64,000 nucleotides of DNA. Origin: Candidatus Roizmanbacteria bacterium GW2011_GWC1_37_12 (GTDB lineage Bacteria > Patescibacteriota > Microgenomatia > UBA1406 > GWC2-37-13). The translations under genes were made by a program, and so were the position numbers. Within the stretch, counting starts at the first letter, position 1, and the number at the start of each line of letters is the position of its first letter. The stretch covers positions 24,886 through 88,885 of the forward strand of contig LBST01000002.1 of NCBI GenBank assembly GCA_000991135.1. The letters run 5' to 3'. Below are positions 1 to 64,000 of the stretch, one piece after another. The notes under the pieces were generated by a model. The model made no database searches and had not been told where the DNA came from. It was given only the letters and a program-made list of their open reading frames with translations.

Positions 1-710
1 TCAAAAATCCTGACAAAAGCAATCACGCCTCGGTGAGAATCGTAGTACGAATCAAATATTAAAGAAAGCGAAGACGCCTGTTTTTGAATCAATGACTTGG
101 GGGACGGTATTTTCTCTATCACTGCTTTTAACAACTCTTCAACACCCACTCCCGTCTTAGCCGACACTGTAAATATTACTTCTTCTTTTATCCCCAAAAA
201 ATCCATCAACTGTTTTTTTGTTTTTTCAACATCGGCGCTTGGCAAATCGATTTTATTGACAACAGGAATAATGATTAAATTTTTCTCAATTGCTTTATAA
301 GCGTTGGAAATTGTCTGGGCCTGAATGCCTTGAGTAGCGTCAACAAGAAGTATTACTCCTTCGACACAAGCCAATGTTCTATCGACTTCATAAGAAAAAT
401 CCACGTGTCCGGGAGTATCTATTAGATTTAAAATTATTTGATTAGTTGATTCCGGATTACGTATTTCGGATTTAGATTTAATCCGTAATTCGTCATTCGT
501 AATTAAATAATTATTTAATTCATAGAGCATTCTAACAGGAGCAAGTTTAATCGTTATTCCTCTTTCCCTCGAAATCGGATTGCGATCCAACATTTGTTCA
601 TCGTGTTCTCCCGCTTCAACCGTCCCAGTCAATTCCAACAACCTGTCGGCTAATGTCGACTTCCCATGGTCAACATGAGCAATAATGGCGAAATTTCTGA
701 TATTATTCAT
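1..710 (-). CDS. lepA: Elongation factor 4 / LepA GTPase, N-terminal part, truncated by the window start
   Basis: Reverse-strand translation from ATG at 710: MNNIRNFAIIAHVDHGKSTLADRLLELTGTV...ERGITIKLAPVRMLYE...ILNLIDTPGHVDFSYEVDRTLACVEGVILLVDATQGIQAQT...VVNKIDLPSAD; G1, G3 and G4 motifs. Absent from the ORF track because it runs off the edge. Confidence 0.93.
   Translation of the reverse strand, partial: MNNIRNFAIIAHVDHGKSTLADRLLELTGTVEAGEHDEQMLDRNPISRERGITIKLAPVRMLYELNNYLITNDELRIKSKSEIRNPESTNQIILNLIDTPGHVDFSYEVDRTLACVEGVILLVDATQGIQAQTISNAYKAIEKNLIIIPVVNKIDLPSADVEKTKKQLMDFLGIKEEVIFTVSAKTGVGVEELLKAVIEKIPSPKSLIQKQASSLSLIFDSYYDSHRGVIAFVRIF
437..528. repeat. Heptad-period repeat hairpin inside lepA
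   Basis: Arm 1 gattagt|tgattcc|ggattac|gtatttc|ggattta; arm 2 aatccgt|aattcgt|cattcgt|aatta. Confidence 0.8.
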
Positions 711-713
711 TTA

Positions 714-1208
714 ATGAGATATCTATATATCTTAATAATTTTTTTAAGAATACTTTTTGCTCTTTTAATCTTTAGATTACCGCAACTTTCAGTAATTGTA
801 TCATTTTTTCTCGACGTAGTTGACGGCGATTTCGCGCCATCTGCCATAACTAAAAAACAATATCAGTTTGTAGATAAAACTGTTGATTTTTTTGTTTATA
901 TCTTTGAAATGATTTATGCCTGGATCAATTTTCGAGACTTTAGATTATTTTTGCTGGCGCTCCTCCTTTGGAGATTTATAGGAATGGTTGTTTTTTATAT
1001 AACTAAAAACAGACGGTATTTTATTATCTTTGGTAATTATTTTGAGAATGCTTTTTATGTGATTTTCTTTAATTTCATCGTCATCAATTTTGTCTTTACA
1101 TTAATAACCGTTTTTGCCTTCAAACTTTTCCAAGAATGGTTCATCCACGTCGCCGATCTATCAGTAAGAGAGGATATTTTCAAGAAGAAAAGAAACTGGA
1201 AAAAATAA
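714..1208 (+). CDS. Small polytopic membrane protein; possible degenerate CDP-alcohol phosphatidyltransferase-like protein
   Basis: ORF 666..1208; better start MRYLYIL at 714 avoids overlapping the divergent lepA. Several TM segments and a DVVDGDFA...FVDKTVD motif. Confidence 0.6.
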   Translation: MRYLYILIIFLRILFALLIFRLPQLSVIVSFFLDVVDGDFAPSAITKKQYQFVDKTVDFFVYIFEMIYAWINFRDFRLFLLALLLWRFIGMVVFYITKNRRYFIIFGNYFENAFYVIFFNFIVINFVFTLITVFAFKLFQEWFIHVADLSVREDIFKKKRNWKK

Positions 1209-1244
1209 GTAATAATATAACAATTTTTTGTTTATAATAATGTA

Positions 1245-2513
1245 ATGATCGCAAAGATCAGCCAATATCTAAAGAAATTCAAATATAGACTGCTGATTTT
1301 CTTAGCTATTTTAGGGCCGGGGATTATTACCGCTGTTGCCGATAACGACGCCGGAGGCGTCGCCACCTATACAGTAGCGGCCTCACTTTTTGGTATGGCT
1401 TCTCGCTTTCTCATCATCCCTGAAGCGATTTTACTCGCAGTTACCCAAGACGTCGGCGCCCGAATCGCTATTGTCACCAGAAAAGGACTCGGAAGTCTGA
1501 TAAGAGAAAGATACGGAGTAGCAATTTCCATGTTCATTTTTGCTCTGTACTTTATTACTAACCAAGGTGTCGTTCTTCAAAATGTTTCTGGACTCAAATC
1601 CGCCTTTCAACTTTTTAATCTCCCTTGGCAACTTTTTCTTATTCTTACTTGTATTTTTCTAATTCTTATCGTCATTAAATTTAATTACAAAAAACTACAA
1701 AATATATTTCTATTTATGATTTTGTTTTATTTTGCCTATGTTGTTTCAGCAGTCCTATCTCGACCCAACTGGGGAGATGCCATGAGAGAAAGTTTTGTCT
1801 GGCCGAAAAATATAAATGTCGGCGATTTTAAGTTTTGGTTCTCGAGAATCGCTGTTCTTGGTACGACAATTACGGCTTGGGGTCAATTTTTCATCTCAAG
1901 TTTTATCCTCGATAAAAATCTGACACCATCTCATCTTAAAGCAGAGAAAACGGAAATTTTTTTGGGCGCCATTGTCACTAGCTTTTTCTCTCTCATGATG
2001 GCTGTTGCCGTTACCTATACTCTGTTTGTCAACAATATCAAAGTATCTGACGGTTATTCAGCTGCTTTAGCGATGACTCCTTTGGCAGGAAAGCTTTCTA
2101 CTCTTCTTTTTTCTTTTGGTTTGCTTGGCGCCTCGATTCTTGGCCTGACCATTGTTCCTTTGGCTACAGCCTATGTTTTTTCCGAGATGTTTGGCTTTGA
2201 AGGTAGCTTGGATGCCAATTTCAAAAAAGGCAGGCTTTTCTACAGTTTTTTCATCATCCAGATTGTCATCTCTCTTATAATTTCCCTCTTTCCTCATACA
2301 TCGCTTTTTCAGCTGACTCTTTACGCAGACTTCTTAAACGGCGCCATGCTTCCGATTATTTTTTTCTTTTTGATTAGGTTTTCCGGAGACGAGGAGATTA
2401 TGGGAAAATACAGGGTTGCTGGTTTTTCAAGATTTGTTATAGTTGCCTCTGCCATTATTATTACCGGAGCGGTTCTTATTACATTTTTAGGAAAGATATT
2501 TAATTTTAGCTGA
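1245..2513 (+). CDS. Nramp-family divalent metal transporter-like protein
   Basis: GPGIITAVADNDAGGVATYTVAASLFGM N-terminal signature, about 11 TM segments, 422 aa. Confidence 0.85.
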   Translation: MIAKISQYLKKFKYRLLIFLAILGPGIITAVADNDAGGVATYTVAASLFGMASRFLIIPEAILLAVTQDVGARIAIVTRKGLGSLIRERYGVAISMFIFALYFITNQGVVLQNVSGLKSAFQLFNLPWQLFLILTCIFLILIVIKFNYKKLQNIFLFMILFYFAYVVSAVLSRPNWGDAMRESFVWPKNINVGDFKFWFSRIAVLGTTITAWGQFFISSFILDKNLTPSHLKAEKTEIFLGAIVTSFFSLMMAVAVTYTLFVNNIKVSDGYSAALAMTPLAGKLSTLLFSFGLLGASILGLTIVPLATAYVFSEMFGFEGSLDANFKKGRLFYSFFIIQIVISLIISLFPHTSLFQLTLYADFLNGAMLPIIFFFLIRFSGDEEIMGKYRVAGFSRFVIVASAIIITGAVLITFLGKIFNFS

Positions 2514-3243
2514 TAGTCTGGCGGTACTTTTCAATTCCTTCTTTAGTTTCACCAAAATAGACCTGCTTACCGCTGTCCAAAACCAACACTTTATGACAGT
2601 AGTTTTCAATTTGTTCTGACGAATGGGTTACTAAAACTAAAGTTGCTCCCTGCTTTTGAAATTCTTTAATTCTTGTTAGGCATTTTTCCTGGAAACGAAT
2701 GTCACCGACAGCCAAAATCTCGTCAACCAATAAAATGTCTGGTTTTTCGGCGACGGCGACGGAAAAAGCCAGTCTCATATACATTCCTGATGAATAATGT
2801 TTAACCGGCTGGTCCATAAAATCATGAAGTTCGGAAAAATCGACGATTCCTTTGTAAAGCCTATCCATCTCTTTTCTTTTTATGCCGAGAATCGAAGCGT
2901 TAAGATAGGCGTTTTCCTTGCCTGTTAGCTCCGGATGAAAACCCGCTCCAAGCTCGATTAAAGGAGCCACCCGTCCGGAAACGGTGATTCTGCCGTCTGA
3001 TGGCTTGGTGACGCCGGCAATAATCTTTAAAAGAGTCGATTTTCCCGATCCGTTCCGACCAAGAATTCCCAGCGACTCTCCCTTTTTTATTTCAAAATTC
3101 AGATGGGACAGAGCGCTTAATAAATATTTGGTTGATTGTCCGGAAAATAAAGCCGGCAAAAATTCCTTGAAAGTTCGTTGTTTTTGCAAAGAATAAAGTT
3201 TTGTTAAATTTTCTGCTTTTATCATATTAAACGTAGTCGGCAA
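2506..3243 (-). CDS. Polysaccharide/teichoic-acid type ABC transporter ATP-binding protein (Wzt-like, no C-terminal carbohydrate-binding domain)
   Basis: Walker A GRNGSGKST, signature YSSGMYMRLAFSVAVAEKPDILLVDEILAVGD; 245 aa; next to an ABC-2 permease. Confidence 0.93.
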   Translation of the reverse strand: MPTTFNMIKAENLTKLYSLQKQRTFKEFLPALFSGQSTKYLLSALSHLNFEIKKGESLGILGRNGSGKSTLLKIIAGVTKPSDGRITVSGRVAPLIELGAGFHPELTGKENAYLNASILGIKRKEMDRLYKGIVDFSELHDFMDQPVKHYSSGMYMRLAFSVAVAEKPDILLVDEILAVGDIRFQEKCLTRIKEFQKQGATLVLVTHSSEQIENYCHKVLVLDSGKQVYFGETKEGIEKYRQTIS

Positions 3244-4027
3244 ATTTTCCTTCCAACTTTTTAAATATTAAAAAAGCGACCAGAAAGAAAATTAAAGAAG
3301 ATAGAGCGGCAATTTTTAAGCTGTTTAGATTGGGCGGCGAATCGGTAAATATCACCTGGCGGTAGGCGTTGATTATCACCGACATCGGATTCAAAGAAAA
3401 GATAAACCGGTACTTTTCCGGAAACTGTTCGACTGGGTAGATCACCGGAGTCAGATAAAACCAAAGCGAGACAATGAGAGTCAGAAGATATTGGATGTCC
3501 CTATAAAATAGATTTAAAGTCGATATTAAAAGCGAAAATCCAGCGGTGAAAATCAATTGAATAATAAATATCGGAATAACCCAGATAACCTGGGGTGTCA
3601 AAGCAGTTTTATAATAAATAAAAAACGGTACAAGCACCAAACAAGAATAAAAAAAATCAACCATTTTGGCAATAATAGTGCCGTAAACCAGAATTTCCCT
3701 CGGAAAGTAAATCTTTGTGATTAACGATGAGTTACTCGTCAAAGAATTGACCGATGACGAAAGACTCAAGGCAAAAAAATTCCAGGGCAAAAGACCGACG
3801 ACTAAAAATATGATATAAGGAACCGAATAAAAAGACACCCTGAAGACTGTCGAAAAAACAAAAGATAAAACAACTATCTGGAAGAGGGGATTAAGAACAA
3901 CCCAGGCATAACCGAGGATTGATTGCTTATACCTTTGAGAAATCTCTCTGTAGGCAAGATTAAAAAGCAGCTCCCGATAGGAAAAAAATAGCTTTATATT
4001 GGCGAAAAGTTTCTTGACTTTATCCAT
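3227..4027 (-). CDS. ABC-2 type polysaccharide export permease (Wzm-like)
   Basis: YREISQRYKQSILGYAWVVLNPLFQIVVLSFVF... six TM segments; overlaps the Wzt-like gene start. Confidence 0.93.
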   Translation of the reverse strand: MDKVKKLFANIKLFFSYRELLFNLAYREISQRYKQSILGYAWVVLNPLFQIVVLSFVFSTVFRVSFYSVPYIIFLVVGLLPWNFFALSLSSSVNSLTSNSSLITKIYFPREILVYGTIIAKMVDFFYSCLVLVPFFIYYKTALTPQVIWVIPIFIIQLIFTAGFSLLISTLNLFYRDIQYLLTLIVSLWFYLTPVIYPVEQFPEKYRFIFSLNPMSVIINAYRQVIFTDSPPNLNSLKIAALSSLIFFLVAFLIFKKLEGKFADYV

Positions 4028-4029
4028 AC

Positions 4030-4764
4030 TTATATTTTATCACTTTGATCTAAGAGAAAGCTAGCTTTTATAAAACCAGATACATTCCTTAATCTCTCAA
4101 CTACAAACTTCCAATTGAATTTAATAATATCCTTATGCTTAAAATATAACCTCCACCAATTAACCATGTCCTGCCTCGCCTTAAAATTTCCCATCGTTTT
4201 TGTCGTCGTCATGTGATTATGAAGAACTTTAGCGTCTTTAACGATCCCCATTTTATATCCGGCTTTTTTAAATCTCAAAAAAAAATCCACATCTTCAAGA
4301 TAGGCAAAAAATCTCTCGTCAAATCCTTTCAATTTTTTAAAGACATTAGTTTTTATTAGTAAGCAAGCAGCAGTCAGCCCGTCTAATTCGTAATTCGTAA
4401 TTCGTAATTCTTTAATTAATTTAATCTTTCCATAGGGAAATACTTGATAACCGTAATTTTCAACTTCCCCATTCGGGTTAACCAAAATAGGGGATACTGC
4501 ATCCAATTTACTTTTTTCTGCCACTTCGATTAAACGTTTAATCGAAGTATCATCATAGAATTCAATATCATCATTCAATATCAGCATCCACTTTGTCTTG
4601 ACATCTTTTGCCCCCTTATTGACGCCTCCAGCAAACCCTAAGTTTTTCTTTTTATTATCAATAATAACGACTTTGTAAGGTTTGTCTTTAAAGTAATTTA
4701 ATAAGTATTTTAAACCTTTTACGTTATTTAAAGTTGGAATAACCACCGTTATCTTCACTTTCAT
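4030..4764 (-). CDS. Glycosyltransferase family 2
   Basis: VVIPTLNNVKGLKYLL...NLGFAGGVNKGAK...LILNDDIEF; carries an in-frame repeat tract (ELRITNYEL). Confidence 0.88.
   Translation of the reverse strand: MKVKITVVIPTLNNVKGLKYLLNYFKDKPYKVVIIDNKKKNLGFAGGVNKGAKDVKTKWMLILNDDIEFYDDTSIKRLIEVAEKSKLDAVSPILVNPNGEVENYGYQVFPYGKIKLIKELRITNYELDGLTAACLLIKTNVFKKLKGFDERFFAYLEDVDFFLRFKKAGYKMGIVKDAKVLHNHMTTTKTMGNFKARQDMVNWWRLYFKHKDIIKFNWKFVVERLRNVSGFIKASFLLDQSDKI
4385..4416. repeat. Heptad-period repeat (AATTCGT)3 AATTCTT in a GT2 CDS
   Basis: aattcgt aattcgt aattcgt aattctt taat; 29/32 identical to 53734-53765. Confidence 0.85.
4523..4548. repeat. 26-bp perfect palindrome inside a GT2 CDS
   Basis: acttcgattaaac|gtttaatcgaagt. 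Confidence 0.92.
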
Positions 4765-4771
4765 AGCAGTA

Positions 4772-5785
4772 TTATAACAGTATTTTTCTTACCGATTTTA
4801 TTATCGCCTCGCTATCTATTTCTTCATAACGTAAAAGTTCTTCTGTTAAACCAGAACAAGGTATCTTACGAACACAAAGATGAACAAAATTAGTAATTCG
4901 TTGTTGAAGATTATTGACTAATAGAGATGAGATGGCTTCGCCGATCCCACCATAAGGATAATGGTCTTCGACTACTATAATATTTTTATATTCTTCAGTT
5001 AATTTGATAATTGTTTTTTCATCCAATGGCTTAACAGAATAACAATCCAACACTAAAGCGTCTATTCCTTCCTCGATAAGTTCCTTTTGTGCCTTTAATG
5101 CCTCGTGGACTGTTATCCCTGCCGCTATAATCAGTATTTTTAATTTTTCATTTTTAGTTTTTAATTTAAAAATCTTGCTTCCTCCCATCTTAAATCTTTC
5201 ATTTTCACTATAAATAATGGGCGTTTTATTTCTTGTCAGTCTCAAATAAAATATTCCTTTATTTGCTGCCATAAGCTTAGTTAATTTTTTAGCTGATACG
5301 GCATCTGCCGGATAAAAAACAACGCTGTTTAAAATACTGCGAAACATGGCAATATCTTCAAGTCCCATCTGGGATGGGCCGTCGGCTCCTATCGAAACAC
5401 CGGAGTGAGAACCGACTATATTTAAGGACCCTGACCCGCTTTTACTAACTTGACTATATTGGGCCATCCTTACCTGATCAAACGTTTGGGTAAGAAAAGA
5501 AGCGAATGTGGAAAGAAAAGGAATATAGCCAATTTTTGAAAGACCCAAAGCAACGCTCATCATATTCTCTTCAGCGATGAACATCTCAAAAAACCGATCG
5601 GGAAATCTTTTTTGAAATTCATTTTCAAAGGTAGAATTGGCTACTTCAGCATCAAGAACGACGACGTTTTGATTTTCTTTACCAAGTTCAACCAGAGCTT
5701 CGCCATAAGCTCCTCGCGTGGAGTAGAAACTTGATTCCGAAATTCTTACTTTAAGTCTATTTAAAACTTTTTGAATTTTTTTCAT
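4772..5785 (-). CDS. Transketolase, C-terminal (pyrimidine-binding) subunit
   Basis: RGAYGEALVELGKENQNVVVLDAEVANST...FIAEENMMSVALGLSKIGYIPFLSTFASF...GADGPSQMGLEDIAMFRSI. Confidence 0.92.
   Translation of the reverse strand: MKKIQKVLNRLKVRISESSFYSTRGAYGEALVELGKENQNVVVLDAEVANSTFENEFQKRFPDRFFEMFIAEENMMSVALGLSKIGYIPFLSTFASFLTQTFDQVRMAQYSQVSKSGSGSLNIVGSHSGVSIGADGPSQMGLEDIAMFRSILNSVVFYPADAVSAKKLTKLMAANKGIFYLRLTRNKTPIIYSENERFKMGGSKIFKLKTKNEKLKILIIAAGITVHEALKAQKELIEEGIDALVLDCYSVKPLDEKTIIKLTEEYKNIIVVEDHYPYGGIGEAISSLLVNNLQQRITNFVHLCVRKIPCSGLTEELLRYEEIDSEAIIKSVRKILL
5135..5175. repeat. Heptad-period T-rich repeat in the transketolase C-subunit CDS
   Basis: tattttt aattttt cattttt agttttt aatttaa; encodes FKLKTKNEKLKIL. 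Confidence 0.7.
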
Positions 5786-6639
5786 TTGTCTAATTCTTTT
5801 ATCGCTAATCTCAACTCCTTTTTATCAAGTGTCTTTCCATGCCAGTTTTCTTTATTTTCCAAAAAAGACACACCCTTACCTTTGATTGTTTTGGCAATGA
5901 CCATTTTAGGTTTTGAAGCATGCGTTCCCGAAGAAACCTTTTTAAAAGCTCTATATATTTCACTTATTACATGTCCATTTTCAATAATAATTGTTTCCCA
6001 ACCAAAAGCCCTAGCTTTTTTCTCATAGTTATAGATGTCCCAACCTTCTTCAGTTTCCCCATACTGTCCGAGACGATTAACGTCTATTATTGCTATTAAA
6101 TTATTTAATTTATAGTAGGCGGCAATTTCCATCGCCTCCCAAACCTGTCCCTCGGCCATTTCAGAATCTCCTAAAAGTACCCAAATCTTTGGCTCTCTCT
6201 TTATTTTTAATTTTTTATTCTTAATTCTCAATTTTACTCCGAGCGCCATTCCTACACCAACAGATAATCCTTGCCCTAGGCTTCCTGCTGCTACATCAAT
6301 AAAATCAAGTTTTGGAACAGGATGGCCCTCATACGGCGAGCCAAATTTTCTCAGTCGATTTACCCAATCAGAGGGAACAACGCCCAAAGCCGAATAAAGA
6401 GCATACAAAAGCGGTGCAGCGTGACCTTTGGAAAGAAGGAATTTGTCGTTTTTATCAAAAAATCCTCTGAAAAATAAGGTTGTTAAAAGCTCGACTGCTG
6501 AAAGCGAAGAAGTCGGATGACCGCTTCCTGCATTTGTTGTCGAAACTAAGATTTCATATCTGACTTTTTTGCAAATTTCTCTTAATTTACCTTCATCCAT
6601 ATATTTAAGAGTAACAAAATCTAATAAATAATCCAACAA
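5782..6639 (-). CDS. Transketolase, N-terminal (ThDP-binding) subunit
   Basis: GSGHPTSSLSAVELLTTLFF, GHAAPLLYA, VLLGDSEMAEGQVWEAMEIA; 4-nt overlap with the partner; start could be the internal MDEGKL. Confidence 0.92.
   Translation of the reverse strand: MLDYLLDFVTLKYMDEGKLREICKKVRYEILVSTTNAGSGHPTSSLSAVELLTTLFFRGFFDKNDKFLLSKGHAAPLLYALYSALGVVPSDWVNRLRKFGSPYEGHPVPKLDFIDVAAGSLGQGLSVGVGMALGVKLRIKNKKLKIKREPKIWVLLGDSEMAEGQVWEAMEIAAYYKLNNLIAIIDVNRLGQYGETEEGWDIYNYEKKARAFGWETIIIENGHVISEIYRAFKKVSSGTHASKPKMVIAKTIKGKGVSFLENKENWHGKTLDKKELRLAIKELDK
6201..6235. repeat. Heptad-period T-rich repeat in the transketolase N-subunit CDS
   Basis: ttatttt taatttt ttattct taattct caatttt; encodes LRIKNKKLKIK. Confidence 0.7.
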
Positions 6640-6669
6640 AAACCATCATCTTCTTTCTTAGATTCTTTT

Positions 6670-6678
6670 TGGTAGAAT
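6670..6678 (+). promoter_or_regulatory. Extended -10 promoter, 6 nt before the GT4 start
   Basis: TGG-TAGAAT. Confidence 0.5.
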
Positions 6679-6684
6679 AAATGA

Positions 6685-8013
6685 ATGAATATTGCCTTTG
6701 AGATCAGCCCGATGATGACTGCTTCCGGGTCATTCGGTGATAAATCCGGAGTCTACCGGTATACCTACGGTATGATAACTTCTTTCAGCAAGTATCTGAA
6801 AAAAAAAGACAGGAAATCAAAAATCATTCTTTTCTCATTCAACTACGATTTTCTCAAACAACCTCTCAATCCGGAGCTATATGATCTTTTTAAAAACAAT
6901 AACGTCGTTTACTTGGACAAATTATCAAAGCTTCGTAAGAAAAGATTCATCGACGGTGAATTTTTTGACATTCCTTTGATCAAGGGAATTTTAAAACCTT
7001 TTAATAGAATATTCGGACTAAAAACAATGTACTCTAAATTTTTGAATACGGTAAAATTTGAAAATTATCTGAAAGACCTAGATCGCGAGTTTAAAAAAAG
7101 ATCGGTCACCCATATCGTTCATTCGGAGACCAGTTTTTTTCCATTAAAGGAATACAAAAATATCATTACCATATACGATCTGACCGCTTTTATTGTGCCG
7201 GAGTTCCATCGGTCGGAGACCATTGACCTACAGACAAGGAAGTTAAAATTTGCCAAAAAACACTGCCAGGGGATAATCTGCATTAGCCAATCGACCAAAA
7301 GAGACCTATTGAACTATTCCCGCGAGTTTAGACAAAAAAAAATTATGATCGGTTATCCAGGCGTAGAAGAATTATTCTTAAAAAATGTAAAATCAGATCA
7401 TAACAAAAATCATCATATTATTTGCCTTATAAATAATAAAAAGATCTCTATAAAATCTAAGAAATATTTTCTTTACTACGGTACCTTTGAACCAAGAAAG
7501 AATTTGAATTATCTCGTAAAAGCTTTTATCGATCTGATCGAATCTAAAAAAATTCCTGAAAATTTTAAACTTTTAATGATTGGGGGGAAAGGATGGGGTG
7601 ATATAAGAACTAAAATAATAGATTATCTTAAGGAAAATTACCCTGCTGAAGATAAAATACCGATAACCATATCTAATTTTATCAATGATAAAGACTTAAT
7701 TAAAATAATTAAAAATGCCTATGCTTTAGTTTATCCCAGTTTTTATGAAGGATTTGGTCTTCCTGTTCTTGAAAGCATGGTACTCGGAACACCGGTAATC
7801 TGTTCGGAAAATTCGTCGTTAACCGAAGTAGGCGGAGATTCGGTCTTATATGTCAACCCCAGAAATTTCAATGATTTAAAGGTTAAGATTTCTTACTTGA
7901 TAAAAAATAAAAAGATTGCTCATATAATGTCCAAGGATGGCTTGGAGCAAAGTAAGAAATTTAATTGGACTGACACCGCAAAAAAGTTCTACAAATTTAT
8001 AAAAGAATTATAG
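6685..8013 (+). CDS. Glycosyltransferase family 4
   Basis: YYGTFEPRKNLNYLVKAF...PSFYEGFGLPVLESMVLGTPVICSENSSLTEVGG. Confidence 0.9.
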   Translation: MNIAFEISPMMTASGSFGDKSGVYRYTYGMITSFSKYLKKKDRKSKIILFSFNYDFLKQPLNPELYDLFKNNNVVYLDKLSKLRKKRFIDGEFFDIPLIKGILKPFNRIFGLKTMYSKFLNTVKFENYLKDLDREFKKRSVTHIVHSETSFFPLKEYKNIITIYDLTAFIVPEFHRSETIDLQTRKLKFAKKHCQGIICISQSTKRDLLNYSREFRQKKIMIGYPGVEELFLKNVKSDHNKNHHIICLINNKKISIKSKKYFLYYGTFEPRKNLNYLVKAFIDLIESKKIPENFKLLMIGGKGWGDIRTKIIDYLKENYPAEDKIPITISNFINDKDLIKIIKNAYALVYPSFYEGFGLPVLESMVLGTPVICSENSSLTEVGGDSVLYVNPRNFNDLKVKISYLIKNKKIAHIMSKDGLEQSKKFNWTDTAKKFYKFIKEL

Positions 8014-8014
8014 T

Positions 8015-10249
8015 CTAATTTATCGAAATCTTTCTGAACTTTACGAATAACTCCCTGTTGTCCGTATTTCCTGGAAATATTTCTGAAGGTCTATATCCAT
8101 TATCATATACAAAACTAATATTGTGGACGCCTCTTCCGAAAAAAGAATTTATCGGCAATGAATTAATAGACCATTTTTCTTTAATAGTTAATGAACCGAT
8201 TTCTTTGCCGTCTATATAGATTGTAATATTTTGCGGTTCTTTTAACGTTTGCGCCTCAATGGTAAGATTCGAAATAAAATCATTTTTCGAAACAAGCCTT
8301 AATCTGGATTCTTTACTGTTTGCCCATCTTATCTCACCTTCAATAATATCGAAACCGAATATTAACAGACTGTCCTCATAATCATTTTTTCCGATTTCGA
8401 TAAGCGAAAGGTCTCTGTTAGATTGTAAAAGACATTCCTCGGCGTTGCATATATGCCCAAGCTGAAAGTATTCATTGTTCCAAATGATATCTTTAAGAAT
8501 TATCTTGGGAGGCGGTAGCCAAGGATTTAGTTTTGATAATAAAACCAAGCTATTATCCGGTACTTTGTTTTTATGCTGATCATCGTTAAATAGCGTCGGT
8601 ACACTCGAAATGTTTTTGTAATAAATAAAATATTCCATCCAATTTCTTTTCCATAGCGGGATTTTATCATTCACAAAACTTTCTATGTATATGGGTTCGT
8701 TTATATTTTGATTTTTCAACCCTAACAACGACGAATATGATTCATCTACCGAAAGCCTTCCACCAATAAATCTTCTGTTAAGCTTGAGTCCAGAAAATAT
8801 GACTAGTCCGGCAAGAAAACAAATAATGACTTTGAAAAAGAGGGGTTTTTTTAAGGTTTCAAGGAGATGGGTAATTCCGATTGAAAAGATAATTAACCAA
8901 ACTGGCAAGGTATAGGTAAGCGCCCGGTTATAAATAAAAAAATTAGGTTTATGGATACCCAACAAATAGTAAAAAAACAAGTAAACAATAAGATAACTTA
9001 TAATTAATAGTTTTTTTTTCGATACCATCACTCCATAGATTATAACGATAGCTGTCAATAAACTAAGAAGTATGGCAATTAACGAAGGCAACGGAGAAAA
9101 CGAATGGATACTGTAAAAACCGATCGCTTCAAACGGATTTGCAAAGGGAATTTTCTCGCGGAATAACTCCCAGCCTATCGGTTGGTTCGGATCAGCCTTG
9201 AAAGCTAAGTTAAAATCAAAAAATATCGAATAAACGATGGAAATCGAACCGCTTAGGATCGCAACTAGCGCTATTTTCATAAATTTTATTAGATTGGAGA
9301 TGATGTTTTTCTTTAACAATAAGGATATTAATAAAAAAAGGCCAAGCGGTGCAACCACAAAAAAAGCCGGTTCATGATATGTAAAATATAGCACTGATAT
9401 AGACCCTCCTATCAAATAATCATATCTGTTAAAAAAGACTTTGTTATTTTTTTCGTCTTCTATATATGAATATAATAAAATTAACAAAAACATCTGTATG
9501 CCCCAAAAAAGCGTTTGACCGAAAAAGTCATGATAAAGCATATAAAGCAGATTAGCGTTGAAAGTTGCAATAACCATTAAAAAACCTAAAACAATAAGAC
9601 TTCCTTTGTAAATAATTTTCAAAAATATAAAAAAAAGCGGCAAGGTCAAAGCAAACAATATTACCTCGAAAAGATAAATAAATTGATAGCTTTCCAGCTG
9701 AAATAAATTAATAAAAAATGACCCGATAATCGGAGGTCCGAACCGGTAAAATCCTCCTAATAAATTGCTTATAGTTTCAGGTACGGACGTATAATAGATT
9801 TCAATAATGGGATGGTTTACCAAATAATCAGCCGAGGTTACGTAGGCAATAATATCATTATTACCCATAGACAACGAAGTCAAAGTTCTATCACGCACGA
9901 CTAAGGGACTGGTATTAAAAACAATGCTCATGCCTATAAATAAAGCGATTATTAATTCTTGCTTCAAATCGAAAGTGATCTTAAACTTTTTTCCCAAAAT
10001 TGCAGCGATATCTAAAATAAGCGAAAAAGCAATGACAGATGGAGAAACCTGTTTTACTGTTAAACCGGTAAAACTCAAAATAACCAGGCTAAATATAAGA
10101 AAAAAGGCCCCAAGCCAGGGGATCAACCAAAAAGCGTATTTCTTTAGCGGAGACGGAATAATGAATTGGGCCAAACCGTAGCCCAATACAAAAAGAGCGA
10201 GAATGGTTAAAAACGAATAGACGATGATCGTTAGCGTTATTGAAATCAT
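8015..10249 (-). CDS. Large polytopic membrane protein, family A, with C-terminal extracytoplasmic domain; GT-C-like
   Basis: 744 aa; paralogous to 10255..12468 and 14759..16591 (YAFWLIPWLG, MGNNDIIAYVTSADYL, LYMLYHDFF, NPFEAIGFYSIHS). Confidence 0.75.
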   Translation of the reverse strand: MISITLTIIVYSFLTILALFVLGYGLAQFIIPSPLKKYAFWLIPWLGAFFLIFSLVILSFTGLTVKQVSPSVIAFSLILDIAAILGKKFKITFDLKQELIIALFIGMSIVFNTSPLVVRDRTLTSLSMGNNDIIAYVTSADYLVNHPIIEIYYTSVPETISNLLGGFYRFGPPIIGSFFINLFQLESYQFIYLFEVILFALTLPLFFIFLKIIYKGSLIVLGFLMVIATFNANLLYMLYHDFFGQTLFWGIQMFLLILLYSYIEDEKNNKVFFNRYDYLIGGSISVLYFTYHEPAFFVVAPLGLFLLISLLLKKNIISNLIKFMKIALVAILSGSISIVYSIFFDFNLAFKADPNQPIGWELFREKIPFANPFEAIGFYSIHSFSPLPSLIAILLSLLTAIVIIYGVMVSKKKLLIISYLIVYLFFYYLLGIHKPNFFIYNRALTYTLPVWLIIFSIGITHLLETLKKPLFFKVIICFLAGLVIFSGLKLNRRFIGGRLSVDESYSSLLGLKNQNINEPIYIESFVNDKIPLWKRNWMEYFIYYKNISSVPTLFNDDQHKNKVPDNSLVLLSKLNPWLPPPKIILKDIIWNNEYFQLGHICNAEECLLQSNRDLSLIEIGKNDYEDSLLIFGFDIIEGEIRWANSKESRLRLVSKNDFISNLTIEAQTLKEPQNITIYIDGKEIGSLTIKEKWSINSLPINSFFGRGVHNISFVYDNGYRPSEIFPGNTDNRELFVKFRKISIN

Positions 10250-10254
10250 ATTTT

Positions 10255-12468
10255 TTACTCTAAACTAATCCGTTTGAAATTAACGGCCAGATCCCGATTA
10301 TCGGCCGATCGGCTTATCTCCGAAGGCTTATAGGTATGTGCGTAAGAAAAAAGCAACGAATGAGATCCCACCGGAAGAGGTTTTTTAAATTCAACTACGT
10401 ACTTTCCAAACATTTCTGACGGAGAAAATGACCCTACATATTCACCGTCTATGGTTATTGTCACGATTTGCGGTGATTTGAGGGTCAAGGCTTCAATTAT
10501 GATCTTTGATTTTACGCCATCGTTATTTATCAGTCGTAGACTTGACTGTTTTCCTTCCGTCCACCTGTTCTCCGGTTCGCTTGCGCTCCAGCCGCTTAAA
10601 AGCAGACTATCTTCGAAACTTGAAAGTCCGAAATTAATCGTTGACAAATTTTCCGATGAGCTCATTAGGCATTGATCGTTGCTGCATAAGCGACCTATCC
10701 TGAAATAGTCGTTTTCCCAAATGATGTCTTTTAAGACTATTCTTGGGGAATTGACATAGGTATTTGGTTTATGGACCAAAACGAGGCTGTTTTCCGGGAC
10801 GGTTAACTTTTTCCCGCTTTCGGCGACCACCGGTAAAATAGGAATCCTGTTCAGGTTTAAAAAATAAGGCAGCCACATATAGTTCCAAAAGGGGATACCC
10901 TGTTTAATGTCGTTCTCAAGATAAAGTGGCTCGTTAATAAATTGTTTTTCTTTTTGGATTTCCTGCAGGGATATGTATTGTTTATTGACTGTGAGCCCTT
11001 CGCTGACGAATCTTTTTACCAGCTTATAAGCCATGAAAAATTCCGATATGACCATAAGGACAACTATCGAATAAAGAATGGTTTTATTTTTTTTGAAAGA
11101 AGACTCAAAGCCGATAACTAATATACTTATGAATATAGGCAAAGTGTAGGAAATAATTCTTGCGTAATCGAAAAAATTCTGATTGATAAATATTGCTTTT
11201 AATAGAATGCCAATAAAAATAATAAGGAAACTAAAAATCAGCAGTTTATATCTTATCTTTAAAAAACCAATGACTAATATAACAATTACCAATAAACTAA
11301 AAAATATCGCAATCAAAGACGGAAGAGGAGGATATGAATGTATGCTGTAGAAACCCAGCGCCTCAAATGGATTGGCAAAAGGTACTTCGCTTCTGAAAAC
11401 CTGCCAGCCTATGGGCAGATTGCTTAAAGACGAGGGCTTTAGCATATTGACTAAAAAACGGAAACTGTAAATTATCGACGGCAAACTCATTGTAAGTGTT
11501 ATCAAAGCGATTCCGATTAATTTATTTAATAACTCTTTTGTTTTCTCCCTTAAAATCAACTTGAAAATAAAAAACAAAGCAAAGGGGATGACAAAAAAAG
11601 GGGCTATCTCCTGATAAGAAAAATATATCGTCGAAAGTCCCAAAGAAATAACTAATGCCTGCGAAAAATCCTGGTTGCTTTTTTCATTGGAATAAAAATA
11701 ATTGATCGCATGTATCAGCAAAAATATCGTCAGTCCTCTGAATAATATGTGAGGGAAAAAATTATGATACAGCATGTATAGTAAATTGACGTTAAAAGCG
11801 GTAAGGATGAAGGATAAAATTAGAGTCATTATGCTTTTTTTGTAAAGGTATTTCACTAGGATATAGGTAAGTGAAACAGCCAGCGAAAAGAACGTTACTT
11901 GAACAATATAACTAATTTGATACGCTTTGAGGCGAAATAGGTATTGAAAAAAACTATAAATGAAATTCGGCCCCCACCTGAAAGCTCCTACCAACATATT
12001 ATCGGCGCCGAAGCTGGCCTTTGTTATAAAAGCATCAAGAAGAGAATTTGATAAGAGGAAGTCGGACGCTCCGACATAATCTCCGATATCGTTATTGCCG
12101 AATGATATCGTGGTTGGATAATTTACCAGCCTGATAAGTGGATATAAGTTAAAAAAAATGCTGAATAATATCAGAAAGGCCGTCAAAAAGTCTTCACTCC
12201 TATCAAATTTCAGGATATTTTTTTTTAGGAACAAGATATAGCCGTTCAAGATCGATGAAAAAACTAAGATAGCCGGGGCAATGATCTTCATCGGCAGCCC
12301 CAAAGAACTCATCAAAACCGAAAAAACGATAAGATAAATTGTCCCGTACCAAGGCGTAAACCAAAAAGCATATCCTTTTAATTTATTGGGAATAATAATA
12401 GCCGTAATTCCATAACCAAGATAAAACATCGCAAACAAAGTTAAAAGAGAGTAAAAAAAAATTACCAT
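10255..12468 (-). CDS. Large polytopic membrane protein, family A, with C-terminal extracytoplasmic domain; GT-C-like
   Basis: 737 aa; same motifs (YAFWFTPWYG, FGNNDIGDYVGASDFL, LYMLYHNFF, NPFEALGFYSIHS). Confidence 0.75.
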   Translation of the reverse strand: MVIFFYSLLTLFAMFYLGYGITAIIIPNKLKGYAFWFTPWYGTIYLIVFSVLMSSLGLPMKIIAPAILVFSSILNGYILFLKKNILKFDRSEDFLTAFLILFSIFFNLYPLIRLVNYPTTISFGNNDIGDYVGASDFLLSNSLLDAFITKASFGADNMLVGAFRWGPNFIYSFFQYLFRLKAYQISYIVQVTFFSLAVSLTYILVKYLYKKSIMTLILSFILTAFNVNLLYMLYHNFFPHILFRGLTIFLLIHAINYFYSNEKSNQDFSQALVISLGLSTIYFSYQEIAPFFVIPFALFFIFKLILREKTKELLNKLIGIALITLTMSLPSIIYSFRFLVNMLKPSSLSNLPIGWQVFRSEVPFANPFEALGFYSIHSYPPLPSLIAIFFSLLVIVILVIGFLKIRYKLLIFSFLIIFIGILLKAIFINQNFFDYARIISYTLPIFISILVIGFESSFKKNKTILYSIVVLMVISEFFMAYKLVKRFVSEGLTVNKQYISLQEIQKEKQFINEPLYLENDIKQGIPFWNYMWLPYFLNLNRIPILPVVAESGKKLTVPENSLVLVHKPNTYVNSPRIVLKDIIWENDYFRIGRLCSNDQCLMSSSENLSTINFGLSSFEDSLLLSGWSASEPENRWTEGKQSSLRLINNDGVKSKIIIEALTLKSPQIVTITIDGEYVGSFSPSEMFGKYVVEFKKPLPVGSHSLLFSYAHTYKPSEISRSADNRDLAVNFKRISLE

Positions 12469-12471
12469 AAT

Positions 12472-14739
12472 CTAGGTTTCTGACAAAAATATCTTGGTAA
12501 ATTTACCACCAAGCTGTCTTCGATCAAGACTACCTTCCATCACTTCAGCTGGTCGATATGATTTACCAAACATAAAATATATCGTATTTATGCCTTCGTC
12601 AAGAACCTTATCCACCTTCATGGAATAATCTTTAACATCGGTTGTCATATTAATCTTTCCGACTTTTTCCTTGTTCAGGTATATAGTTACCGGTTGATTC
12701 TTATAAAAAGCCGCTCCGGAAAAATTTAGTTTCATTTTCCGTTTTTTATTTACCTTAAACATGACACTGCTTCTTCTGTCAACCCAGCGGAATTTTTCTT
12801 CCGGATAGTGCCAGCCGAATCCCAGGTAACTAGCAGAGAATCGATCGGTCAAATCTAAACTAAGAACTTCTTTATTTTCCAGAGGCCTCTCCCATAAAGA
12901 ATAGTTGCCGTCTGTTTTTACTTTATTAAATCCAAGTTCGTTTAAGGTCGAAGACAAAGTCGCCATATATCTTCTTTCGTCATCGCTTATTACATACTTT
13001 AAATCAAGAAAATTAATGGCATCTTTGCTTTTTTCTATGTCTATCTTTTGCCACTTTGGAAGATCTGATCTATCTATTATCGGATTTTTGTTTATATCAC
13101 CATCGATGGCACGGCCGACAAACCCCAAAAAAGGATTCTCCTGATAATAGGATTTTTTGTAATCGGCGATCCTTCCTGTATATCCACCCAAGACCGGCTT
13201 TTTATGGATCGACTCACCGATGATCATCTGAAAAGCATCTCCGTCGCCGAAGTAAGTAAAGCCGTCTCTCACGGTAAACGGTATCTCCAAGACGGTCGAT
13301 CTTTCAGGATCTCTTTTGATTACGTTATACAGCATGTTGGGATATTTTTTCGGCGGGGGAGCGTTTGGATCGACGAAATACCGCTGGTCGAGAATAAAAA
13401 TCACGAAAAGAATAATGAAAAATATTTTTTTAAAATTGGCTGACTTATTTTTTATATAAAAATTTAATATATAGGCCGAAACCAAATAAGCGAAAAAAAT
13501 AAAGGCAACTATTATTCTTCCAGGAACCCTGACGTTATTTAAGAACGGGATATAATGCAAAACTATGTAGGGAAGGGGAACGACGATTTTTATACCGTCA
13601 TCAACGGTCAAAGTCCAGTGGCCAAAAACGTGCAGGAAAGGTCCAAGAGTGAGAATTAAGAAAACAAGACTCGTTAAAAAGAAAGGCATTAAGTTTTTTT
13701 TCGTTTCTTTGTTTATTTTTCTGTAAAAAACAAATAGGAAAAAAAACGACCCCAAGATAATTATTCCCGGATAGGTAAAATTTTCAAATATTAACCGCGA
13801 TCCAGGCGTATAAAGCTGTAAGAATAGCTTAAAAGGAAATATTAAAAACGGAAACCTGGTAAAAAGCCAACTGTAACTGCTGGGGATGAAGTAATTGAAA
13901 AGATCAGAGGCAAATTCGATCGCTCCTCCCCAGCCATCGGTTTTCGGGACGATATCAAATCTGAACATGTCGTATAAAGCCGTCAACCAAGGAGTGAGAA
14001 AAATAAGAATCAGGACCGCTTTCAAAATCATGAATCTCCATGACTTTTTCAGTTCCAAAAAAAAAGTTTTTCTTTCAAAAACTAAGAAATAGACAATCAA
14101 CGAAAATATTGAAATGAGAAGCATGACAAAATAATAGAAGTTTAACCAAAGGGCAAGTACAAAGAAGATAGACGATCCTAAAATATTTAGAAGTCTTTCT
14201 TTAATATTTTTTGTCGTAAAAAAGCGAGTGACGAATAAATAAAACCAGGGAAAAACGAAATGGCACCAGTAGCTTAAGTGTCCTCCTCTTGGCAGGAGAA
14301 ATGTCATGTAACCGAACGCGGCGCCGATTATGAATGAAAGAACTTTATTGATATTGAGCTTTCTTAAAAGAAGGTACATTCCGACGTTTGCCGCCAAAAG
14401 AGATAGGGCAACGACGATGGACAAAGACTGATGGGTCGAAAGATATGCCTTAAACAACGGATAAAACAATCCGTTACCAGCGTCAACCAATCCAAGGTAT
14501 AAACCAAACGGGTATAACATATTTTTCACTAGCCCAAATGGGTTATTGCCAGCAACCAACTGCTCATAGAATTTTTCTGTCAGCCAGCCGTAAGCTTGGA
14601 CTTCACCCCAAACCGCTCCTATTTTTGACTTATCAAATATCAGTTGGTTCCAAAAAAGATTGATATTAAAAAAAAGATTGATAATAAAGTAGCCAAAAAA
14701 AACAAAAACCATTTCGAGGCGTTTGATTATTTTATACAT
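12472..14739 (-). CDS. Large polytopic membrane protein, family B, with the same kind of C-terminal domain; GT-C-like
   Basis: 755 aa; PFLNNVRVPGRIIVAFIFF, VLEIPFTVRDGFTYFG, C-terminal YRPAEVMEGSLDRRQL. Confidence 0.75.
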   Translation of the reverse strand: MYKIIKRLEMVFVFFGYFIINLFFNINLFWNQLIFDKSKIGAVWGEVQAYGWLTEKFYEQLVAGNNPFGLVKNMLYPFGLYLGLVDAGNGLFYPLFKAYLSTHQSLSIVVALSLLAANVGMYLLLRKLNINKVLSFIIGAAFGYMTFLLPRGGHLSYWCHFVFPWFYLFVTRFFTTKNIKERLLNILGSSIFFVLALWLNFYYFVMLLISIFSLIVYFLVFERKTFFLELKKSWRFMILKAVLILIFLTPWLTALYDMFRFDIVPKTDGWGGAIEFASDLFNYFIPSSYSWLFTRFPFLIFPFKLFLQLYTPGSRLIFENFTYPGIIILGSFFFLFVFYRKINKETKKNLMPFFLTSLVFLILTLGPFLHVFGHWTLTVDDGIKIVVPLPYIVLHYIPFLNNVRVPGRIIVAFIFFAYLVSAYILNFYIKNKSANFKKIFFIILFVIFILDQRYFVDPNAPPPKKYPNMLYNVIKRDPERSTVLEIPFTVRDGFTYFGDGDAFQMIIGESIHKKPVLGGYTGRIADYKKSYYQENPFLGFVGRAIDGDINKNPIIDRSDLPKWQKIDIEKSKDAINFLDLKYVISDDERRYMATLSSTLNELGFNKVKTDGNYSLWERPLENKEVLSLDLTDRFSASYLGFGWHYPEEKFRWVDRRSSVMFKVNKKRKMKLNFSGAAFYKNQPVTIYLNKEKVGKINMTTDVKDYSMKVDKVLDEGINTIYFMFGKSYRPAEVMEGSLDRRQLGGKFTKIFLSET

Positions 14740-14758
14740 ATGATTGCCGGAACTACTT

Positions 14759-16591
14759 TTACTGCGTAATTCCTGGTATTATTAGATCCGGCCAGACTTC
14801 CAAAGGTTCTATTTCTCCCAGCTTATAAAAATCGTTTTCCCAAACGACTTTCTTAAAGACAATTTTTTTTTCTTCTCTTTCCAAATAACTCTTCTCGGCT
14901 AAAACTAGCTTTATCTCTTTTGTCAAATCTATCTGTCTAACGTAATTTTGTCTACTGATTAGATCTTTATCCATTAAAATATTTTCTCTCCACGCCCGCT
15001 TCCATAGATTGTATTCTCCAAGATAAACGTCTGCCGTGAAAAATGGCTTTTTAATTTTCTTGCTTTTATTGAGTTCGGAAAGAGAGACGAGCGACTGGTC
15101 TACAAACTGCAAGTGGGCATAAAATAAATTATAAGTTCGGTAGAAAGACCTAGAGGTAAAAACCAAAATAATTATTAAAAACAATAATTTTGCTATCTTG
15201 TTTTTGAAAAGAGAAAAAAGATAAGAGACTCCGATAGTAAATAAAATGATGAAGAAAAAAATCGTATAAGTAACTGTCCGGTGATAAGTAAAAAAATTCG
15301 GAGAAACATATCGGTATAAAACAAGTAAGAATAATATCATAATGATGTTCATTAAAAATATCAGTTTGTTTTTTATTTGGGTAAAACCAATTATCCAAAC
15401 AGAAGCGATTGTCAAACCAGCTGCCAATGCTAAAATTAAGGAAAGTTCTTGTGAATAATTGATATTATAGAGTCCAATCATCTCCAAAGGATTGGCGCTT
15501 CTGATTTTTTCCCAGCCGATCGTTGTCACTCCAATCGTAGAAATAAACATTTTTATATTTTGTCTTATGCTTAATCCAAAAGTAACCGGGCTGATTACTA
15601 TGGAAATGATGAAAAATTTAGTGAAGGCCGATAAATATGAAAACCTATGTTTGTCAAAGATCATTTTGAAAAAAACAAATCCTGCAATCGGAAAGAGAAT
15701 GAATAACAATCCTTCGGGATAGATAGTGGCAACAGCGGCTATAACTAAAGCAATTATAAAATCATAGTTATTAGGGTAAAAATCTACTTTCTTTATTTCT
15801 TCAAAATAGGAATAAACAAGAATCGTAATAAAAAGGTATAGTCCGACAAAGATAAACTGTCCGAAAAAGACGTGATAGAGCATGTAGAGAATTGTTGAGT
15901 TTAAGGTAAATGTCAGGAAAGTCAATACGAGGATAAAATATCTATCTTTCTGGTATATCGTCCGTGTCAGAATATAGACCAAAGGAAACGATAACGAAAA
16001 ATATAAGTTAATTAAAATTGTAAAAACTTGATAAGATTTTAAACCAATAAGGCTCGAAAAAAAACTTAAAATCATGGGGCTGCCCCAGCGGAAACTGTGT
16101 GTGACAAAATCAATGACCGACCAGATGTAAGGTCTGAAATCAAGAAATCCCCGCACATCTCTGACCGTATGATTAATTAAATAATCACCGACATTCGAGT
16201 AAGTAAGAACGTCTAAATTTCCGAAAGAGATAGAAGTTGGAAACCTAATTTTATATAAGAGAGGGAAGATATTTATTAAAAAAGACAGCCCTGTAAAAAT
16301 CGCTATAAAAACTATTTCTTTGGTTAAATACTCTGTTTTCCTTTTCAAAAAAAGACTGTAAACTAGAAAAAAAAGAGATAGTGATAGAATTACGTACTTG
16401 CCCTGTGATATGGGAATTCCGGCCAGGTTTAATGAAACCGATAACAGGACAATAAATACGGTGCCAAGCCAGGGTGAGAGCCAAAAACCATACTTTTGTA
16501 ATTTCTCGGGAAGGATAATCCTTGTAATACCGAATCCCGTAAAAAAAAGAAAGAAAATTATTTTTAGTGACAAAATGATTATTTCGTCCAT
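14759..16591 (-). CDS. Polytopic membrane protein, family A, without the C-terminal domain
   Basis: 610 aa; YGFWLSPWLG, FGNLDVLTYSNVGDYL, LYMLYHVFFGQ. Confidence 0.72.
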   Translation of the reverse strand: MDEIIILSLKIIFFLFFTGFGITRIILPEKLQKYGFWLSPWLGTVFIVLLSVSLNLAGIPISQGKYVILSLSLFFLVYSLFLKRKTEYLTKEIVFIAIFTGLSFLINIFPLLYKIRFPTSISFGNLDVLTYSNVGDYLINHTVRDVRGFLDFRPYIWSVIDFVTHSFRWGSPMILSFFSSLIGLKSYQVFTILINLYFSLSFPLVYILTRTIYQKDRYFILVLTFLTFTLNSTILYMLYHVFFGQFIFVGLYLFITILVYSYFEEIKKVDFYPNNYDFIIALVIAAVATIYPEGLLFILFPIAGFVFFKMIFDKHRFSYLSAFTKFFIISIVISPVTFGLSIRQNIKMFISTIGVTTIGWEKIRSANPLEMIGLYNINYSQELSLILALAAGLTIASVWIIGFTQIKNKLIFLMNIIMILFLLVLYRYVSPNFFTYHRTVTYTIFFFIILFTIGVSYLFSLFKNKIAKLLFLIIILVFTSRSFYRTYNLFYAHLQFVDQSLVSLSELNKSKKIKKPFFTADVYLGEYNLWKRAWRENILMDKDLISRQNYVRQIDLTKEIKLVLAEKSYLEREEKKIVFKKVVWENDFYKLGEIEPLEVWPDLIIPGITQ

Positions 16592-18435
16592 TAGTTTTCC
16601 AATAACAAATAATTTGCGTCCTTTTGTTTTTCAACGAATCCTGATTGTTCAAACAACTCTCTTAAATAATTCGAATACTTTTCGTCTGTCTTCAATATTA
16701 TATACCTTATATTAAAATTATTTAATTCTTTTGTAGCAACTTCTTTAGGATATGAAAAAGGAAATAAATTCGTTTCTCCGGGTTTTTCTTTTAGTGGATT
16801 GTAATTGCCTTTATCGATGATTTTAGCCAAATAACTGATGAATTTAGTTTTACTATAGCCTTCAAAAACTTCGTTAGGAACCCTTGCAATATAACCTCCG
16901 ATAATCGGTTTTCCGTGAATCAGCTGTCCTGCCATAGGTTGAATAGCGTGAACAAATCCAACATATTTTAAACCATCACGAACAGTAAAAGGAATTTCAA
17001 GAACTGTACCAGCTGGTTTTTCTTTAACAGCTTGATAGATTATTTTAGGATAAAAACTGTTTTGTTGTCTAGGTAAACGATAATACTGATCAAAAATAAA
17101 TATCAAAAACAATAAAATAAAAGCAAGGATTCTTTTCTTATTGTTTATTTTTTTGAACCAGTAGTTAAGCAAATATGCAAGAATAATCGAACTAAAAAAA
17201 ATAAAAGCTGGTGCAAACCTTGCCGGCGCTCTTAGATTTCCCAATCCCGGTATATATCTAAGCAGCAAAAAAGGTAACGGAATAACAACTGCTACTCCGT
17301 CAAGATTGATATACCACCTGTTAAAGATCTTTAAAAAAGGTCCAAGCATGAGTATGGCAAAAAAAATGCTTGTGTAGTATAAAAGTTTTATTTTATTCCA
17401 AAGGGTTTTATCAAATTTTTTTTTAATGAGCAAATAAAGGATAAAAATATGCATTAAAGCAATCAATGCTCCGGGATATACAAATCTATCCCAACTATTT
17501 AGATAGAAATTATTGAGTTTGGAAAAAATAGGATTCAAGTTAGTCGTTCTCGCGAAAAAAGTTTCGTAAAAAGGATTGTATTTGCTCGGCATCACAAAGT
17601 TAAACAAATCGGCTGACAGGTTAATTGCGCCGTAAAAACTTCTTATTTTTTTTTCGCTACTGAATCTAGTCAGAGTATAAACATTCACGATCCAGGGTAA
17701 TAGAATAATAAAAAAAGTTAAAAAGCTTAAAATAAAATATTTGATATTGTTTAAAAAGAAGTCAAAAAATTTCTTGGTTTTGGAAATAGCTAAATATACT
17801 ATGATAAACAATAAGGCAACCACTATAGTAAAAAAGTAGTAAAAGTTTGTCATCACTATAAAAGATAACAACAATCCGAAAACTGCTGACAAAAATGGTT
17901 TTTTACGATTTTCAGAGGAAATAAACTGATCGATTACTAGATAGGTCAATGGGAAAAAGAATATCGGCGTATAGCTGTAATGTTCTGATAATAAATTTGT
18001 TAGAAAAGGACTATAGCCGAATACTAAACTAAGTAAAAACGACAGAAAAACTCCGAACCTCTTCTTGATAAACAATAAGTAAATTACCAGATTATTTAAA
18101 AACAGATAAATCAACACTATAAAAATCACTGATTTTACCGGGTTCATAAACGGTCTTACAAAAATAAAAATCACACCCCAGGCGATACCCGGATCCGATA
18201 AGGCTGTATTGAGAGTAAATGGATATAGAATATTATTAATTACGAAAGGGTTTTTAAAATTGATAAGTTTCTGATAAATATTTTCTATTCCCCAAACCGC
18301 AAGAATTTTATCTGCTGAAGAGCCTATCGTGCTTGAGTTTGTTAACAGACTGTTCCAGAGTGAAGAATTAAAAACCAAGGATATTATAATAAAAAGTATA
18401 ATTATAAAAAACGTCTTTCTTTTTTTAAATAACAT
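16591..18435 (-). CDS. Polytopic membrane protein, family B, without the C-terminal domain
   Basis: 614 aa; IPGLGNLRAPARFAPAFIFF, VLEIPFTVRDGLKYVG shared with 12472..14739. Confidence 0.72.
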   Translation of the reverse strand: MLFKKRKTFFIIILFIIISLVFNSSLWNSLLTNSSTIGSSADKILAVWGIENIYQKLINFKNPFVINNILYPFTLNTALSDPGIAWGVIFIFVRPFMNPVKSVIFIVLIYLFLNNLVIYLLFIKKRFGVFLSFLLSLVFGYSPFLTNLLSEHYSYTPIFFFPLTYLVIDQFISSENRKKPFLSAVFGLLLSFIVMTNFYYFFTIVVALLFIIVYLAISKTKKFFDFFLNNIKYFILSFLTFFIILLPWIVNVYTLTRFSSEKKIRSFYGAINLSADLFNFVMPSKYNPFYETFFARTTNLNPIFSKLNNFYLNSWDRFVYPGALIALMHIFILYLLIKKKFDKTLWNKIKLLYYTSIFFAILMLGPFLKIFNRWYINLDGVAVVIPLPFLLLRYIPGLGNLRAPARFAPAFIFFSSIILAYLLNYWFKKINNKKRILAFILLFLIFIFDQYYRLPRQQNSFYPKIIYQAVKEKPAGTVLEIPFTVRDGLKYVGFVHAIQPMAGQLIHGKPIIGGYIARVPNEVFEGYSKTKFISYLAKIIDKGNYNPLKEKPGETNLFPFSYPKEVATKELNNFNIRYIILKTDEKYSNYLRELFEQSGFVEKQKDANYLLLEN

Positions 18436-18479
18436 TGATGTGTTTATATTGTATCTATATTATAATATATAAGTTTTAT

Positions 18480-19568
18480 ATGCAAAGAAATTTAGGTCTT
18501 GATATCGTAAGAAGTATCGCTATTATCCTTGTTATGGTCGCTCATCTATCGCCCTTTTTTACTCAAAATCCGATCATTTTTAACTTACTATATCATTCTG
18601 GACTCTACGGGGTAGAATTGTTTTTCATCTTAAGCGGGTTTTTAATAGGACAAATCGCAATCAGTAAATTTACTCCTAACTTTTCTTTCAAAAGGCTGAA
18701 AACATTTTATTTCCGTCGGTTATTGAGAATTTTACCTTTATATTATTCTATACTTATATTGTTTCTATTAATTAGTTATTTCGCATTTAAATTAAAATCA
18801 ATCCACTTATTGCATTTTATTTTTTTGCAAAATTTAATTGAATCCGAGGTCAGCTTTTTTGCCGTTTCTTGGACTTTGTCTATACAATTTTGGTTTTATA
18901 TTTTTATTCCGATATTACTTTTATTTTTTGTCCGAAAAAAATATTCGTTAGGAAAATTATTAAGGAGTTTACTCATTTCAATTTTTATCATTATCTTTTT
19001 AAGAGCTTTATATATACTTCTATATAACCCTACTTTTGATTTCGGCGTCAGAAAAAATATTTTTTTCAGATTTGATTCATTGTTAATCGGTGTCTTGTTT
19101 GGATTATTTAAGCTAAAACTCCCTAGTTTATATAAAAAATTGGCAAACTCTTACTTCTTCTTATTTTCTTTAATCTTCCTTTTCGTATTTTATTGGTTTT
19201 ATGTAGTGGTGATGATTAATCAAGGAATCCAATATTTTGACGGATCTTTTTTGTTTAGAGCGTTTAGTTGGCCGTTTATGAGTCTTATGTTTATATTATT
19301 TACTATATATTTTGAAAATAGTAATTTTATAAATAAAATACTAAGCGGTAAAAAGGTCGTTTTATCGTTTTTCACAAGACTTAGCCGATATTCGTTTTCG
19401 CTTTTCCTAATCCATTACGAAATATATACATATTTTGAAACTTATCTCGACAAAATTAACGTGGCTATTACGATCATAACGGCCACGTTCATAATCTGCG
19501 TTTTATCTTATTTTCTGTATAATTTTATCGAAAAACCGTTCCTGTCTAAAAGAGTTAAATTTACTTGA
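18480..19568 (+). CDS. Acyltransferase 3 family membrane O-acyltransferase (OafA/YrhL-like)
   Basis: MQRNLGLDIVRSIAIILVMVAHLSPFF...GLYGVELFFILSGFLIG; ORF-track start at 18435 is probably too early. Confidence 0.9.
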   Translation: MQRNLGLDIVRSIAIILVMVAHLSPFFTQNPIIFNLLYHSGLYGVELFFILSGFLIGQIAISKFTPNFSFKRLKTFYFRRLLRILPLYYSILILFLLISYFAFKLKSIHLLHFIFLQNLIESEVSFFAVSWTLSIQFWFYIFIPILLLFFVRKKYSLGKLLRSLLISIFIIIFLRALYILLYNPTFDFGVRKNIFFRFDSLLIGVLFGLFKLKLPSLYKKLANSYFFLFSLIFLFVFYWFYVVVMINQGIQYFDGSFLFRAFSWPFMSLMFILFTIYFENSNFINKILSGKKVVLSFFTRLSRYSFSLFLIHYEIYTYFETYLDKINVAITIITATFIICVLSYFLYNFIEKPFLSKRVKFT

Positions 19569-20671
19569 GTTTAAGCACCATGCCAAAAGTAACCGTCATC
19601 ATATCCGCTTTTAACCATGAAAGCTATGTTTCCGAGACGATAAAAAGTATCCTTGATCAAACCTTCAGGGATTTTGAACTTATAGTTGTCGATAACGGTT
19701 CGACCGACTCCACCTACAAAATAATTAAGTCTTTTTTCGATCCCAGGTTAAAAGTTTTTAGAATCAGGAAAAACATTGGTTTCGGGTATGCTCTAAACTT
19801 TTGCTTAAAAAAAAGCCAAGGTGAATATGTTTCATTATTCAGTTCTGACGACATTGCCATTCCTACTAAACTGGAAAAACAGGTTCAATATTTAAATTCC
19901 CATTCGGAGGTTGACGCAGTTTTTTCTCTAGCGCAATTGATAGACGAAAATGATCATATCTTAGAAAAAAACTATTACGAAAATGTGTTCAATCAAAAAA
20001 ACAAAACGAGATACCAATGGTTGAATTATTTTTTTAATAATGGCAATTGCATCTGCTTTCCGACCGCCTTGATAAAGAAATCCATCTACGAGAAAATTGG
20101 TTACGAAAACGAAAGACTGGCTCAACTGCATGATTTTGACCTATGGGTAAGACTTTGTCTAAAAACCGAAATCTATATTCTTCAACAAAAATTAGTTAAA
20201 TTTAGAATCAGAAGTGATAATAAAAATGTCAGCGCCGATACGTTAGATAATAAAATCCGCAGTATGTACGAATTCTCCCATGTCCTAAAACATTATCTTA
20301 AGATAAAGAGCGTCAAAGAATTCTTGAAAATATTTCCCCATTCTCAGGAAAAATATAAAGACATTAGTGATAACGAATTAATTCCTTTTTATGTCGCCCG
20401 GGAAGCTTTAAATGTAGAACATGTCTTTCATCAAAAGTTTGCTTTGGATACTTTATTCGATTTACTACAAAATAAAAGAATTGCCAAAAAGCTCCAAAAA
20501 AAGAACAACTTCGGCTATGCCGATTTTATCCGCCTCACCGGAAAATATGATCTTTATCACGTCCAGCATATTGCTTTTCAGGAGGATTTGGTAAGGAGAT
20601 TAAAACTGGAATATGAAGATCTAAAATATCCACTAAGGAAATTAAAAAAAACTATCTATGGCAAAAGTTAG
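19565..20671 (+). CDS. Glycosyltransferase family 2 (tandem paralogue 1)
   Basis: VTVIISAFNHESYVSETIKSILDQTFRDFELIVVDNGSTD. Confidence 0.92.
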   Translation: MSLSTMPKVTVIISAFNHESYVSETIKSILDQTFRDFELIVVDNGSTDSTYKIIKSFFDPRLKVFRIRKNIGFGYALNFCLKKSQGEYVSLFSSDDIAIPTKLEKQVQYLNSHSEVDAVFSLAQLIDENDHILEKNYYENVFNQKNKTRYQWLNYFFNNGNCICFPTALIKKSIYEKIGYENERLAQLHDFDLWVRLCLKTEIYILQQKLVKFRIRSDNKNVSADTLDNKIRSMYEFSHVLKHYLKIKSVKEFLKIFPHSQEKYKDISDNELIPFYVAREALNVEHVFHQKFALDTLFDLLQNKRIAKKLQKKNNFGYADFIRLTGKYDLYHVQHIAFQEDLVRRLKLEYEDLKYPLRKLKKTIYGKS

Positions 20672-21761
20672 CATCATCATTCCCTCATACAACCACGAAA
20701 AGTACGTCGGTTATGCACTTGAAAGTGTTTTTAGCCAAACCTTTCAGGACTTTGAGATAATCATTACCGACGACAACTCCCAGGATAAGACAGTAGAAGA
20801 AATCAAAAAATTTAATGATCCGCGAATTAAATTATATCCTTCTATGAAGAACCAGGGTGTTTGCGTTGCTATCAATAACTGCCTGGAACATTGTCGTGGA
20901 GAATATGTTGCTCACCTTAATTCTGATGACGCTTTCTTTCCAGATAAATTGGAAAAACAGGTTAAATATCTTGATAACCATCCGAAAATCGGGGCTGTTT
21001 TCTCGCAAGTACGGATGATTGACGAAGAAGGAAACAATCTGCCAGACTCTGCTCATTTTCATGGTTTGATGAATGGACTCCGAAACAGAAGCCGGTATCA
21101 ATGGCTCAACTATTTTTTTTATAACTGCCGTTGGCTTTGGCATCCTTCGATGATGATGAGAAAAAAAGCTTACGACGATATCGGTTATCATAATCCCTGC
21201 TTGGCACAAATCCAGGATTTTGATATCGGAATCAAGCTATCTCTTAAATACGAACTATATATAATCCAGGAACGATTGACCAAATTCAGAATAAGAGCTG
21301 GAGACATGAATGCCAGCGCCGCGACACCGAAAGCAGTCATTCGCAGCATGTTCGAATTCTCCCATGTCCTAAAACATTATCTTAAGATAAAGAGCGTCAA
21401 AGAATTCTTGAAAATATTTCCTGATTCACAAAAAAAACATAAAGATATCGTCGACGACGAATTGATTTTATTCTATGTCGCCCGGCAAGCCTTGGAAGTC
21501 GAACATGTTTTTCACCAGAAGTTTGCGCTTGATGTTATCTTCGATTTATTAAACAACAAGATAACTTCTTCGAAATTGAGAAAGAAAAGCCATTTTGATC
21601 AAGGAGATTTTATAAAACTCACAGGAAAAAATGACCATTATCATGTTCAGCATATTGAATATCAAGAAGACCTCATAAACAAATTGCAAGAAGAAATTAT
21701 CTTATTAAAAAAACCGATTAACCGGATAAAAAACACAGTTAAAGAACTGATCGGTCGATGA
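20658..21761 (+). CDS. Glycosyltransferase family 2 (tandem paralogue 2)
   Basis: VSIIIPSYNHEKYVGYALESVFSQTFQDFEIIITDDNSQD; co-linear with the preceding gene. Confidence 0.92.
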   Translation: MAKVSIIIPSYNHEKYVGYALESVFSQTFQDFEIIITDDNSQDKTVEEIKKFNDPRIKLYPSMKNQGVCVAINNCLEHCRGEYVAHLNSDDAFFPDKLEKQVKYLDNHPKIGAVFSQVRMIDEEGNNLPDSAHFHGLMNGLRNRSRYQWLNYFFYNCRWLWHPSMMMRKKAYDDIGYHNPCLAQIQDFDIGIKLSLKYELYIIQERLTKFRIRAGDMNASAATPKAVIRSMFEFSHVLKHYLKIKSVKEFLKIFPDSQKKHKDIVDDELILFYVARQALEVEHVFHQKFALDVIFDLLNNKITSSKLRKKSHFDQGDFIKLTGKNDHYHVQHIEYQEDLINKLQEEIILLKKPINRIKNTVKELIGR

Positions 21762-22998
21762 ATTTTCTGATTGCTTTTTTTACATAATTCAACATCTCAC
21801 CATCTATTCCCGGATAAACTCCGATCCAAAAGGCGCTGTTTAAGACAATGTCGGCGTTTTTCATCTCCCCGATGACTTTTATTTTGTCTTTTATCTTCAG
21901 GTAGGCAGGATGACGAAGAATGTTGCCGGAGAAAATATTTCTTGTGCCGATTTTATTATCTTCAAGATATTTGGTGAACTCGTTTCTTGTAAATGGAGCA
22001 TTAGCTTTAACAATAGCAGGAAAACCGAAATAACTGACGTATTCATTTTTGTCTGCTTTCATAAGAATAAAATATTTTTCGTAATTTTTGAAAAATTTAT
22101 AAAGATTTCTGTAATTTTCCTGGCGTTTTTTGATGAAGTAGGGGAGCTTCTTAAGTTGAGCGACGCCGATTGACGCCTGAAAATCGGTCAACTTTAGATT
22201 ATAACCGATCTGGGAATAAGTATATTTATGATCATAGCCAAAAGGCAGTTCTCCCAGCTTCCAGTGGAAACGGGCATTGCAGGTATTGTCGGCTCCGGTG
22301 TCACACCAACAATCACGACCCCAGTCCCGAAACTGGCGGATAGATTTATTGATTAAAACATTATTGGTTATTACCGCACCGCCCTCGCCCATGGTGATCT
22401 GGTGGGCCGGGTAAAAACTAAAAGTAGCAATATCCCCATATGTTCCAACCAATTTTCCTTTATATTTTGAGCCCAGGGCATCGCAGCTATCCTCAATTAC
22501 CCAGAGATTATATTTTTTTGCCAAATTCATTATTTTATCCAGATCATAAGGTTTTCCCAAAGTATGGGCAACCATAATCAGCTTAGTTTTTTCGGTGATG
22601 GCCTTTTCGATTTTTGACACGTCAATATTAAGAGTGTCAAGTCTTGCGTCGATAAAAACAGGTTTCAAACCATGCTGGACCCCCGGGTTGACGGTCGTTG
22701 GAAAAGCCACAGCAGTCGTGATATATTCGTCTCCGGGTTTAAGTTGCCTTTTTCCAAAAACATTAGAAGTAAGGGAGGCCAAGGCAACTAGATTGGCGCT
22801 TGACCCGGAATTGACAAGAGAAACATAACGGACTCCAAAAAATTTCTTGAAATCGCTTTCAAATTGCTTTGTCCACCGACCCTCTGTCCACCAGCCGTCT
22901 CGGGCTGCGGCAATAGCATTATTGACTTCTTCTTCATCATATACTTTTCCCGAAACCGGCACGTAGGTCTCGCCGGGTATAAATTTTGTTTTTTTCAT
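21739..22998 (-). CDS. rfbH: CDP-4-dehydro-6-deoxyglucose 3-dehydrase (E1/RfbH-type, DegT fold, [2Fe-2S])
   Basis: SFYPAHQITMGEGGAV (His replaces the PLP lysine); Cys spacing C-X57-C-X1-C-X7-C counted from EDSC to DNTC; GELPFGYDHKYTYSQIGYNLKLTDFQA. Confidence 0.92.
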   Translation of the reverse strand: MKKTKFIPGETYVPVSGKVYDEEEVNNAIAAARDGWWTEGRWTKQFESDFKKFFGVRYVSLVNSGSSANLVALASLTSNVFGKRQLKPGDEYITTAVAFPTTVNPGVQHGLKPVFIDARLDTLNIDVSKIEKAITEKTKLIMVAHTLGKPYDLDKIMNLAKKYNLWVIEDSCDALGSKYKGKLVGTYGDIATFSFYPAHQITMGEGGAVITNNVLINKSIRQFRDWGRDCWCDTGADNTCNARFHWKLGELPFGYDHKYTYSQIGYNLKLTDFQASIGVAQLKKLPYFIKKRQENYRNLYKFFKNYEKYFILMKADKNEYVSYFGFPAIVKANAPFTRNEFTKYLEDNKIGTRNIFSGNILRHPAYLKIKDKIKVIGEMKNADIVLNSAFWIGVYPGIDGEMLNYVKKAIRKFIDRSVL

Positions 22999-23035
22999 TA
23001 TCTGATTATTTATTTTACCAGAATAAATGACTATA

Positions 23036-23044
23036 TGTTAAAAT
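23036..23044 (+). promoter_or_regulatory. Extended -10 promoter, 7 nt before the GT2 start
   Basis: TGT-TAAAAT. Confidence 0.5.
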
Positions 23045-23051
23045 TAAACCC

Positions 23052-23765
23052 ATGCGCCCAAAACTAAGCATAGTTCTATCCATGTATAATGAAGAAAAAG
23101 CGATCCAGTTGGTAGTAGAAGAATTAACAAAAATTCTTGAAAAAAACAAAATTTCCCATCAGATAATTTTAGTCGAAGGCGGGTCGTCGGATAACTCTTT
23201 TAAAATTGCAAGGCGACTGGAAAAAAAATATCCACAGTGCATAGCCGTAAAATACGGCCACTTGCTCGGTGAAAAAATTATCAAGGGATTAAAGGAAGCT
23301 AGGGGAAAGTATGTTGGAATTATGTATTCTGATGGTCAGGTAAATCCTTATGTTATACCTTCTTTTATTAAGATGCTCGACGAAAAAAAATCGGATATTA
23401 TCAAAGGATCAAGAAGGGCGCGAAAGGGTTTAAGCCGTCGCATAACGAGTTTTTTTTTCAATTTAATATCAAGATTATTGTTTTCTATAAAAACATGGGA
23501 CATCAACGGCCATCCTAAAATATTCGACTCCAGATTAATCTCTCTCTTAAATCTTCAGGTTAAAGACGTCACGATTGACCTTGAAATAATGGTAAAAGCT
23601 AAAAAGCTCAATTTAAAAGTTAAAGAAATACTCGTCGACGAAAGAGATCGAATAGGCGGCTCATCTTCGGTATATTTTATCACCGCTTTAAGAACATTGA
23701 TGCATGTCTTATCATTCAAGTGGGGAAAAAAGAAAAAATTATTTGAAGTTGAAAATATTAAATGA
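23052..23765 (+). CDS. Glycosyltransferase family 2 (dolichyl-phosphate-sugar synthase-like)
   Basis: LSIVLSMYNEEKAIQLVVEEL...VEGGSSDNSF. Confidence 0.85.
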   Translation: MRPKLSIVLSMYNEEKAIQLVVEELTKILEKNKISHQIILVEGGSSDNSFKIARRLEKKYPQCIAVKYGHLLGEKIIKGLKEARGKYVGIMYSDGQVNPYVIPSFIKMLDEKKSDIIKGSRRARKGLSRRITSFFFNLISRLLFSIKTWDINGHPKIFDSRLISLLNLQVKDVTIDLEIMVKAKKLNLKVKEILVDERDRIGGSSSVYFITALRTLMHVLSFKWGKKKKLFEVENIK

Positions 23766-24682
23766 AAATCCGATTGTTAATAACTGGCGCAACTGGTTTT
23801 ACTGGATGTTATCTCATAAGGGAACTCCTCAAAAAACGTAATTATGATTTGGCAATAGTTAAAAGAAAAAACTCTGATATTTCTGGAATAAAAGAAATAT
23901 TAAAAAAAGTAAGAGTATATAATATTGATCCTTTATATGATCAAATTTACAAAATCATAAAAAAGGAGAAACCTGATCTTGTCATTCATTTGGCTGCAAC
24001 TTACCCTCGCAATGAAACAAAGGAAAATATCGAATTAATGCTAAATTCAAATATTATCTTTGGGACAAAACTTCTAAACGCCATGGCTTTATATAACGTC
24101 AAAAAATTTCTCAATACGGGAAGTTCTTTAGAGTATTTCAATGGTCCACCCGTTTACAACCCAGCCACTTTTTATTCTACAACCAAAAGAGCTTTCCAAG
24201 ATATAGTTGAATTTTACATTAGATCTTTTGATTTAAAAGTAGTCACTTTACTTCCATACAATACCTATGGTCCTTATGATAAAAGAAATAATCTATTTTC
24301 TTTATTGAAAAACGGTTTGAAACAAAAAAAGAAGATAAATTTGACTCCCGGTGAACAGTTCATAGATCTTCTTTATATTGAAGATCTTATCAACGCTTAC
24401 CTTAGAACTATAAAATATTTGTTACGGAAGAAATCCGACGATCATGAAAAATATTTTGTCGGCTCTGGAAAATCGGTAAAACTGAAAGAAATCGTTAATT
24501 TATATAGAAAAATTTCGGGTGTTGACATTCCTATAGACTTTGGCGCCATTCCATACAGAAGAAGAGAGGTCATGTTTGCGCAAGCTGATATAAAAGAAGT
24601 TGCTAAAAAACTAAAATGGAAGCCAAAAGTCTCACTCTATAAAGGAATAACAAAAACGTTAAAAAAGGATAAAATAATTTAA
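23762..24682 (+). CDS. NAD(P)-dependent sugar epimerase/reductase (SDR), possibly CDP-4-keto-3,6-dideoxyhexose reductase-like
   Basis: TGATGFTGCYLIREL; YSTTK catalytic motif; next to rfbH. Confidence 0.8.
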   Translation: MKIRLLITGATGFTGCYLIRELLKKRNYDLAIVKRKNSDISGIKEILKKVRVYNIDPLYDQIYKIIKKEKPDLVIHLAATYPRNETKENIELMLNSNIIFGTKLLNAMALYNVKKFLNTGSSLEYFNGPPVYNPATFYSTTKRAFQDIVEFYIRSFDLKVVTLLPYNTYGPYDKRNNLFSLLKNGLKQKKKINLTPGEQFIDLLYIEDLINAYLRTIKYLLRKKSDDHEKYFVGSGKSVKLKEIVNLYRKISGVDIPIDFGAIPYRRREVMFAQADIKEVAKKLKWKPKVSLYKGITKTLKKDKII

Positions 24683-24686
24683 TAAA

Positions 24687-25643
24687 TTGTATAATTCAGT
24701 TAAAATGAAGCTAAAAAAACTTATTTCCATTGTCATTCCGATTTATAACGAATCACTAGTAATTCCGGAGTTGATCAAACGGCTGACAAATTTTATTAAT
24801 AAAAATCCCAAATATGAATTTGAAATTATTTTAGTCGAAAACGGCTCCGAAGACGAATCTTTCAAACTATTAAAAAAATACACCGGGTTGGATAAAAGGT
24901 TTAAAGTGCTTCAGCTTTCTAAAAATTTTGGCTGCGACGGCGGCATCATTGCCGGTATGCGTTTTGCCAAAGGCGACGCCTGCGTAATCATGATGGCTGA
25001 CCTCCAGGAACCAGTAGAACTGATTTTTGACTTTATTAAAAAATGGGAACAGGGATATGAAATCGTTTACGGCATCGTCAAAAAAAGGACAGCCGGATTA
25101 TTGAGAAATTTGAATTCGCGCCTTTTTTACAAAATAATAAATTCGCTGACCAATAATATGTTTCCTGAAAACGCCAGCGACTTCAGATTAATAGACAAAA
25201 AGGTTTATGAAACGATAAACAGTATGGGCGAACAAAATAAATATTTAAGGGGACTTGTCATCTGGACAGGTTTTAAACATATCGGTATTCCATTCAACCG
25301 AGCAAAAAGATTTGCCGGAGAATCAAAAGCAGATTTTAAAACAGCCCTTTATGTAGCTTTAAATGGAATATTTTCTTTTTCCTATCTTCCTTTGAGGCTG
25401 GTCTCGGTACTCGGGGTCGCCATCACTTTTATCTCGGTTATTCTTATCGTCGTCTACCTCTATCTTTATTTTGTCCACGGCCGAGAAGCCCCGGGAGCCG
25501 CGACGATGATCCTTCTTACTTTGAGCTTGTTCGGAATTCTTTTCTTTGTCCTAGGAATTATTAGTGAGTATTTGGCCAGGATTTACGACGAAGTAAAAAG
25601 TCGACCAACTTATATAGTAAAAAATAAGGTAAATTTAACATGA
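24687..25643 (+). CDS. Glycosyltransferase family 2 with two C-terminal TM helices (GtrB/ArnC-like)
   Basis: ISIVIPIYNESLVIPELIKRL...GMRFAKGDACVIMMADLQEP. Confidence 0.9.
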   Translation: MYNSVKMKLKKLISIVIPIYNESLVIPELIKRLTNFINKNPKYEFEIILVENGSEDESFKLLKKYTGLDKRFKVLQLSKNFGCDGGIIAGMRFAKGDACVIMMADLQEPVELIFDFIKKWEQGYEIVYGIVKKRTAGLLRNLNSRLFYKIINSLTNNMFPENASDFRLIDKKVYETINSMGEQNKYLRGLVIWTGFKHIGIPFNRAKRFAGESKADFKTALYVALNGIFSFSYLPLRLVSVLGVAITFISVILIVVYLYLYFVHGREAPGAATMILLTLSLFGILFFVLGIISEYLARIYDEVKSRPTYIVKNKVNLT

Positions 25644-26821
25644 AAAATTCTAGCCCGCCGTTTTCAAAACAACTAGACGCCTTAAAAGCCGAAGGCGCTT
25701 ACGCCGTCTTGAATAAAGCCACTAAGCTCGAAACGGAGGGAAAAAAGATTATCCATTTTGAGATCGGCCAACCGGATTTTCCAACGCCCCAAAATATTAC
25801 ATCAGCAGCAATTAGCGCTCTTAAAAAAGGACTCACCAAATATAATGCACCGCTTGGGATCATGCCGCTTCGGAGAAGAATCGCCCAGGGATTAAACGAA
25901 ACAAAAAATATATCGGTCTCCGAAAACAATATTGCCGTTACTCCTTCCGGAAAGACGGCAATTTTTGTCGCTATGTCTTCTATTCTTGAAAAAGGAGACG
26001 AAGTGATCCATCCCGACCCAGGCTTTCCCACCTACAGATCTCTTATTGATTTTCTGTCATGCAAACCGAAACCGATTCCGCTTCTTGAAGAAACCGGTTT
26101 TAGTTTCGACATGAAGATTTTCAAGAAAAATTTTTCAAAAAAAACCAAGCTCGTTATCTTGAATTCTCCAAGCAATCCAACAGGAGGGATTATCAAATTA
26201 GAGGATCTGGAAGAAATTAGAGAGATGGTCAAAAAAACAAATTGTTGGGTAATGACTGATGAAATGTATTCTAAAATCATCTATGATGGTATAAAATATC
26301 CAAGTTTTTATAGCTTCAAGAGTCTCCATCATCAAACAATTCTCGTCGACGGATTTTCCAAGACGTTTTCGATGACCGGCTGGAGAATCGGCTATCTTTC
26401 GGCACCGGCGTCACTGATCGAAAAAATAGATTATTTTCTGACTCATACAGTAGGCTGCACGGCTACCTTTACCCAGTACGCCGTCTTGGAAGGACTGAAC
26501 GGCCCTCAAAATCAGGTGAAAAAAATGGTCAAGGAATTTGAGAAGCGAAGAAACTTTGTCGTTTCCGAACTAAATAAAATCAAAGGCATCAAGTGCCAAA
26601 TTCCACAAGGAGCTTTTTATGTATTTCCCAATATAAAATCATTTAAAAAGTCATCAAAATGGATTGCTAACTATCTTCTTGAGGAGGCCGGTGTCGCTCT
26701 TCTTGACGGAACTTCTTTTGGAAAATACGGTGAAGGATATCTTAGAATCTCGTATGCGACGAGTATGGAAAATTTAAAAGAAGGAATTGATAGAATTAAA
26801 AAGGGGCTAAATAATTTATGA
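25640..26821 (+). CDS. Class I PLP aminotransferase (aspartate aminotransferase-like)
   Basis: HFEIGQPDFPTPQNIT, NSPSNPTGG, DGFSKTFSMTGWRIGY. Confidence 0.9.
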   Translation: MKNSSPPFSKQLDALKAEGAYAVLNKATKLETEGKKIIHFEIGQPDFPTPQNITSAAISALKKGLTKYNAPLGIMPLRRRIAQGLNETKNISVSENNIAVTPSGKTAIFVAMSSILEKGDEVIHPDPGFPTYRSLIDFLSCKPKPIPLLEETGFSFDMKIFKKNFSKKTKLVILNSPSNPTGGIIKLEDLEEIREMVKKTNCWVMTDEMYSKIIYDGIKYPSFYSFKSLHHQTILVDGFSKTFSMTGWRIGYLSAPASLIEKIDYFLTHTVGCTATFTQYAVLEGLNGPQNQVKKMVKEFEKRRNFVVSELNKIKGIKCQIPQGAFYVFPNIKSFKKSSKWIANYLLEEAGVALLDGTSFGKYGEGYLRISYATSMENLKEGIDRIKKGLNNL

Positions 26822-28602
26822 GAATTGCTGATTACATTATCGATTACATTTACAAAAATGGGACTGACACCATTTTTACCTTGGCTGGCGGTGGAGCGAT
26901 GTTTTTGAACGACGCCGTAGCTTGTCATAAAAAAATGAAATATGTCTGTAATCATCATGAACAAGCTTCGGCTATGGCCGCCGAGGCTTATGCCAAGACA
27001 AACCAGGGCATAGGCGCCGTTATGGTAACTTCAGGACCGGGGTCAACCAACGCAATCACCGGGTTACTTGAAGCCTGGCAGAATTCTATTCCCGTTATCT
27101 TTATCTCGAGCCAAGCCAAAAAATCGCAGATGACTCATTTTTCCGGTCTTCCCATCCGCCAGTTTGGTATCCAGGAATTAGACATTATTCCCATCGTCAG
27201 GCCGTTGACAAAGTACGCCGATTATGTTGAAAAACCAGAAGAAATCCGCTTTAAAATTGAAAAAGCCTACCAAGAGATGTTATCTGGCAGGCCTGGACCA
27301 GTCTGGCTCGACATCCCTCCTGACGTCGCGAGCCAGAGCATCGACCCGGAAAAACTACCTGGATTTGTAGACAAAAAAACACCCAATAGTCTACCTAAAA
27401 TTTCCACTCGGGAGATCGGTTTGGTAATAAATTTATTAAATAGAGCGCGAAAACCAATCATCATCGCCGGCGGCGGAATAAAATTGGCAAAAGCAGTTTC
27501 GGAATTCAGAGCCTTAGTCAACATTTTAAAAATTCCTGTAGTCGTCCCGGAGATGGGAATTGATCTTTTGGAAAACAATCATCCTTGCTATGCTGGCCAT
27601 GGAGGAACAAAGGGAGATCGAGCCGGAAACATCGTCATTCAAAACAGCGATCTAATTTTGGCAATCGGCAGCAGGCTCTCTGTTTCTTTTACCGGGCACG
27701 AATTTGACAAATATGCGCCGAGATCTGTAAAAATCGTTATCGACGTCGATGAAAAAGAGCACCAGAAAAAAACAGTTAAAATCAACCATCTTATTATTTC
27801 CGACGCCAAATATTTTATTGAGGAAATGATCAAAAATAAGCAAAAACTGATAGATAATAAAAATGTCTGGTTGAAGAAATGCCAAATAATTAAAAATAAA
27901 TATGGTTTATATCTACCCAAGATTAAAGATAAAAATGGCGAAATCAGCATGTACCACATCGTCGATACTATTTCTAAACTGTCTCGACCCGGTGATTTTT
28001 TTATCACCGACGCCGGAGTGACTGCCTACATCGCCGTCCAAACTTTGAAATTCAAAAAAAACCAAAGGATGATTATTCCCGGAGCCACTCTGACCATGGG
28101 CTATAATCTGCCGGCAATCCTTGGCGTCTGGGCTGCCAATAAAAACGCCAGGATAATCTGCATTACCGGCGACGGGTCGCTCCAGATGAACATCCATGAA
28201 CTGGGGACGATCGCTTATCACAAAATTCCGGCAAAAATATTCGTCATCAATAATCATGGTTATCTGGCGATCCGCACGACTCAAAAAAATTTTTTCCAAT
28301 CAAGACTGATCGGAGAGGGGAGTGGCTCCGGAGTCTATCTACCCAGTTCCCAAAAAATCGCTCAAGCTTATGGTTATAAATATGTCAGAATAAAAAATTA
28401 CAAAGAACTATCTAAGATAAAACAAGTAATGAAGGAAAAATCAGCGGTTATCTGCGAGGTCTTTAGTCCTTATTGGCAGGATGTTCTAACTGTCTCTTCG
28501 AAGAAAATGCCCGATGGGAAAATGGTCTCGCTGCCTATAGACGATATGTATCCGTTCCTACCTGAAGAGGAAATGAAACAAATTAGGCAGTCTCTCAAAT
28601 AG
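26818..28602 (+). CDS. ThDP-dependent enzyme of acetolactate-synthase-like superfamily (paralogue 1)
   Basis: NHHEQASAMAAEAYAK, TSGPGSTNAITG, ThDP motif GDGSLQMNIHELGTIAYHKIPAKIFVINN. Confidence 0.88.
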   Translation: MRIADYIIDYIYKNGTDTIFTLAGGGAMFLNDAVACHKKMKYVCNHHEQASAMAAEAYAKTNQGIGAVMVTSGPGSTNAITGLLEAWQNSIPVIFISSQAKKSQMTHFSGLPIRQFGIQELDIIPIVRPLTKYADYVEKPEEIRFKIEKAYQEMLSGRPGPVWLDIPPDVASQSIDPEKLPGFVDKKTPNSLPKISTREIGLVINLLNRARKPIIIAGGGIKLAKAVSEFRALVNILKIPVVVPEMGIDLLENNHPCYAGHGGTKGDRAGNIVIQNSDLILAIGSRLSVSFTGHEFDKYAPRSVKIVIDVDEKEHQKKTVKINHLIISDAKYFIEEMIKNKQKLIDNKNVWLKKCQIIKNKYGLYLPKIKDKNGEISMYHIVDTISKLSRPGDFFITDAGVTAYIAVQTLKFKKNQRMIIPGATLTMGYNLPAILGVWAANKNARIICITGDGSLQMNIHELGTIAYHKIPAKIFVINNHGYLAIRTTQKNFFQSRLIGEGSGSGVYLPSSQKIAQAYGYKYVRIKNYKELSKIKQVMKEKSAVICEVFSPYWQDVLTVSSKKMPDGKMVSLPIDDMYPFLPEEEMKQIRQSLK

Positions 28603-29671
28603 CTATATATCCCTTCTTTATAAGTAATTCTGCTAATAATATTGCGCCTCCGGCTGCCCCTCTTACCGTATTATGAGACAGGCCAATAAACCGCCAGTCA
28701 AATATTTTGTCTTCTCTTAGTCTTCCCATTGTGATTCCCATTCCGTTTTCAAATTCTCTTTCACTTTCTGTTTGAGGACGATCTGGTTCGTTAAAATATT
28801 TTATGAATTGCTTAGGTGAAGACGGAAGGTTTAATTTTTTTAATGGATTAAAGTTTGTAACGGCTTTTATGATCTGCGATTTTGTTGGTTTTTTAGCAAA
28901 CTTTACCGTAACTGCTGCCATATGACCGTTTGTCAGCGGCACCCTGATGCAATTAGCCGAAATCAGCGGCTTCTTGGCCAAAACAATTTTCCTTTTTTCT
29001 ACTTTTCCCCATATCTTCATTGGCTCCTGTTCTGATTTTTCTTCCTCATCGCCGATGTAAGGAATGACGTTGTCAACCATTTCCGGCCACATTTTAAAGT
29101 TTTTTCCCGACCCCGAAATCGCCTGCATGCTCGTGACTACCACTCTCGTCGGCTTGTACTTCATTAAAGGAGTTAGAATAGAAACGTAAGACTGAATTGA
29201 ACAGTTCGGTTTGACGGCAATCAACCCCTTTTTCCAGCCTCTTATCTTCCTCTGTATGTCGATTAATTTAAGATGATTAAAATTGATTTCGGGCATGACC
29301 ATCGGCACATCTTCTGTAAAACGGTGAGCGGAATTATTTGAAACGACTGGAATACCGACTTCTGCATAATTTATTTCTAGTTTTTTTATTTGCTTCTTGT
29401 CTAAATCCAAGGCGCTGAAAATTAAATCAACTTTGTTTCTGATTTTCTTTATGTTATAAACCGAATAAACCATCATCTGCTTGACAGTGTCTGGAATCGG
29501 TCTATCTATCCGCCATCTGTCACCAAGAGCTTTAAAATAGGTCTTTCCGGCCGATTGAGGAGAAGCGGCAAGGCAACTGATTTCAAACCAGGGATGTTGT
29601 GACAGAATTGAAATAAATCTTTGTCCGACCATACCAGTCGCCCCTAGTATTCCTACCCTGAATTTTTTCAT
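28595..29671 (-). CDS. asd: Aspartate-semialdehyde dehydrogenase
   Basis: GILGATGMVGQRFISILSQHPWF; active site KPNCSIQ; GHMAAVTV. Confidence 0.92.
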   Translation of the reverse strand: MKKFRVGILGATGMVGQRFISILSQHPWFEISCLAASPQSAGKTYFKALGDRWRIDRPIPDTVKQMMVYSVYNIKKIRNKVDLIFSALDLDKKQIKKLEINYAEVGIPVVSNNSAHRFTEDVPMVMPEINFNHLKLIDIQRKIRGWKKGLIAVKPNCSIQSYVSILTPLMKYKPTRVVVTSMQAISGSGKNFKMWPEMVDNVIPYIGDEEEKSEQEPMKIWGKVEKRKIVLAKKPLISANCIRVPLTNGHMAAVTVKFAKKPTKSQIIKAVTNFNPLKKLNLPSSPKQFIKYFNEPDRPQTESEREFENGMGITMGRLREDKIFDWRFIGLSHNTVRGAAGGAILLAELLIKKGYIAI

Positions 29672-30651
29672 AAACTAACAATTTTAATAACTCTTAATAG
29701 ATCTCCAAAAATGCCTCCGGCAGTCACTTGCGGACCAGCGCCCGGGCCTTTAATGACCAATGGATTTTTTGAATAGTTCTTGGTTTTGATGACGGCGATA
29801 TTATCCGGACCGTCAAGTTGACCTACGTCGCTTTCTAAATCGGCTTCTGTTAGACCGACAGAACAACTTCTTTTGTTTACTTTTGCAACAAAACGTAACG
29901 TCTTCTTGTTTTTTTTGGACCGATTCATCATTTTATTATACTTTTTATCCAATAACGTTATCTTCTTCATAAAATCATTAACCGATAAATTACTCAACTT
30001 TTGAGGAAAGAGCGGAGTTATCTTAATATCTTCTAAAGATATCTTACTGTCAATTAGCCTAGCTAAAATTAAAGCTTTTCTAGCTACATCTAATCCTGAC
30101 AGATCATCTCTAGGGTCAGGTTCGGTAAAGCCTTTTTCTTTGGCTTCAAAAACCGCCTGGGAAAATTTCCTGCCTTTTTGTAAAAGGCTGAAAATATATC
30201 CCAAAGTACCTGAAAAACAACCTTGAATTTCCAAAATTTCATCACCACTTTCTATTAACTCTCTAATTGTGTTAATAATCGGCAGTCCAGCTCCGACCGT
30301 CGTCTCGAAAAACAATTTATTTCTGTAACGAAATAAAGAGTCGAAAGTCTTTTGATTGGAGGCGAGTGGTTTTTTATTTGACATGACGACAAATCCGCCT
30401 TTTCTTAGAGCTTTCCCGATGGCTGTAGTTGTTTTATCCGAGGCGGTTGTATCAATAAAAACCAGAGGCAGGGGAGCGGCGGTGATCCTTTCCTTTACGG
30501 TAATATCATTTGATTTGGAATCAAAAACAGCTAAAATCTTAAGTCTAATATTATATTGCTTTTCAATTTTAACTTTATTGGTCGTAAGTTGATCAAGAAA
30601 AGTTTTCCCAACGCGACCTGGTCCCAGGTGTATTATATTTAAGGTTCTCAT
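29668..30651 (-). CDS. hom: Homoserine dehydrogenase, no ACT domain
   Basis: LGPGRVGKTFLDQL, GGFVVMSNKKPLA, VGAGLPIINTIRELIESGDEI...GCFSGTLGYIFS, EPDPRDDLSGLDVARKALIL; 327 aa. Confidence 0.92.
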   Translation of the reverse strand: MRTLNIIHLGPGRVGKTFLDQLTTNKVKIEKQYNIRLKILAVFDSKSNDITVKERITAAPLPLVFIDTTASDKTTTAIGKALRKGGFVVMSNKKPLASNQKTFDSLFRYRNKLFFETTVGAGLPIINTIRELIESGDEILEIQGCFSGTLGYIFSLLQKGRKFSQAVFEAKEKGFTEPDPRDDLSGLDVARKALILARLIDSKISLEDIKITPLFPQKLSNLSVNDFMKKITLLDKKYNKMMNRSKKNKKTLRFVAKVNKRSCSVGLTEADLESDVGQLDGPDNIAVIKTKNYSKNPLVIKGPGAGPQVTAGGIFGDLLRVIKIVSL

Positions 30652-30662
30652 ATTAATAAAAG

Positions 30663-31559
30663 TTAACTTGAAACGATTGTTCCTTTATCTCCTGGATTCA
30701 GAAAACTTTTCACAAAGATCGGAATATTCTTTTTCCTAACCGGTTCAACGGCTTTGTGATAGATGATTTTTGCTCCTTTTTTTGCCAGACTTTTGGCTTT
30801 GCTGTATGTAAGCTTGTCGTACTTGATCGCTTGTGTATTTTTATTTGGATCTTTGTCATAAAAACCGCTGACGTCTTTCCACAAGTAAAGAGCCTCTGCT
30901 CCTAAAAGATTGGATAAATAAGCAGCTGATAGATCGCTCCCGCCGCGCCCCAAAGTCGTTGTGCAGCCGTCGTGGGTAAAACCAATATAGCCGGTAACAA
31001 CCGGAATAACGTTATTTTTAATTAAAGGAACCAAAATCTCGTTTATATGATGTTGGCTTTTTTTATAAAGGGGAATGGCGTTATTGAAGTTATTATTTGT
31101 AGCGACGATGTAGGAAGCATCGATCGAATGGGCAATTACTCCGTTCATCTCTAAAGCATCAACGACAACAGAACACGATAATCTTTCTCCGAAAGAAACG
31201 ATAAAATCGACTCTCGCCGGAGTAATTTTTTTTTGCGAGACGTTTTTGATAAAAGTTATCAATCGGCTGATTAGATTAATTATATCCGACTCAACTTTAA
31301 CTGCTTGCGGTCTTCTGTCAAACTTATATAATACCTTGATGTGCTGTTTTTTTATCTTCTCTACTAACTCCAGGGATTCTTTGATTTTTTTGTTTTTTAA
31401 ATAATCAGACACTTGAAACAGTTGATCGGTCACTCCTTTCATCGCCGAAACGACCAGGATTATTTTATTTTTTTTCCGGTATTTTTTTACAATTTGGCAG
31501 GCTTTTAATATTCCATCCGCAGTTGATAACGAAGCCCCTCCGAATTTCATTACTATCAT
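30663..31559 (-). CDS. lysC: Aspartate kinase, catalytic domain only
   Basis: VMKFGGASLSTADGI, VSFGERLSCSVV, TTLGRGGSDLSAAYL; ends right after the catalytic domain (298 aa). Confidence 0.92.
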   Translation of the reverse strand: MIVMKFGGASLSTADGILKACQIVKKYRKKNKIILVVSAMKGVTDQLFQVSDYLKNKKIKESLELVEKIKKQHIKVLYKFDRRPQAVKVESDIINLISRLITFIKNVSQKKITPARVDFIVSFGERLSCSVVVDALEMNGVIAHSIDASYIVATNNNFNNAIPLYKKSQHHINEILVPLIKNNVIPVVTGYIGFTHDGCTTTLGRGGSDLSAAYLSNLLGAEALYLWKDVSGFYDKDPNKNTQAIKYDKLTYSKAKSLAKKGAKIIYHKAVEPVRKKNIPIFVKSFLNPGDKGTIVSS

Positions 31560-32512
31560 CTACTTATTTTACCATCTTTAATATTAGTCGTACTTTCCAC
31601 AATATACATCGGCCTGGCTTTTGTTTCCTCAACAATCACTTGAATGTATTTTCCGAGAATACTTATTGCCAAAAGCAAAATTCCTCCGAAAAAGAAAATT
31701 GCGAGCATGAGCGGAATCGAAGCCTGTATCGGATTACCAAAAACTATAACCCAATACAAATACCCAGTAATAAATAAAAATGAGACAAAAGTTAAAAAAA
31801 AGCCTCCATACACCATTAAATCTAATAAAAAATATGAAAATCCGAATAATCCTCTTTCGGCGTGATGCAAATAATCAAAGAAATTATAAGAGCTTTTTCC
31901 GTAAAGTCTTTTTTTTCTTTCGTAAGAAATAAAAGCTCTTTTGAATCCAACCCAAGACAATATGCCGCGACCGAAACGATATTTCTCTGGAAGCTTCCGC
32001 ATCGCCAATAATACTTTTCTATCAAATAATCCAAATCCAGTTGAATCCGCAGGAATATCTATAAAACTTATTTTTTTTTGAATTAAATAATAAAGTTTTC
32101 TTATCGATTTCATCATTAAATTATCAGAAGTTTTTTTATAGACTCCTAAAACCACATTATATCCTTGCTCCCATTTTTTAATAAATTTGGGAATCATTTC
32201 CGACGGCTCTTGTAAATCAGCCGGAATACCAACGATTGCGTCACCAATTGCATGATCATAAGCAGCGTGACCAGAAGATTCCGGCCCGAAGTTTCTAGAC
32301 AAAAAAATACCTTTTACTTTTTTATCTTTACTGGCTATTTTATTTATTAGTTGCTTTGTTTTATCAAAACTGCCATTATCAACAAAAATAAATTCATAAT
32401 CATAATTCTTTAATTTCTTCATCACTCTTGTCAAAGAGTGATAGGCAATAACGACATTAGTTTCTTCGTTGTAACAGGGAATGCAGATGGATATTTTTTT
32501 CATTTTTGTCAT
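31556..32512 (-). CDS. Glycosyltransferase family 2 with C-terminal TM helices (GtrB/ArnC-like)
   Basis: ISICIPCYNEETNVVIAYHSL...GIPADLQEPSEMI. Confidence 0.9.
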   Translation of the reverse strand: MTKMKKISICIPCYNEETNVVIAYHSLTRVMKKLKNYDYEFIFVDNGSFDKTKQLINKIASKDKKVKGIFLSRNFGPESSGHAAYDHAIGDAIVGIPADLQEPSEMIPKFIKKWEQGYNVVLGVYKKTSDNLMMKSIRKLYYLIQKKISFIDIPADSTGFGLFDRKVLLAMRKLPEKYRFGRGILSWVGFKRAFISYERKKRLYGKSSYNFFDYLHHAERGLFGFSYFLLDLMVYGGFFLTFVSFLFITGYLYWVIVFGNPIQASIPLMLAIFFFGGILLLAISILGKYIQVIVEETKARPMYIVESTTNIKDGKISR

Positions 32513-32525
32513 AAGTCAAATAAAT

Positions 32526-33452
32526 TCAGTAATTGTTTTTCCTTTCCCGTAATATTTTTGAGTTTGGAAAAATAACAAAAAAATTCTTTTTTTCCACCAT
32601 TAGTTTTTTTTCTTCATCGGTATATAGATACTCGACTATTTTTTCTCTTTCTCTAGCTCCTGTTATTTTTATCTTTACCTTTTTACCTTTACCGTATTTC
32701 TTAATCGTTTCCTTGGCAAAATCGTAGATATTTTTTTCCGGCATTTTTAAAACAAAAACTTCCTGACCTTTCATTTTTGATGCTGCCAGTATTATTAATT
32801 CAACCGCTTCAGGAATTGTCATAAAAAATCTTTTCATATTTTTATTGGTAACTGTAACTGATTTTCCTTTTTCTATCTGTTCAATCCATAAAGGAACAAC
32901 TGATCCTCTTGAGTTAAGTACATTGCCGAAACGAACGACACAGAATTTTGTCCTTGATTTTCCTATGTAGTAGCTTGAGGAAACTATCATTCTTTCCATC
33001 ATTAGTTTGCTTATTCCCATAATTGTGTTTGGATTAACAGCTTTATCTGTTGATATGGCAACGACTTTTTCCACATTATGCTCTATTGAAAGATCAATGA
33101 CGTTTTGGGTTCCATAAATATTAGTCTTAATCGTTTCAAAAGGATTATATTCACAATAAGGAACATGTTTCAAAGCAGCGGCGTGAAAAACAATATCAAC
33201 GTCTCTGAATGCTTTATCTAGTCTTTCTTTATCACGGATGTCTCCGATTAAAAATTTAACGTCGATCTTTGTTCCAATTTCTTCAATTTCCTTTTGAAGA
33301 AAAAAATGTTTTGATTCATCTCTCGAATAAATTCTCACTTGCTTCGGGAGATAATTTTTTATTATATAACGAACTATTTCGCTGCCGATTGAACCAGTTC
33401 CACCACTAATCAAAATATTCTTTTTGTAAAAAATTCTTTTTAGTTTTTTCAT
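32526..33452 (-). CDS. UDP-GlcNAc 4,6-dehydratase-like SDR (PseB/CapD type)
   Basis: NILISGGTGSIGSEIVRYII, HAAALKHVPYCEYNPFETIKTNIYGTQNV, STDKAVNPNTIMG. Confidence 0.9.
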   Translation of the reverse strand: MKKLKRIFYKKNILISGGTGSIGSEIVRYIIKNYLPKQVRIYSRDESKHFFLQKEIEEIGTKIDVKFLIGDIRDKERLDKAFRDVDIVFHAAALKHVPYCEYNPFETIKTNIYGTQNVIDLSIEHNVEKVVAISTDKAVNPNTIMGISKLMMERMIVSSSYYIGKSRTKFCVVRFGNVLNSRGSVVPLWIEQIEKGKSVTVTNKNMKRFFMTIPEAVELIILAASKMKGQEVFVLKMPEKNIYDFAKETIKKYGKGKKVKIKITGAREREKIVEYLYTDEEKKLMVEKKNFFVIFPNSKILRERKNNY

Positions 33453-34561
33453 TTTAAGATTTTTTCAATTTCCATACAAATATACTTGACCTGCTTTTCC
33501 TTTAAACCTATATATAGAGGTAAAGCTAGCGTTTCAGAAGAGATTTTTTCGGCGATGGGAAAATCACCTTTTTTAAAATTAAATTCCTTTTTCATAAAAG
33601 GCTGAAGATGAATCACCGGCAGATATGGTTTGGTTTGTATACCTTTTTCAGCCAACTTTTTCATTAAAAAGTTTCTCCTATTATTCAAGACTCTAACGAC
33701 ATAAACAAACCATGTGTGGGTTCGATCTTTTCCGATTTGAGGAATAATTAGTTTTTTGTTTTCTGAAAGATAACGATTATACAGATTAATGATCTTCTTT
33801 CTTTCATTAATCATCCAATCTAATTTTTCAAGTTGAGTTATTCCTAGGGCCGCACTCATTTCATCCATTCGGTAGTTATAACCCAATCTTTCATGTATTA
33901 ACCAATCGTTCTTTAGATTTCTTCCTTGATTTTTTAAACTTTTAATCATTAAGTCAATTTTCTTATTATTTGTAACAACAATTCCACCTTCACCAGTAGT
34001 CATCTGTTTATTTGGGTAGAACGCAAACACACCGATCTCTCCAAAAGTTCCAGTCATCTTGTTTCTGTATTTGGCTCCTAGACTTTCACAAGCATCTTCA
34101 ATTATCTTTAATTTTTTCTTTTTGGCGATTTCTAAAATGGGCGTCATGTCCGCCGACTGACCAAATATATGAACCACCAAAATCGCTTTTGTTCTTTTGG
34201 TTATCGCTTTTACTATCTTTTCCGGATCTATATTATAGGTAGTTTCTTCAATATCGACAAAGACTGGTTTGACTCTTTCAAATAACAAACAGTTAGATGA
34301 AGATACAAACGAAAAAGGAGTTGTAATCACTTCGTCTCCTTCCTTCAAACCTAATGATTTCACTGCCAAATGTAATCCGACAGTACCATTACTTACCGAA
34401 CTAGCATATTTTGACCGGCAATACTTAGCTATTTTCTTTTCAAATTCAAGATGTTTTGGTCCCAAGGATAGATAGCCTGACTCCAAGACGTCAATAACAG
34501 CTTTTTTGTCTTTTTTGTCGATATAGGGTGAGGCTATTTTGATGCTAACTTGGGCTAACAT
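33449..34561 (-). CDS. DegT/DnrJ/EryC1/StrS sugar aminotransferase
   Basis: FAFYPNKQMTTGEGGIVVTN with catalytic Lys; GYNYRMDEMSAALG. Confidence 0.92.
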   Translation of the reverse strand: MLAQVSIKIASPYIDKKDKKAVIDVLESGYLSLGPKHLEFEKKIAKYCRSKYASSVSNGTVGLHLAVKSLGLKEGDEVITTPFSFVSSSNCLLFERVKPVFVDIEETTYNIDPEKIVKAITKRTKAILVVHIFGQSADMTPILEIAKKKKLKIIEDACESLGAKYRNKMTGTFGEIGVFAFYPNKQMTTGEGGIVVTNNKKIDLMIKSLKNQGRNLKNDWLIHERLGYNYRMDEMSAALGITQLEKLDWMINERKKIINLYNRYLSENKKLIIPQIGKDRTHTWFVYVVRVLNNRRNFLMKKLAEKGIQTKPYLPVIHLQPFMKKEFNFKKGDFPIAEKISSETLALPLYIGLKEKQVKYICMEIEKILK

Positions 34562-34581
34562 AATTTCTTACTGTATTATAG

Positions 34582-35352
34582 TTATTTTTTAGCATTATTC
34601 AACTTCTTGTTAATAAAGGACAAAGTCTCTTGATTGACTAAGGTAAACTTTTCATCTTTTATTTTTATATAGGCTCCGGAATAAGGAGGAAAGAAAAATG
34701 CTCTAATTTTTTTGTTAATGATATTGGTTTTTTTTGTTTTTAAATCAACTTTTTTCATCTTTTCCAGCTGGTCGGAGCTGACATAGATTCCACCTTTGTT
34801 TTTAATTGTATTAATTTTTGATTCTAGATTCAGCTTTTCTAAAGTATCTTTAAAGAGCAAAAACAACTGTTTTTGGGATTTTTCTTCAAGTGTATAGGCA
34901 TTTTCATTTTCATCTATTGGGAATTCAGTTACTTTTATGATCGGACCGGCATCAAATCTTTCATCTGTTATATAATGGGCGCTGACTCCGTATTTTTTTC
35001 TACCGTCTAAAATTGCCGTATTATAACCAGCTCTTCCTTTATAATCAGGGAGTGGGGCAGGGTGAAAATTGATACAACCGTATCGGGGCAAATCTATTAA
35101 AGGTTGTTTTATTCTTCGCCAATAAAGATACGAAACTACCAAATCAATATTGGCAATCTTTTGGCTTTTCTTGCTTATCAGAGAATAGAGTGTTTTGTCA
35201 TTCGTCTCAACAGGAATTCCATAACAATACCTAAGACTGTCAAGAATAACGTATTTAATTGTGTATCCTTCACATAATAAATATTTTATCGCCTCATAAG
35301 CCAAAGGTTTTCTTCCTAAAAAAACAATATTTTTTATTTTCATATTGCTCAA
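34582..35352 (-). CDS. Formyltransferase-fold protein, likely sugar N-formyltransferase
   Basis: GCINFHPAPLPDYKGRAGYNTAILDG...DERFDAGPII (N-H-D formyltransferase signature); 256 aa; follows a sugar aminotransferase. Confidence 0.82.
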   Translation of the reverse strand: MSNMKIKNIVFLGRKPLAYEAIKYLLCEGYTIKYVILDSLRYCYGIPVETNDKTLYSLISKKSQKIANIDLVVSYLYWRRIKQPLIDLPRYGCINFHPAPLPDYKGRAGYNTAILDGRKKYGVSAHYITDERFDAGPIIKVTEFPIDENENAYTLEEKSQKQLFLLFKDTLEKLNLESKINTIKNKGGIYVSSDQLEKMKKVDLKTKKTNIINKKIRAFFFPPYSGAYIKIKDEKFTLVNQETLSFINKKLNNAKK

Positions 35353-36494
35353 TAACTTATTTGCTTATTCCAAAGTTTTTCATCAAGTCTTATTCTTTCC
35401 AAAACATTGGAAATTCTAAAGCCGGCTTTTCCGTCACCCCAGGGATTTTTTATTTTTTTTATTTTCTCTAAAAATACTTTATTTGACTGACATTTTTCTA
35501 TTACCTTTATTATTTCTTTTCTTTTAAAATCAACATCAATAACATTTTCCGCCTTTATTCTTCCTTCCTGTCTTTTGCCCAAATTAACAACTGGTTTATG
35601 AAATGATGCTGACTCAATTACTCCGGCGCTGCTGTTTGTCACCCAAACCAAAGCATGTCTTTCCAGTGAGATAAAAGTTTCTCTATCGACGTTGGGAAAA
35701 ATTCTAAAAAAAGGGTTCTTTTTTTCTTTGTCAATAGTTTTTATTATTTCTTTACTTCCTGGATCGGCGTTTGGGTATATGAAAACGACTGGAGTCTTAA
35801 AGTATTTAACAGCAGCTACGGTTTCTTTTATCTGATCACTAACATTTTTTATTTCCTCAAAAACTGGATGCTGCCAAACAAGAAGATATTTATCCGAATT
35901 ATTCAACCTAAGAAATTTCATTAATCTATCTCTGTCCATAGTTTTTTCACTCAAAATGTTATCCAGCCCAGGAGCACCTACATTAAAGATCCTCCAATCT
36001 TCCTCTCCCATTCTTTTTACTCGGTCGGCCGCATCGTCAGTAGCAACAAAATGAAGATGAGATAGTTTTGTTATTGCGTGCCGCGCTACTTCATCGATAT
36101 GGCGAGTCTTGTCTCCGCCGTGTATATGGGCAATAGGTATTTTAAAATAAAGAGCAACCATTGCTGTTGCAAGCATTTCTATTCTGTCGCCTAAAACAAT
36201 GACAATATCAGGTTTGTTTTTCAAAAAAACTTTGACCAGATTTTCTGTAAAATCCTTCAAAAACAGATTCATGCTGTTTGACCCGCTCTTGTCAAAACTG
36301 GCTGATATTGTTTTTGCGAAAGGGTATTGCTTTTTTATGAGATTTTCGCTTTTTCCATGCTTTTCCATGAGGTGAAGACCGGTATAATATAGTTGAAGAT
36401 CAAGAAATTTACTTTTGATAATATGGTCAAGTACAGATGTCATTAAACCAAAATCCATTCGGCCGCCTGATATATAAGCGATCTTCTTTTTCAT
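35349..36494 (-). CDS. neuC: UDP-N-acetylhexosamine 2-epimerase (hydrolysing), NeuC/LegG-like
   Basis: YISGGRMDFGLMTSVL, VLGDRIEMLATAMVALYFKIPIAHIHGGDKT. Confidence 0.9.
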   Translation of the reverse strand: MKKKIAYISGGRMDFGLMTSVLDHIIKSKFLDLQLYYTGLHLMEKHGKSENLIKKQYPFAKTISASFDKSGSNSMNLFLKDFTENLVKVFLKNKPDIVIVLGDRIEMLATAMVALYFKIPIAHIHGGDKTRHIDEVARHAITKLSHLHFVATDDAADRVKRMGEEDWRIFNVGAPGLDNILSEKTMDRDRLMKFLRLNNSDKYLLVWQHPVFEEIKNVSDQIKETVAAVKYFKTPVVFIYPNADPGSKEIIKTIDKEKKNPFFRIFPNVDRETFISLERHALVWVTNSSAGVIESASFHKPVVNLGKRQEGRIKAENVIDVDFKRKEIIKVIEKCQSNKVFLEKIKKIKNPWGDGKAGFRISNVLERIRLDEKLWNKQISY

Positions 36495-36498
36495 AAAT

Positions 36499-37557
36499 TT
36501 ATTTAAAGTCAGAATTAGATATTTGTTGATCCAATTTGACGGATTTTTTCAATACTTTTCCTACGTAATTTTTGAAGTATAAAGTGGGTATTCCATTACC
36601 AGGTCTTTTTCCCTCAATATCTTCAAATGTAATTTTTTTGCCTTTTTTAAAATCTCGGCTATAGACTAGACTCCGTCTTACCATTTTTATATACTGTTTT
36701 TCGCTTTTCCTTGGTCTTTTTATCGGATTACCCATTATTAAAGCTGATTTCCTGATTGCATCAATTCTTGATTTTGCTTCTATCGGATCAGCCGAGGCAA
36801 CTTGATCCGGTCCAGGCATTTTCTTATCCAAAGTAATATGAAATTCATATACTGCCATTCCTAGTGCTGAAGCCATGGTTGCCACTTGGTTGCCTTCACT
36901 ATGATCAGAATAACCAACCGGTACGTCAAGTTTTTTCATCAAAGTGACCATAGCATTTAAGTCAACCTCGTCCGGTTTACAGGGGTAATTGGTCGTACAG
37001 TGCAACACAACAATCTTATTGTTTCCGTAGGATTTAATAAATTTAACAGCATCAACTACTTCTTTTAAGGTCGCCATTCCTGTAGACAGGATTATCGGCT
37101 TTTTTAGTCTTGCCAACTTATCGAAAAGAACATAGTTAGTCAAATTTCCAGAATCTATCTTATACAACTCCACCCCTAATGACTCTAGTAAATCTACGCT
37201 TTTCTTTCCTCCATGAGGAGTCGAAAAAAAAATGATTCCTTTTTCTTTACATCTTTTAATAATTGGTCTATAAAATTCTTCTGGAAGCTCCAATTTCTTT
37301 AGCATTGCTCTTTGACTTTCGGATTTACCCAGGTTCTTTTTCTGATACTCAGCCATTTCTGCCTTTTCAGTTGCTAACTCCTCGGCTCTAAAAGTCTGAA
37401 ATTTAACAGCGTCGGCGCCGATTTCGGCCGCCATATCAACTAGTCTTAAAGCAAGATCTAAACGCCCGTTGTGGTTGACTCCGGCTTCAGCAATTACAAA
37501 AACTCTACCTCCTTCTTTGATTAGATGGTTTTTTATCCTAAAGGTTTTTTTTATCAT
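36499..37557 (-). CDS. neuB: Nonulosonic (sialic/legionaminic) acid synthase with C-terminal SAF domain
   Basis: VIAEAGVNHNGRLDLALRL, DAVKFQTF, CTTNYPCKPDEVDLNAM, VGYSDHSEG, SLVYSRDFKKGKKITFEDIEGKRPGNGI. Confidence 0.93.
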   Translation of the reverse strand: MIKKTFRIKNHLIKEGGRVFVIAEAGVNHNGRLDLALRLVDMAAEIGADAVKFQTFRAEELATEKAEMAEYQKKNLGKSESQRAMLKKLELPEEFYRPIIKRCKEKGIIFFSTPHGGKKSVDLLESLGVELYKIDSGNLTNYVLFDKLARLKKPIILSTGMATLKEVVDAVKFIKSYGNNKIVVLHCTTNYPCKPDEVDLNAMVTLMKKLDVPVGYSDHSEGNQVATMASALGMAVYEFHITLDKKMPGPDQVASADPIEAKSRIDAIRKSALIMGNPIKRPRKSEKQYIKMVRRSLVYSRDFKKGKKITFEDIEGKRPGNGIPTLYFKNYVGKVLKKSVKLDQQISNSDFK

Positions 37558-37576
37558 AATTGTGATTAATTAATTA

Positions 37577-38461
37577 TTAACTTTTAGTCTTGCTCCTTTC
37601 TAAAAATTCGTCTTTTATAACTGCTTTTTTATCAAGTTCACTTAATCTAGTTTTAAAATACTCATAAAATTTTCTGATCGAATCTTCATAAGAAGTAATT
37701 TTGAGGGAGGGGATTGTTTCCATCAGCTTTTGATTGCTGCCCGTATATTGATAATTTAATTCTCTATTGATTACCGTTACTTTTGACGGTTTTTTGGATA
37801 TTTTGTTTATTAATTTAATAATTTGAGTTAGTCTGATTGACTCGGTCGATGAGATATTGAAATCACCGGACACTTTTTGATTTTTCAGGAAAAACTTCAT
37901 GATTGGAATTAAATCCTTAATATATAGATAATCAAATATCACGTCCTGTTTAATTTTTATCGGCAGACCCAAAAGATTTTTTGCGATAGAATTGGCAATA
38001 AATTTGAATCGGTAATCTTCGCCTGGCCCGAAGATGCCGAAAGGAAGCAGGGTAGTGATTTTTTTATTTCCTTTTGATAATTGGCTGCAAATCAATTTAC
38101 CCAAACCGTAATTATCTTGGGGGATAAACTTTCCCAGTTCGTTCTCTTTTACCTTTTTTAAATCCCGGGTTTTTGCATATTCTGCTCCCGAGCCGAAGTT
38201 GATAAATTTATCCAGCAGATCAAGATTATTATAAATCGATATAAACATCCGCAAAATATTTTCAAGAACTTGGTCGCCTCCTTTGACAGCAGTGTGAATA
38301 ATAACTTTAATTTTATTTTTCTTGATGTAATTTCTAAGGGCTACAGAATCCCTAATATCCAATTCACTATGACGAGGAGTAAAAATTTTATAGTCGTTTT
38401 TCAGTCCTTCAATCAAATTGCTTCCGATAAATCCGGTGCCGCCGGTTATTAAAATATTCAT
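37577..38461 (-). CDS. NAD-dependent epimerase/dehydratase family protein
   Basis: NILITGGTGFIGSNLIEGL; NYGLGK catalytic motif. Confidence 0.85.
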   Translation of the reverse strand: MNILITGGTGFIGSNLIEGLKNDYKIFTPRHSELDIRDSVALRNYIKKNKIKVIIHTAVKGGDQVLENILRMFISIYNNLDLLDKFINFGSGAEYAKTRDLKKVKENELGKFIPQDNYGLGKLICSQLSKGNKKITTLLPFGIFGPGEDYRFKFIANSIAKNLLGLPIKIKQDVIFDYLYIKDLIPIMKFFLKNQKVSGDFNISSTESIRLTQIIKLINKISKKPSKVTVINRELNYQYTGSNQKLMETIPSLKITSYEDSIRKFYEYFKTRLSELDKKAVIKDEFLERSKTKS

Positions 38462-38462
38462 A

Positions 38463-40253
38463 TTATTTAAAAAAAGTCATGTTTTTTTTTAATTCTTCTC
38501 TAGATAATAATGGCCAGAGATCTTCAAGCGGTCGCGATTTTAACTGACCATCTTTATTACGATAGGTGACGGATTTTGGAATTCTTGGTTGATCAAAGGC
38601 AATATTGACTTCATACAGTGTCGGTCCTTTAAATTCCAACGCTTCTGAAATTTTCTTTTTTAGTTCTTCATTGTTTTTTATATATCCGTATTTCAGATTG
38701 TATCCTTCTGAAATTTTTTTAAAATTTGGGTTTTGGACTCCTGATGTTTCATCGGCGCCGACCAATCTTCCCTCAAAAAGATTGTTCTGCGTATCTCTTA
38801 TGGATTTATATCCTTTATTGCTAAAAACAAAGATCTTAATAGGTAATCGATAGTAATCTATCGTATTTAACTCTTGGATATTAAATTGAATACTTCCGTC
38901 ACCGGTCACGCAAACTGTTCTTGATTTTTTATTTCCGACACAGGCACCGATTGTCAAAGGTAGACACCAACCCATACCGCCGAAGTGTTTGTTGGCAAAT
39001 GCGCGTTGGCCTTTTTTTATTTTAAATGCCTGATAAAAAGCAACGACATCCTGGCCGATTCCAGTTGTTAAAACATCAGTTGGATTCGTTATGTCTGATA
39101 AAACATCCATGAATACATAGCTGTTGACATGTTCTTTATCTCTAAAATATTCCTTAATTATGGTTGGATATTTGTCTTTCCAATAAAGACATACTTCAAA
39201 CCACTTTTTTGAAAAATTAAATTTTTCGCCTTTAATTTCTTTTAATAGGCTTCCCATAAATTCCCCGGCATCGGCCACTATTGGTAAATCAAGCATCACA
39301 TTTGCCTTTTCCAATTCTGCTTTGTCTATATTGATGCCGATTTTTTTAGCTTTCCTGGCAAAATCCTTGAAGTTAAATCCTGTTTCGTTGATATCCAATC
39401 CCGAACCGATTGTTAACAAAAAATCGCAGTTTTGAACCGCAAAATTAGCTCTTCTGTGTCCGTGAGGTCCGAATAATCCTATATTCAGCGGGTGATCCTC
39501 GTTAACCAGATCAACGCTGTTAATATTATGGACAACCGGGATTCTTAGTTTATCCATTAATTTGTATAAAAGTTTTTCACCTTGAGCGAGTCTTATGCCG
39601 AAACCGACTGCTAATAAAGGCCTTCTTGATTTTTTCATTAATTCTACTGTTTCTTTTACTTGCTTTATCAGGGAAGCATTTTTTTGTTTTACTGACAGAG
39701 GTTTAAAATGTTTAAGATTTTTTTCGTTTATCACTGTGTTTTGTACGTCAAGCGGTATACTCAACCATACCGGACCCGGCCGACCATCAGTAGCTTCAAA
39801 AAAAGCTCTTTCAAGTTCATATGCAATTAAATTGGGATCGATTACTTCTTTGGAATATTTGGTGATTTTTTTTACGATATCGATGATGTTTATCTCTTGC
39901 ACTCCTAACTGCCTTAGTTTTGTGTAATCGGCAATTGTTTCCCTTTTCACTTGGCCGGAAATTACAACCATGGGAATGGATTCAACCCAAGCGCCAGCTA
40001 CCCCCGTCACTGCGTTGGTTGAACCCGGACCTGTCGTCACCAAACAAACACCAGGCTTTGCAGTAACTCTGCTGTAGCCTTCTGCCGAAATTGCTGACGC
40101 TTGTTCGTGGTAATTTGAGATGTAGTTGATTTTTTTATTTCTTGCGATCGAATCGAGAAGATACATTATTCCTCCTCCGGAGACTAAAAAAATATCTTTT
40201 AAGCCATTTTTTACTAGAAAATCTATGACAAAATCTGATAGTAACATCAACAA
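38463..40253 (-). CDS. ThDP-dependent enzyme of acetolactate-synthase-like superfamily (paralogue 2)
   Basis: NYHEQASAISAEGYSR, TTGPGSTNAVTG, TGDGSIQFNIQELNTIDYYRLPIKIFVFSN; annotated start is TTG, an ATG lies 6 nt downstream (MLLSDF). Confidence 0.88.
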   Translation of the reverse strand: MLMLLSDFVIDFLVKNGLKDIFLVSGGGIMYLLDSIARNKKINYISNYHEQASAISAEGYSRVTAKPGVCLVTTGPGSTNAVTGVAGAWVESIPMVVISGQVKRETIADYTKLRQLGVQEINIIDIVKKITKYSKEVIDPNLIAYELERAFFEATDGRPGPVWLSIPLDVQNTVINEKNLKHFKPLSVKQKNASLIKQVKETVELMKKSRRPLLAVGFGIRLAQGEKLLYKLMDKLRIPVVHNINSVDLVNEDHPLNIGLFGPHGHRRANFAVQNCDFLLTIGSGLDINETGFNFKDFARKAKKIGINIDKAELEKANVMLDLPIVADAGEFMGSLLKEIKGEKFNFSKKWFEVCLYWKDKYPTIIKEYFRDKEHVNSYVFMDVLSDITNPTDVLTTGIGQDVVAFYQAFKIKKGQRAFANKHFGGMGWCLPLTIGACVGNKKSRTVCVTGDGSIQFNIQELNTIDYYRLPIKIFVFSNKGYKSIRDTQNNLFEGRLVGADETSGVQNPNFKKISEGYNLKYGYIKNNEELKKKISEALEFKGPTLYEVNIAFDQPRIPKSVTYRNKDGQLKSRPLEDLWPLLSREELKKNMTFFK

Positions 40254-40369
40254 AATAAACTGATATTAATTTAACAATTTTAAGCTTCACGGCTGATAAT
40301 TTCAACTCTAACGGATTTTTTTAAAAAAACAACAATTTTTGTCTTTCTTTTGTATTATATTATCTAGTA

Positions 40370-41431
40370 ATGATTAGCACAAAAAAATTCTATTCAAATA
40401 AGAAAATATTTATTTGCGGTGGGGCCGGTTTTATAGGTCATCATCTACTAGATAAATTAATTCAATTTAATTCTCAAACAACTGTCGGCGATAATTTATC
40501 ATCCGGGAATATTAAAAATATTTTCCGTATCTGGAAAAAGAACGGCCTAAAATATATAAAAAAAGACTGGGGTTATCAGGCATCAAATAAACATAAGTTT
40601 ATTCTACTAGATTTTAATGATTATAATAAAACTCTTAGAGCTTTTAATGATAATGAAATAGTTTTCCATCTGGCTGCCCGTTTTGGAGGAAGAGGATATA
40701 TCGACAGCCATCCGGCAGACTGTTGTGATAACTTTTCTATAGATCAAAATATCATTAAGGCGGCAAGTGTTGTTAGCGTTGACCGTATTCAATTCGCTTC
40801 AACGGCTTGCGTCTATCCGTTTGATCTGCAGAAAAACTATTATTCTAAATATCTCTTAAAGGAAAGTGACGCTTTTAAAAATAACTGGGCCAATGCTGAC
40901 CGGGAATACGGTTGGGCTAAACTGATGGGTGAACTTACTCTTAAGGCTTTCAATAAACAATATGGACTAAGAGGCTCAATCACAAGATATGTAACCGCCT
41001 ATGGCCCTTGGGAAAATGATACTCATGCGATTATTATGTTGATAAGAAGAGCGGTCGAAAAAAAAGACCCTTATCTAATTTGGGGTTCAGGAAAACAGGA
41101 TCGCGATTTTACTTATGTTGACGATATCGTTTCCGGCACCTTAGAGGCTTGTAAAAAAATTACTAATGCTGACGCAGTTAATTTAGGAACTGGTAAAAGG
41201 CACTCGATGGTCGAAACCATAAATATTATCTTTGATCTTTTAGGCTGGAAGCCAAAAAAAATTATTTTTGACAAAACCAAACCGGAAGGTGTTAAAACCA
41301 GAGCTCTTAATAATTATAAGGCAAAAAAACTTCTCAATTGGTTCCCAAAATGTGATTTTAAAACCGGACTAAAAAAAACAATCGACTGGTTTATCAAGGA
41401 AAAACCAAAATCTATGGAAACTTTAAAATAA
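40370..41431 (+). CDS. NAD-dependent epimerase (GDP-mannose 3,5-epimerase-like SDR)
   Basis: KIFICGGAGFIGHHLLDKL, FASTACVYP, EYGWAKLMGE. Confidence 0.82.
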   Translation: MISTKKFYSNKKIFICGGAGFIGHHLLDKLIQFNSQTTVGDNLSSGNIKNIFRIWKKNGLKYIKKDWGYQASNKHKFILLDFNDYNKTLRAFNDNEIVFHLAARFGGRGYIDSHPADCCDNFSIDQNIIKAASVVSVDRIQFASTACVYPFDLQKNYYSKYLLKESDAFKNNWANADREYGWAKLMGELTLKAFNKQYGLRGSITRYVTAYGPWENDTHAIIMLIRRAVEKKDPYLIWGSGKQDRDFTYVDDIVSGTLEACKKITNADAVNLGTGKRHSMVETINIIFDLLGWKPKKIIFDKTKPEGVKTRALNNYKAKKLLNWFPKCDFKTGLKKTIDWFIKEKPKSMETLK

Positions 41432-41433
41432 TT

Positions 41434-42129
41434 ATGAAAAATCTAAGCGTAATTCTTCCTGTTTTCAATGAAAGAAATTCTATTGAAACGGTGTTAAAAG
41501 AGTGGCTTCAAGAATTGAAAAAAAATAATATAAATTTTCAATTTATTGTCTGTGAAGACGGTTCCACTGACGGAACAAGTAGATTATTGAATAAAATACA
41601 ATCTAGATATGAATTATTATTGAAACAAGATAAAATCAGGAGAGGCTATGGTAAAGCAGTGATCGAAGGAATTAAGGCCGCTAAAACAGATTATATTCTA
41701 TGCGTTGATTCTGACGGGCAATGTGATCCAAAAGATTTTATGAAATTGTGGAATAATAAAAATCAGGCTGATGTAATAGTTGGCTGGAGAACTAATAGAG
41801 CTGACCCCCCGCAGCGAAAAATATTTTCTTTTCTTTTTAAGAGTATTTTTAAATTTCTTTTTCCAACAAAAATCCATGACCCCTCTTCTCCTTATGTTTT
41901 ATGCATAAGAAAACCAATTCTGCAAAATCTGAAGTATTTAAAATTTTTAAGTGAAGGATTTTGGTGGGGCTTTATCGGAATGTGCGTGAAGAGAAATCTT
42001 TCTATGTTTGAAATACCAATTAACCACCGACAAAGACTCAAAGGAAATACAGTTATTTATAAAATTAATAAAATTCCTTCGATTGCCATAAATAATTTAG
42101 TAGGACTACTCAAGCTTAAATTCAATTAA
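41434..42129 (+). CDS. Glycosyltransferase family 2 (dolichyl-phosphate-sugar synthase-like)
   Basis: LSVILPVFNERNSIETVLKEW...CEDGSTDGTSRLL. Confidence 0.88.
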   Translation: MKNLSVILPVFNERNSIETVLKEWLQELKKNNINFQFIVCEDGSTDGTSRLLNKIQSRYELLLKQDKIRRGYGKAVIEGIKAAKTDYILCVDSDGQCDPKDFMKLWNNKNQADVIVGWRTNRADPPQRKIFSFLFKSIFKFLFPTKIHDPSSPYVLCIRKPILQNLKYLKFLSEGFWWGFIGMCVKRNLSMFEIPINHRQRLKGNTVIYKINKIPSIAINNLVGLLKLKFN

Positions 42130-43750
42130 ATTTTTTTAAACTCTGTCTCAAAACATCTAGGGTTTGATCATTTTTTAAAACATAAACCTTCAATTCACTA
42201 AAATAATAAACATCATACTGATTAGTAAAATAATTAATTAATTCAGAAGGGTAAAAAGGAAAACTATAACCATCATTATCATTCACATAAATTCCGACTT
42301 TAATTTTTTTATCTTCAAATGCCCTTACCATTTTTTTAGTTGCTTCCTGACTGTCATCTGAATAAGCTTCCCACCAAAGAGGAAGACCTTTTGGAGGTTT
42401 TACGGAATAAACCGCATAGGCAAAATCTATTCTTGGTCCAAATAATATCGCTTCCTTTAGTTGAGATTTTTTATCAGAAATATTATTTATCACAAAAGAT
42501 ATCTGTTGCAGTGTCTTTTTAAGTTTCTGCGACCCATCAAGTGTTTTAAAAAAATTATATCCTGTTAATTTACTTAATGGTCTTACAGAAGATGATCCAT
42601 CATAAAAATAAGCATTACCTTCTTTAGCCAAATCTATACTGGTTTCCTGTAAAGAAATACGGGTCATCCCTTTATATATTCCTAATAAAGAAAAAAAGAC
42701 CATCGTCCCAGCAAGACAACTTAATGCAATTGTTCTTAAGACTTTGTTTTGTGTTTTGTCTTTCCAAAACCAAATAAAAAAAGATGCCCCTAGTATAACG
42801 AAGGTCTCGTCGACCAGATTGACATCATTATTGGTTCCAAGAGCAATTAGACCAATTAAGATTGAAATCGAAGAAAAACAAATTGCGGACAAATTTTTCT
42901 GTTTAAATAATTTTATCTTCCAACTATCGATTAATATAAACAAAAAAACCAGTAATATCGGAATAGTAATAATAAAAGTCTCCTTGACTTCCCAAGGGAA
43001 CCCGATGAATAGATTATATTTCCAAGCATGTATTGAGAATGTTCGGGAAGAACTTTGTAAATAGTTATTAATTAAATCGACTATGTTAATCTTAAACAAA
43101 CCTAGAATAATTAATAATAGTAGTACTGACATGAATAATAAAACAGCTGATAATTTTTTAGGAATCTTGTTGTTTATTAAAAAGAACATATAAATAAAAA
43201 AAACTAAAGGTGCGGCAATGTTTATCTTCATCAAGAGCACCATTGTTGTTAATATTACAAAAATTAATTGATTAAAGAATGATCTATGTTTTTGATAAAG
43301 AAGAAAAGCAGCGGATATAAAAAGAAGTCCTGTTATTATAGTTATTTCGTTATAATACCAAAAGGACTTCATGATCATTACTACACTTTCGCAGTAAAAC
43401 GCGATCAGCAGGCTCCATGGTTTGGAAAAACCTATCTTATTAAGAATAATCGCTAAAATAATAAACGTAATTACTGCATACAAAGCACTCATTATTACTA
43501 ATGAGTTCCAATATAAGCCAAAAATGAGCATTGCCAATTTTCCTCCGATTAAAAACGCCGGCGGTACGGCGGTGATGAAGTCTTGATAGGGTCTATAGTC
43601 TAAAAACCCCATGTAGGCGCTGTTAACTAAAACGCCTCCGTCCATCCCGGTAAACTGAATATTACCAAACAGGTTGATCAAAAGAAAAATAAATAATCCT
43701 AGAATAAATATATATATAAAATAGAAGATGTTTAAATAAGTCTTGCTCAT
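42122..43750 (-). CDS. Polytopic membrane protein, possible GT-C glycosyltransferase
   Basis: 542 aa, about 10 hydrophobic segments, soluble C-terminus; MDGGVLVNSAYMGFLDYRPYQDF first loop. Confidence 0.65.
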   Translation of the reverse strand: MSKTYLNIFYFIYIFILGLFIFLLINLFGNIQFTGMDGGVLVNSAYMGFLDYRPYQDFITAVPPAFLIGGKLAMLIFGLYWNSLVIMSALYAVITFIILAIILNKIGFSKPWSLLIAFYCESVVMIMKSFWYYNEITIITGLLFISAAFLLYQKHRSFFNQLIFVILTTMVLLMKINIAAPLVFFIYMFFLINNKIPKKLSAVLLFMSVLLLLIILGLFKINIVDLINNYLQSSSRTFSIHAWKYNLFIGFPWEVKETFIITIPILLVFLFILIDSWKIKLFKQKNLSAICFSSISILIGLIALGTNNDVNLVDETFVILGASFFIWFWKDKTQNKVLRTIALSCLAGTMVFFSLLGIYKGMTRISLQETSIDLAKEGNAYFYDGSSSVRPLSKLTGYNFFKTLDGSQKLKKTLQQISFVINNISDKKSQLKEAILFGPRIDFAYAVYSVKPPKGLPLWWEAYSDDSQEATKKMVRAFEDKKIKVGIYVNDNDGYSFPFYPSELINYFTNQYDVYYFSELKVYVLKNDQTLDVLRQSLKKFN

Positions 43751-43757
43751 TAATACA

Positions 43758-44744
43758 TTATAGCGTTAGCGACTGATACCAATGAAATATTTTTTTTACC
43801 GTCAATTTGATATTACTTACCGGTTTCCAACCAAGAGCTTTTTTGATTTTTGAATAATCCAAAGATTGATAGGGGATTTCGTTTTTGGCGATATTTAAGA
43901 TTTTATAGTTAATTTTTTTACCCAAGACTTTTTCAACCACTTCGATTAATCGAAGTACGGAAAGAGTCTCTTTTGAACCAAAATTAAAAGCCTCGCCGCG
44001 GACTTTATCAATATTTTCCGCCAGTAACAAATACCCGTTAACAACATCCTTGACATAAAGATAGTCACGGACATATCTTCCGTTACTCCTAATTCTTAAT
44101 TCTGACTTGCCCGCCGAAGCTTTAGCGGAGGCGGGATTCTTAACTAAATATTTCATTATCCCAGGAATTATTCTTGAGAAGTTCAAATCGCCCTCTCCGT
44201 AGATATTGCCGAAACGGGTAACAACGGCAGGAATTTTATAGGTTTTTATGTAAGTAGTTGTGATTAAATCTGTTGCTGACTTTGACGTTTCGTATGGATG
44301 ATCACCTGATAGGGGATCAGACTCGACATATTTAATTTTGTTTAACTTACCATAGGCTTTGTCTGACGAGGCAACAATCACTCCCTTAATATTTTTATTC
44401 GTTCTGACGATTTCTAATATATTTACCGTGCTTAAGATATTGTTATCCAAAGTCCCTTTCGGATCATTATAGGCAACATCGACCAAAGCTTGGGCGGCAA
44501 GGTGAAAAATGAAGTCAATCTTATATTTTTTGACAAGGTCTAGAGTTTTTTTGTAATCGCAAATGTTGAGATTTATTACTTTGGATTTTTTATCAAGATT
44601 TTCTGAAAATAAATACGATCGTTTGTCAAAATTGATATCAACAACGATGACATTGGCTTTTTCTTTTATCAATTCTTCAACCAAATGACTCCCGACAAAA
44701 CCAGCTCCACCGGTAACGAGTACGTTTTTATTGATTATATTCAT
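43758..44744 (-). CDS. rfbG: CDP-glucose 4,6-dehydratase-like SDR with in-frame repeat insert
   Basis: VLVTGGAGFVGSHLVEEL, YETSKSATDLI, RFGNIYGEGDLNFSRIIPGIMKYL...RSNGRYVRDYLYVKDVVNGYLLLAE. Confidence 0.85.
   Translation of the reverse strand: MNIINKNVLVTGGAGFVGSHLVEELIKEKANVIVVDINFDKRSYLFSENLDKKSKVINLNICDYKKTLDLVKKYKIDFIFHLAAQALVDVAYNDPKGTLDNNILSTVNILEIVRTNKNIKGVIVASSDKAYGKLNKIKYVESDPLSGDHPYETSKSATDLITTTYIKTYKIPAVVTRFGNIYGEGDLNFSRIIPGIMKYLVKNPASAKASAGKSELRIRSNGRYVRDYLYVKDVVNGYLLLAENIDKVRGEAFNFGSKETLSVLRLIEVVEKVLGKKINYKILNIAKNEIPYQSLDYSKIKKALGWKPVSNIKLTVKKIFHWYQSLTL
43939..43956. repeat. 18-bp perfect palindrome inside rfbG, related to the 4523 palindrome
   Basis: acttcgatt|aatcgaagt. Confidence 0.9.
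44110..44135. repeat. GC-rich imperfect palindrome in rfbG encoding PASAKASAG
   Basis: cccgccgaagctttagcggaggcggg. Confidence 0.8.
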
Positions 44745-44749
44745 TGTAA

Positions 44750-44864
44750 TTTTTAATTATCAATTTACAATTTTCAATAAATTTTCATTTAAGCAATGTT
44801 TCAATTGAAACATTTAGTCATTGTAAATTCAATGTAAATTGAAAATGAAAAATAGAAAATTTTC
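44750..44864. repeat. Inverted repeat of heptad-type arms filling the rfbF-rfbG intergenic region
   Basis: Left caatttacaattttcaataaattttcattt; centre aatgtttcaattgaaacatt; right gtaaattcaatgtaaattgaaaatgaaaaatagaaaatttt. Confidence 0.8.
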
Positions 44865-45644
44865 TTATTTCCATATCTTCCATGCCGCCTTTCCTTCTTT
44901 CCACATCTTGTTCAAATCTTCTACTTCCTTGTAGGTATCCATGCAGAACCAGAAATTATTATGATAATAAATAGAGAGCTCGTTTTTTAACGCCAGTCTT
45001 TTTAAAAGATCGTGTTCCATCTCGCCCGGATTGATGTAATTGAAAGCCCTCTTGTCAAATATCATAAAGCCTCCATTGATCCAGTCGTTCAAAACCGGTT
45101 TTTCTACAAACTTTGTCACGAAATTATCTTTGGTTGTTTTGATCAAACCGTATTTTGATCGGGGATGGACTCCGGTAATCGTTCCGATAGTTTTTTGTTT
45201 TTTGTGAAATTTAACCAAAGCGTCGACATCAATATCAGAAACTCCGTCGCCATAAGTGACCATAAAGTATTTATCTTTCTTGGGTATGTATTTTTGGCAG
45301 CGGAGAATTCTTTCGCCCGGCATCGTCTCGATTCCAGTGTCAACAAATGTAATCTCAAAATTATCCACTTCATCCCTATCTTCAAGATAAAATTTTGGCT
45401 TATGATTCCTGGTATCCAAAGTGAAATCAGAAGTAAAGGCTTTTTGATTGAGAAAGAATTCTTTGATGTAGTCGGCTTTGTAGCCGAGAGCGAGAATGAA
45501 TTCGTTAAATCCGTATGAAGCGTAAATCTTCATAATATGCCAGAGGATCGGCTTGTTTCCTATAAAAACCATCGGCTTAGGCTTAAATTCTGTCTCTTCT
45601 TTTAGCCTCGTCCCGACGCCTCCACAGAGAATGATTACTTTCAT
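44865..45644 (-). CDS. rfbF: Glucose-1-phosphate cytidylyltransferase
   Basis: IILCGGVGTRLKEETEFKPKPMVFIGNKPILWHIMKIYASYGFNEFILALGYK...YGDGVSDID...WINGGFMIF. Confidence 0.95.
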   Translation of the reverse strand: MKVIILCGGVGTRLKEETEFKPKPMVFIGNKPILWHIMKIYASYGFNEFILALGYKADYIKEFFLNQKAFTSDFTLDTRNHKPKFYLEDRDEVDNFEITFVDTGIETMPGERILRCQKYIPKKDKYFMVTYGDGVSDIDVDALVKFHKKQKTIGTITGVHPRSKYGLIKTTKDNFVTKFVEKPVLNDWINGGFMIFDKRAFNYINPGEMEHDLLKRLALKNELSIYYHNNFWFCMDTYKEVEDLNKMWKEGKAAWKIWK

Positions 45645-45667
45645 GCTCTATATTGTACATTAAAAAC

Positions 45668-46327
45668 TTATTTTCTCCAATATTCAATGCTTTTTTTAAC
45701 ATCTTCGATAGTAATTACCCTTAATCTTTTAACTGATTTTAAGGACTTATCAATTTTATATTCTATAGCCTGGCCTTTTTCGAGATAGAAAAATTTTTTC
45801 ATTTCATGATAATTAGGAGGCGCTTTTTTATGCTTGAGCGTCCAGATTAATGCTCTTAAAAAATCACCATGGGAAACCACTGCAAACGATTGGTATTTTG
45901 TCGTGATTATTTTTTTAACAACGTTAAAGGCTCTTGTTGAAAGTTGCTCTAAAGTTTCATCATTTTTAGCTAATGGATAACTGTAAACGTCTCCTGATAT
46001 TTTTCCGTATTCTTTCATCGTCGCACCATGCCACCCGAAATTATCGACATCTCTTAATTCCTTTATAAATACCAAAGGCAACTTATTATCTAATTGATTC
46101 TTAAATTCTTTAGCAGACTGTTTTGTCCTTAAATAAGGACTCGAAAATATCATTTGAATTCGAATTTTATTTTTCTTGAATTCCCTACCTAAAGAAGAAA
46201 TCTGTCGTTTTCCTAATTCGGATAGAGGAGTTAAAGGTCCGTAAACTAATTCTTCTCCTTTTTTATTTCTCGGGTATTCCACTTCACCGTGGCGAATAAA
46301 GAAAACCTTTTTTATCATCTTTTTCAA
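45668..46327 (-). CDS. Histidine phosphatase superfamily protein
   Basis: FFIRHGEVEYP...SSPYLRTKQSAKEF...AVVSHGDFLRALIW. Confidence 0.9.
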   Translation of the reverse strand: MKKMIKKVFFIRHGEVEYPRNKKGEELVYGPLTPLSELGKRQISSLGREFKKNKIRIQMIFSSPYLRTKQSAKEFKNQLDNKLPLVFIKELRDVDNFGWHGATMKEYGKISGDVYSYPLAKNDETLEQLSTRAFNVVKKIITTKYQSFAVVSHGDFLRALIWTLKHKKAPPNYHEMKKFFYLEKGQAIEYKIDKSLKSVKRLRVITIEDVKKSIEYWRK

Positions 46328-46335
46328 TAAAATTC

Positions 46336-46521
46336 TTAGTGACTGTGTTGCACATCCTCTTTAAAAACCTTCCCACAGATTCCGCACTTTGTTCTCTTTT
46401 CAAAATTATGACCCTTCATCGTGCAGCCGTCGGTCCCGCATTTGACCAATCCTTCCTTATACTGCTCTTCAGTTATTTCCGCCTTGCAAGTCCCTGTGCA
46501 GACATAGACGATTTTATTCAT
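46336..46521 (-). CDS. Small Cys-rich putative zinc-ribbon protein
   Basis: 61 aa with six Cys and a terminal HSH: CTGTCKAEI...VKCGTDGC...TKCGICGKVF; good start context. Confidence 0.65.
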   Translation of the reverse strand: MNKIVYVCTGTCKAEITEEQYKEGLVKCGTDGCTMKGHNFEKRTKCGICGKVFKEDVQHSH

Positions 46522-46550
46522 ATGCTAAAATTATACTAATTAATTCAATT

Positions 46551-47798
46551 ATGCACAAGGAAACCGCCTTTAAAATTCTCCTCTATATCCTAATCCCTCT
46601 ACAACTGTTGATCTTTACTTTCTTGGTTCCGCCTTTTCAAAAGCCCGACGAAAAACCTCATTTTGAAAAATCCCTTTTGATCAGCAAGGGTTATTTGTTC
46701 TGTCAAAAAAAATCGAATAACACGGTTCCCCTTGAAAAAAAATACATCGACTTTATTAAAAGAGGCCCTGAAAAAACCGATTTTAATATCGATTACCTCT
46801 GTAGCTTCCCAGTTATCTCTTATCTGCCTCAAGCGTTGGCATTAGTAATCGCCTCTATTTTCAAACTCAACCCGCTCTTGTCTTTGTATTTTGGCCGCCT
46901 GGCAATGGCTCTCCTTGGTTACTTTTGGTTTTTGTATCTTTATCGAAAAATATCTGATAATTATAAATTGATAGTTCTTTTCACTTTTTCTTTACCAATG
47001 ACCCTGCATCAAATTTCTTCTTTCAGTTACGATGCGCTCCACATCATGTTGGCGCTGACCTTTTTTACTTTAATAATGAACTACCGACTAAAAAAAAGGC
47101 TCGATTCTTGGATATATTTGAAATTGTTCTTTGTCCTATTCTTATTTTTATCGAGTAAAAAAATCGGCTATGAAACTTTCTATCTATTCCTTTTCTTGCT
47201 TCCCTTTAAAATAAAATCGATGATAGTATCGACTGTTATTTTTATCCCTTTTTATTTTTTATCGAAGATTACTGGATCTTATGATCTTCAATATTCACTG
47301 ACCAATCTAGTCTATAATCCTTTACAGCAGCTAAATTTTTTGTTATCCGATCCTTTTAACATATTAAAAGTAATAGCCATCACTACAATTCAGCGCCTGG
47401 GTTTTTACCTGCAAAGCATGATCGGAATTTTCGGTTGGCTCGAATATGGATTAGACCCATTATCCTATTTAATTTATGGATTATTGTTTGTTTATGTTAT
47501 CGTAGGGACAATTCATGAATTGTCCCTACAAAAATATAAAACAATATTGTTATTTTTAACTCTATTAATTTCCTATATTTTCATAGTTTTATTAGCTTTT
47601 GTTTTCAATACAACTGCCGGAGTGCTCACGGCCCACGGAATCCAGGGAAGATACTTTATTCCTTTTCTTCCATTTATTATTTTTTTTATTATCCAAATCA
47701 AAACCAGTCCGATTTTTCAGAAAGTTCTTTATCTTTCAATAGTTATTTTTCTTATATCAGCTACATTTTACGCTGTCTTTAAAAGATATTATTGGTAA
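46551..47798 (+). CDS. DUF2142-like membrane protein
   Basis: FLVPPFQKPDEKPHFEKSLLISKG N-terminal motif, about 11 TM segments. Confidence 0.75.
   Translation: MHKETAFKILLYILIPLQLLIFTFLVPPFQKPDEKPHFEKSLLISKGYLFCQKKSNNTVPLEKKYIDFIKRGPEKTDFNIDYLCSFPVISYLPQALALVIASIFKLNPLLSLYFGRLAMALLGYFWFLYLYRKISDNYKLIVLFTFSLPMTLHQISSFSYDALHIMLALTFFTLIMNYRLKKRLDSWIYLKLFFVLFLFLSSKKIGYETFYLFLFLLPFKIKSMIVSTVIFIPFYFLSKITGSYDLQYSLTNLVYNPLQQLNFLLSDPFNILKVIAITTIQRLGFYLQSMIGIFGWLEYGLDPLSYLIYGLLFVYVIVGTIHELSLQKYKTILLFLTLLISYIFIVLLAFVFNTTAGVLTAHGIQGRYFIPFLPFIIFFIIQIKTSPIFQKVLYLSIVIFLISATFYAVFKRYYW
47502..47529. repeat. 28-bp perfect palindrome inside the DUF2142-like CDS
   Basis: gtagggacaattca|tgaattgtccctac. Confidence 0.95.
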
Positions 47799-47837
47799 AA
47801 ATATTTACTAATAAAAAATGTTATATAATAATAATTC

Positions 47838-48458
47838 ATGAAGATCCTCGAAGTAAAGGCATTGGCCATTCCCGAAATCAAGATAATCAAAAATCATAGA
47901 TTCAGCGATGACCGCGGTTATTTTGTGGAAATATTTCGAGAATCAGATTTGATTAAAATAATTCCGGATTTTAAACTAAAACAGGTTAATGAAAGCTATT
48001 CAAAAGCTGGGGTTATCAGAGGACTTCATTTTCAATGGAATCCTTATCAGGGAAAGCTCGTAAGAACCGTAAGGGGCCATATGCTCGACATCGCCGTCGA
48101 CATCAGACTGAATTCGCCTACATATGGCAAAGGGATTATTTACGACATGCTAACTTCCGAACAAATTGATTACTTTGAGTCTATCTGGATACCGGTTGGG
48201 TTTGCCCACGGTTGTGTTTTTTTGGAGGAGACAATTATCGAATATCTCTGCACCAACGAATATAGCCCAACTACTGAAACAGGCATTTCGCCGTTATCAC
48301 CAGACATTGATTGGTCTTTAGCCGATAAAAATCTGGTTAAAATATTTCAAGACACTATAAAAAACCCTCTCGTGTCCGACAAAGACAAAGCCGGAGTCAA
48401 CTTTAAAGATTGGGTCAACGATCCAAGAAGCAGCAACTTCATCTACGTAAGAACATAG
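47838..48458 (+). CDS. rfbC: dTDP-4-dehydrorhamnose 3,5-epimerase family protein
   Basis: DDRGYFVEIFRESD, QVNESYSKAGVIRGLHFQWNPYQGKLVRTVRGHMLDIAVDIR, GFAHGC. Confidence 0.9.
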   Translation: MKILEVKALAIPEIKIIKNHRFSDDRGYFVEIFRESDLIKIIPDFKLKQVNESYSKAGVIRGLHFQWNPYQGKLVRTVRGHMLDIAVDIRLNSPTYGKGIIYDMLTSEQIDYFESIWIPVGFAHGCVFLEETIIEYLCTNEYSPTTETGISPLSPDIDWSLADKNLVKIFQDTIKNPLVSDKDKAGVNFKDWVNDPRSSNFIYVRT

Positions 48459-48501
48459 ACTTCGTTAAATTAATATCGTTACAACAACCTAAATATACTG
48501 T

Positions 48502-48524
48502 TTTGTAGCGTATAGTCTATAGAC
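48502..48524. repeat. 23-nt dispersed repeat copy 1
   Basis: tttgtagcgtatagtctatagac, identical to 63913-63935. Confidence 0.92.
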
Positions 48525-48563
48525 AATTTCCAATTAATAATTTACAATTTTCAATAAAATTAC
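48525..48563. repeat. Left flanking repeat of the four-helix-bundle ORF
   Basis: caatttccaattaataatttacaattttcaataaaatta; shares tttacaattttcaataaa with the 44.76 kb element. Confidence 0.8.
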
Positions 48564-48564
48564 T

Positions 48565-48930
48565 ATGACTCAATTTACAATAAAATACGATTTGGAAGAT
48601 AGAACTGCTAGGTTTGGAGAGCAAATAATAATGTTTTGCAAAAGCATTAATGAAACTACTATTTCAAGACCGATTATTAATCAGCTTATAAAATCAGCAA
48701 CAAGTATTGGGGCAAATTATATGGAGGCAAACGGCGCTAGTTCAAGAGGTGATTTTAGAAACAAAATATTTATCTGTAAAAAAGAATCTCAGGAAACAAA
48801 ACATTGGCTTAGGATGTTAGGCGTTTACGATTCTGGTCTTAAAGAAAAGATTATACCACTTTGGAATGAAGCTCAATCCCTAACGATGATCTTCCAGAAA
48901 ATAACCAATTCTCTTAATAAAAAGGTTTGA
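48565..48930 (+). CDS. Four-helix-bundle protein (23S rRNA intervening-sequence protein family)
   Basis: RFGEQIIMFCKSI...PIINQLIKSATSIGANYMEANGASSRGDFRNKIFICKKESQETKHWLRML; 121 aa. Confidence 0.88.
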   Translation: MTQFTIKYDLEDRTARFGEQIIMFCKSINETTISRPIINQLIKSATSIGANYMEANGASSRGDFRNKIFICKKESQETKHWLRMLGVYDSGLKEKIIPLWNEAQSLTMIFQKITNSLNKKV

Positions 48931-48931
48931 T

Positions 48932-48990
48932 AATTGAAGATTGAATCATTCAATGTAAATTGGAAATGGAAAATGGAAAATTTATAGGGT
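48932..48990. repeat. Right flanking repeat of the four-helix-bundle ORF
   Basis: attgaagattgaatcattcaatgtaaattggaaatggaaaatggaaaattta; imperfect inverted copy of the left flank. Confidence 0.8.
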
Positions 48991-49008
48991 GTAATAGCTT
49001 AAAGAACT

Positions 49009-49017
49009 TGATAAAAT
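49009..49017 (+). promoter_or_regulatory. Extended -10 promoter, 7 nt before the GT4 start
   Basis: TGA-TAAAAT. Confidence 0.5.
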
Positions 49018-49024
49018 TACTCTT

Positions 49025-50161
49025 ATGAAGATTGGAATTGATATCACGATGCTGGTCTATGCCGGATCAGGAGTCGCCAGCTATACTTATAATCTAGTAA
49101 AAAACCTTCTTGAAAATGACCATCAAAACGAGTATCGACTTTTCTATTCAAGTTTTAGACGGCCGAAAAATTTTTACTATCTTAAAGAGCTAAAAAAACT
49201 TGGAGGAAAAATCTATCAATATCCATTTCCTCCTACACTTTTAAAAATTATTTGGGGAAGACTGAATATCATCCCTATCGAATGGTTTACCGGAAAGGTC
49301 GATGTTTTTTTCTTTTCCGATTTTCTTCGTCCACCCCTATTGCCTGGAACAAAAGGAATAACGACGATTCATGATTTGACTTGGAAATTGTTTCCCCAAT
49401 ACCATACTCAAGACGTGATTTCCGCCCACGAAAAAAAATTAGAAAAAACGATTAAATATAATGATGAAATTATCGTCGACTCGGAAAATACAAAAGTTGA
49501 TTTATTTAAGCTCTATCCTCAAATTAATAAAAACAAAGTTCACATCATCTATCCAGGAATCGACGAAAGCTTTAAACCCATTGATGATGAAAAGACAATT
49601 GAACAAGTATTAAACAAATATTTCAAATTTCAAATTTCAAATTTCAAATTTTTATTATATGTGGGTGCTATAGAACCGCGTAAAAATCTGACCGCCGCTA
49701 TCAAAATTTTCTACGAATTAATCCACAACCAACAATTTAACAATATAACAATTGAACAATTTATTATTATTGGCAGAGCGGGATGGAAAAACGAAAAAGT
49801 CTACCAGTTGGTCAAAGACCTTCATCTCGAAGATAAAGTTAAATTCTTAGGGTTCGTCGAAGACAGCGACTTGCCTTATTTTTATAACGCCTGCCGCGCT
49901 TTTATTTATCTATCCAAATATGAAGGCTTTGGCCTTCCTCCGGTTGAAGCGGCTGCCTGCGGAAAAATGGTCCTTCTATACCAAAATTCTTCCCTCAAGG
50001 AAATATTCAAACCTGGTTATCCCTTTACTAGAGTTGGGGAGGAGTTAAAAACTTTAAAAGAAATTATTGATGGCAAATACGATATAAAAAAATATCAAAA
50101 AGAATTTTCCTGGGCCACCTATTGCCATCGGTTCTTAAAAATATTAGAATCTAGTCAATGA
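49025..50161 (+). CDS. Glycosyltransferase family 4
   Basis: LYVGAIEPRKNLTAAIKIF...YLSKYEGFGLPPVEAAACGKMVLLYQNSSLKEI. Confidence 0.92.
   Translation: MKIGIDITMLVYAGSGVASYTYNLVKNLLENDHQNEYRLFYSSFRRPKNFYYLKELKKLGGKIYQYPFPPTLLKIIWGRLNIIPIEWFTGKVDVFFFSDFLRPPLLPGTKGITTIHDLTWKLFPQYHTQDVISAHEKKLEKTIKYNDEIIVDSENTKVDLFKLYPQINKNKVHIIYPGIDESFKPIDDEKTIEQVLNKYFKFQISNFKFLLYVGAIEPRKNLTAAIKIFYELIHNQQFNNITIEQFIIIGRAGWKNEKVYQLVKDLHLEDKVKFLGFVEDSDLPYFYNACRAFIYLSKYEGFGLPPVEAAACGKMVLLYQNSSLKEIFKPGYPFTRVGEELKTLKEIIDGKYDIKKYQKEFSWATYCHRFLKILESSQ
49621..49648. repeat. Perfect heptanucleotide tandem repeat (TTTCAAA)4 inside a GT4 CDS
   Basis: tttcaaa x4, encoding FKFQISNFKF. Confidence 0.95.
49731..49762. repeat. 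8-bp tandem repeat inside a GT4 CDS
   Basis: aacaattt aacaatat aacaattg aacaattt. Confidence 0.85.
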
Positions 50162-51258
50162 AATCTTATACTTCTGAATCAGTTTGCGCAGGACATCCGG
50201 ATAAAATCTGCGACCAAATTAGCGATGCGATATTGGACGAAGCCCTAAAAAAAGATAAGTTTTCCCGCGTCGCCGTCGAAACCATGGTGACAAAAAACTT
50301 TGTCGCCCTGGCAGGAGAAGTCACCAGCAAAGCAAAATTAAACTACAAATCGATTGCCCGGGTAATCATCAAAAAACTCGGTTATACCGATCCTAAATTG
50401 GGATTTACAGACAAATCCCCGGTCGTAGTAAAAATCCACACCCAATCGCCAGATATCGCCGTTGGCGTTGATAAACTCGGTGCCGGCGACCAAGGAATGA
50501 TGTTTGGATACGCTACTTCTGAAAGCAAAGAATATATGCCGCTTCCTATTACTTTAGCGCACAGATTGGCAATGGAAATAGACTGGTTAAGGGAGACAAA
50601 ACGTCTCCCCTACATAAGACCTGATGGAAAAACACAGGTAACCATGGCTTATGAAAATGGAAAGCCCAAAACTATCGAAACAGTTATTTTGGCAGTGCCG
50701 CACAGTGAAAAAATTCAGTTAAAAGAAGTTAAAGACGCGTTGTTTAAACAGGTCGTTGTTAAAGTGTTAACAAGTTACGGGTTAAAAATAAAACAAAATC
50801 AATTAGTTGTTAATGGAACAGGCGTCTGGCACATCGGCGGCCCGGCATCAGATACCGGCGTCACAGGAAGAAAAATAATCGTCGATACTTATGGTTCTTT
50901 TGCGAAGGTCGGCGGTGGCTGCTTTTCCGGAAAAGACCCGACCAAGGTCGACAGAAGCGGCGCCTATGCCGCCCGTTTTTTAGCCAAGAATATTGTTGCC
51001 CGCGGTCTCGCCCAAAAATGCGAAGTCCGTCTCGCTTATTTCATCGGCGCCAAAAAACCAATTATGCAGGAAGTAGAAACATTCAACACCGAAAAAGAAC
51101 CAGAAAAAATTATTAAAAGCTTTATGAATAAATTACTCGATACCTCCCTCCAGGGAATTCTTGACGGGCTAAATCTTCGAAGACCGATATATTTTAAAAC
51201 CGCCTCCTATGGCCATTTTGGTCGAGATATCTTTCCTTGGGAGAAGATCGTCAGATAA
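50158..51258 (+). CDS. metK: S-adenosylmethionine synthetase
   Basis: TSESVCAGHPDKICDQISDAILDEAL, GAGDQGMMFGYAT, GGGCFSGKDPTKVDRSGAYAAR. Confidence 0.97.
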   Translation: MKSYTSESVCAGHPDKICDQISDAILDEALKKDKFSRVAVETMVTKNFVALAGEVTSKAKLNYKSIARVIIKKLGYTDPKLGFTDKSPVVVKIHTQSPDIAVGVDKLGAGDQGMMFGYATSESKEYMPLPITLAHRLAMEIDWLRETKRLPYIRPDGKTQVTMAYENGKPKTIETVILAVPHSEKIQLKEVKDALFKQVVVKVLTSYGLKIKQNQLVVNGTGVWHIGGPASDTGVTGRKIIVDTYGSFAKVGGGCFSGKDPTKVDRSGAYAARFLAKNIVARGLAQKCEVRLAYFIGAKKPIMQEVETFNTEKEPEKIIKSFMNKLLDTSLQGILDGLNLRRPIYFKTASYGHFGRDIFPWEKIVR

Positions 51259-52233
51259 TTATTTACCGTAGCGTTTTAGGTCAGCTTTCACCATCATTTC
51301 CACTAATTCTTCAAAACTTACTTTTGGTTTCCAGCCAAGATTTTTTCTTACCTTATCAGCTTTGGCTTTTAGATTAGGGACTTCGGCCGGCCTCTTGAAT
51401 TGAGGATCGATGACAACATATTTTTTCCAGTCGGAAATGCCTATCGATTTAAAAGCCGCTTCGACAAATTCCCGGACGCTGTGGCTTTCTCCCGTACCGA
51501 CTACATAATCATCAGGATTTTTCTGTTGAAGCATGAGGTACATCGCCTCTACATAGTCTCCGGCAAAACCCCAATCTCGCTTGGCGTCAAGATTTCCCAA
51601 TCGCAGCTCTTTAGCCAAACCCAATTTAATTTTCGCTACGCCGTCGGTGATCTTACGGGTGACAAACTGGATGCCGCGGATAGGCGATTCGTGATTAAAA
51701 AGGATTCCATTTGCAGTAAAGAGACCGTACGATTCGCGATAATTAACAGTCATCCAGTAAGCATAAACTTTGGAGACGCCATAAGGCGATCGGGGATGAA
51801 AAGGAGTTTTTTCGTCCTGGTAGCCATTTGTATGTTGTAGACCAAACATCTCGCTCGTTGACGCCTGATAAAATTTGCTCGTCGGCGAAAAAAACTTGAT
51901 CGCGTTTAAAAGATATAAAGGACCCAAAGAATTAACTTCTGTTGTCAGCTTGGCTTGTTCAAAAGAAGCTTTGACAAAAGACTGGGCGGCCAGATTATAG
52001 ACTTCGTCGGGATGAAGCATCCGGATCAAATTTAAAAGCGATGCTTCATCATTCATGTCTCCCTCGACATAGTCTACATCATTTGTAACTCCAAGGTAAT
52101 CTAAATTGGAAAAATTGGGATTGGAATAACGGCGGATTAACCCAAAAACTTTATAGCCTTTTTTGAGCAAAAGGTCAGCCAAATAAGGTCCGTCTTGGCC
52201 CAAAATCCCCGTCACTAAAGCAGTTTTTGACAT
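51259..52233 (-). CDS. gmd: GDP-mannose 4,6-dehydratase
   Basis: ALVTGILGQDGPYLADLLLKKGYKVFGLIRR, YNLAAQSFV, GILFNHESPIRGIQFVTRKI. Confidence 0.95.
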   Translation of the reverse strand: MSKTALVTGILGQDGPYLADLLLKKGYKVFGLIRRYSNPNFSNLDYLGVTNDVDYVEGDMNDEASLLNLIRMLHPDEVYNLAAQSFVKASFEQAKLTTEVNSLGPLYLLNAIKFFSPTSKFYQASTSEMFGLQHTNGYQDEKTPFHPRSPYGVSKVYAYWMTVNYRESYGLFTANGILFNHESPIRGIQFVTRKITDGVAKIKLGLAKELRLGNLDAKRDWGFAGDYVEAMYLMLQQKNPDDYVVGTGESHSVREFVEAAFKSIGISDWKKYVVIDPQFKRPAEVPNLKAKADKVRKNLGWKPKVSFEELVEMMVKADLKRYGK

Positions 52234-52244
52234 ATTAAGTTTAA

Positions 52245-52253
52245 ATTATAGCA
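52245..52253 (-). promoter_or_regulatory. Extended -10 promoter of gmd
   Basis: Minus strand TGC-TATAAT, 11 nt before ATG. Confidence 0.5.
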
Positions 52254-52300
52254 CATTTCGTAAGAGTCAATTCTAATAATTCGAGACAGTCCCCGCAATA

Positions 52301-52309
52301 TGATAGAAT
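52301..52309 (+). promoter_or_regulatory. Extended -10 promoter, 6 nt before the flippase start
   Basis: TGA-TAGAAT. Confidence 0.5.
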
Positions 52310-52315
52310 AATAGA

Positions 52316-53599
52316 ATGCTCGGAAGAATCCTTGGCTTTATCAAAAAACCCACCAGCCGCGACATTCTCATTAATACCATCGGCAACTACTTAAATGTTT
52401 TCTTCGTCGCCTTTTTTGCCTTTTTGCTGGTTCGCATCATGCAACCTTCAGACTATGGGGTCTTAAGTGTTTTATTGGGAGTTTCGTATGTCCTCGCTAA
52501 TATTCTTGACTTTGGCACGACCGCCAGCATCTATTCATACTTACCGCCGATGATTGAAAAACGCCACAAAAATACCTATATCTTTCTTAAAACTATATTT
52601 TCTTATCAAACCGGTTTTTCCCTGATCGTCATTACGCTTCTTTTTCTTTTTTTCCCTTACTTGGATAGAATATTTTTCAAGACGGGCGCTCCGAAATGGG
52701 AACTCTATCTGACGACCTTTTCCGTCCTCTTTTTTATCTGGCAAAACTACGCGATAAACGCTCTCAACGCCGGAAAACAATTTTTAAAAGCTAATCTCTA
52801 TCTTAACCTCTCAAACATTACGAAAACTGCTTTGATTTTTGTCCTTATTCCTCTAAAACTGGTAAACGTGGGGACGATCATCTTTGCTTTTGGTATCTTT
52901 GGTCCATTGACTTTTTTCCTTTTTTTGTTCTTTGAAAAAAAACACATCTTTCTTTCGATTATTAGAGCGCCGGTCAAAAAAGAAGAGTTTCGCTTCGGTT
53001 ATACGATGACTTTTTTTATCGCTTCCCAGTTTTTTAATTTAGCGTCTCGGATGGACCTGTTTTTGTTATCTTTTTTCCTTTCTAAATCACCGGAGGTAGG
53101 CTACTACGGTTTATCCCAAAAAATTATTCTCACGGTGATGGCTTCAATTGCCTCGATCACTCAAGTCTTATCGCCAAATTTTTCTAAGATAAAAACGAAA
53201 CAAGAAGTCGTTAAAGAATTTAGCCACGGATTTTTGTATCTTTTAGTCCCTGCCTTTCTTTTTGTAGCACTATTTTTTACCCCTAATTGGGTTTTTTATA
53301 TTTTTTTCACCGAAAAGTTCGCCCAAACCGCCGAGATCACCAAGGCTTTGAGCCTGCCTTTTATTATCTATACCTTTCTCAACCTCCCTTTTCTTTTTTT
53401 GCTTTATACCGTCAAAAAACCAAAAGTAATCCTCTTTAGCAATATAATTTTCTTCGTTGTCGTAACGGCCGGCTGTTATTACACAATTCCCAAATACGGA
53501 GTCTTTGGACCACCGCCCATCATTGCCTTAGGACTTATACTCATTCTTATTGTCAGCTTGATTTTCAGCATCAAAGAGTATAAAAAAATCACTGCCTAG
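52316..53599 (+). CDS. Oligosaccharide flippase (Wzx/MATE-like)
   Basis: NTIGNYLNVFFVAFFAFLLVRIMQPSDYGVLSVLLGVSYVLANILDFGTTASI; about 12 TM segments. Confidence 0.88.
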   Translation: MLGRILGFIKKPTSRDILINTIGNYLNVFFVAFFAFLLVRIMQPSDYGVLSVLLGVSYVLANILDFGTTASIYSYLPPMIEKRHKNTYIFLKTIFSYQTGFSLIVITLLFLFFPYLDRIFFKTGAPKWELYLTTFSVLFFIWQNYAINALNAGKQFLKANLYLNLSNITKTALIFVLIPLKLVNVGTIIFAFGIFGPLTFFLFLFFEKKHIFLSIIRAPVKKEEFRFGYTMTFFIASQFFNLASRMDLFLLSFFLSKSPEVGYYGLSQKIILTVMASIASITQVLSPNFSKIKTKQEVVKEFSHGFLYLLVPAFLFVALFFTPNWVFYIFFTEKFAQTAEITKALSLPFIIYTFLNLPFLFLLYTVKKPKVILFSNIIFFVVVTAGCYYTIPKYGVFGPPPIIALGLILILIVSLIFSIKEYKKITA

Positions 53600-54971
53600 A
53601 ATACTCTTCTAAAATTAGTCCTCGAAAGGATTTTTTATTAGTCAAACTAAATTTTTTTTCTTGGAGAAGTTTTTGATAATCTAATCCATGAATGTCAGCC
53701 GTATAAGGAATAACTAGGATTTTTTTATCCTTTAATTCGTAATCCGCAATCCGTAATTCTTTAATCAATAAATTTGGGTGATAATATTTGACTGGATCAC
53801 TCGACGACAAAATCATATAAACCGATTTATCACTAGGCAGACTTTTTACCAAGCTCTTCCAGTCTTCACGATGAAATTGCGGAAACAAAAGATAGACCAA
53901 AGAAAACACTAAAAACCCCATAGCTATTGCCAGGCCCTGCCTCCGCAACCTCGGAGGTTGCCGATCGGCCTTGTCTGATAAGCTAAAACTAAGCAAAATT
54001 GCCATAATCGGAATTAGGTATATGAAGCGGAAGTATTGAAGTAGGGGAGTGAAAAATGAAATAATAAAACCTAGGATTAATGGAAAAGTAAACAAGTATA
54101 ATAACAAAATTTTCAATTTGAAATTTTCAATTTTCAATGAATCTTCAATTTTTAATTTTAAATTATTAAATAATATAGAAAAAACGAATAACGACCATAA
54201 ACCACTTATAAAGTAATATATCCACTTAGGATAAAAGTCAATTCTGCCAATACTGAACTTTATAGGAATCAAAAGTAGGTTCTTAACGTTTGCTTTCCCC
54301 AATACATACGACCAATTAGTCACATTGGTCATAGAAATTTTAGCATTAATCAACTGTTGATGAAGTAGGGGAGAAACCAGCAAAAAATCTACAAATACTA
54401 CAAATAAACAAATAAACAAATTCTTATATTGCCGTTTATAAAGAAAACATAGTAAGAACGCTGCTATTAAAAAAACCGAACCGTAAAATGTCAAAAGCGC
54501 TAAAGTACAAAATAATAAAAAAAATATTTGATTTTTAATATGTATTTTTGATTTTTGATTTTTGATATTTGATATAAAAAAATAGAGTGCTACTGTCAAG
54601 AAGAACGTCGCCATTAAATACATTCTTGCTTCTTGAGAATAGTAAACAATTAATGGATTAAATAGAAAAAATATTGCCGACCAGATTCCACCGATCAAAT
54701 AGACTACATATCCTGTCATTAGACTAAATAAGACCGACGGAATTCTTAAAGATATTTCCGAATAGCCGAAAATATTTGTCCAGAACTTCATAAATAAGTA
54801 ATAAAGAGGCGGATGAAAATCAAGAGGAGAAAATTTAGTAATAATTTCTGAATAATTATAATTTTGAATAACCTTCGCCGTCGTCGCCTCATCTAACCAA
54901 AGAGATTGATCCAAAGCAATTAAACGAATTAGGAAAGCGAAAAGAAAAACCAGAATAACTTTTTTATTCAT
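53589..54971 (-). CDS. GT-C dolichyl-phosphate-mannose mannosyltransferase-like (PMT/ArnT) membrane protein
   Basis: LDQSLWLDEATTAKVIQNY...FHPPLYYLFMKFWTNIFGYSEISLRIPSVLF; contains several in-frame repeat tracts. Confidence 0.85.
   Translation of the reverse strand: MNKKVILVFLFAFLIRLIALDQSLWLDEATTAKVIQNYNYSEIITKFSPLDFHPPLYYLFMKFWTNIFGYSEISLRIPSVLFSLMTGYVVYLIGGIWSAIFFLFNPLIVYYSQEARMYLMATFFLTVALYFFISNIKNQKSKIHIKNQIFFLLFCTLALLTFYGSVFLIAAFLLCFLYKRQYKNLFICLFVVFVDFLLVSPLLHQQLINAKISMTNVTNWSYVLGKANVKNLLLIPIKFSIGRIDFYPKWIYYFISGLWSLFVFSILFNNLKLKIEDSLKIENFKLKILLLYLFTFPLILGFIISFFTPLLQYFRFIYLIPIMAILLSFSLSDKADRQPPRLRRQGLAIAMGFLVFSLVYLLFPQFHREDWKSLVKSLPSDKSVYMILSSSDPVKYYHPNLLIKELRIADYELKDKKILVIPYTADIHGLDYQKLLQEKKFSLTNKKSFRGLILEEYSRQ
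53734..53765. repeat. Heptad-period repeat in the PMT-like CDS
   Basis: aattcgt aatccgc aatccgt aattctt taat; encodes IKELRIADYEL. Confidence 0.85.
53945..53961. repeat. 17-bp palindrome inside the PMT-like CDS
   Basis: gcaacctc-g-gaggttgc, within a GC-rich tract encoding DRQPPRLRRQG. Confidence 0.8.
54113..54172. repeat. Heptad-period repeat in the PMT-like CDS
   Basis: attttca atttgaa attttca attttca atgaatc ttcaatt tttaatt ttaaatt. Confidence 0.75.
54537..54578. repeat. 42-bp dispersed repeat copy A (heptad period)
   Basis: aatatgtatttttgatttttgatttttgatatttgatataaa; 2 mismatches to 57859-57900. Confidence 0.9.
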
Positions 54972-54990
54972 TTAGTATAATTATATAGAA

Positions 54991-55061
54991 GCGGGATTAG
55001 TTAAGCGGCCTAATGTCTGCTTTCCAAGCAGAAGAAACGGGTTCGACTCCCGTATCCCGCT
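54991..55061 (+). tRNA. tRNA-Gly (anticodon TCC)
   Basis: Acceptor GCGGGAT/ATCCCGC; anticodon stem-loop TCTGC-TTTCCAA-GCAGA; T-arm CGGG-TTCGACT-CCCG; CCA not encoded. Confidence 0.93.
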
Positions 55062-56083
55062 CATTTCTCCCAACCCTGCGGATGAGCTTTGTACCAGGTA
55101 AGAAGTGATTTGACCGAATCTTCAACTTTTCTTTTCGGAGACCAATCAAGAATCGACTTAGCTTTTTCAATCGTGGCAATTAATTTTGGCGCTTCGCCTT
55201 CACGTGGTTTATCCGCCGGTTTGACGTCAAACTTTTTACCAGTTAGCTCCTGGACTTTATTAACAATTTCCAACACGCTATTTCCTGTTCCTGTTCCTAA
55301 ATTAATTAGCTGGCTACCTCCACCTTTTGTCAAATATTCTACTGCCTTCATGTGGGCCTCGTTTAAATCTATTACGTTCACATAGTCACGGATGGGCGAG
55401 CCGTCTGGCGTTTCCATCTTTTGATAGGTAAGATAGAAAGGAACAATTCCTAAGGAGGATTTAACGGCATTTTCAGTCAGATGGGTCGAAGGATCCTTCG
55501 AATAACCAAAAACCCCATCTTCGCTGGCTCCAGAGACATTAAAATATCTTAAAATTACATAATTTAATCCTTTAATTTTTCCATACCAATCGATCATCTT
55601 TTCTATCATTAATTTTGACTCTCCGTAGACATTATTTGGGTTAGTCGGATTTTCTTCACTAATGGGGACGGTCTTCGCCTCCCCGTAAACAGCGCAGGTT
55701 GAAGAAAAAACCAGCCTATTGATTTTGTATTTTGCTAGAGTCTCAAGAAGATTCAGCGAACCCAAAACATTATTCTGAAAATACTTATAAGGATTTTTCA
55801 TTGATTCATCAACTACGCACGAGGCGGCATAATGAACTACTGCGTCAAACGCGGCTTCGCGATTTTTTGACTCTTTTTCAAAAATAGGGGAAAGGTCTCC
55901 TTTTAAATCGGCTTCGTAAAATTTGAATTTGTCTTTATGTCTTTCCTGAAGAATTTCTATCGGTTGTTTATATCCTGTCTGAAAATTGTCGATGCTAACA
56001 ACCTGATACCCATTCTTTAAAAATATGTCGGCGGCAATTGAACCGATATAGCCCGCGCAACCAGTTATTAAAATTTTGGACAT
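55061..56083 (-). CDS. galE: UDP-glucose 4-epimerase
   Basis: ILITGCAGYIGSIAADIFLKNGYQVVSIDNFQTGY, FSSTCAVYGE, NVYGESK, LRYFNVSGA. Confidence 0.93.
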   Translation of the reverse strand: MSKILITGCAGYIGSIAADIFLKNGYQVVSIDNFQTGYKQPIEILQERHKDKFKFYEADLKGDLSPIFEKESKNREAAFDAVVHYAASCVVDESMKNPYKYFQNNVLGSLNLLETLAKYKINRLVFSSTCAVYGEAKTVPISEENPTNPNNVYGESKLMIEKMIDWYGKIKGLNYVILRYFNVSGASEDGVFGYSKDPSTHLTENAVKSSLGIVPFYLTYQKMETPDGSPIRDYVNVIDLNEAHMKAVEYLTKGGGSQLINLGTGTGNSVLEIVNKVQELTGKKFDVKPADKPREGEAPKLIATIEKAKSILDWSPKRKVEDSVKSLLTWYKAHPQGWEK

Positions 56084-56100
56084 AAGTATATTCTAACAAT

Positions 56101-56232
56101 AAACGGTTAAGTATTAAACTGTTAAAACCTAAAAAAACTTATTAAACATTAAACTACTAAACAAAAACATGTTTAATGTTTTTCAGTTTTAATAGTTTTT
56201 TTAACTGTTTAAGTTTTAACCGTTTAACTGTT
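56101..56232. repeat. Long imperfect inverted repeat of TAAACNN heptads between eamA and galE
   Basis: Left aaacggttaagtattaaactgttaaaacctaaaaaaac...; right ...agtttttttaactgtttaagttttaaccgttt. Confidence 0.88.
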
Positions 56233-57127
56233 TTCTTAATTTATGAAACGGGTGCCAGTGAATTCTTCCCTCTGCCAGATAGATTCCCCCAAAAACAAGT
56301 AGGGAACCAACCACGTAGTACAAGCTGGGAATTTCCCCCAAAAGAGGCGCGGCGATGAGTACGGCAATCACCGGATCGATATAAGTAAAAAGACCGACTT
56401 CCTGGGCGGCCAGTTTTGAAATTCCATAATAATAAAGAAAATACGCCAAAGCAGAAGAAAAAAATACTCCAAAAATTATTCCAGTCAAACCTTGAAAATT
56501 TAGTTGATCAAAACTCCACGAATTCAATTCTTTAGCTGCCAAAGGCAAAAAAGTTAAACTACCAAATAGAAAAGAAACTACCGATACTAAGTACGGGTTA
56601 ATTTTTCTTAAAACATTTTTGCTTACAAGAGTTTGAAAAACAGTGCCAAAGGTAGCAATTAAAATAAACAAGTTTCCTTCTATTTCACCCGCGACTATCT
56701 TTTTACCATCTAATAAAACCGGAGAAAAAATGATTGTTATCACTCCAAGTAATGCAATCATCATTCCTGATAAAACCTTAAGTTTTGGTTTTTCTCTTAA
56801 AAATAAGACTGAAAATAGATAGATAAATACTGGTCCTGATGAGGCGATTACCGGAACATTGATGCTTTCGGTTTTTTGTAAGCCTAAAAAGAAAAAAGCA
56901 ATATTGATCGTTATTCCGAAAAAGCCGATCCAGAGAATATGGACAAACTGCTGAAGGGAGATTTTCTGTCTGTGCCGCATAGCAAAAGGAATGAGAATCA
57001 ATCCGGCGAAAAAGAACCTGATGAAAGCCAAGATAAAAGGTGGAATGTTTTGCAAGGCAAATTTGAAAACCGGCGAGGCCGCACCCCAGATGATGTTGGT
57101 AATTATTAATGCCAAAACGGGATTCAT
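56216..57127 (-). CDS. EamA/DMT-family transporter
   Basis: NIIWGAASPVFKFALQNIPPFILAFIRFFFAGLILIPF; 10 TM segments; last codons derive from the adjacent repeat. Confidence 0.88.
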   Translation of the reverse strand: MNPVLALIITNIIWGAASPVFKFALQNIPPFILAFIRFFFAGLILIPFAMRHRQKISLQQFVHILWIGFFGITINIAFFFLGLQKTESINVPVIASSGPVFIYLFSVLFLREKPKLKVLSGMMIALLGVITIIFSPVLLDGKKIVAGEIEGNLFILIATFGTVFQTLVSKNVLRKINPYLVSVVSFLFGSLTFLPLAAKELNSWSFDQLNFQGLTGIIFGVFFSSALAYFLYYYGISKLAAQEVGLFTYIDPVIAVLIAAPLLGEIPSLYYVVGSLLVFGGIYLAEGRIHWHPFHKLRKQLNG

Positions 57128-58029
57128 TTCTTTTTACTCAAGTAGACTATTAATTCGCCGATTATTCCTGTCATCAATATCTGTATTCCAACAATAATAA
57201 GAAGCAAGCCCAACCAGAGGAGTGGGCGAGTCACTAATAAAACCCCAAAAAATAATCTTTCGATGGTCAAATAGAAAGAAATCAAAAAACCGATAAAGAA
57301 AATAATCCCTCCTATTGATCCAAAAAAATGAAGCGGCCTCTCGGCAAATTGGTAAAGAAAATAGGCAGTCAGGGTATCAAAGATTCCGGTTATTAATTTT
57401 CCCGTACCAAACTTAGATTTTCCAAATTTTCGCGGATTGTTTCTCACCTCAATTTCTGTCACCTTATTTCCATTATAAAAAACATAAAGAGGAAAAAAAC
57501 GGAAATTGTTCCCATAAAAAACAAAATCCTTGATAACTTCACGTCTGAAGGCTTTGAATCCGCAGTTGATGTCGGTATAGGGCGAGTGGAGAAACGTCTG
57601 CAGGAAATTTTTAGCCATACGTGAATAAAACTTGACTAACGGGTTATCTTCTCTCTTTTTTCTTATTCCGTTGACAAAATCATAGCCTTCTTCGATTTTT
57701 TCAATAAGTCTCGGCAAATCTTTCGGGTCATCCTGTAAATCCCCATCCATAAAAATAATTATTTCTCCTGTAGAATTTTCTATTCCCGTTTTGAGAGCTT
57801 GTCCTTTTCCCAACCTCTTTTTATGATTTATTAATTTGATTATTTCTTTTTGATATTTAATATGTGTTTTTGATATTTGATTTTTGATATTTGATATAAA
57901 GTCATCAGTCGACCCGTCATCAACCAATACAATCTCGTATTCTTTGTTCTTTAACTGCTTTACTAAAAGGTCAACCAATACTGGCAAATTTTCTTTCTCG
58001 TTATAAAAAGGAACAATTATTGAAATCAT
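57124..58029 (-). CDS. Glycosyltransferase family 2 with C-terminal TM helices
   Basis: ISIIVPFYNEKENLPVLVDLL...VDDGSTDDF...FMDGDLQDDPKDLPRLI. Confidence 0.92.
   Translation of the reverse strand: MISIIVPFYNEKENLPVLVDLLVKQLKNKEYEIVLVDDGSTDDFISNIKNQISKTHIKYQKEIIKLINHKKRLGKGQALKTGIENSTGEIIIFMDGDLQDDPKDLPRLIEKIEEGYDFVNGIRKKREDNPLVKFYSRMAKNFLQTFLHSPYTDINCGFKAFRREVIKDFVFYGNNFRFFPLYVFYNGNKVTEIEVRNNPRKFGKSKFGTGKLITGIFDTLTAYFLYQFAERPLHFFGSIGGIIFFIGFLISFYLTIERLFFGVLLVTRPLLWLGLLLIIVGIQILMTGIIGELIVYLSKKK
57859..57900. repeat. 42-bp dispersed repeat copy B (heptad period)
   Basis: aatatgtgtttttgatatttgatttttgatatttgatataaa. Confidence 0.9.
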
Positions 58030-59468
58030 ATTTTTCTATAAACCTCAATGCTTTCACTATCTTTTTCATCAGTAAAAGTCATTTGAAAGTTTTTGTCATC
58101 TAATAATTTGAAATAAAACTTCACCGGAATCCCGCCTTTAGCAATATCTCCAATTTCCGACCGGTTGATGATAATATAATCGGCCAAAGTATATTTATCA
58201 ATCTCATTTTTAAAAATATCTTCATCTGTTTTCCCCATCGTCGCATAGGAGCTATCGTAAAGAAAATTAAAGTAATGAATTCTGTTTGTGAAAAATGGAG
58301 CCAATTTTGGAGTCGTCGCCACCTTTATGTTTTCATCCTTCAATTTATTCTGCCAGAGAGAAATCGATCTCATCTTTGTTTTTTCAACGTCACGGTATTT
58401 CACCGGATGCTTGACAAAGTAGGGGACAGGATTATATTTATATGCAAAACTTAAATTAAGAATAATAAATAAAACAAAAACAGTTTTTTTTATGAAATTA
58501 TTTTTCACCAAACGGTCAAAGTTTTTATATCCTAAGACTAACGAATAAAAAACAAAAGACACAATGATAGAATTGTAGTGGAAAAAAAACGACCTTTGAT
58601 TATTATTGATGCTAAAAATATTGATTGCCCATTCAGGCAAGCTTATTGCCAAAGTCAAAGGAGAAAATAAAGCATAAAAATTGGGAAGCACTAAAGACCT
58701 AACATAAGGAAATCCATTATTGATTATTGTCCAAAATCTAGATTTAATATCGACAAAGTAACCGATGGCAAAATGAGCCCCTCCTCGGAAATAGGGAATA
58801 ATGAAGTAAACCGTCACGATAAAAAACATCAATCCCAGAACGCTCGTTGTCAAACCGATTATTCTTTCTTTTTTGATAACAGCAAGATATATTCCGTAGA
58901 TTAAAACCACCAAACCGACGTGTTCTTTTGTCAGCAAAGTTAAAAAAATAAATATAAAAAACCAGTTCCATTTTTTAATTTCCTGAAAATAGATAGCAAA
59001 CAAAAAGAAAGTCGTTGCCAAAGTGACAGCATGAAAATCGAAAAGAGCGGCTCTTTGAACGGCAAAGAACAAAAGATATGAGGTGCTGAAAACTAAACTT
59101 ATTAACTTCTTCTTTAAGATTTTCTCGGCTATAAGAAAAACTGCCCATGCTCCCAATCCAAGAACAATTTCCTGACCGATAAGCAATACCTCCGGTCCGG
59201 GATAAACCCAGTAAAAAGGAGCAAAAATCGCTAAGATCGGATCGAAGTGGATCGCCAGGCGCGAAACATTCCTCTTCAAATCCTGATTGGTCATTTCAAG
59301 TAACCGTCCTCGTGAAGTATTATAAACCACCTGATTCATGATCCCCAAGTCGTAATAATATGAATTAAGAGTCCGATATCGTTTTATGCTAAGGTAGGAA
59401 AATAATGTAACAAAAAAGATTATGGATATCCAAAGAATAATTTTAAATTTTAAATTTGAAATTTTCAC
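58026..59468 (-). CDS. DUF2079-like polytopic membrane protein
   Basis: YYDLGIMNQVVYNTSRGR...HFDPILAIFAPFYWVYPGPEVLLIGQ; GTG start lies at the edge of a heptad repeat. Confidence 0.82.
   Translation of the reverse strand: MKISNLKFKIILWISIIFFVTLFSYLSIKRYRTLNSYYYDLGIMNQVVYNTSRGRLLEMTNQDLKRNVSRLAIHFDPILAIFAPFYWVYPGPEVLLIGQEIVLGLGAWAVFLIAEKILKKKLISLVFSTSYLLFFAVQRAALFDFHAVTLATTFFLFAIYFQEIKKWNWFFIFIFLTLLTKEHVGLVVLIYGIYLAVIKKERIIGLTTSVLGLMFFIVTVYFIIPYFRGGAHFAIGYFVDIKSRFWTIINNGFPYVRSLVLPNFYALFSPLTLAISLPEWAINIFSINNNQRSFFFHYNSIIVSFVFYSLVLGYKNFDRLVKNNFIKKTVFVLFIILNLSFAYKYNPVPYFVKHPVKYRDVEKTKMRSISLWQNKLKDENIKVATTPKLAPFFTNRIHYFNFLYDSSYATMGKTDEDIFKNEIDKYTLADYIIINRSEIGDIAKGGIPVKFYFKLLDDKNFQMTFTDEKDSESIEVYRKI
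59439..59466. repeat. Heptad repeat at the start of the DUF2079-like CDS
   Basis: aatttta aatttta aatttga aattttc. Confidence 0.8.
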
Positions 59469-59503
59469 TTTATGAACTTTAAAAACTTTATAACTTTATA
59501 AAC

Positions 59504-60442
59504 TTATTTGTTCCCCGAATGAAACTTCTCATGGACTTCCTTCAATCTGACGTTTGTGACGTGGGTATAAATCTGGGTGGTAGCGATATTCTTATGCCCT
59601 AACATTTCCTGGACGCTCCTCAAATCCGCTCCATGCTCCAAAAGATCGGTAGCGAATGAATGACGGAGAATATGCGGTCCGATTCTAAACAACAAGCCTG
59701 ATTTTTTCCTGTATTTATCGATCATTCGTTCGACCGACCTGACAGAAAGCCTCAAGCCTTCATTAGTCAAGCTATTTTTTATTTTCGGACCAGAGTAACG
59801 GATAAAGAGAGGTTGATAAGGATCGTTTCTTGTCCCCGAATATTTTTGCAGCCAATCTTTGGCATGTTTTGACAGAAAAACCACCCGGGCCTTACCGCCT
59901 TTTCCAATCACTCCAAATTCACCTGCGTCCATATTTATTTGCTCGCGGTTTAAAGACACGAGTTCCGAGACACGAAGACCTGTAGAAAATAACACCTCCA
60001 AAATCGCTCTATCCCTAAGCCCGGATTTATCTTTGGTATCTACAGAGCGAAAAAGTTTTTCTAATTCTATAGGCTGTAAAAATTTAATATTCCGGTCGCG
60101 GCTCTTGCCCAGTTCAATCATTTCGGGTGAGAGAACCGAGAGTTTTTGTCTGATTAAATAGCGGAAGAAACTACGGAGCGCTACCAAAAAGTAATTTTGA
60201 GTTTGCCTCTTGAGTGAGCCTTTATAAGGGTTTTTATAGGAGTGCGAAATAAATAAACGAAAGTTTCTGATAGTATTATCGTCGATTTTCTCGACTTGAA
60301 ATTTTTCCGCTTTATGGCTTTGCAGCAACCATTGCTTAAAAAAATTCAGGTAGTAACCATACATGCGGACTGTTTTTAAAGAAAGATTCCTATCCAGTTC
60401 GCAGTATTCTAGAAAGCGGAGTACCGCCTCATTTATCTCCAT
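59504..60442 (-). CDS. Tyrosine recombinase, XerC/XerD-like
   Basis: TGLRVSELVSLNREQ, GKGGKARVVFL, HILRHSFATDLLEHGADLRSVQEMLGHKNIATTQIYTHV (R-K-H-R-H-Y). Confidence 0.93.
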   Translation of the reverse strand: MEINEAVLRFLEYCELDRNLSLKTVRMYGYYLNFFKQWLLQSHKAEKFQVEKIDDNTIRNFRLFISHSYKNPYKGSLKRQTQNYFLVALRSFFRYLIRQKLSVLSPEMIELGKSRDRNIKFLQPIELEKLFRSVDTKDKSGLRDRAILEVLFSTGLRVSELVSLNREQINMDAGEFGVIGKGGKARVVFLSKHAKDWLQKYSGTRNDPYQPLFIRYSGPKIKNSLTNEGLRLSVRSVERMIDKYRKKSGLLFRIGPHILRHSFATDLLEHGADLRSVQEMLGHKNIATTQIYTHVTNVRLKEVHEKFHSGNK

Positions 60443-60465
60443 AAACTTATATTAAACGACGAGGC

Positions 60466-61524
60466 TTAGTTATTCAAGTCTTTGCATAAATCATACATAT
60501 ACTCAAAGTGCATCGGGTCGATCGTGGCTCCAAAAACTGATTTATATCTCCCTCCCCAACGGAAACCGTATTTTTCAAAAATATCAACTATTTCCATCGG
60601 CATCGTGTAATTTGAACAACCATTACAGTTTTCATCCCAATTGATATCAACGGCAATCCCAAAAGCATGAGCAGAAAGAACACACCCTTCGCTACAAGTA
60701 TCATTCCGGTCGCTCGTTGAAGCATTGACATTGCAACGAAATACATAAGCTCCAATCGTATTTATTTTATAATTCTTAGCAACGCTGTTTTTTGATAACT
60801 CGTCAGAAACTGCCTTGAAAGACGAATAAGCTTTTTTGTGGATCTGGATACTTTTGCCTAAAATAGAAACTGAAGTCATATATGAGTCCATTTTTGCTTC
60901 AATATTATTATAACAAGCATCAGGATTAACATTGTCCGCGTAGACTTCAATAAACTTATCAGCGTTATAACAGAGATAGGCTTTGGACGGATCATAGTAT
61001 GGCTGGGAAAGAGGACTATTAATGATCGGAACTTCTGACGAAGAGTTTGGTTCAAGAATTGGTTTTATTGGCACTTGTGAAGGTTTTATTTTTTTAGTCG
61101 GCGTCGGTTTTTGAATTTTCATAGGAGTCAAGCATGCCTGACCCGTACAGATTATCGTCGGCGCTGGCCACGAAGTTAGAGTCGGGCTTGGTCTATTGGT
61201 TGGACCGACTATAGGTATTTCCTGTGTAGGGACAAGGGCGGCAATCGGCATCAAAAACAATGTTGGAGTCGGAGATATAACGGCCAGTCGGAATTCTATT
61301 GACATTGGTCTTTCGTAATCGGAAAGCAGTTGATTATACTCGACCTTATTTTTTGACAAACGATATTTAAGATTATTTTTAAAAATAATGAGATCATTCC
61401 TGATATTTTTAGCTGTTCTTCTGATTTTTTCCGCATTTATTTTTGGTATTCCATTGAAAAAAATCGTCTGATTTAAAAAAATAACAATTAAAAAGGAAAG
61501 AAATAATGAAAGGATAATCTTCAT
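60466..61524 (-). CDS. Secreted/anchored M15-type D,D-carboxypeptidase-like protein with Pro/Thr-rich linker
   Basis: N-terminal TM, PTPTKKIKPSQVP linker, SAHAFGIAVDINWDE...DPMHFEYMYD. Confidence 0.78.
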   Translation of the reverse strand: MKIILSLFLSFLIVIFLNQTIFFNGIPKINAEKIRRTAKNIRNDLIIFKNNLKYRLSKNKVEYNQLLSDYERPMSIEFRLAVISPTPTLFLMPIAALVPTQEIPIVGPTNRPSPTLTSWPAPTIICTGQACLTPMKIQKPTPTKKIKPSQVPIKPILEPNSSSEVPIINSPLSQPYYDPSKAYLCYNADKFIEVYADNVNPDACYNNIEAKMDSYMTSVSILGKSIQIHKKAYSSFKAVSDELSKNSVAKNYKINTIGAYVFRCNVNASTSDRNDTCSEGCVLSAHAFGIAVDINWDENCNGCSNYTMPMEIVDIFEKYGFRWGGRYKSVFGATIDPMHFEYMYDLCKDLNN

Positions 61525-61547
61525 AATTAATACTATAATATCAGTTT

Positions 61548-62375
61548 ATGAAAAGGAAAAAATGTCTTAAGTTAATTTCGACGGACAGCATCGGCTGGCT
61601 CGGAAATCCAAGGCAATTTATCGATCTATATAAAGATTATTTTAAAAACGGTACCTTTGACGGAGTCGAGATGATTGCTTTTAAACCAAAAGGAAGACTT
61701 AAAGATTTTATCTCTGTTTTTAAAAAAAATAATATACCTACAATTTCTTTTCACGGAAAAACCGGAGGAGAAAACCGCCTGCCGGCAAAATATGGAATAA
61801 TTATGACTATTGTCAATTCGTTTATTTTTGGAATCAAAGAACTTGACCGTAATTTCAAAGACAAAGAATTTTTATTTCATACTCCTTATTTGGAAAACGA
61901 AGATATCAAAAAATTTATTTTTAAAAATAAACCGAAGAAACTTTGGATAGAAAATCATACCTATGGAAAAAAGGGGATAGAAGAGACAATAAAATTGATT
62001 AGCGAATATAGAAAATCAGGCATCAACGCTCACGGCATGCTTGACCTTTTCCATCTCTTGGCAAATACATCAACTTCTGAAATGATAGATAACTGGTCAA
62101 AGACAATCGGCGATATCGAAGGTTATCTGGGGTGGTTTTCCGGTGTTCATTTTCCGATTGGAACAAGGATCGACGATTCGCTTCCTATAGACGATATGAC
62201 AGATGAAATGCTTAAATTATTTGCCAAAAAAATTATTCCCTATATTGAAAGAATCGTGTTTGAAAATCAACAAAAAAATCTAGGATTAATTTTTTCCACA
62301 AAATCAATGCTCAAAAAACAAAAAGAAAGAAACTGGACAAACTTCTCCCGTCTCAAAAAAGCCGGAATCTTATAA
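61548..62375 (+). CDS. TIM-barrel sugar isomerase/epimerase-like hypothetical protein
   Basis: STDSIGWLGNPRQFIDLYKDYFKNGTFDGVEMIAF...IPTISFHGKTG...HGMLDLFHLL; family call tentative. Confidence 0.5.
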   Translation: MKRKKCLKLISTDSIGWLGNPRQFIDLYKDYFKNGTFDGVEMIAFKPKGRLKDFISVFKKNNIPTISFHGKTGGENRLPAKYGIIMTIVNSFIFGIKELDRNFKDKEFLFHTPYLENEDIKKFIFKNKPKKLWIENHTYGKKGIEETIKLISEYRKSGINAHGMLDLFHLLANTSTSEMIDNWSKTIGDIEGYLGWFSGVHFPIGTRIDDSLPIDDMTDEMLKLFAKKIIPYIERIVFENQQKNLGLIFSTKSMLKKQKERNWTNFSRLKKAGIL

Positions 62376-62379
62376 TCAC

Positions 62380-62408
62380 TTGACTTTTTATATTAAATTC
62401 AGTAAATT
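62380..62408 (+). promoter_or_regulatory. Probable glnA promoter
   Basis: TTGACT-17 nt-TAAATT, 13 nt before the ATG at 62422. Confidence 0.4.
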
Positions 62409-62421
62409 TTATCCTAATTTT

Positions 62422-63861
62422 ATGGATAATCAAACTAATCTCCGTAATTTTTTAGAAATTCCCTACGATCGCCTTGAAGAACTTAATTTAGAAGCGAAGA
62501 AAAAACGCGTTTCCAATCTCTCGGACAAAGATCTAAAAACCCATTATCTAAACTACCTAAAAAAAGAAAAGCGTCTCAAAGCCGTCACCATTGGTTTTTC
62601 CGATATGGAAGGACGTTTTCATATGCTCGATTACGACAAAAAATTTTTTCTTGGAAGCTATGACAACCTTACTTTTGACGGTTCGTCAATCAGAGGATTT
62701 TCCAGACAAGCCGAGTCTGATCTTCGCTTAAAAGTCGATTGGCGGGCTTTTTGGTGGCTGCCAACGGACGTCTTTGGCCCAGGCAAGGTCCTCATGATGG
62801 GAGAAATTTTCGGACAAGACGGTAAACCTTACCAAATGGATTCAAGAGGTCTGTTAAAAACTTACGCAAAAGAATTGAAAAGTAACAAAGGTTATACCGT
62901 CTATGCTTCAAATGAGGTTGAAGGCTTTTTGGTCAAGGGCGAGGACGCCGAGAAGAATTTCAATGAAAGAACCGGTTTTGAGTTAGCAGCCAAAGGCGGG
63001 TATTATCATTCTCTGCCAAATGATGCTTTGAGAGTTTTTATCGACCGGACCGCCGAAGCCCAAAGGGCGATGGGGTTTGAAAACGAAAAAGACCATCCCG
63101 AAGTCGCGCCGTCGCAGTTTGAGCTAAACTATTCTTATTCGGAAATTGTCAATGCCGCCGATCAGATTCAAATATACAAACTGGTTGCCCGCCAAATTGC
63201 CCGCAACATGGGAATGACGGCCACTTTTTTGCCTAAACCGATTGTTGGCATCAATGGCAGCGGTATGCACACCAATCTGTCAATTGCAAAAAACGGAAAA
63301 AATCTTTTTTATGACAAAGGAGGCCGCGGCCAGCTATCAAAGCTGGGTTGGGACGTCGTCAATAGAATTTTAAACAGCGCCAATGACATTTGTCTGATTC
63401 TAAACGGCAGCGTCAATGCTTATCGTCGCCTCGACCCTCATTTTGAAGCCCCCAATGAAATCAAGGTCTCCGAAGTCGATCGGGGAGCAATGATCAGGAT
63501 TCCGCTTTTTAATGAAAAATCCGCACGGATAGAAGTCAGGAGCGTCGCTCCCGATGCCAACCCATATTTAATGATGTATGTTCTGTCAAAAGTCGCCCTC
63601 GAGGGACCGATAAAAAAAGAGAGAAAAAACAAGCGGGCGAGGATAAGTTTTCTGCCAAGTAATGTCGACATCGCCATCCAAAGATTTAAAGACAGCGACG
63701 TAATCACTAATATTTTGGGTGAAGAATTCAAGAGCAAGTTTTTAGACCTGAAACAAGCTTCTGCCAACCGAAGCCCTCTGGATCTGGGCACTCGCGTCAA
63801 AAACGGCGAAGTTCTCTATCACCACGAAGTCTACAACCAGGTGATCTGGAATGGATTTTAA
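62422..63861 (+). CDS. glnA: Glutamine synthetase
   Basis: LTFDGSSIRGF, EVAPSQFELNYS, NGSGMHTNLSI, NRSPLDLGTRVKNGEVLYHHEVYNQ; ATG at 62422 preferred over the track's TTG at 62380. Confidence 0.92.
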   Translation: MDNQTNLRNFLEIPYDRLEELNLEAKKKRVSNLSDKDLKTHYLNYLKKEKRLKAVTIGFSDMEGRFHMLDYDKKFFLGSYDNLTFDGSSIRGFSRQAESDLRLKVDWRAFWWLPTDVFGPGKVLMMGEIFGQDGKPYQMDSRGLLKTYAKELKSNKGYTVYASNEVEGFLVKGEDAEKNFNERTGFELAAKGGYYHSLPNDALRVFIDRTAEAQRAMGFENEKDHPEVAPSQFELNYSYSEIVNAADQIQIYKLVARQIARNMGMTATFLPKPIVGINGSGMHTNLSIAKNGKNLFYDKGGRGQLSKLGWDVVNRILNSANDICLILNGSVNAYRRLDPHFEAPNEIKVSEVDRGAMIRIPLFNEKSARIEVRSVAPDANPYLMMYVLSKVALEGPIKKERKNKRARISFLPSNVDIAIQRFKDSDVITNILGEEFKSKFLDLKQASANRSPLDLGTRVKNGEVLYHHEVYNQVIWNGF

Positions 63862-63912
63862 ACGATGGCATATCGAGAAAAAAATATTGTTCTAATCTTC
63901 TAAAACATCTAC

Positions 63913-63935
63913 TTTGTAGCGTATAGTCTATAGAC
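63913..63935. repeat. 23-nt dispersed repeat copy 2
   Basis: tttgtagcgtatagtctatagac. Confidence 0.92.
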
Positions 63936-63948
63936 TTTCTAAAAGAAA

Positions 63949-64000
63949 ACTGTTAAACCTTAAACGGCTAAACCTTAAAAAAACTATTAAAGGTCAAACT
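63949..64000. repeat. TAAACNN heptad repeat arm, truncated by the window end
   Basis: taaacct taaacgg ctaaacc ttaaaaa aactatt aaaggtc; resembles the 56.1 kb element. Confidence 0.8.

Follow-up and report, generated by a model that had tools for sequence, protein, structure and literature searches.

The intervening sequences (IVS) of 23S rRNA genes have been called selfish since the 1990s, with no known way of moving. The heptamer repeats of cyanobacteria are known as STRR. In Coxiella, the IVS is ~428 nt long and consists of an S23p ORF with complementary ends; just 5' of the ORF lie two to three tandem GACAGAT heptamers and a degenerate one, in a number that varies with the strain (PMC4990558). 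Older proposals, as summarized in PMC4990558, treat IVS as transposition remnants or mobile elements, with the ORF serving mobility. Tandem heptamers without a known source include the Xanthomonas repeat GGGAATC, with 70 inverted pairs in X. campestris (Xcc), and GGGGATT of Nostoc (PMC4692102), as well as the TAACTGA repeats of the Beggiatoaceae; such heptamers outnumber every other class of long simple repeat in many bacterial genomes, again without a known source (PMC4679880). Among the open-access papers searched, none was found that joins S23p or the IVS with these heptamers of unexplained origin.

The unit described here reprises the 23S rRNA IVS of Leptospira and Coxiella in its protein family (S23p), in the complementary arms around a single ORF and in its length of ~430 nt. 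Unlike the IVS, our units occur between protein genes, carry copy-specific arrays on both sides, and are accompanied by gene-less derivatives and empty sites. REP/REPIN-RAYT systems, in which dispersed palindromic repeats are also tied to one flanked gene, differ in that the RAYT gene flanked by REPs encodes a Y1 domain, of which the S23p unit has none; moreover, the unit has arrays in place of a fixed palindrome, and both can occur apart.

The S23p gene and its flanking arrays

The window, by which we mean the whole stretch of 64,000 nucleotides analysed, from Candidatus Roizmanbacteria bacterium GW2011_GWC1_37_12, contains an ORF of 121 aa on the forward strand at 48565..48930. A first-pass annotation of the sequence had taken its product for a four-helix bundle of the 23S IVS type. 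Four helices are indeed predicted, and the profile scores, 46.6 bits against PF05635 (cut-off 33.8) and 64.2 bits against TIGR02436 (S23p, '23S IVS protein'; cut-off 24), place the protein in this family. The unit has an epimerase gene and a glycosyltransferase gene on either side; no rRNA gene occurs in the window, and the unit therefore lies outside any 23S rRNA gene. To the left of the ORF (48524..48559, plus strand) is an array of degenerate heptamers, CAATTTC CAATTAATAATTTA CAATTTT CAATAAA, and to the right (48931..48983, minus strand) an array inverted with respect to it, TTGAATCATTCAATGTAAATTGGAAATGGAAAATGGAAAATTT. This second array has its homologue in the right half of the gene-less elements described below. 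Both arrays are of the CAATTTN type. No transposase is found between them, the S23p ORF being the sole ORF there.

The imperfect inverted repeats that the annotation had quoted around the ORF are real, but it had missed both their nature as heptamer arrays and a gene-less copy in the same window. Judged on the window pair alone, the evidence for an inverted repeat is modest, indeed marginal: a local alignment of the left flank with the inverted right flank scores 28 (rank p = 0.032), where mismatched pairs have a median of 17. The complementary borders typical of a 23S IVS ORF are thus weak here, and it is across the family that they become strong and far exceed chance. The genome to which the window belongs, G000 (994,505 bases, 18 contigs), has six PF05635 genes. 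In five of them, those whose two flanks are both readable, the gene has short arrays in inverted orientation around it, and no two of the genes share an array unit; L004, the sixth, is truncated at the end of its contig but has a visible left array. A PF05635 gene is present in 17 of the 20 genomes of the genus, with more than 80 matches in total. When the left flank of each of 63 full-length copies was aligned with the reverse complement of its own right flank, the median score was 40, while mismatched copies, the direct orientation and 75 neighbour genes each gave a median of 17 (Mann-Whitney p of 2e-18, 9e-32 and 6e-14, respectively); 86% of the copies lie above the 95th percentile of the neighbour-gene controls.

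The same holds far beyond the genus. A scan of named genomes yielded 80 loci from Patescibacteria, Bacteroidota, Nitrospirota, Omnitrophota, Aminicenantes, Atribacteria, Elusimicrobia, Planctomycetes and others. Phages, in contrast, gave no match to S23p. The 83 copies of this broad set have a median score of 26, against 16 for 248 control genes (p 7e-23), and 72% exceed the control 95th percentile. Of the flanks with a clear period, 47 of 52 in the broad set and 43 of 71 in the genus have a period of 7, by far the commonest value, versus 1-2 in shuffled flanks, and an arm holds about five heptamers (medians of 4.6 and 5.4). The array unit varies from copy to copy, while the left and right arrays of one copy match. 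Roughly 14% of the genus units have no inverted match, and a few units (L407, L199, L044 and L063) have arrays in direct orientation. Copy number is patchy: of three genomes of one genus that each consist of a single contig, one has 5 copies, another 8 and the third 0. Long forms of S23p (~190-320 aa, e.g. L006, L091 and L092) were excluded from these statistics. Such forms occur in several genomes (L006, L086, L091, L092 and L101), and in at least L006 and L091 they too adjoin arrays. The association of repeats with family, which the first-pass annotation had named as a check, is therefore strong, and a search across relatives for the ORF at the same location without flanking repeats likewise left its claim standing. 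The observation is confirmed and is far more general than had been stated.

Gene-less copies, array load and empty sites

The gene-less copy in the window (44748..44861, no strand assigned) is an inverted array of 114 nt with two 57-nt arms, which fills the gap between two genes and shares an exact 18-mer with the left end of the unit. The 18-mer of the left array, TTTACAATTTTCAATAAA, has exact matches at five other places in the genome. In all, G000 contains ~14 dispersed gene-less copies of the window-unit type, ~115 nt each, whose consensus ends, CAATTTTCAATTATCAATTTACAATTTTCAATAAA and, for the right half, ATTCAATGTAAATTGAAAACTGAAAATTG, are homologous to both flanks of the window unit. As with MITEs and their autonomous partners, these copies are short, numerous and dispersed, and share their inverted ends with a longer gene-bearing copy in the same genome. 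Unlike MITE partners, the gene-bearing S23p unit has no recognisable transposase, and the tandem heptamer ends differ between copies. A second gene-less inverted array in the window (56100..56226, likewise without strand), with the unit TTAAACGGTTAAG/TTTTAACTGTTTAAG, is of the type that surrounds the S23p genes L081, L083 and L088 of other genomes.

Arrays of the heptamer type are also seen outside such settings. A solo array of four to five AAATTTC heptamers (49617..49654, no strand assigned) lies in frame within the glycosyltransferase ORF, and it and similar arrays within protein genes (53589-54971 and 57124-58029) add low-complexity peptides, such as FKFQISNFKF and NIKNQKSKIHIKNQ in the latter two. 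At L118, an intergenic stretch has several array types in a row and no S23p gene.

The number of arrays in a genome tracks the presence of PF05635 at matched GC. With a common heptamer array pattern, the three genomes of the genus that lack PF05635 (G003, G005 and G016) rank lowest of 20, with 0, 2 and 1 hits, while the other 17 have 4-237; the chance of this ranking is 1 in 1140, a figure that treats the counts as independent although the genomes are related. When stretches of 100-400 kb were scanned directly, G016 had 0.3 arrays per 100 kb and G005 had 0.0, these being the two of the three genomes sampled at length. Among genomes that carry the gene, the density was 2.0 in G010, 9.1 in G000 and 13.0 in G017; in shuffled sequence it was 0.0. 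GC is equal (0.37) in G016, G010 and G000. Counts of the unit-specific 18-mer in carriers across the genus other than G000 are suggestive only, given the AT-rich background.

Filled and empty sites can be compared in several lineages. Upstream of the window glycosyltransferase, some relatives lack a unit, some have a solo array, and some have a unit that is of a different type (L065/L111); in L106, a gene matching window positions 46551-47798 is directly upstream of the glycosyltransferase. Between recJ and nadD of Chryseobacterium, a unit occurs in at least 17 of 120 species. Where it is missing, as in most other species, the alignment has two pieces that abut where recJ stops and nadD starts, with a spacer as short as 6-25 nt in contrast to ~425 nt when filled. 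Variants of this site include deletion derivatives (L260, L262 and L265) and an ORF-less inverted array (L263). The sharing of a single site by many species implies that the unit moves rarely there.

The clearest pair comes from conjugative plasmids of cyanobacteria. The empty site of Tolypothrix and Nostoc carneum reads AAAAAGTAA-TTAACAAATAAAT, and the filled site of Trichormus and Scytonema reads AAAAAGTAA-(TAAATCAGAATTCAGAAGTCAG..ORF..CTCCTGAGTTCTTCTTT)-GTAA-TTAACAAATAAAT, an insertion of ~430 bp between flanks that are 97-98% identical (97.8%). GTAA is found once in the empty site and twice, on both sides of the insert, in the filled Trichormus site. This suggests a possible 4-bp target-site duplication, clear at this one site, where 3 bp cannot be told from 4; none is clear at the Chryseobacterium site or at three further plasmid sites. 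A truncated remnant occupies the same plasmid site in Nostoc C052, and in Brasilonema there is an array of the same heptamer but no ORF. Three more plasmid sites, in Calothrix, N. edaphicum and Pseudanabaena, also have empty counterparts; in this group, Nostoc ATCC 53789, 97.3% identical to the filled plasmid, has ORF-less arrays at the site. The idea that the array unit is copied from the target, hinted at by recJ of Chryseobacterium (TTTAGGGATTAG), was dropped because no target-copied unit occurs at the Trichormus or N. edaphicum sites.

Some S23p units of cyanobacterial plasmids (L407, L416 and L422) are within CRISPR-Cas operons, at cas6-cas4 and cas10-cmr3 positions, and leave the genes unbroken; the Pseudanabaena copy in such an operon has very long, perfect arrays in direct orientation. 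In L003 (669-2010), the 3' end of the gene in front of the S23p unit recurs 3' of the unit as a diverged second copy (FLRLIRVNILKIPGFG vs FILRLIGVNILKIPGFN).

Polymerase slippage, which has been proposed for heptamer simple repeats, could in principle make the heptamer arrays, with S23p genes merely inserting into or next to them, and heptamer number does differ among close relatives, both in Coxiella and between Trichormus and Scytonema. Slippage, however, yields no inverted arrays on both sides of one gene, the arrays are missing from empty sites, and, at equal GC, a genome's array load depends on whether it has the gene, all of which makes this a very improbable account. We instead regard flank, ORF and flank as what appears to be one mobile module, a reading well supported by these comparisons, and consider it likely that 48524-48983 is a minimal mobile element made up of an S23p gene and heptamer-array ends, its movement being read from such sites.

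The dispersed repeat upstream of the unit

The first-pass annotation had also noted a dispersed 23-nt repeat in front of the unit (48502..48526, plus strand, TTTGTAGCGTATAGTCTATAGACAA) and had counted it towards the module. The repeat exists, with 27 copies in the genome against 0 for a control pattern, but it does not belong to the unit. It is found 37-99 nt upstream of the start codons of many unrelated genes. TTTGTAGCGTATAGTCTATAGACAA is part of a conserved block of ~70 nt ending in TTTTGTAGCGTATAGTCTATAGAC, which has a second copy in the window (63913-63937), occurs also in L007-L033, and precedes by ~50-80 nt the start codons of Y1/RAYT-type, GIY-YIG and TrpR-like genes, a ComM-like gene, recA and S23p. 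The 23-nt element precedes 29 of 74 S23p units, whereas among the remaining ORFs of these loci it precedes 4 of 263 (p 1e-17). Which variant is present depends on the host genome and not on the unit: L059 and L067 have near-identical units but different variants. It was therefore rejected as an end of the unit, and looks like a promoter- or operator-like regulatory site of the host, with a GTC-N4-GAC palindrome. The ~70-nt block is possibly an element of an SOS or competence regulon; it is absent from the sampled stretches of genomes without S23p. In L004 (G000:C17), a lexA-like gene is divergent from the S23p unit, with one element of this block between them.

The S23p protein and the proposed movement of the unit

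The predicted fold of the window protein (pLDDT 90) is closest to the solved structure 2rld (TM 0.86), with 2gsc also similar (0.72), and both of these S23p relatives have five chains per entry. XCC0516 (2gsc) has been published as five four-helix bundles, according to the reference given in PMC10053308. Over 14 Chryseobacterium orthologues of S23p, dN/dS is ~0.09, which is purifying selection and indicates that the protein matters. We know of no catalytic site in a four-helix bundle of this kind and expect no catalytic activity.

The next matches to the predicted fold are Avd proteins of DGRs (8ub7, TM 0.74; 4dwl, 0.64-0.66), and the homology of S23p and Avd has been noted previously (PMC10053308). 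Avd, too, is a pentameric four-helix bundle, and from the fold one might suppose a retro-mobile module served, like that DGR accessory, by a resident reverse transcriptase. Unlike DGRs, though, the genus has no match to the reverse transcriptase model RVT_1 (PF00078) in any of its 20 genomes, and we give this route next to no credence. The annotation had spoken of a transposable or retro-mobile module. Mobility is upheld by unrelated sites, empty sites, ORF-less copies and array load; 'retro-mobile' is not supported.

Arrays and S23p units might also be passengers, moved in trans by another transposase, most likely a Y1/RAYT-type enzyme that these genomes also carry, with S23p as an accessory or cargo. 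Y1_Tnp is indeed missing as well from the three genomes that lack S23p and arrays, and the upstream promoter-like element is common to Y1-type genes and S23p. On the other hand, G013 and G018 have S23p units and arrays without a Y1_Tnp match, so that a resident Y1 enzyme seems unneeded for their presence, albeit in incomplete genomes; a Y1 transposase thus looks dispensable. Every unit, moreover, carries S23p alone, and array type follows S23p relatedness. An array type is common to 71% of non-syntenic unit pairs at >60% protein identity but to 6-9% at <35%, and the correlation of protein relatedness with array type holds in unrelated surroundings (Mantel p 0.001). The DNA homology of related units runs from in or just before the left array to in or just after the right one. 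We therefore think passenger status unlikely.

Nor do we favour a host-useful cassette, in which an RNA stem cut by RNase III or an operon insulator, with S23p as regulator, spreads by homologous recombination. RNase III does cut the IVS in 23S rRNA (PMC4990558), units occur within operons (e.g. cas6-cas4 and cas10-cmr3), and S23p is under strong purifying selection. A selfish element would nevertheless account better for the patchy distribution, the decay of some copies, the unrelated sites and the dispersal of copies that lack the gene, and the gene-less copy of the window (44742-44866) folds as RNA no better than its shuffles (z -1.1), which led us to discard a plain RNA hairpin as the conserved feature. 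We rate such a cassette as decidedly improbable. For the array at 56100-56226, the predicted hairpin has -38.6 kcal/mol (z -6.0).

The presence of one gene per unit, the dN/dS value, the lack of RVT_1 and the apparent dispensability of Y1 favour S23p as the mobility factor. We infer that the S23p pentamer is the unit's own such factor, acting on the heptamer arrays with host enzymes. The pentamer would bind about one heptamer per subunit, and hence five per arm, and would bring both ends together in a hairpin, made of single-stranded DNA or of RNA. Inserting this hairpin would fall to replication or repair enzymes of the host, with intergenic DNA as the target, frequently where the gene upstream has its stop codon; gene-less copies would be moved in trans. 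Through slippage and hairpin-templated repair each copy could drift to its own heptamer, because on this proposal only left-right complementarity matters. The IVS of 23S rRNA would then go back to a unit of this kind inserted into an rRNA loop, and is probably a special case of a one-gene element with heptamer-array ends.

The heptamers of orphan status resemble the S23p arrays in being intergenic and tandem, in forming inverted pairs and in missing from the same place in relatives, and the solved XCC0516 is from the same Xanthomonas as the GGGAATC repeats. In contrast to the S23p units, they have never been tied to S23p in the papers that report them, and the link is a prediction. At about even chances we place the wider proposal of a transposase-less class of elements in many phyla, in which a non-enzymatic S23p pentamer would recognise ends of ~five heptamers and move them, along with gene-less derivatives, via host enzymes, with each lineage drifting to its own heptamer. 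The orphan heptamers of cyanobacteria, Xanthomonas, Beggiatoaceae and Patescibacteria would stem from such a class, and so would the 23S IVS.

If S23p does the moving, the element is mobile although it encodes no catalytic protein. The units have precedents in IVS and MITEs, but should S23p prove to be the sole mobility factor, they would deserve a class of their own. S23p units may account for the heptamer repeats that bacteria have long been reported to carry. The mobility of the 23S IVS and the source of bacterial tandem heptamers are two old puzzles with, maybe, one answer, and a one-gene unit with heptamer ends and precise empty sites in many phyla makes both directly testable.
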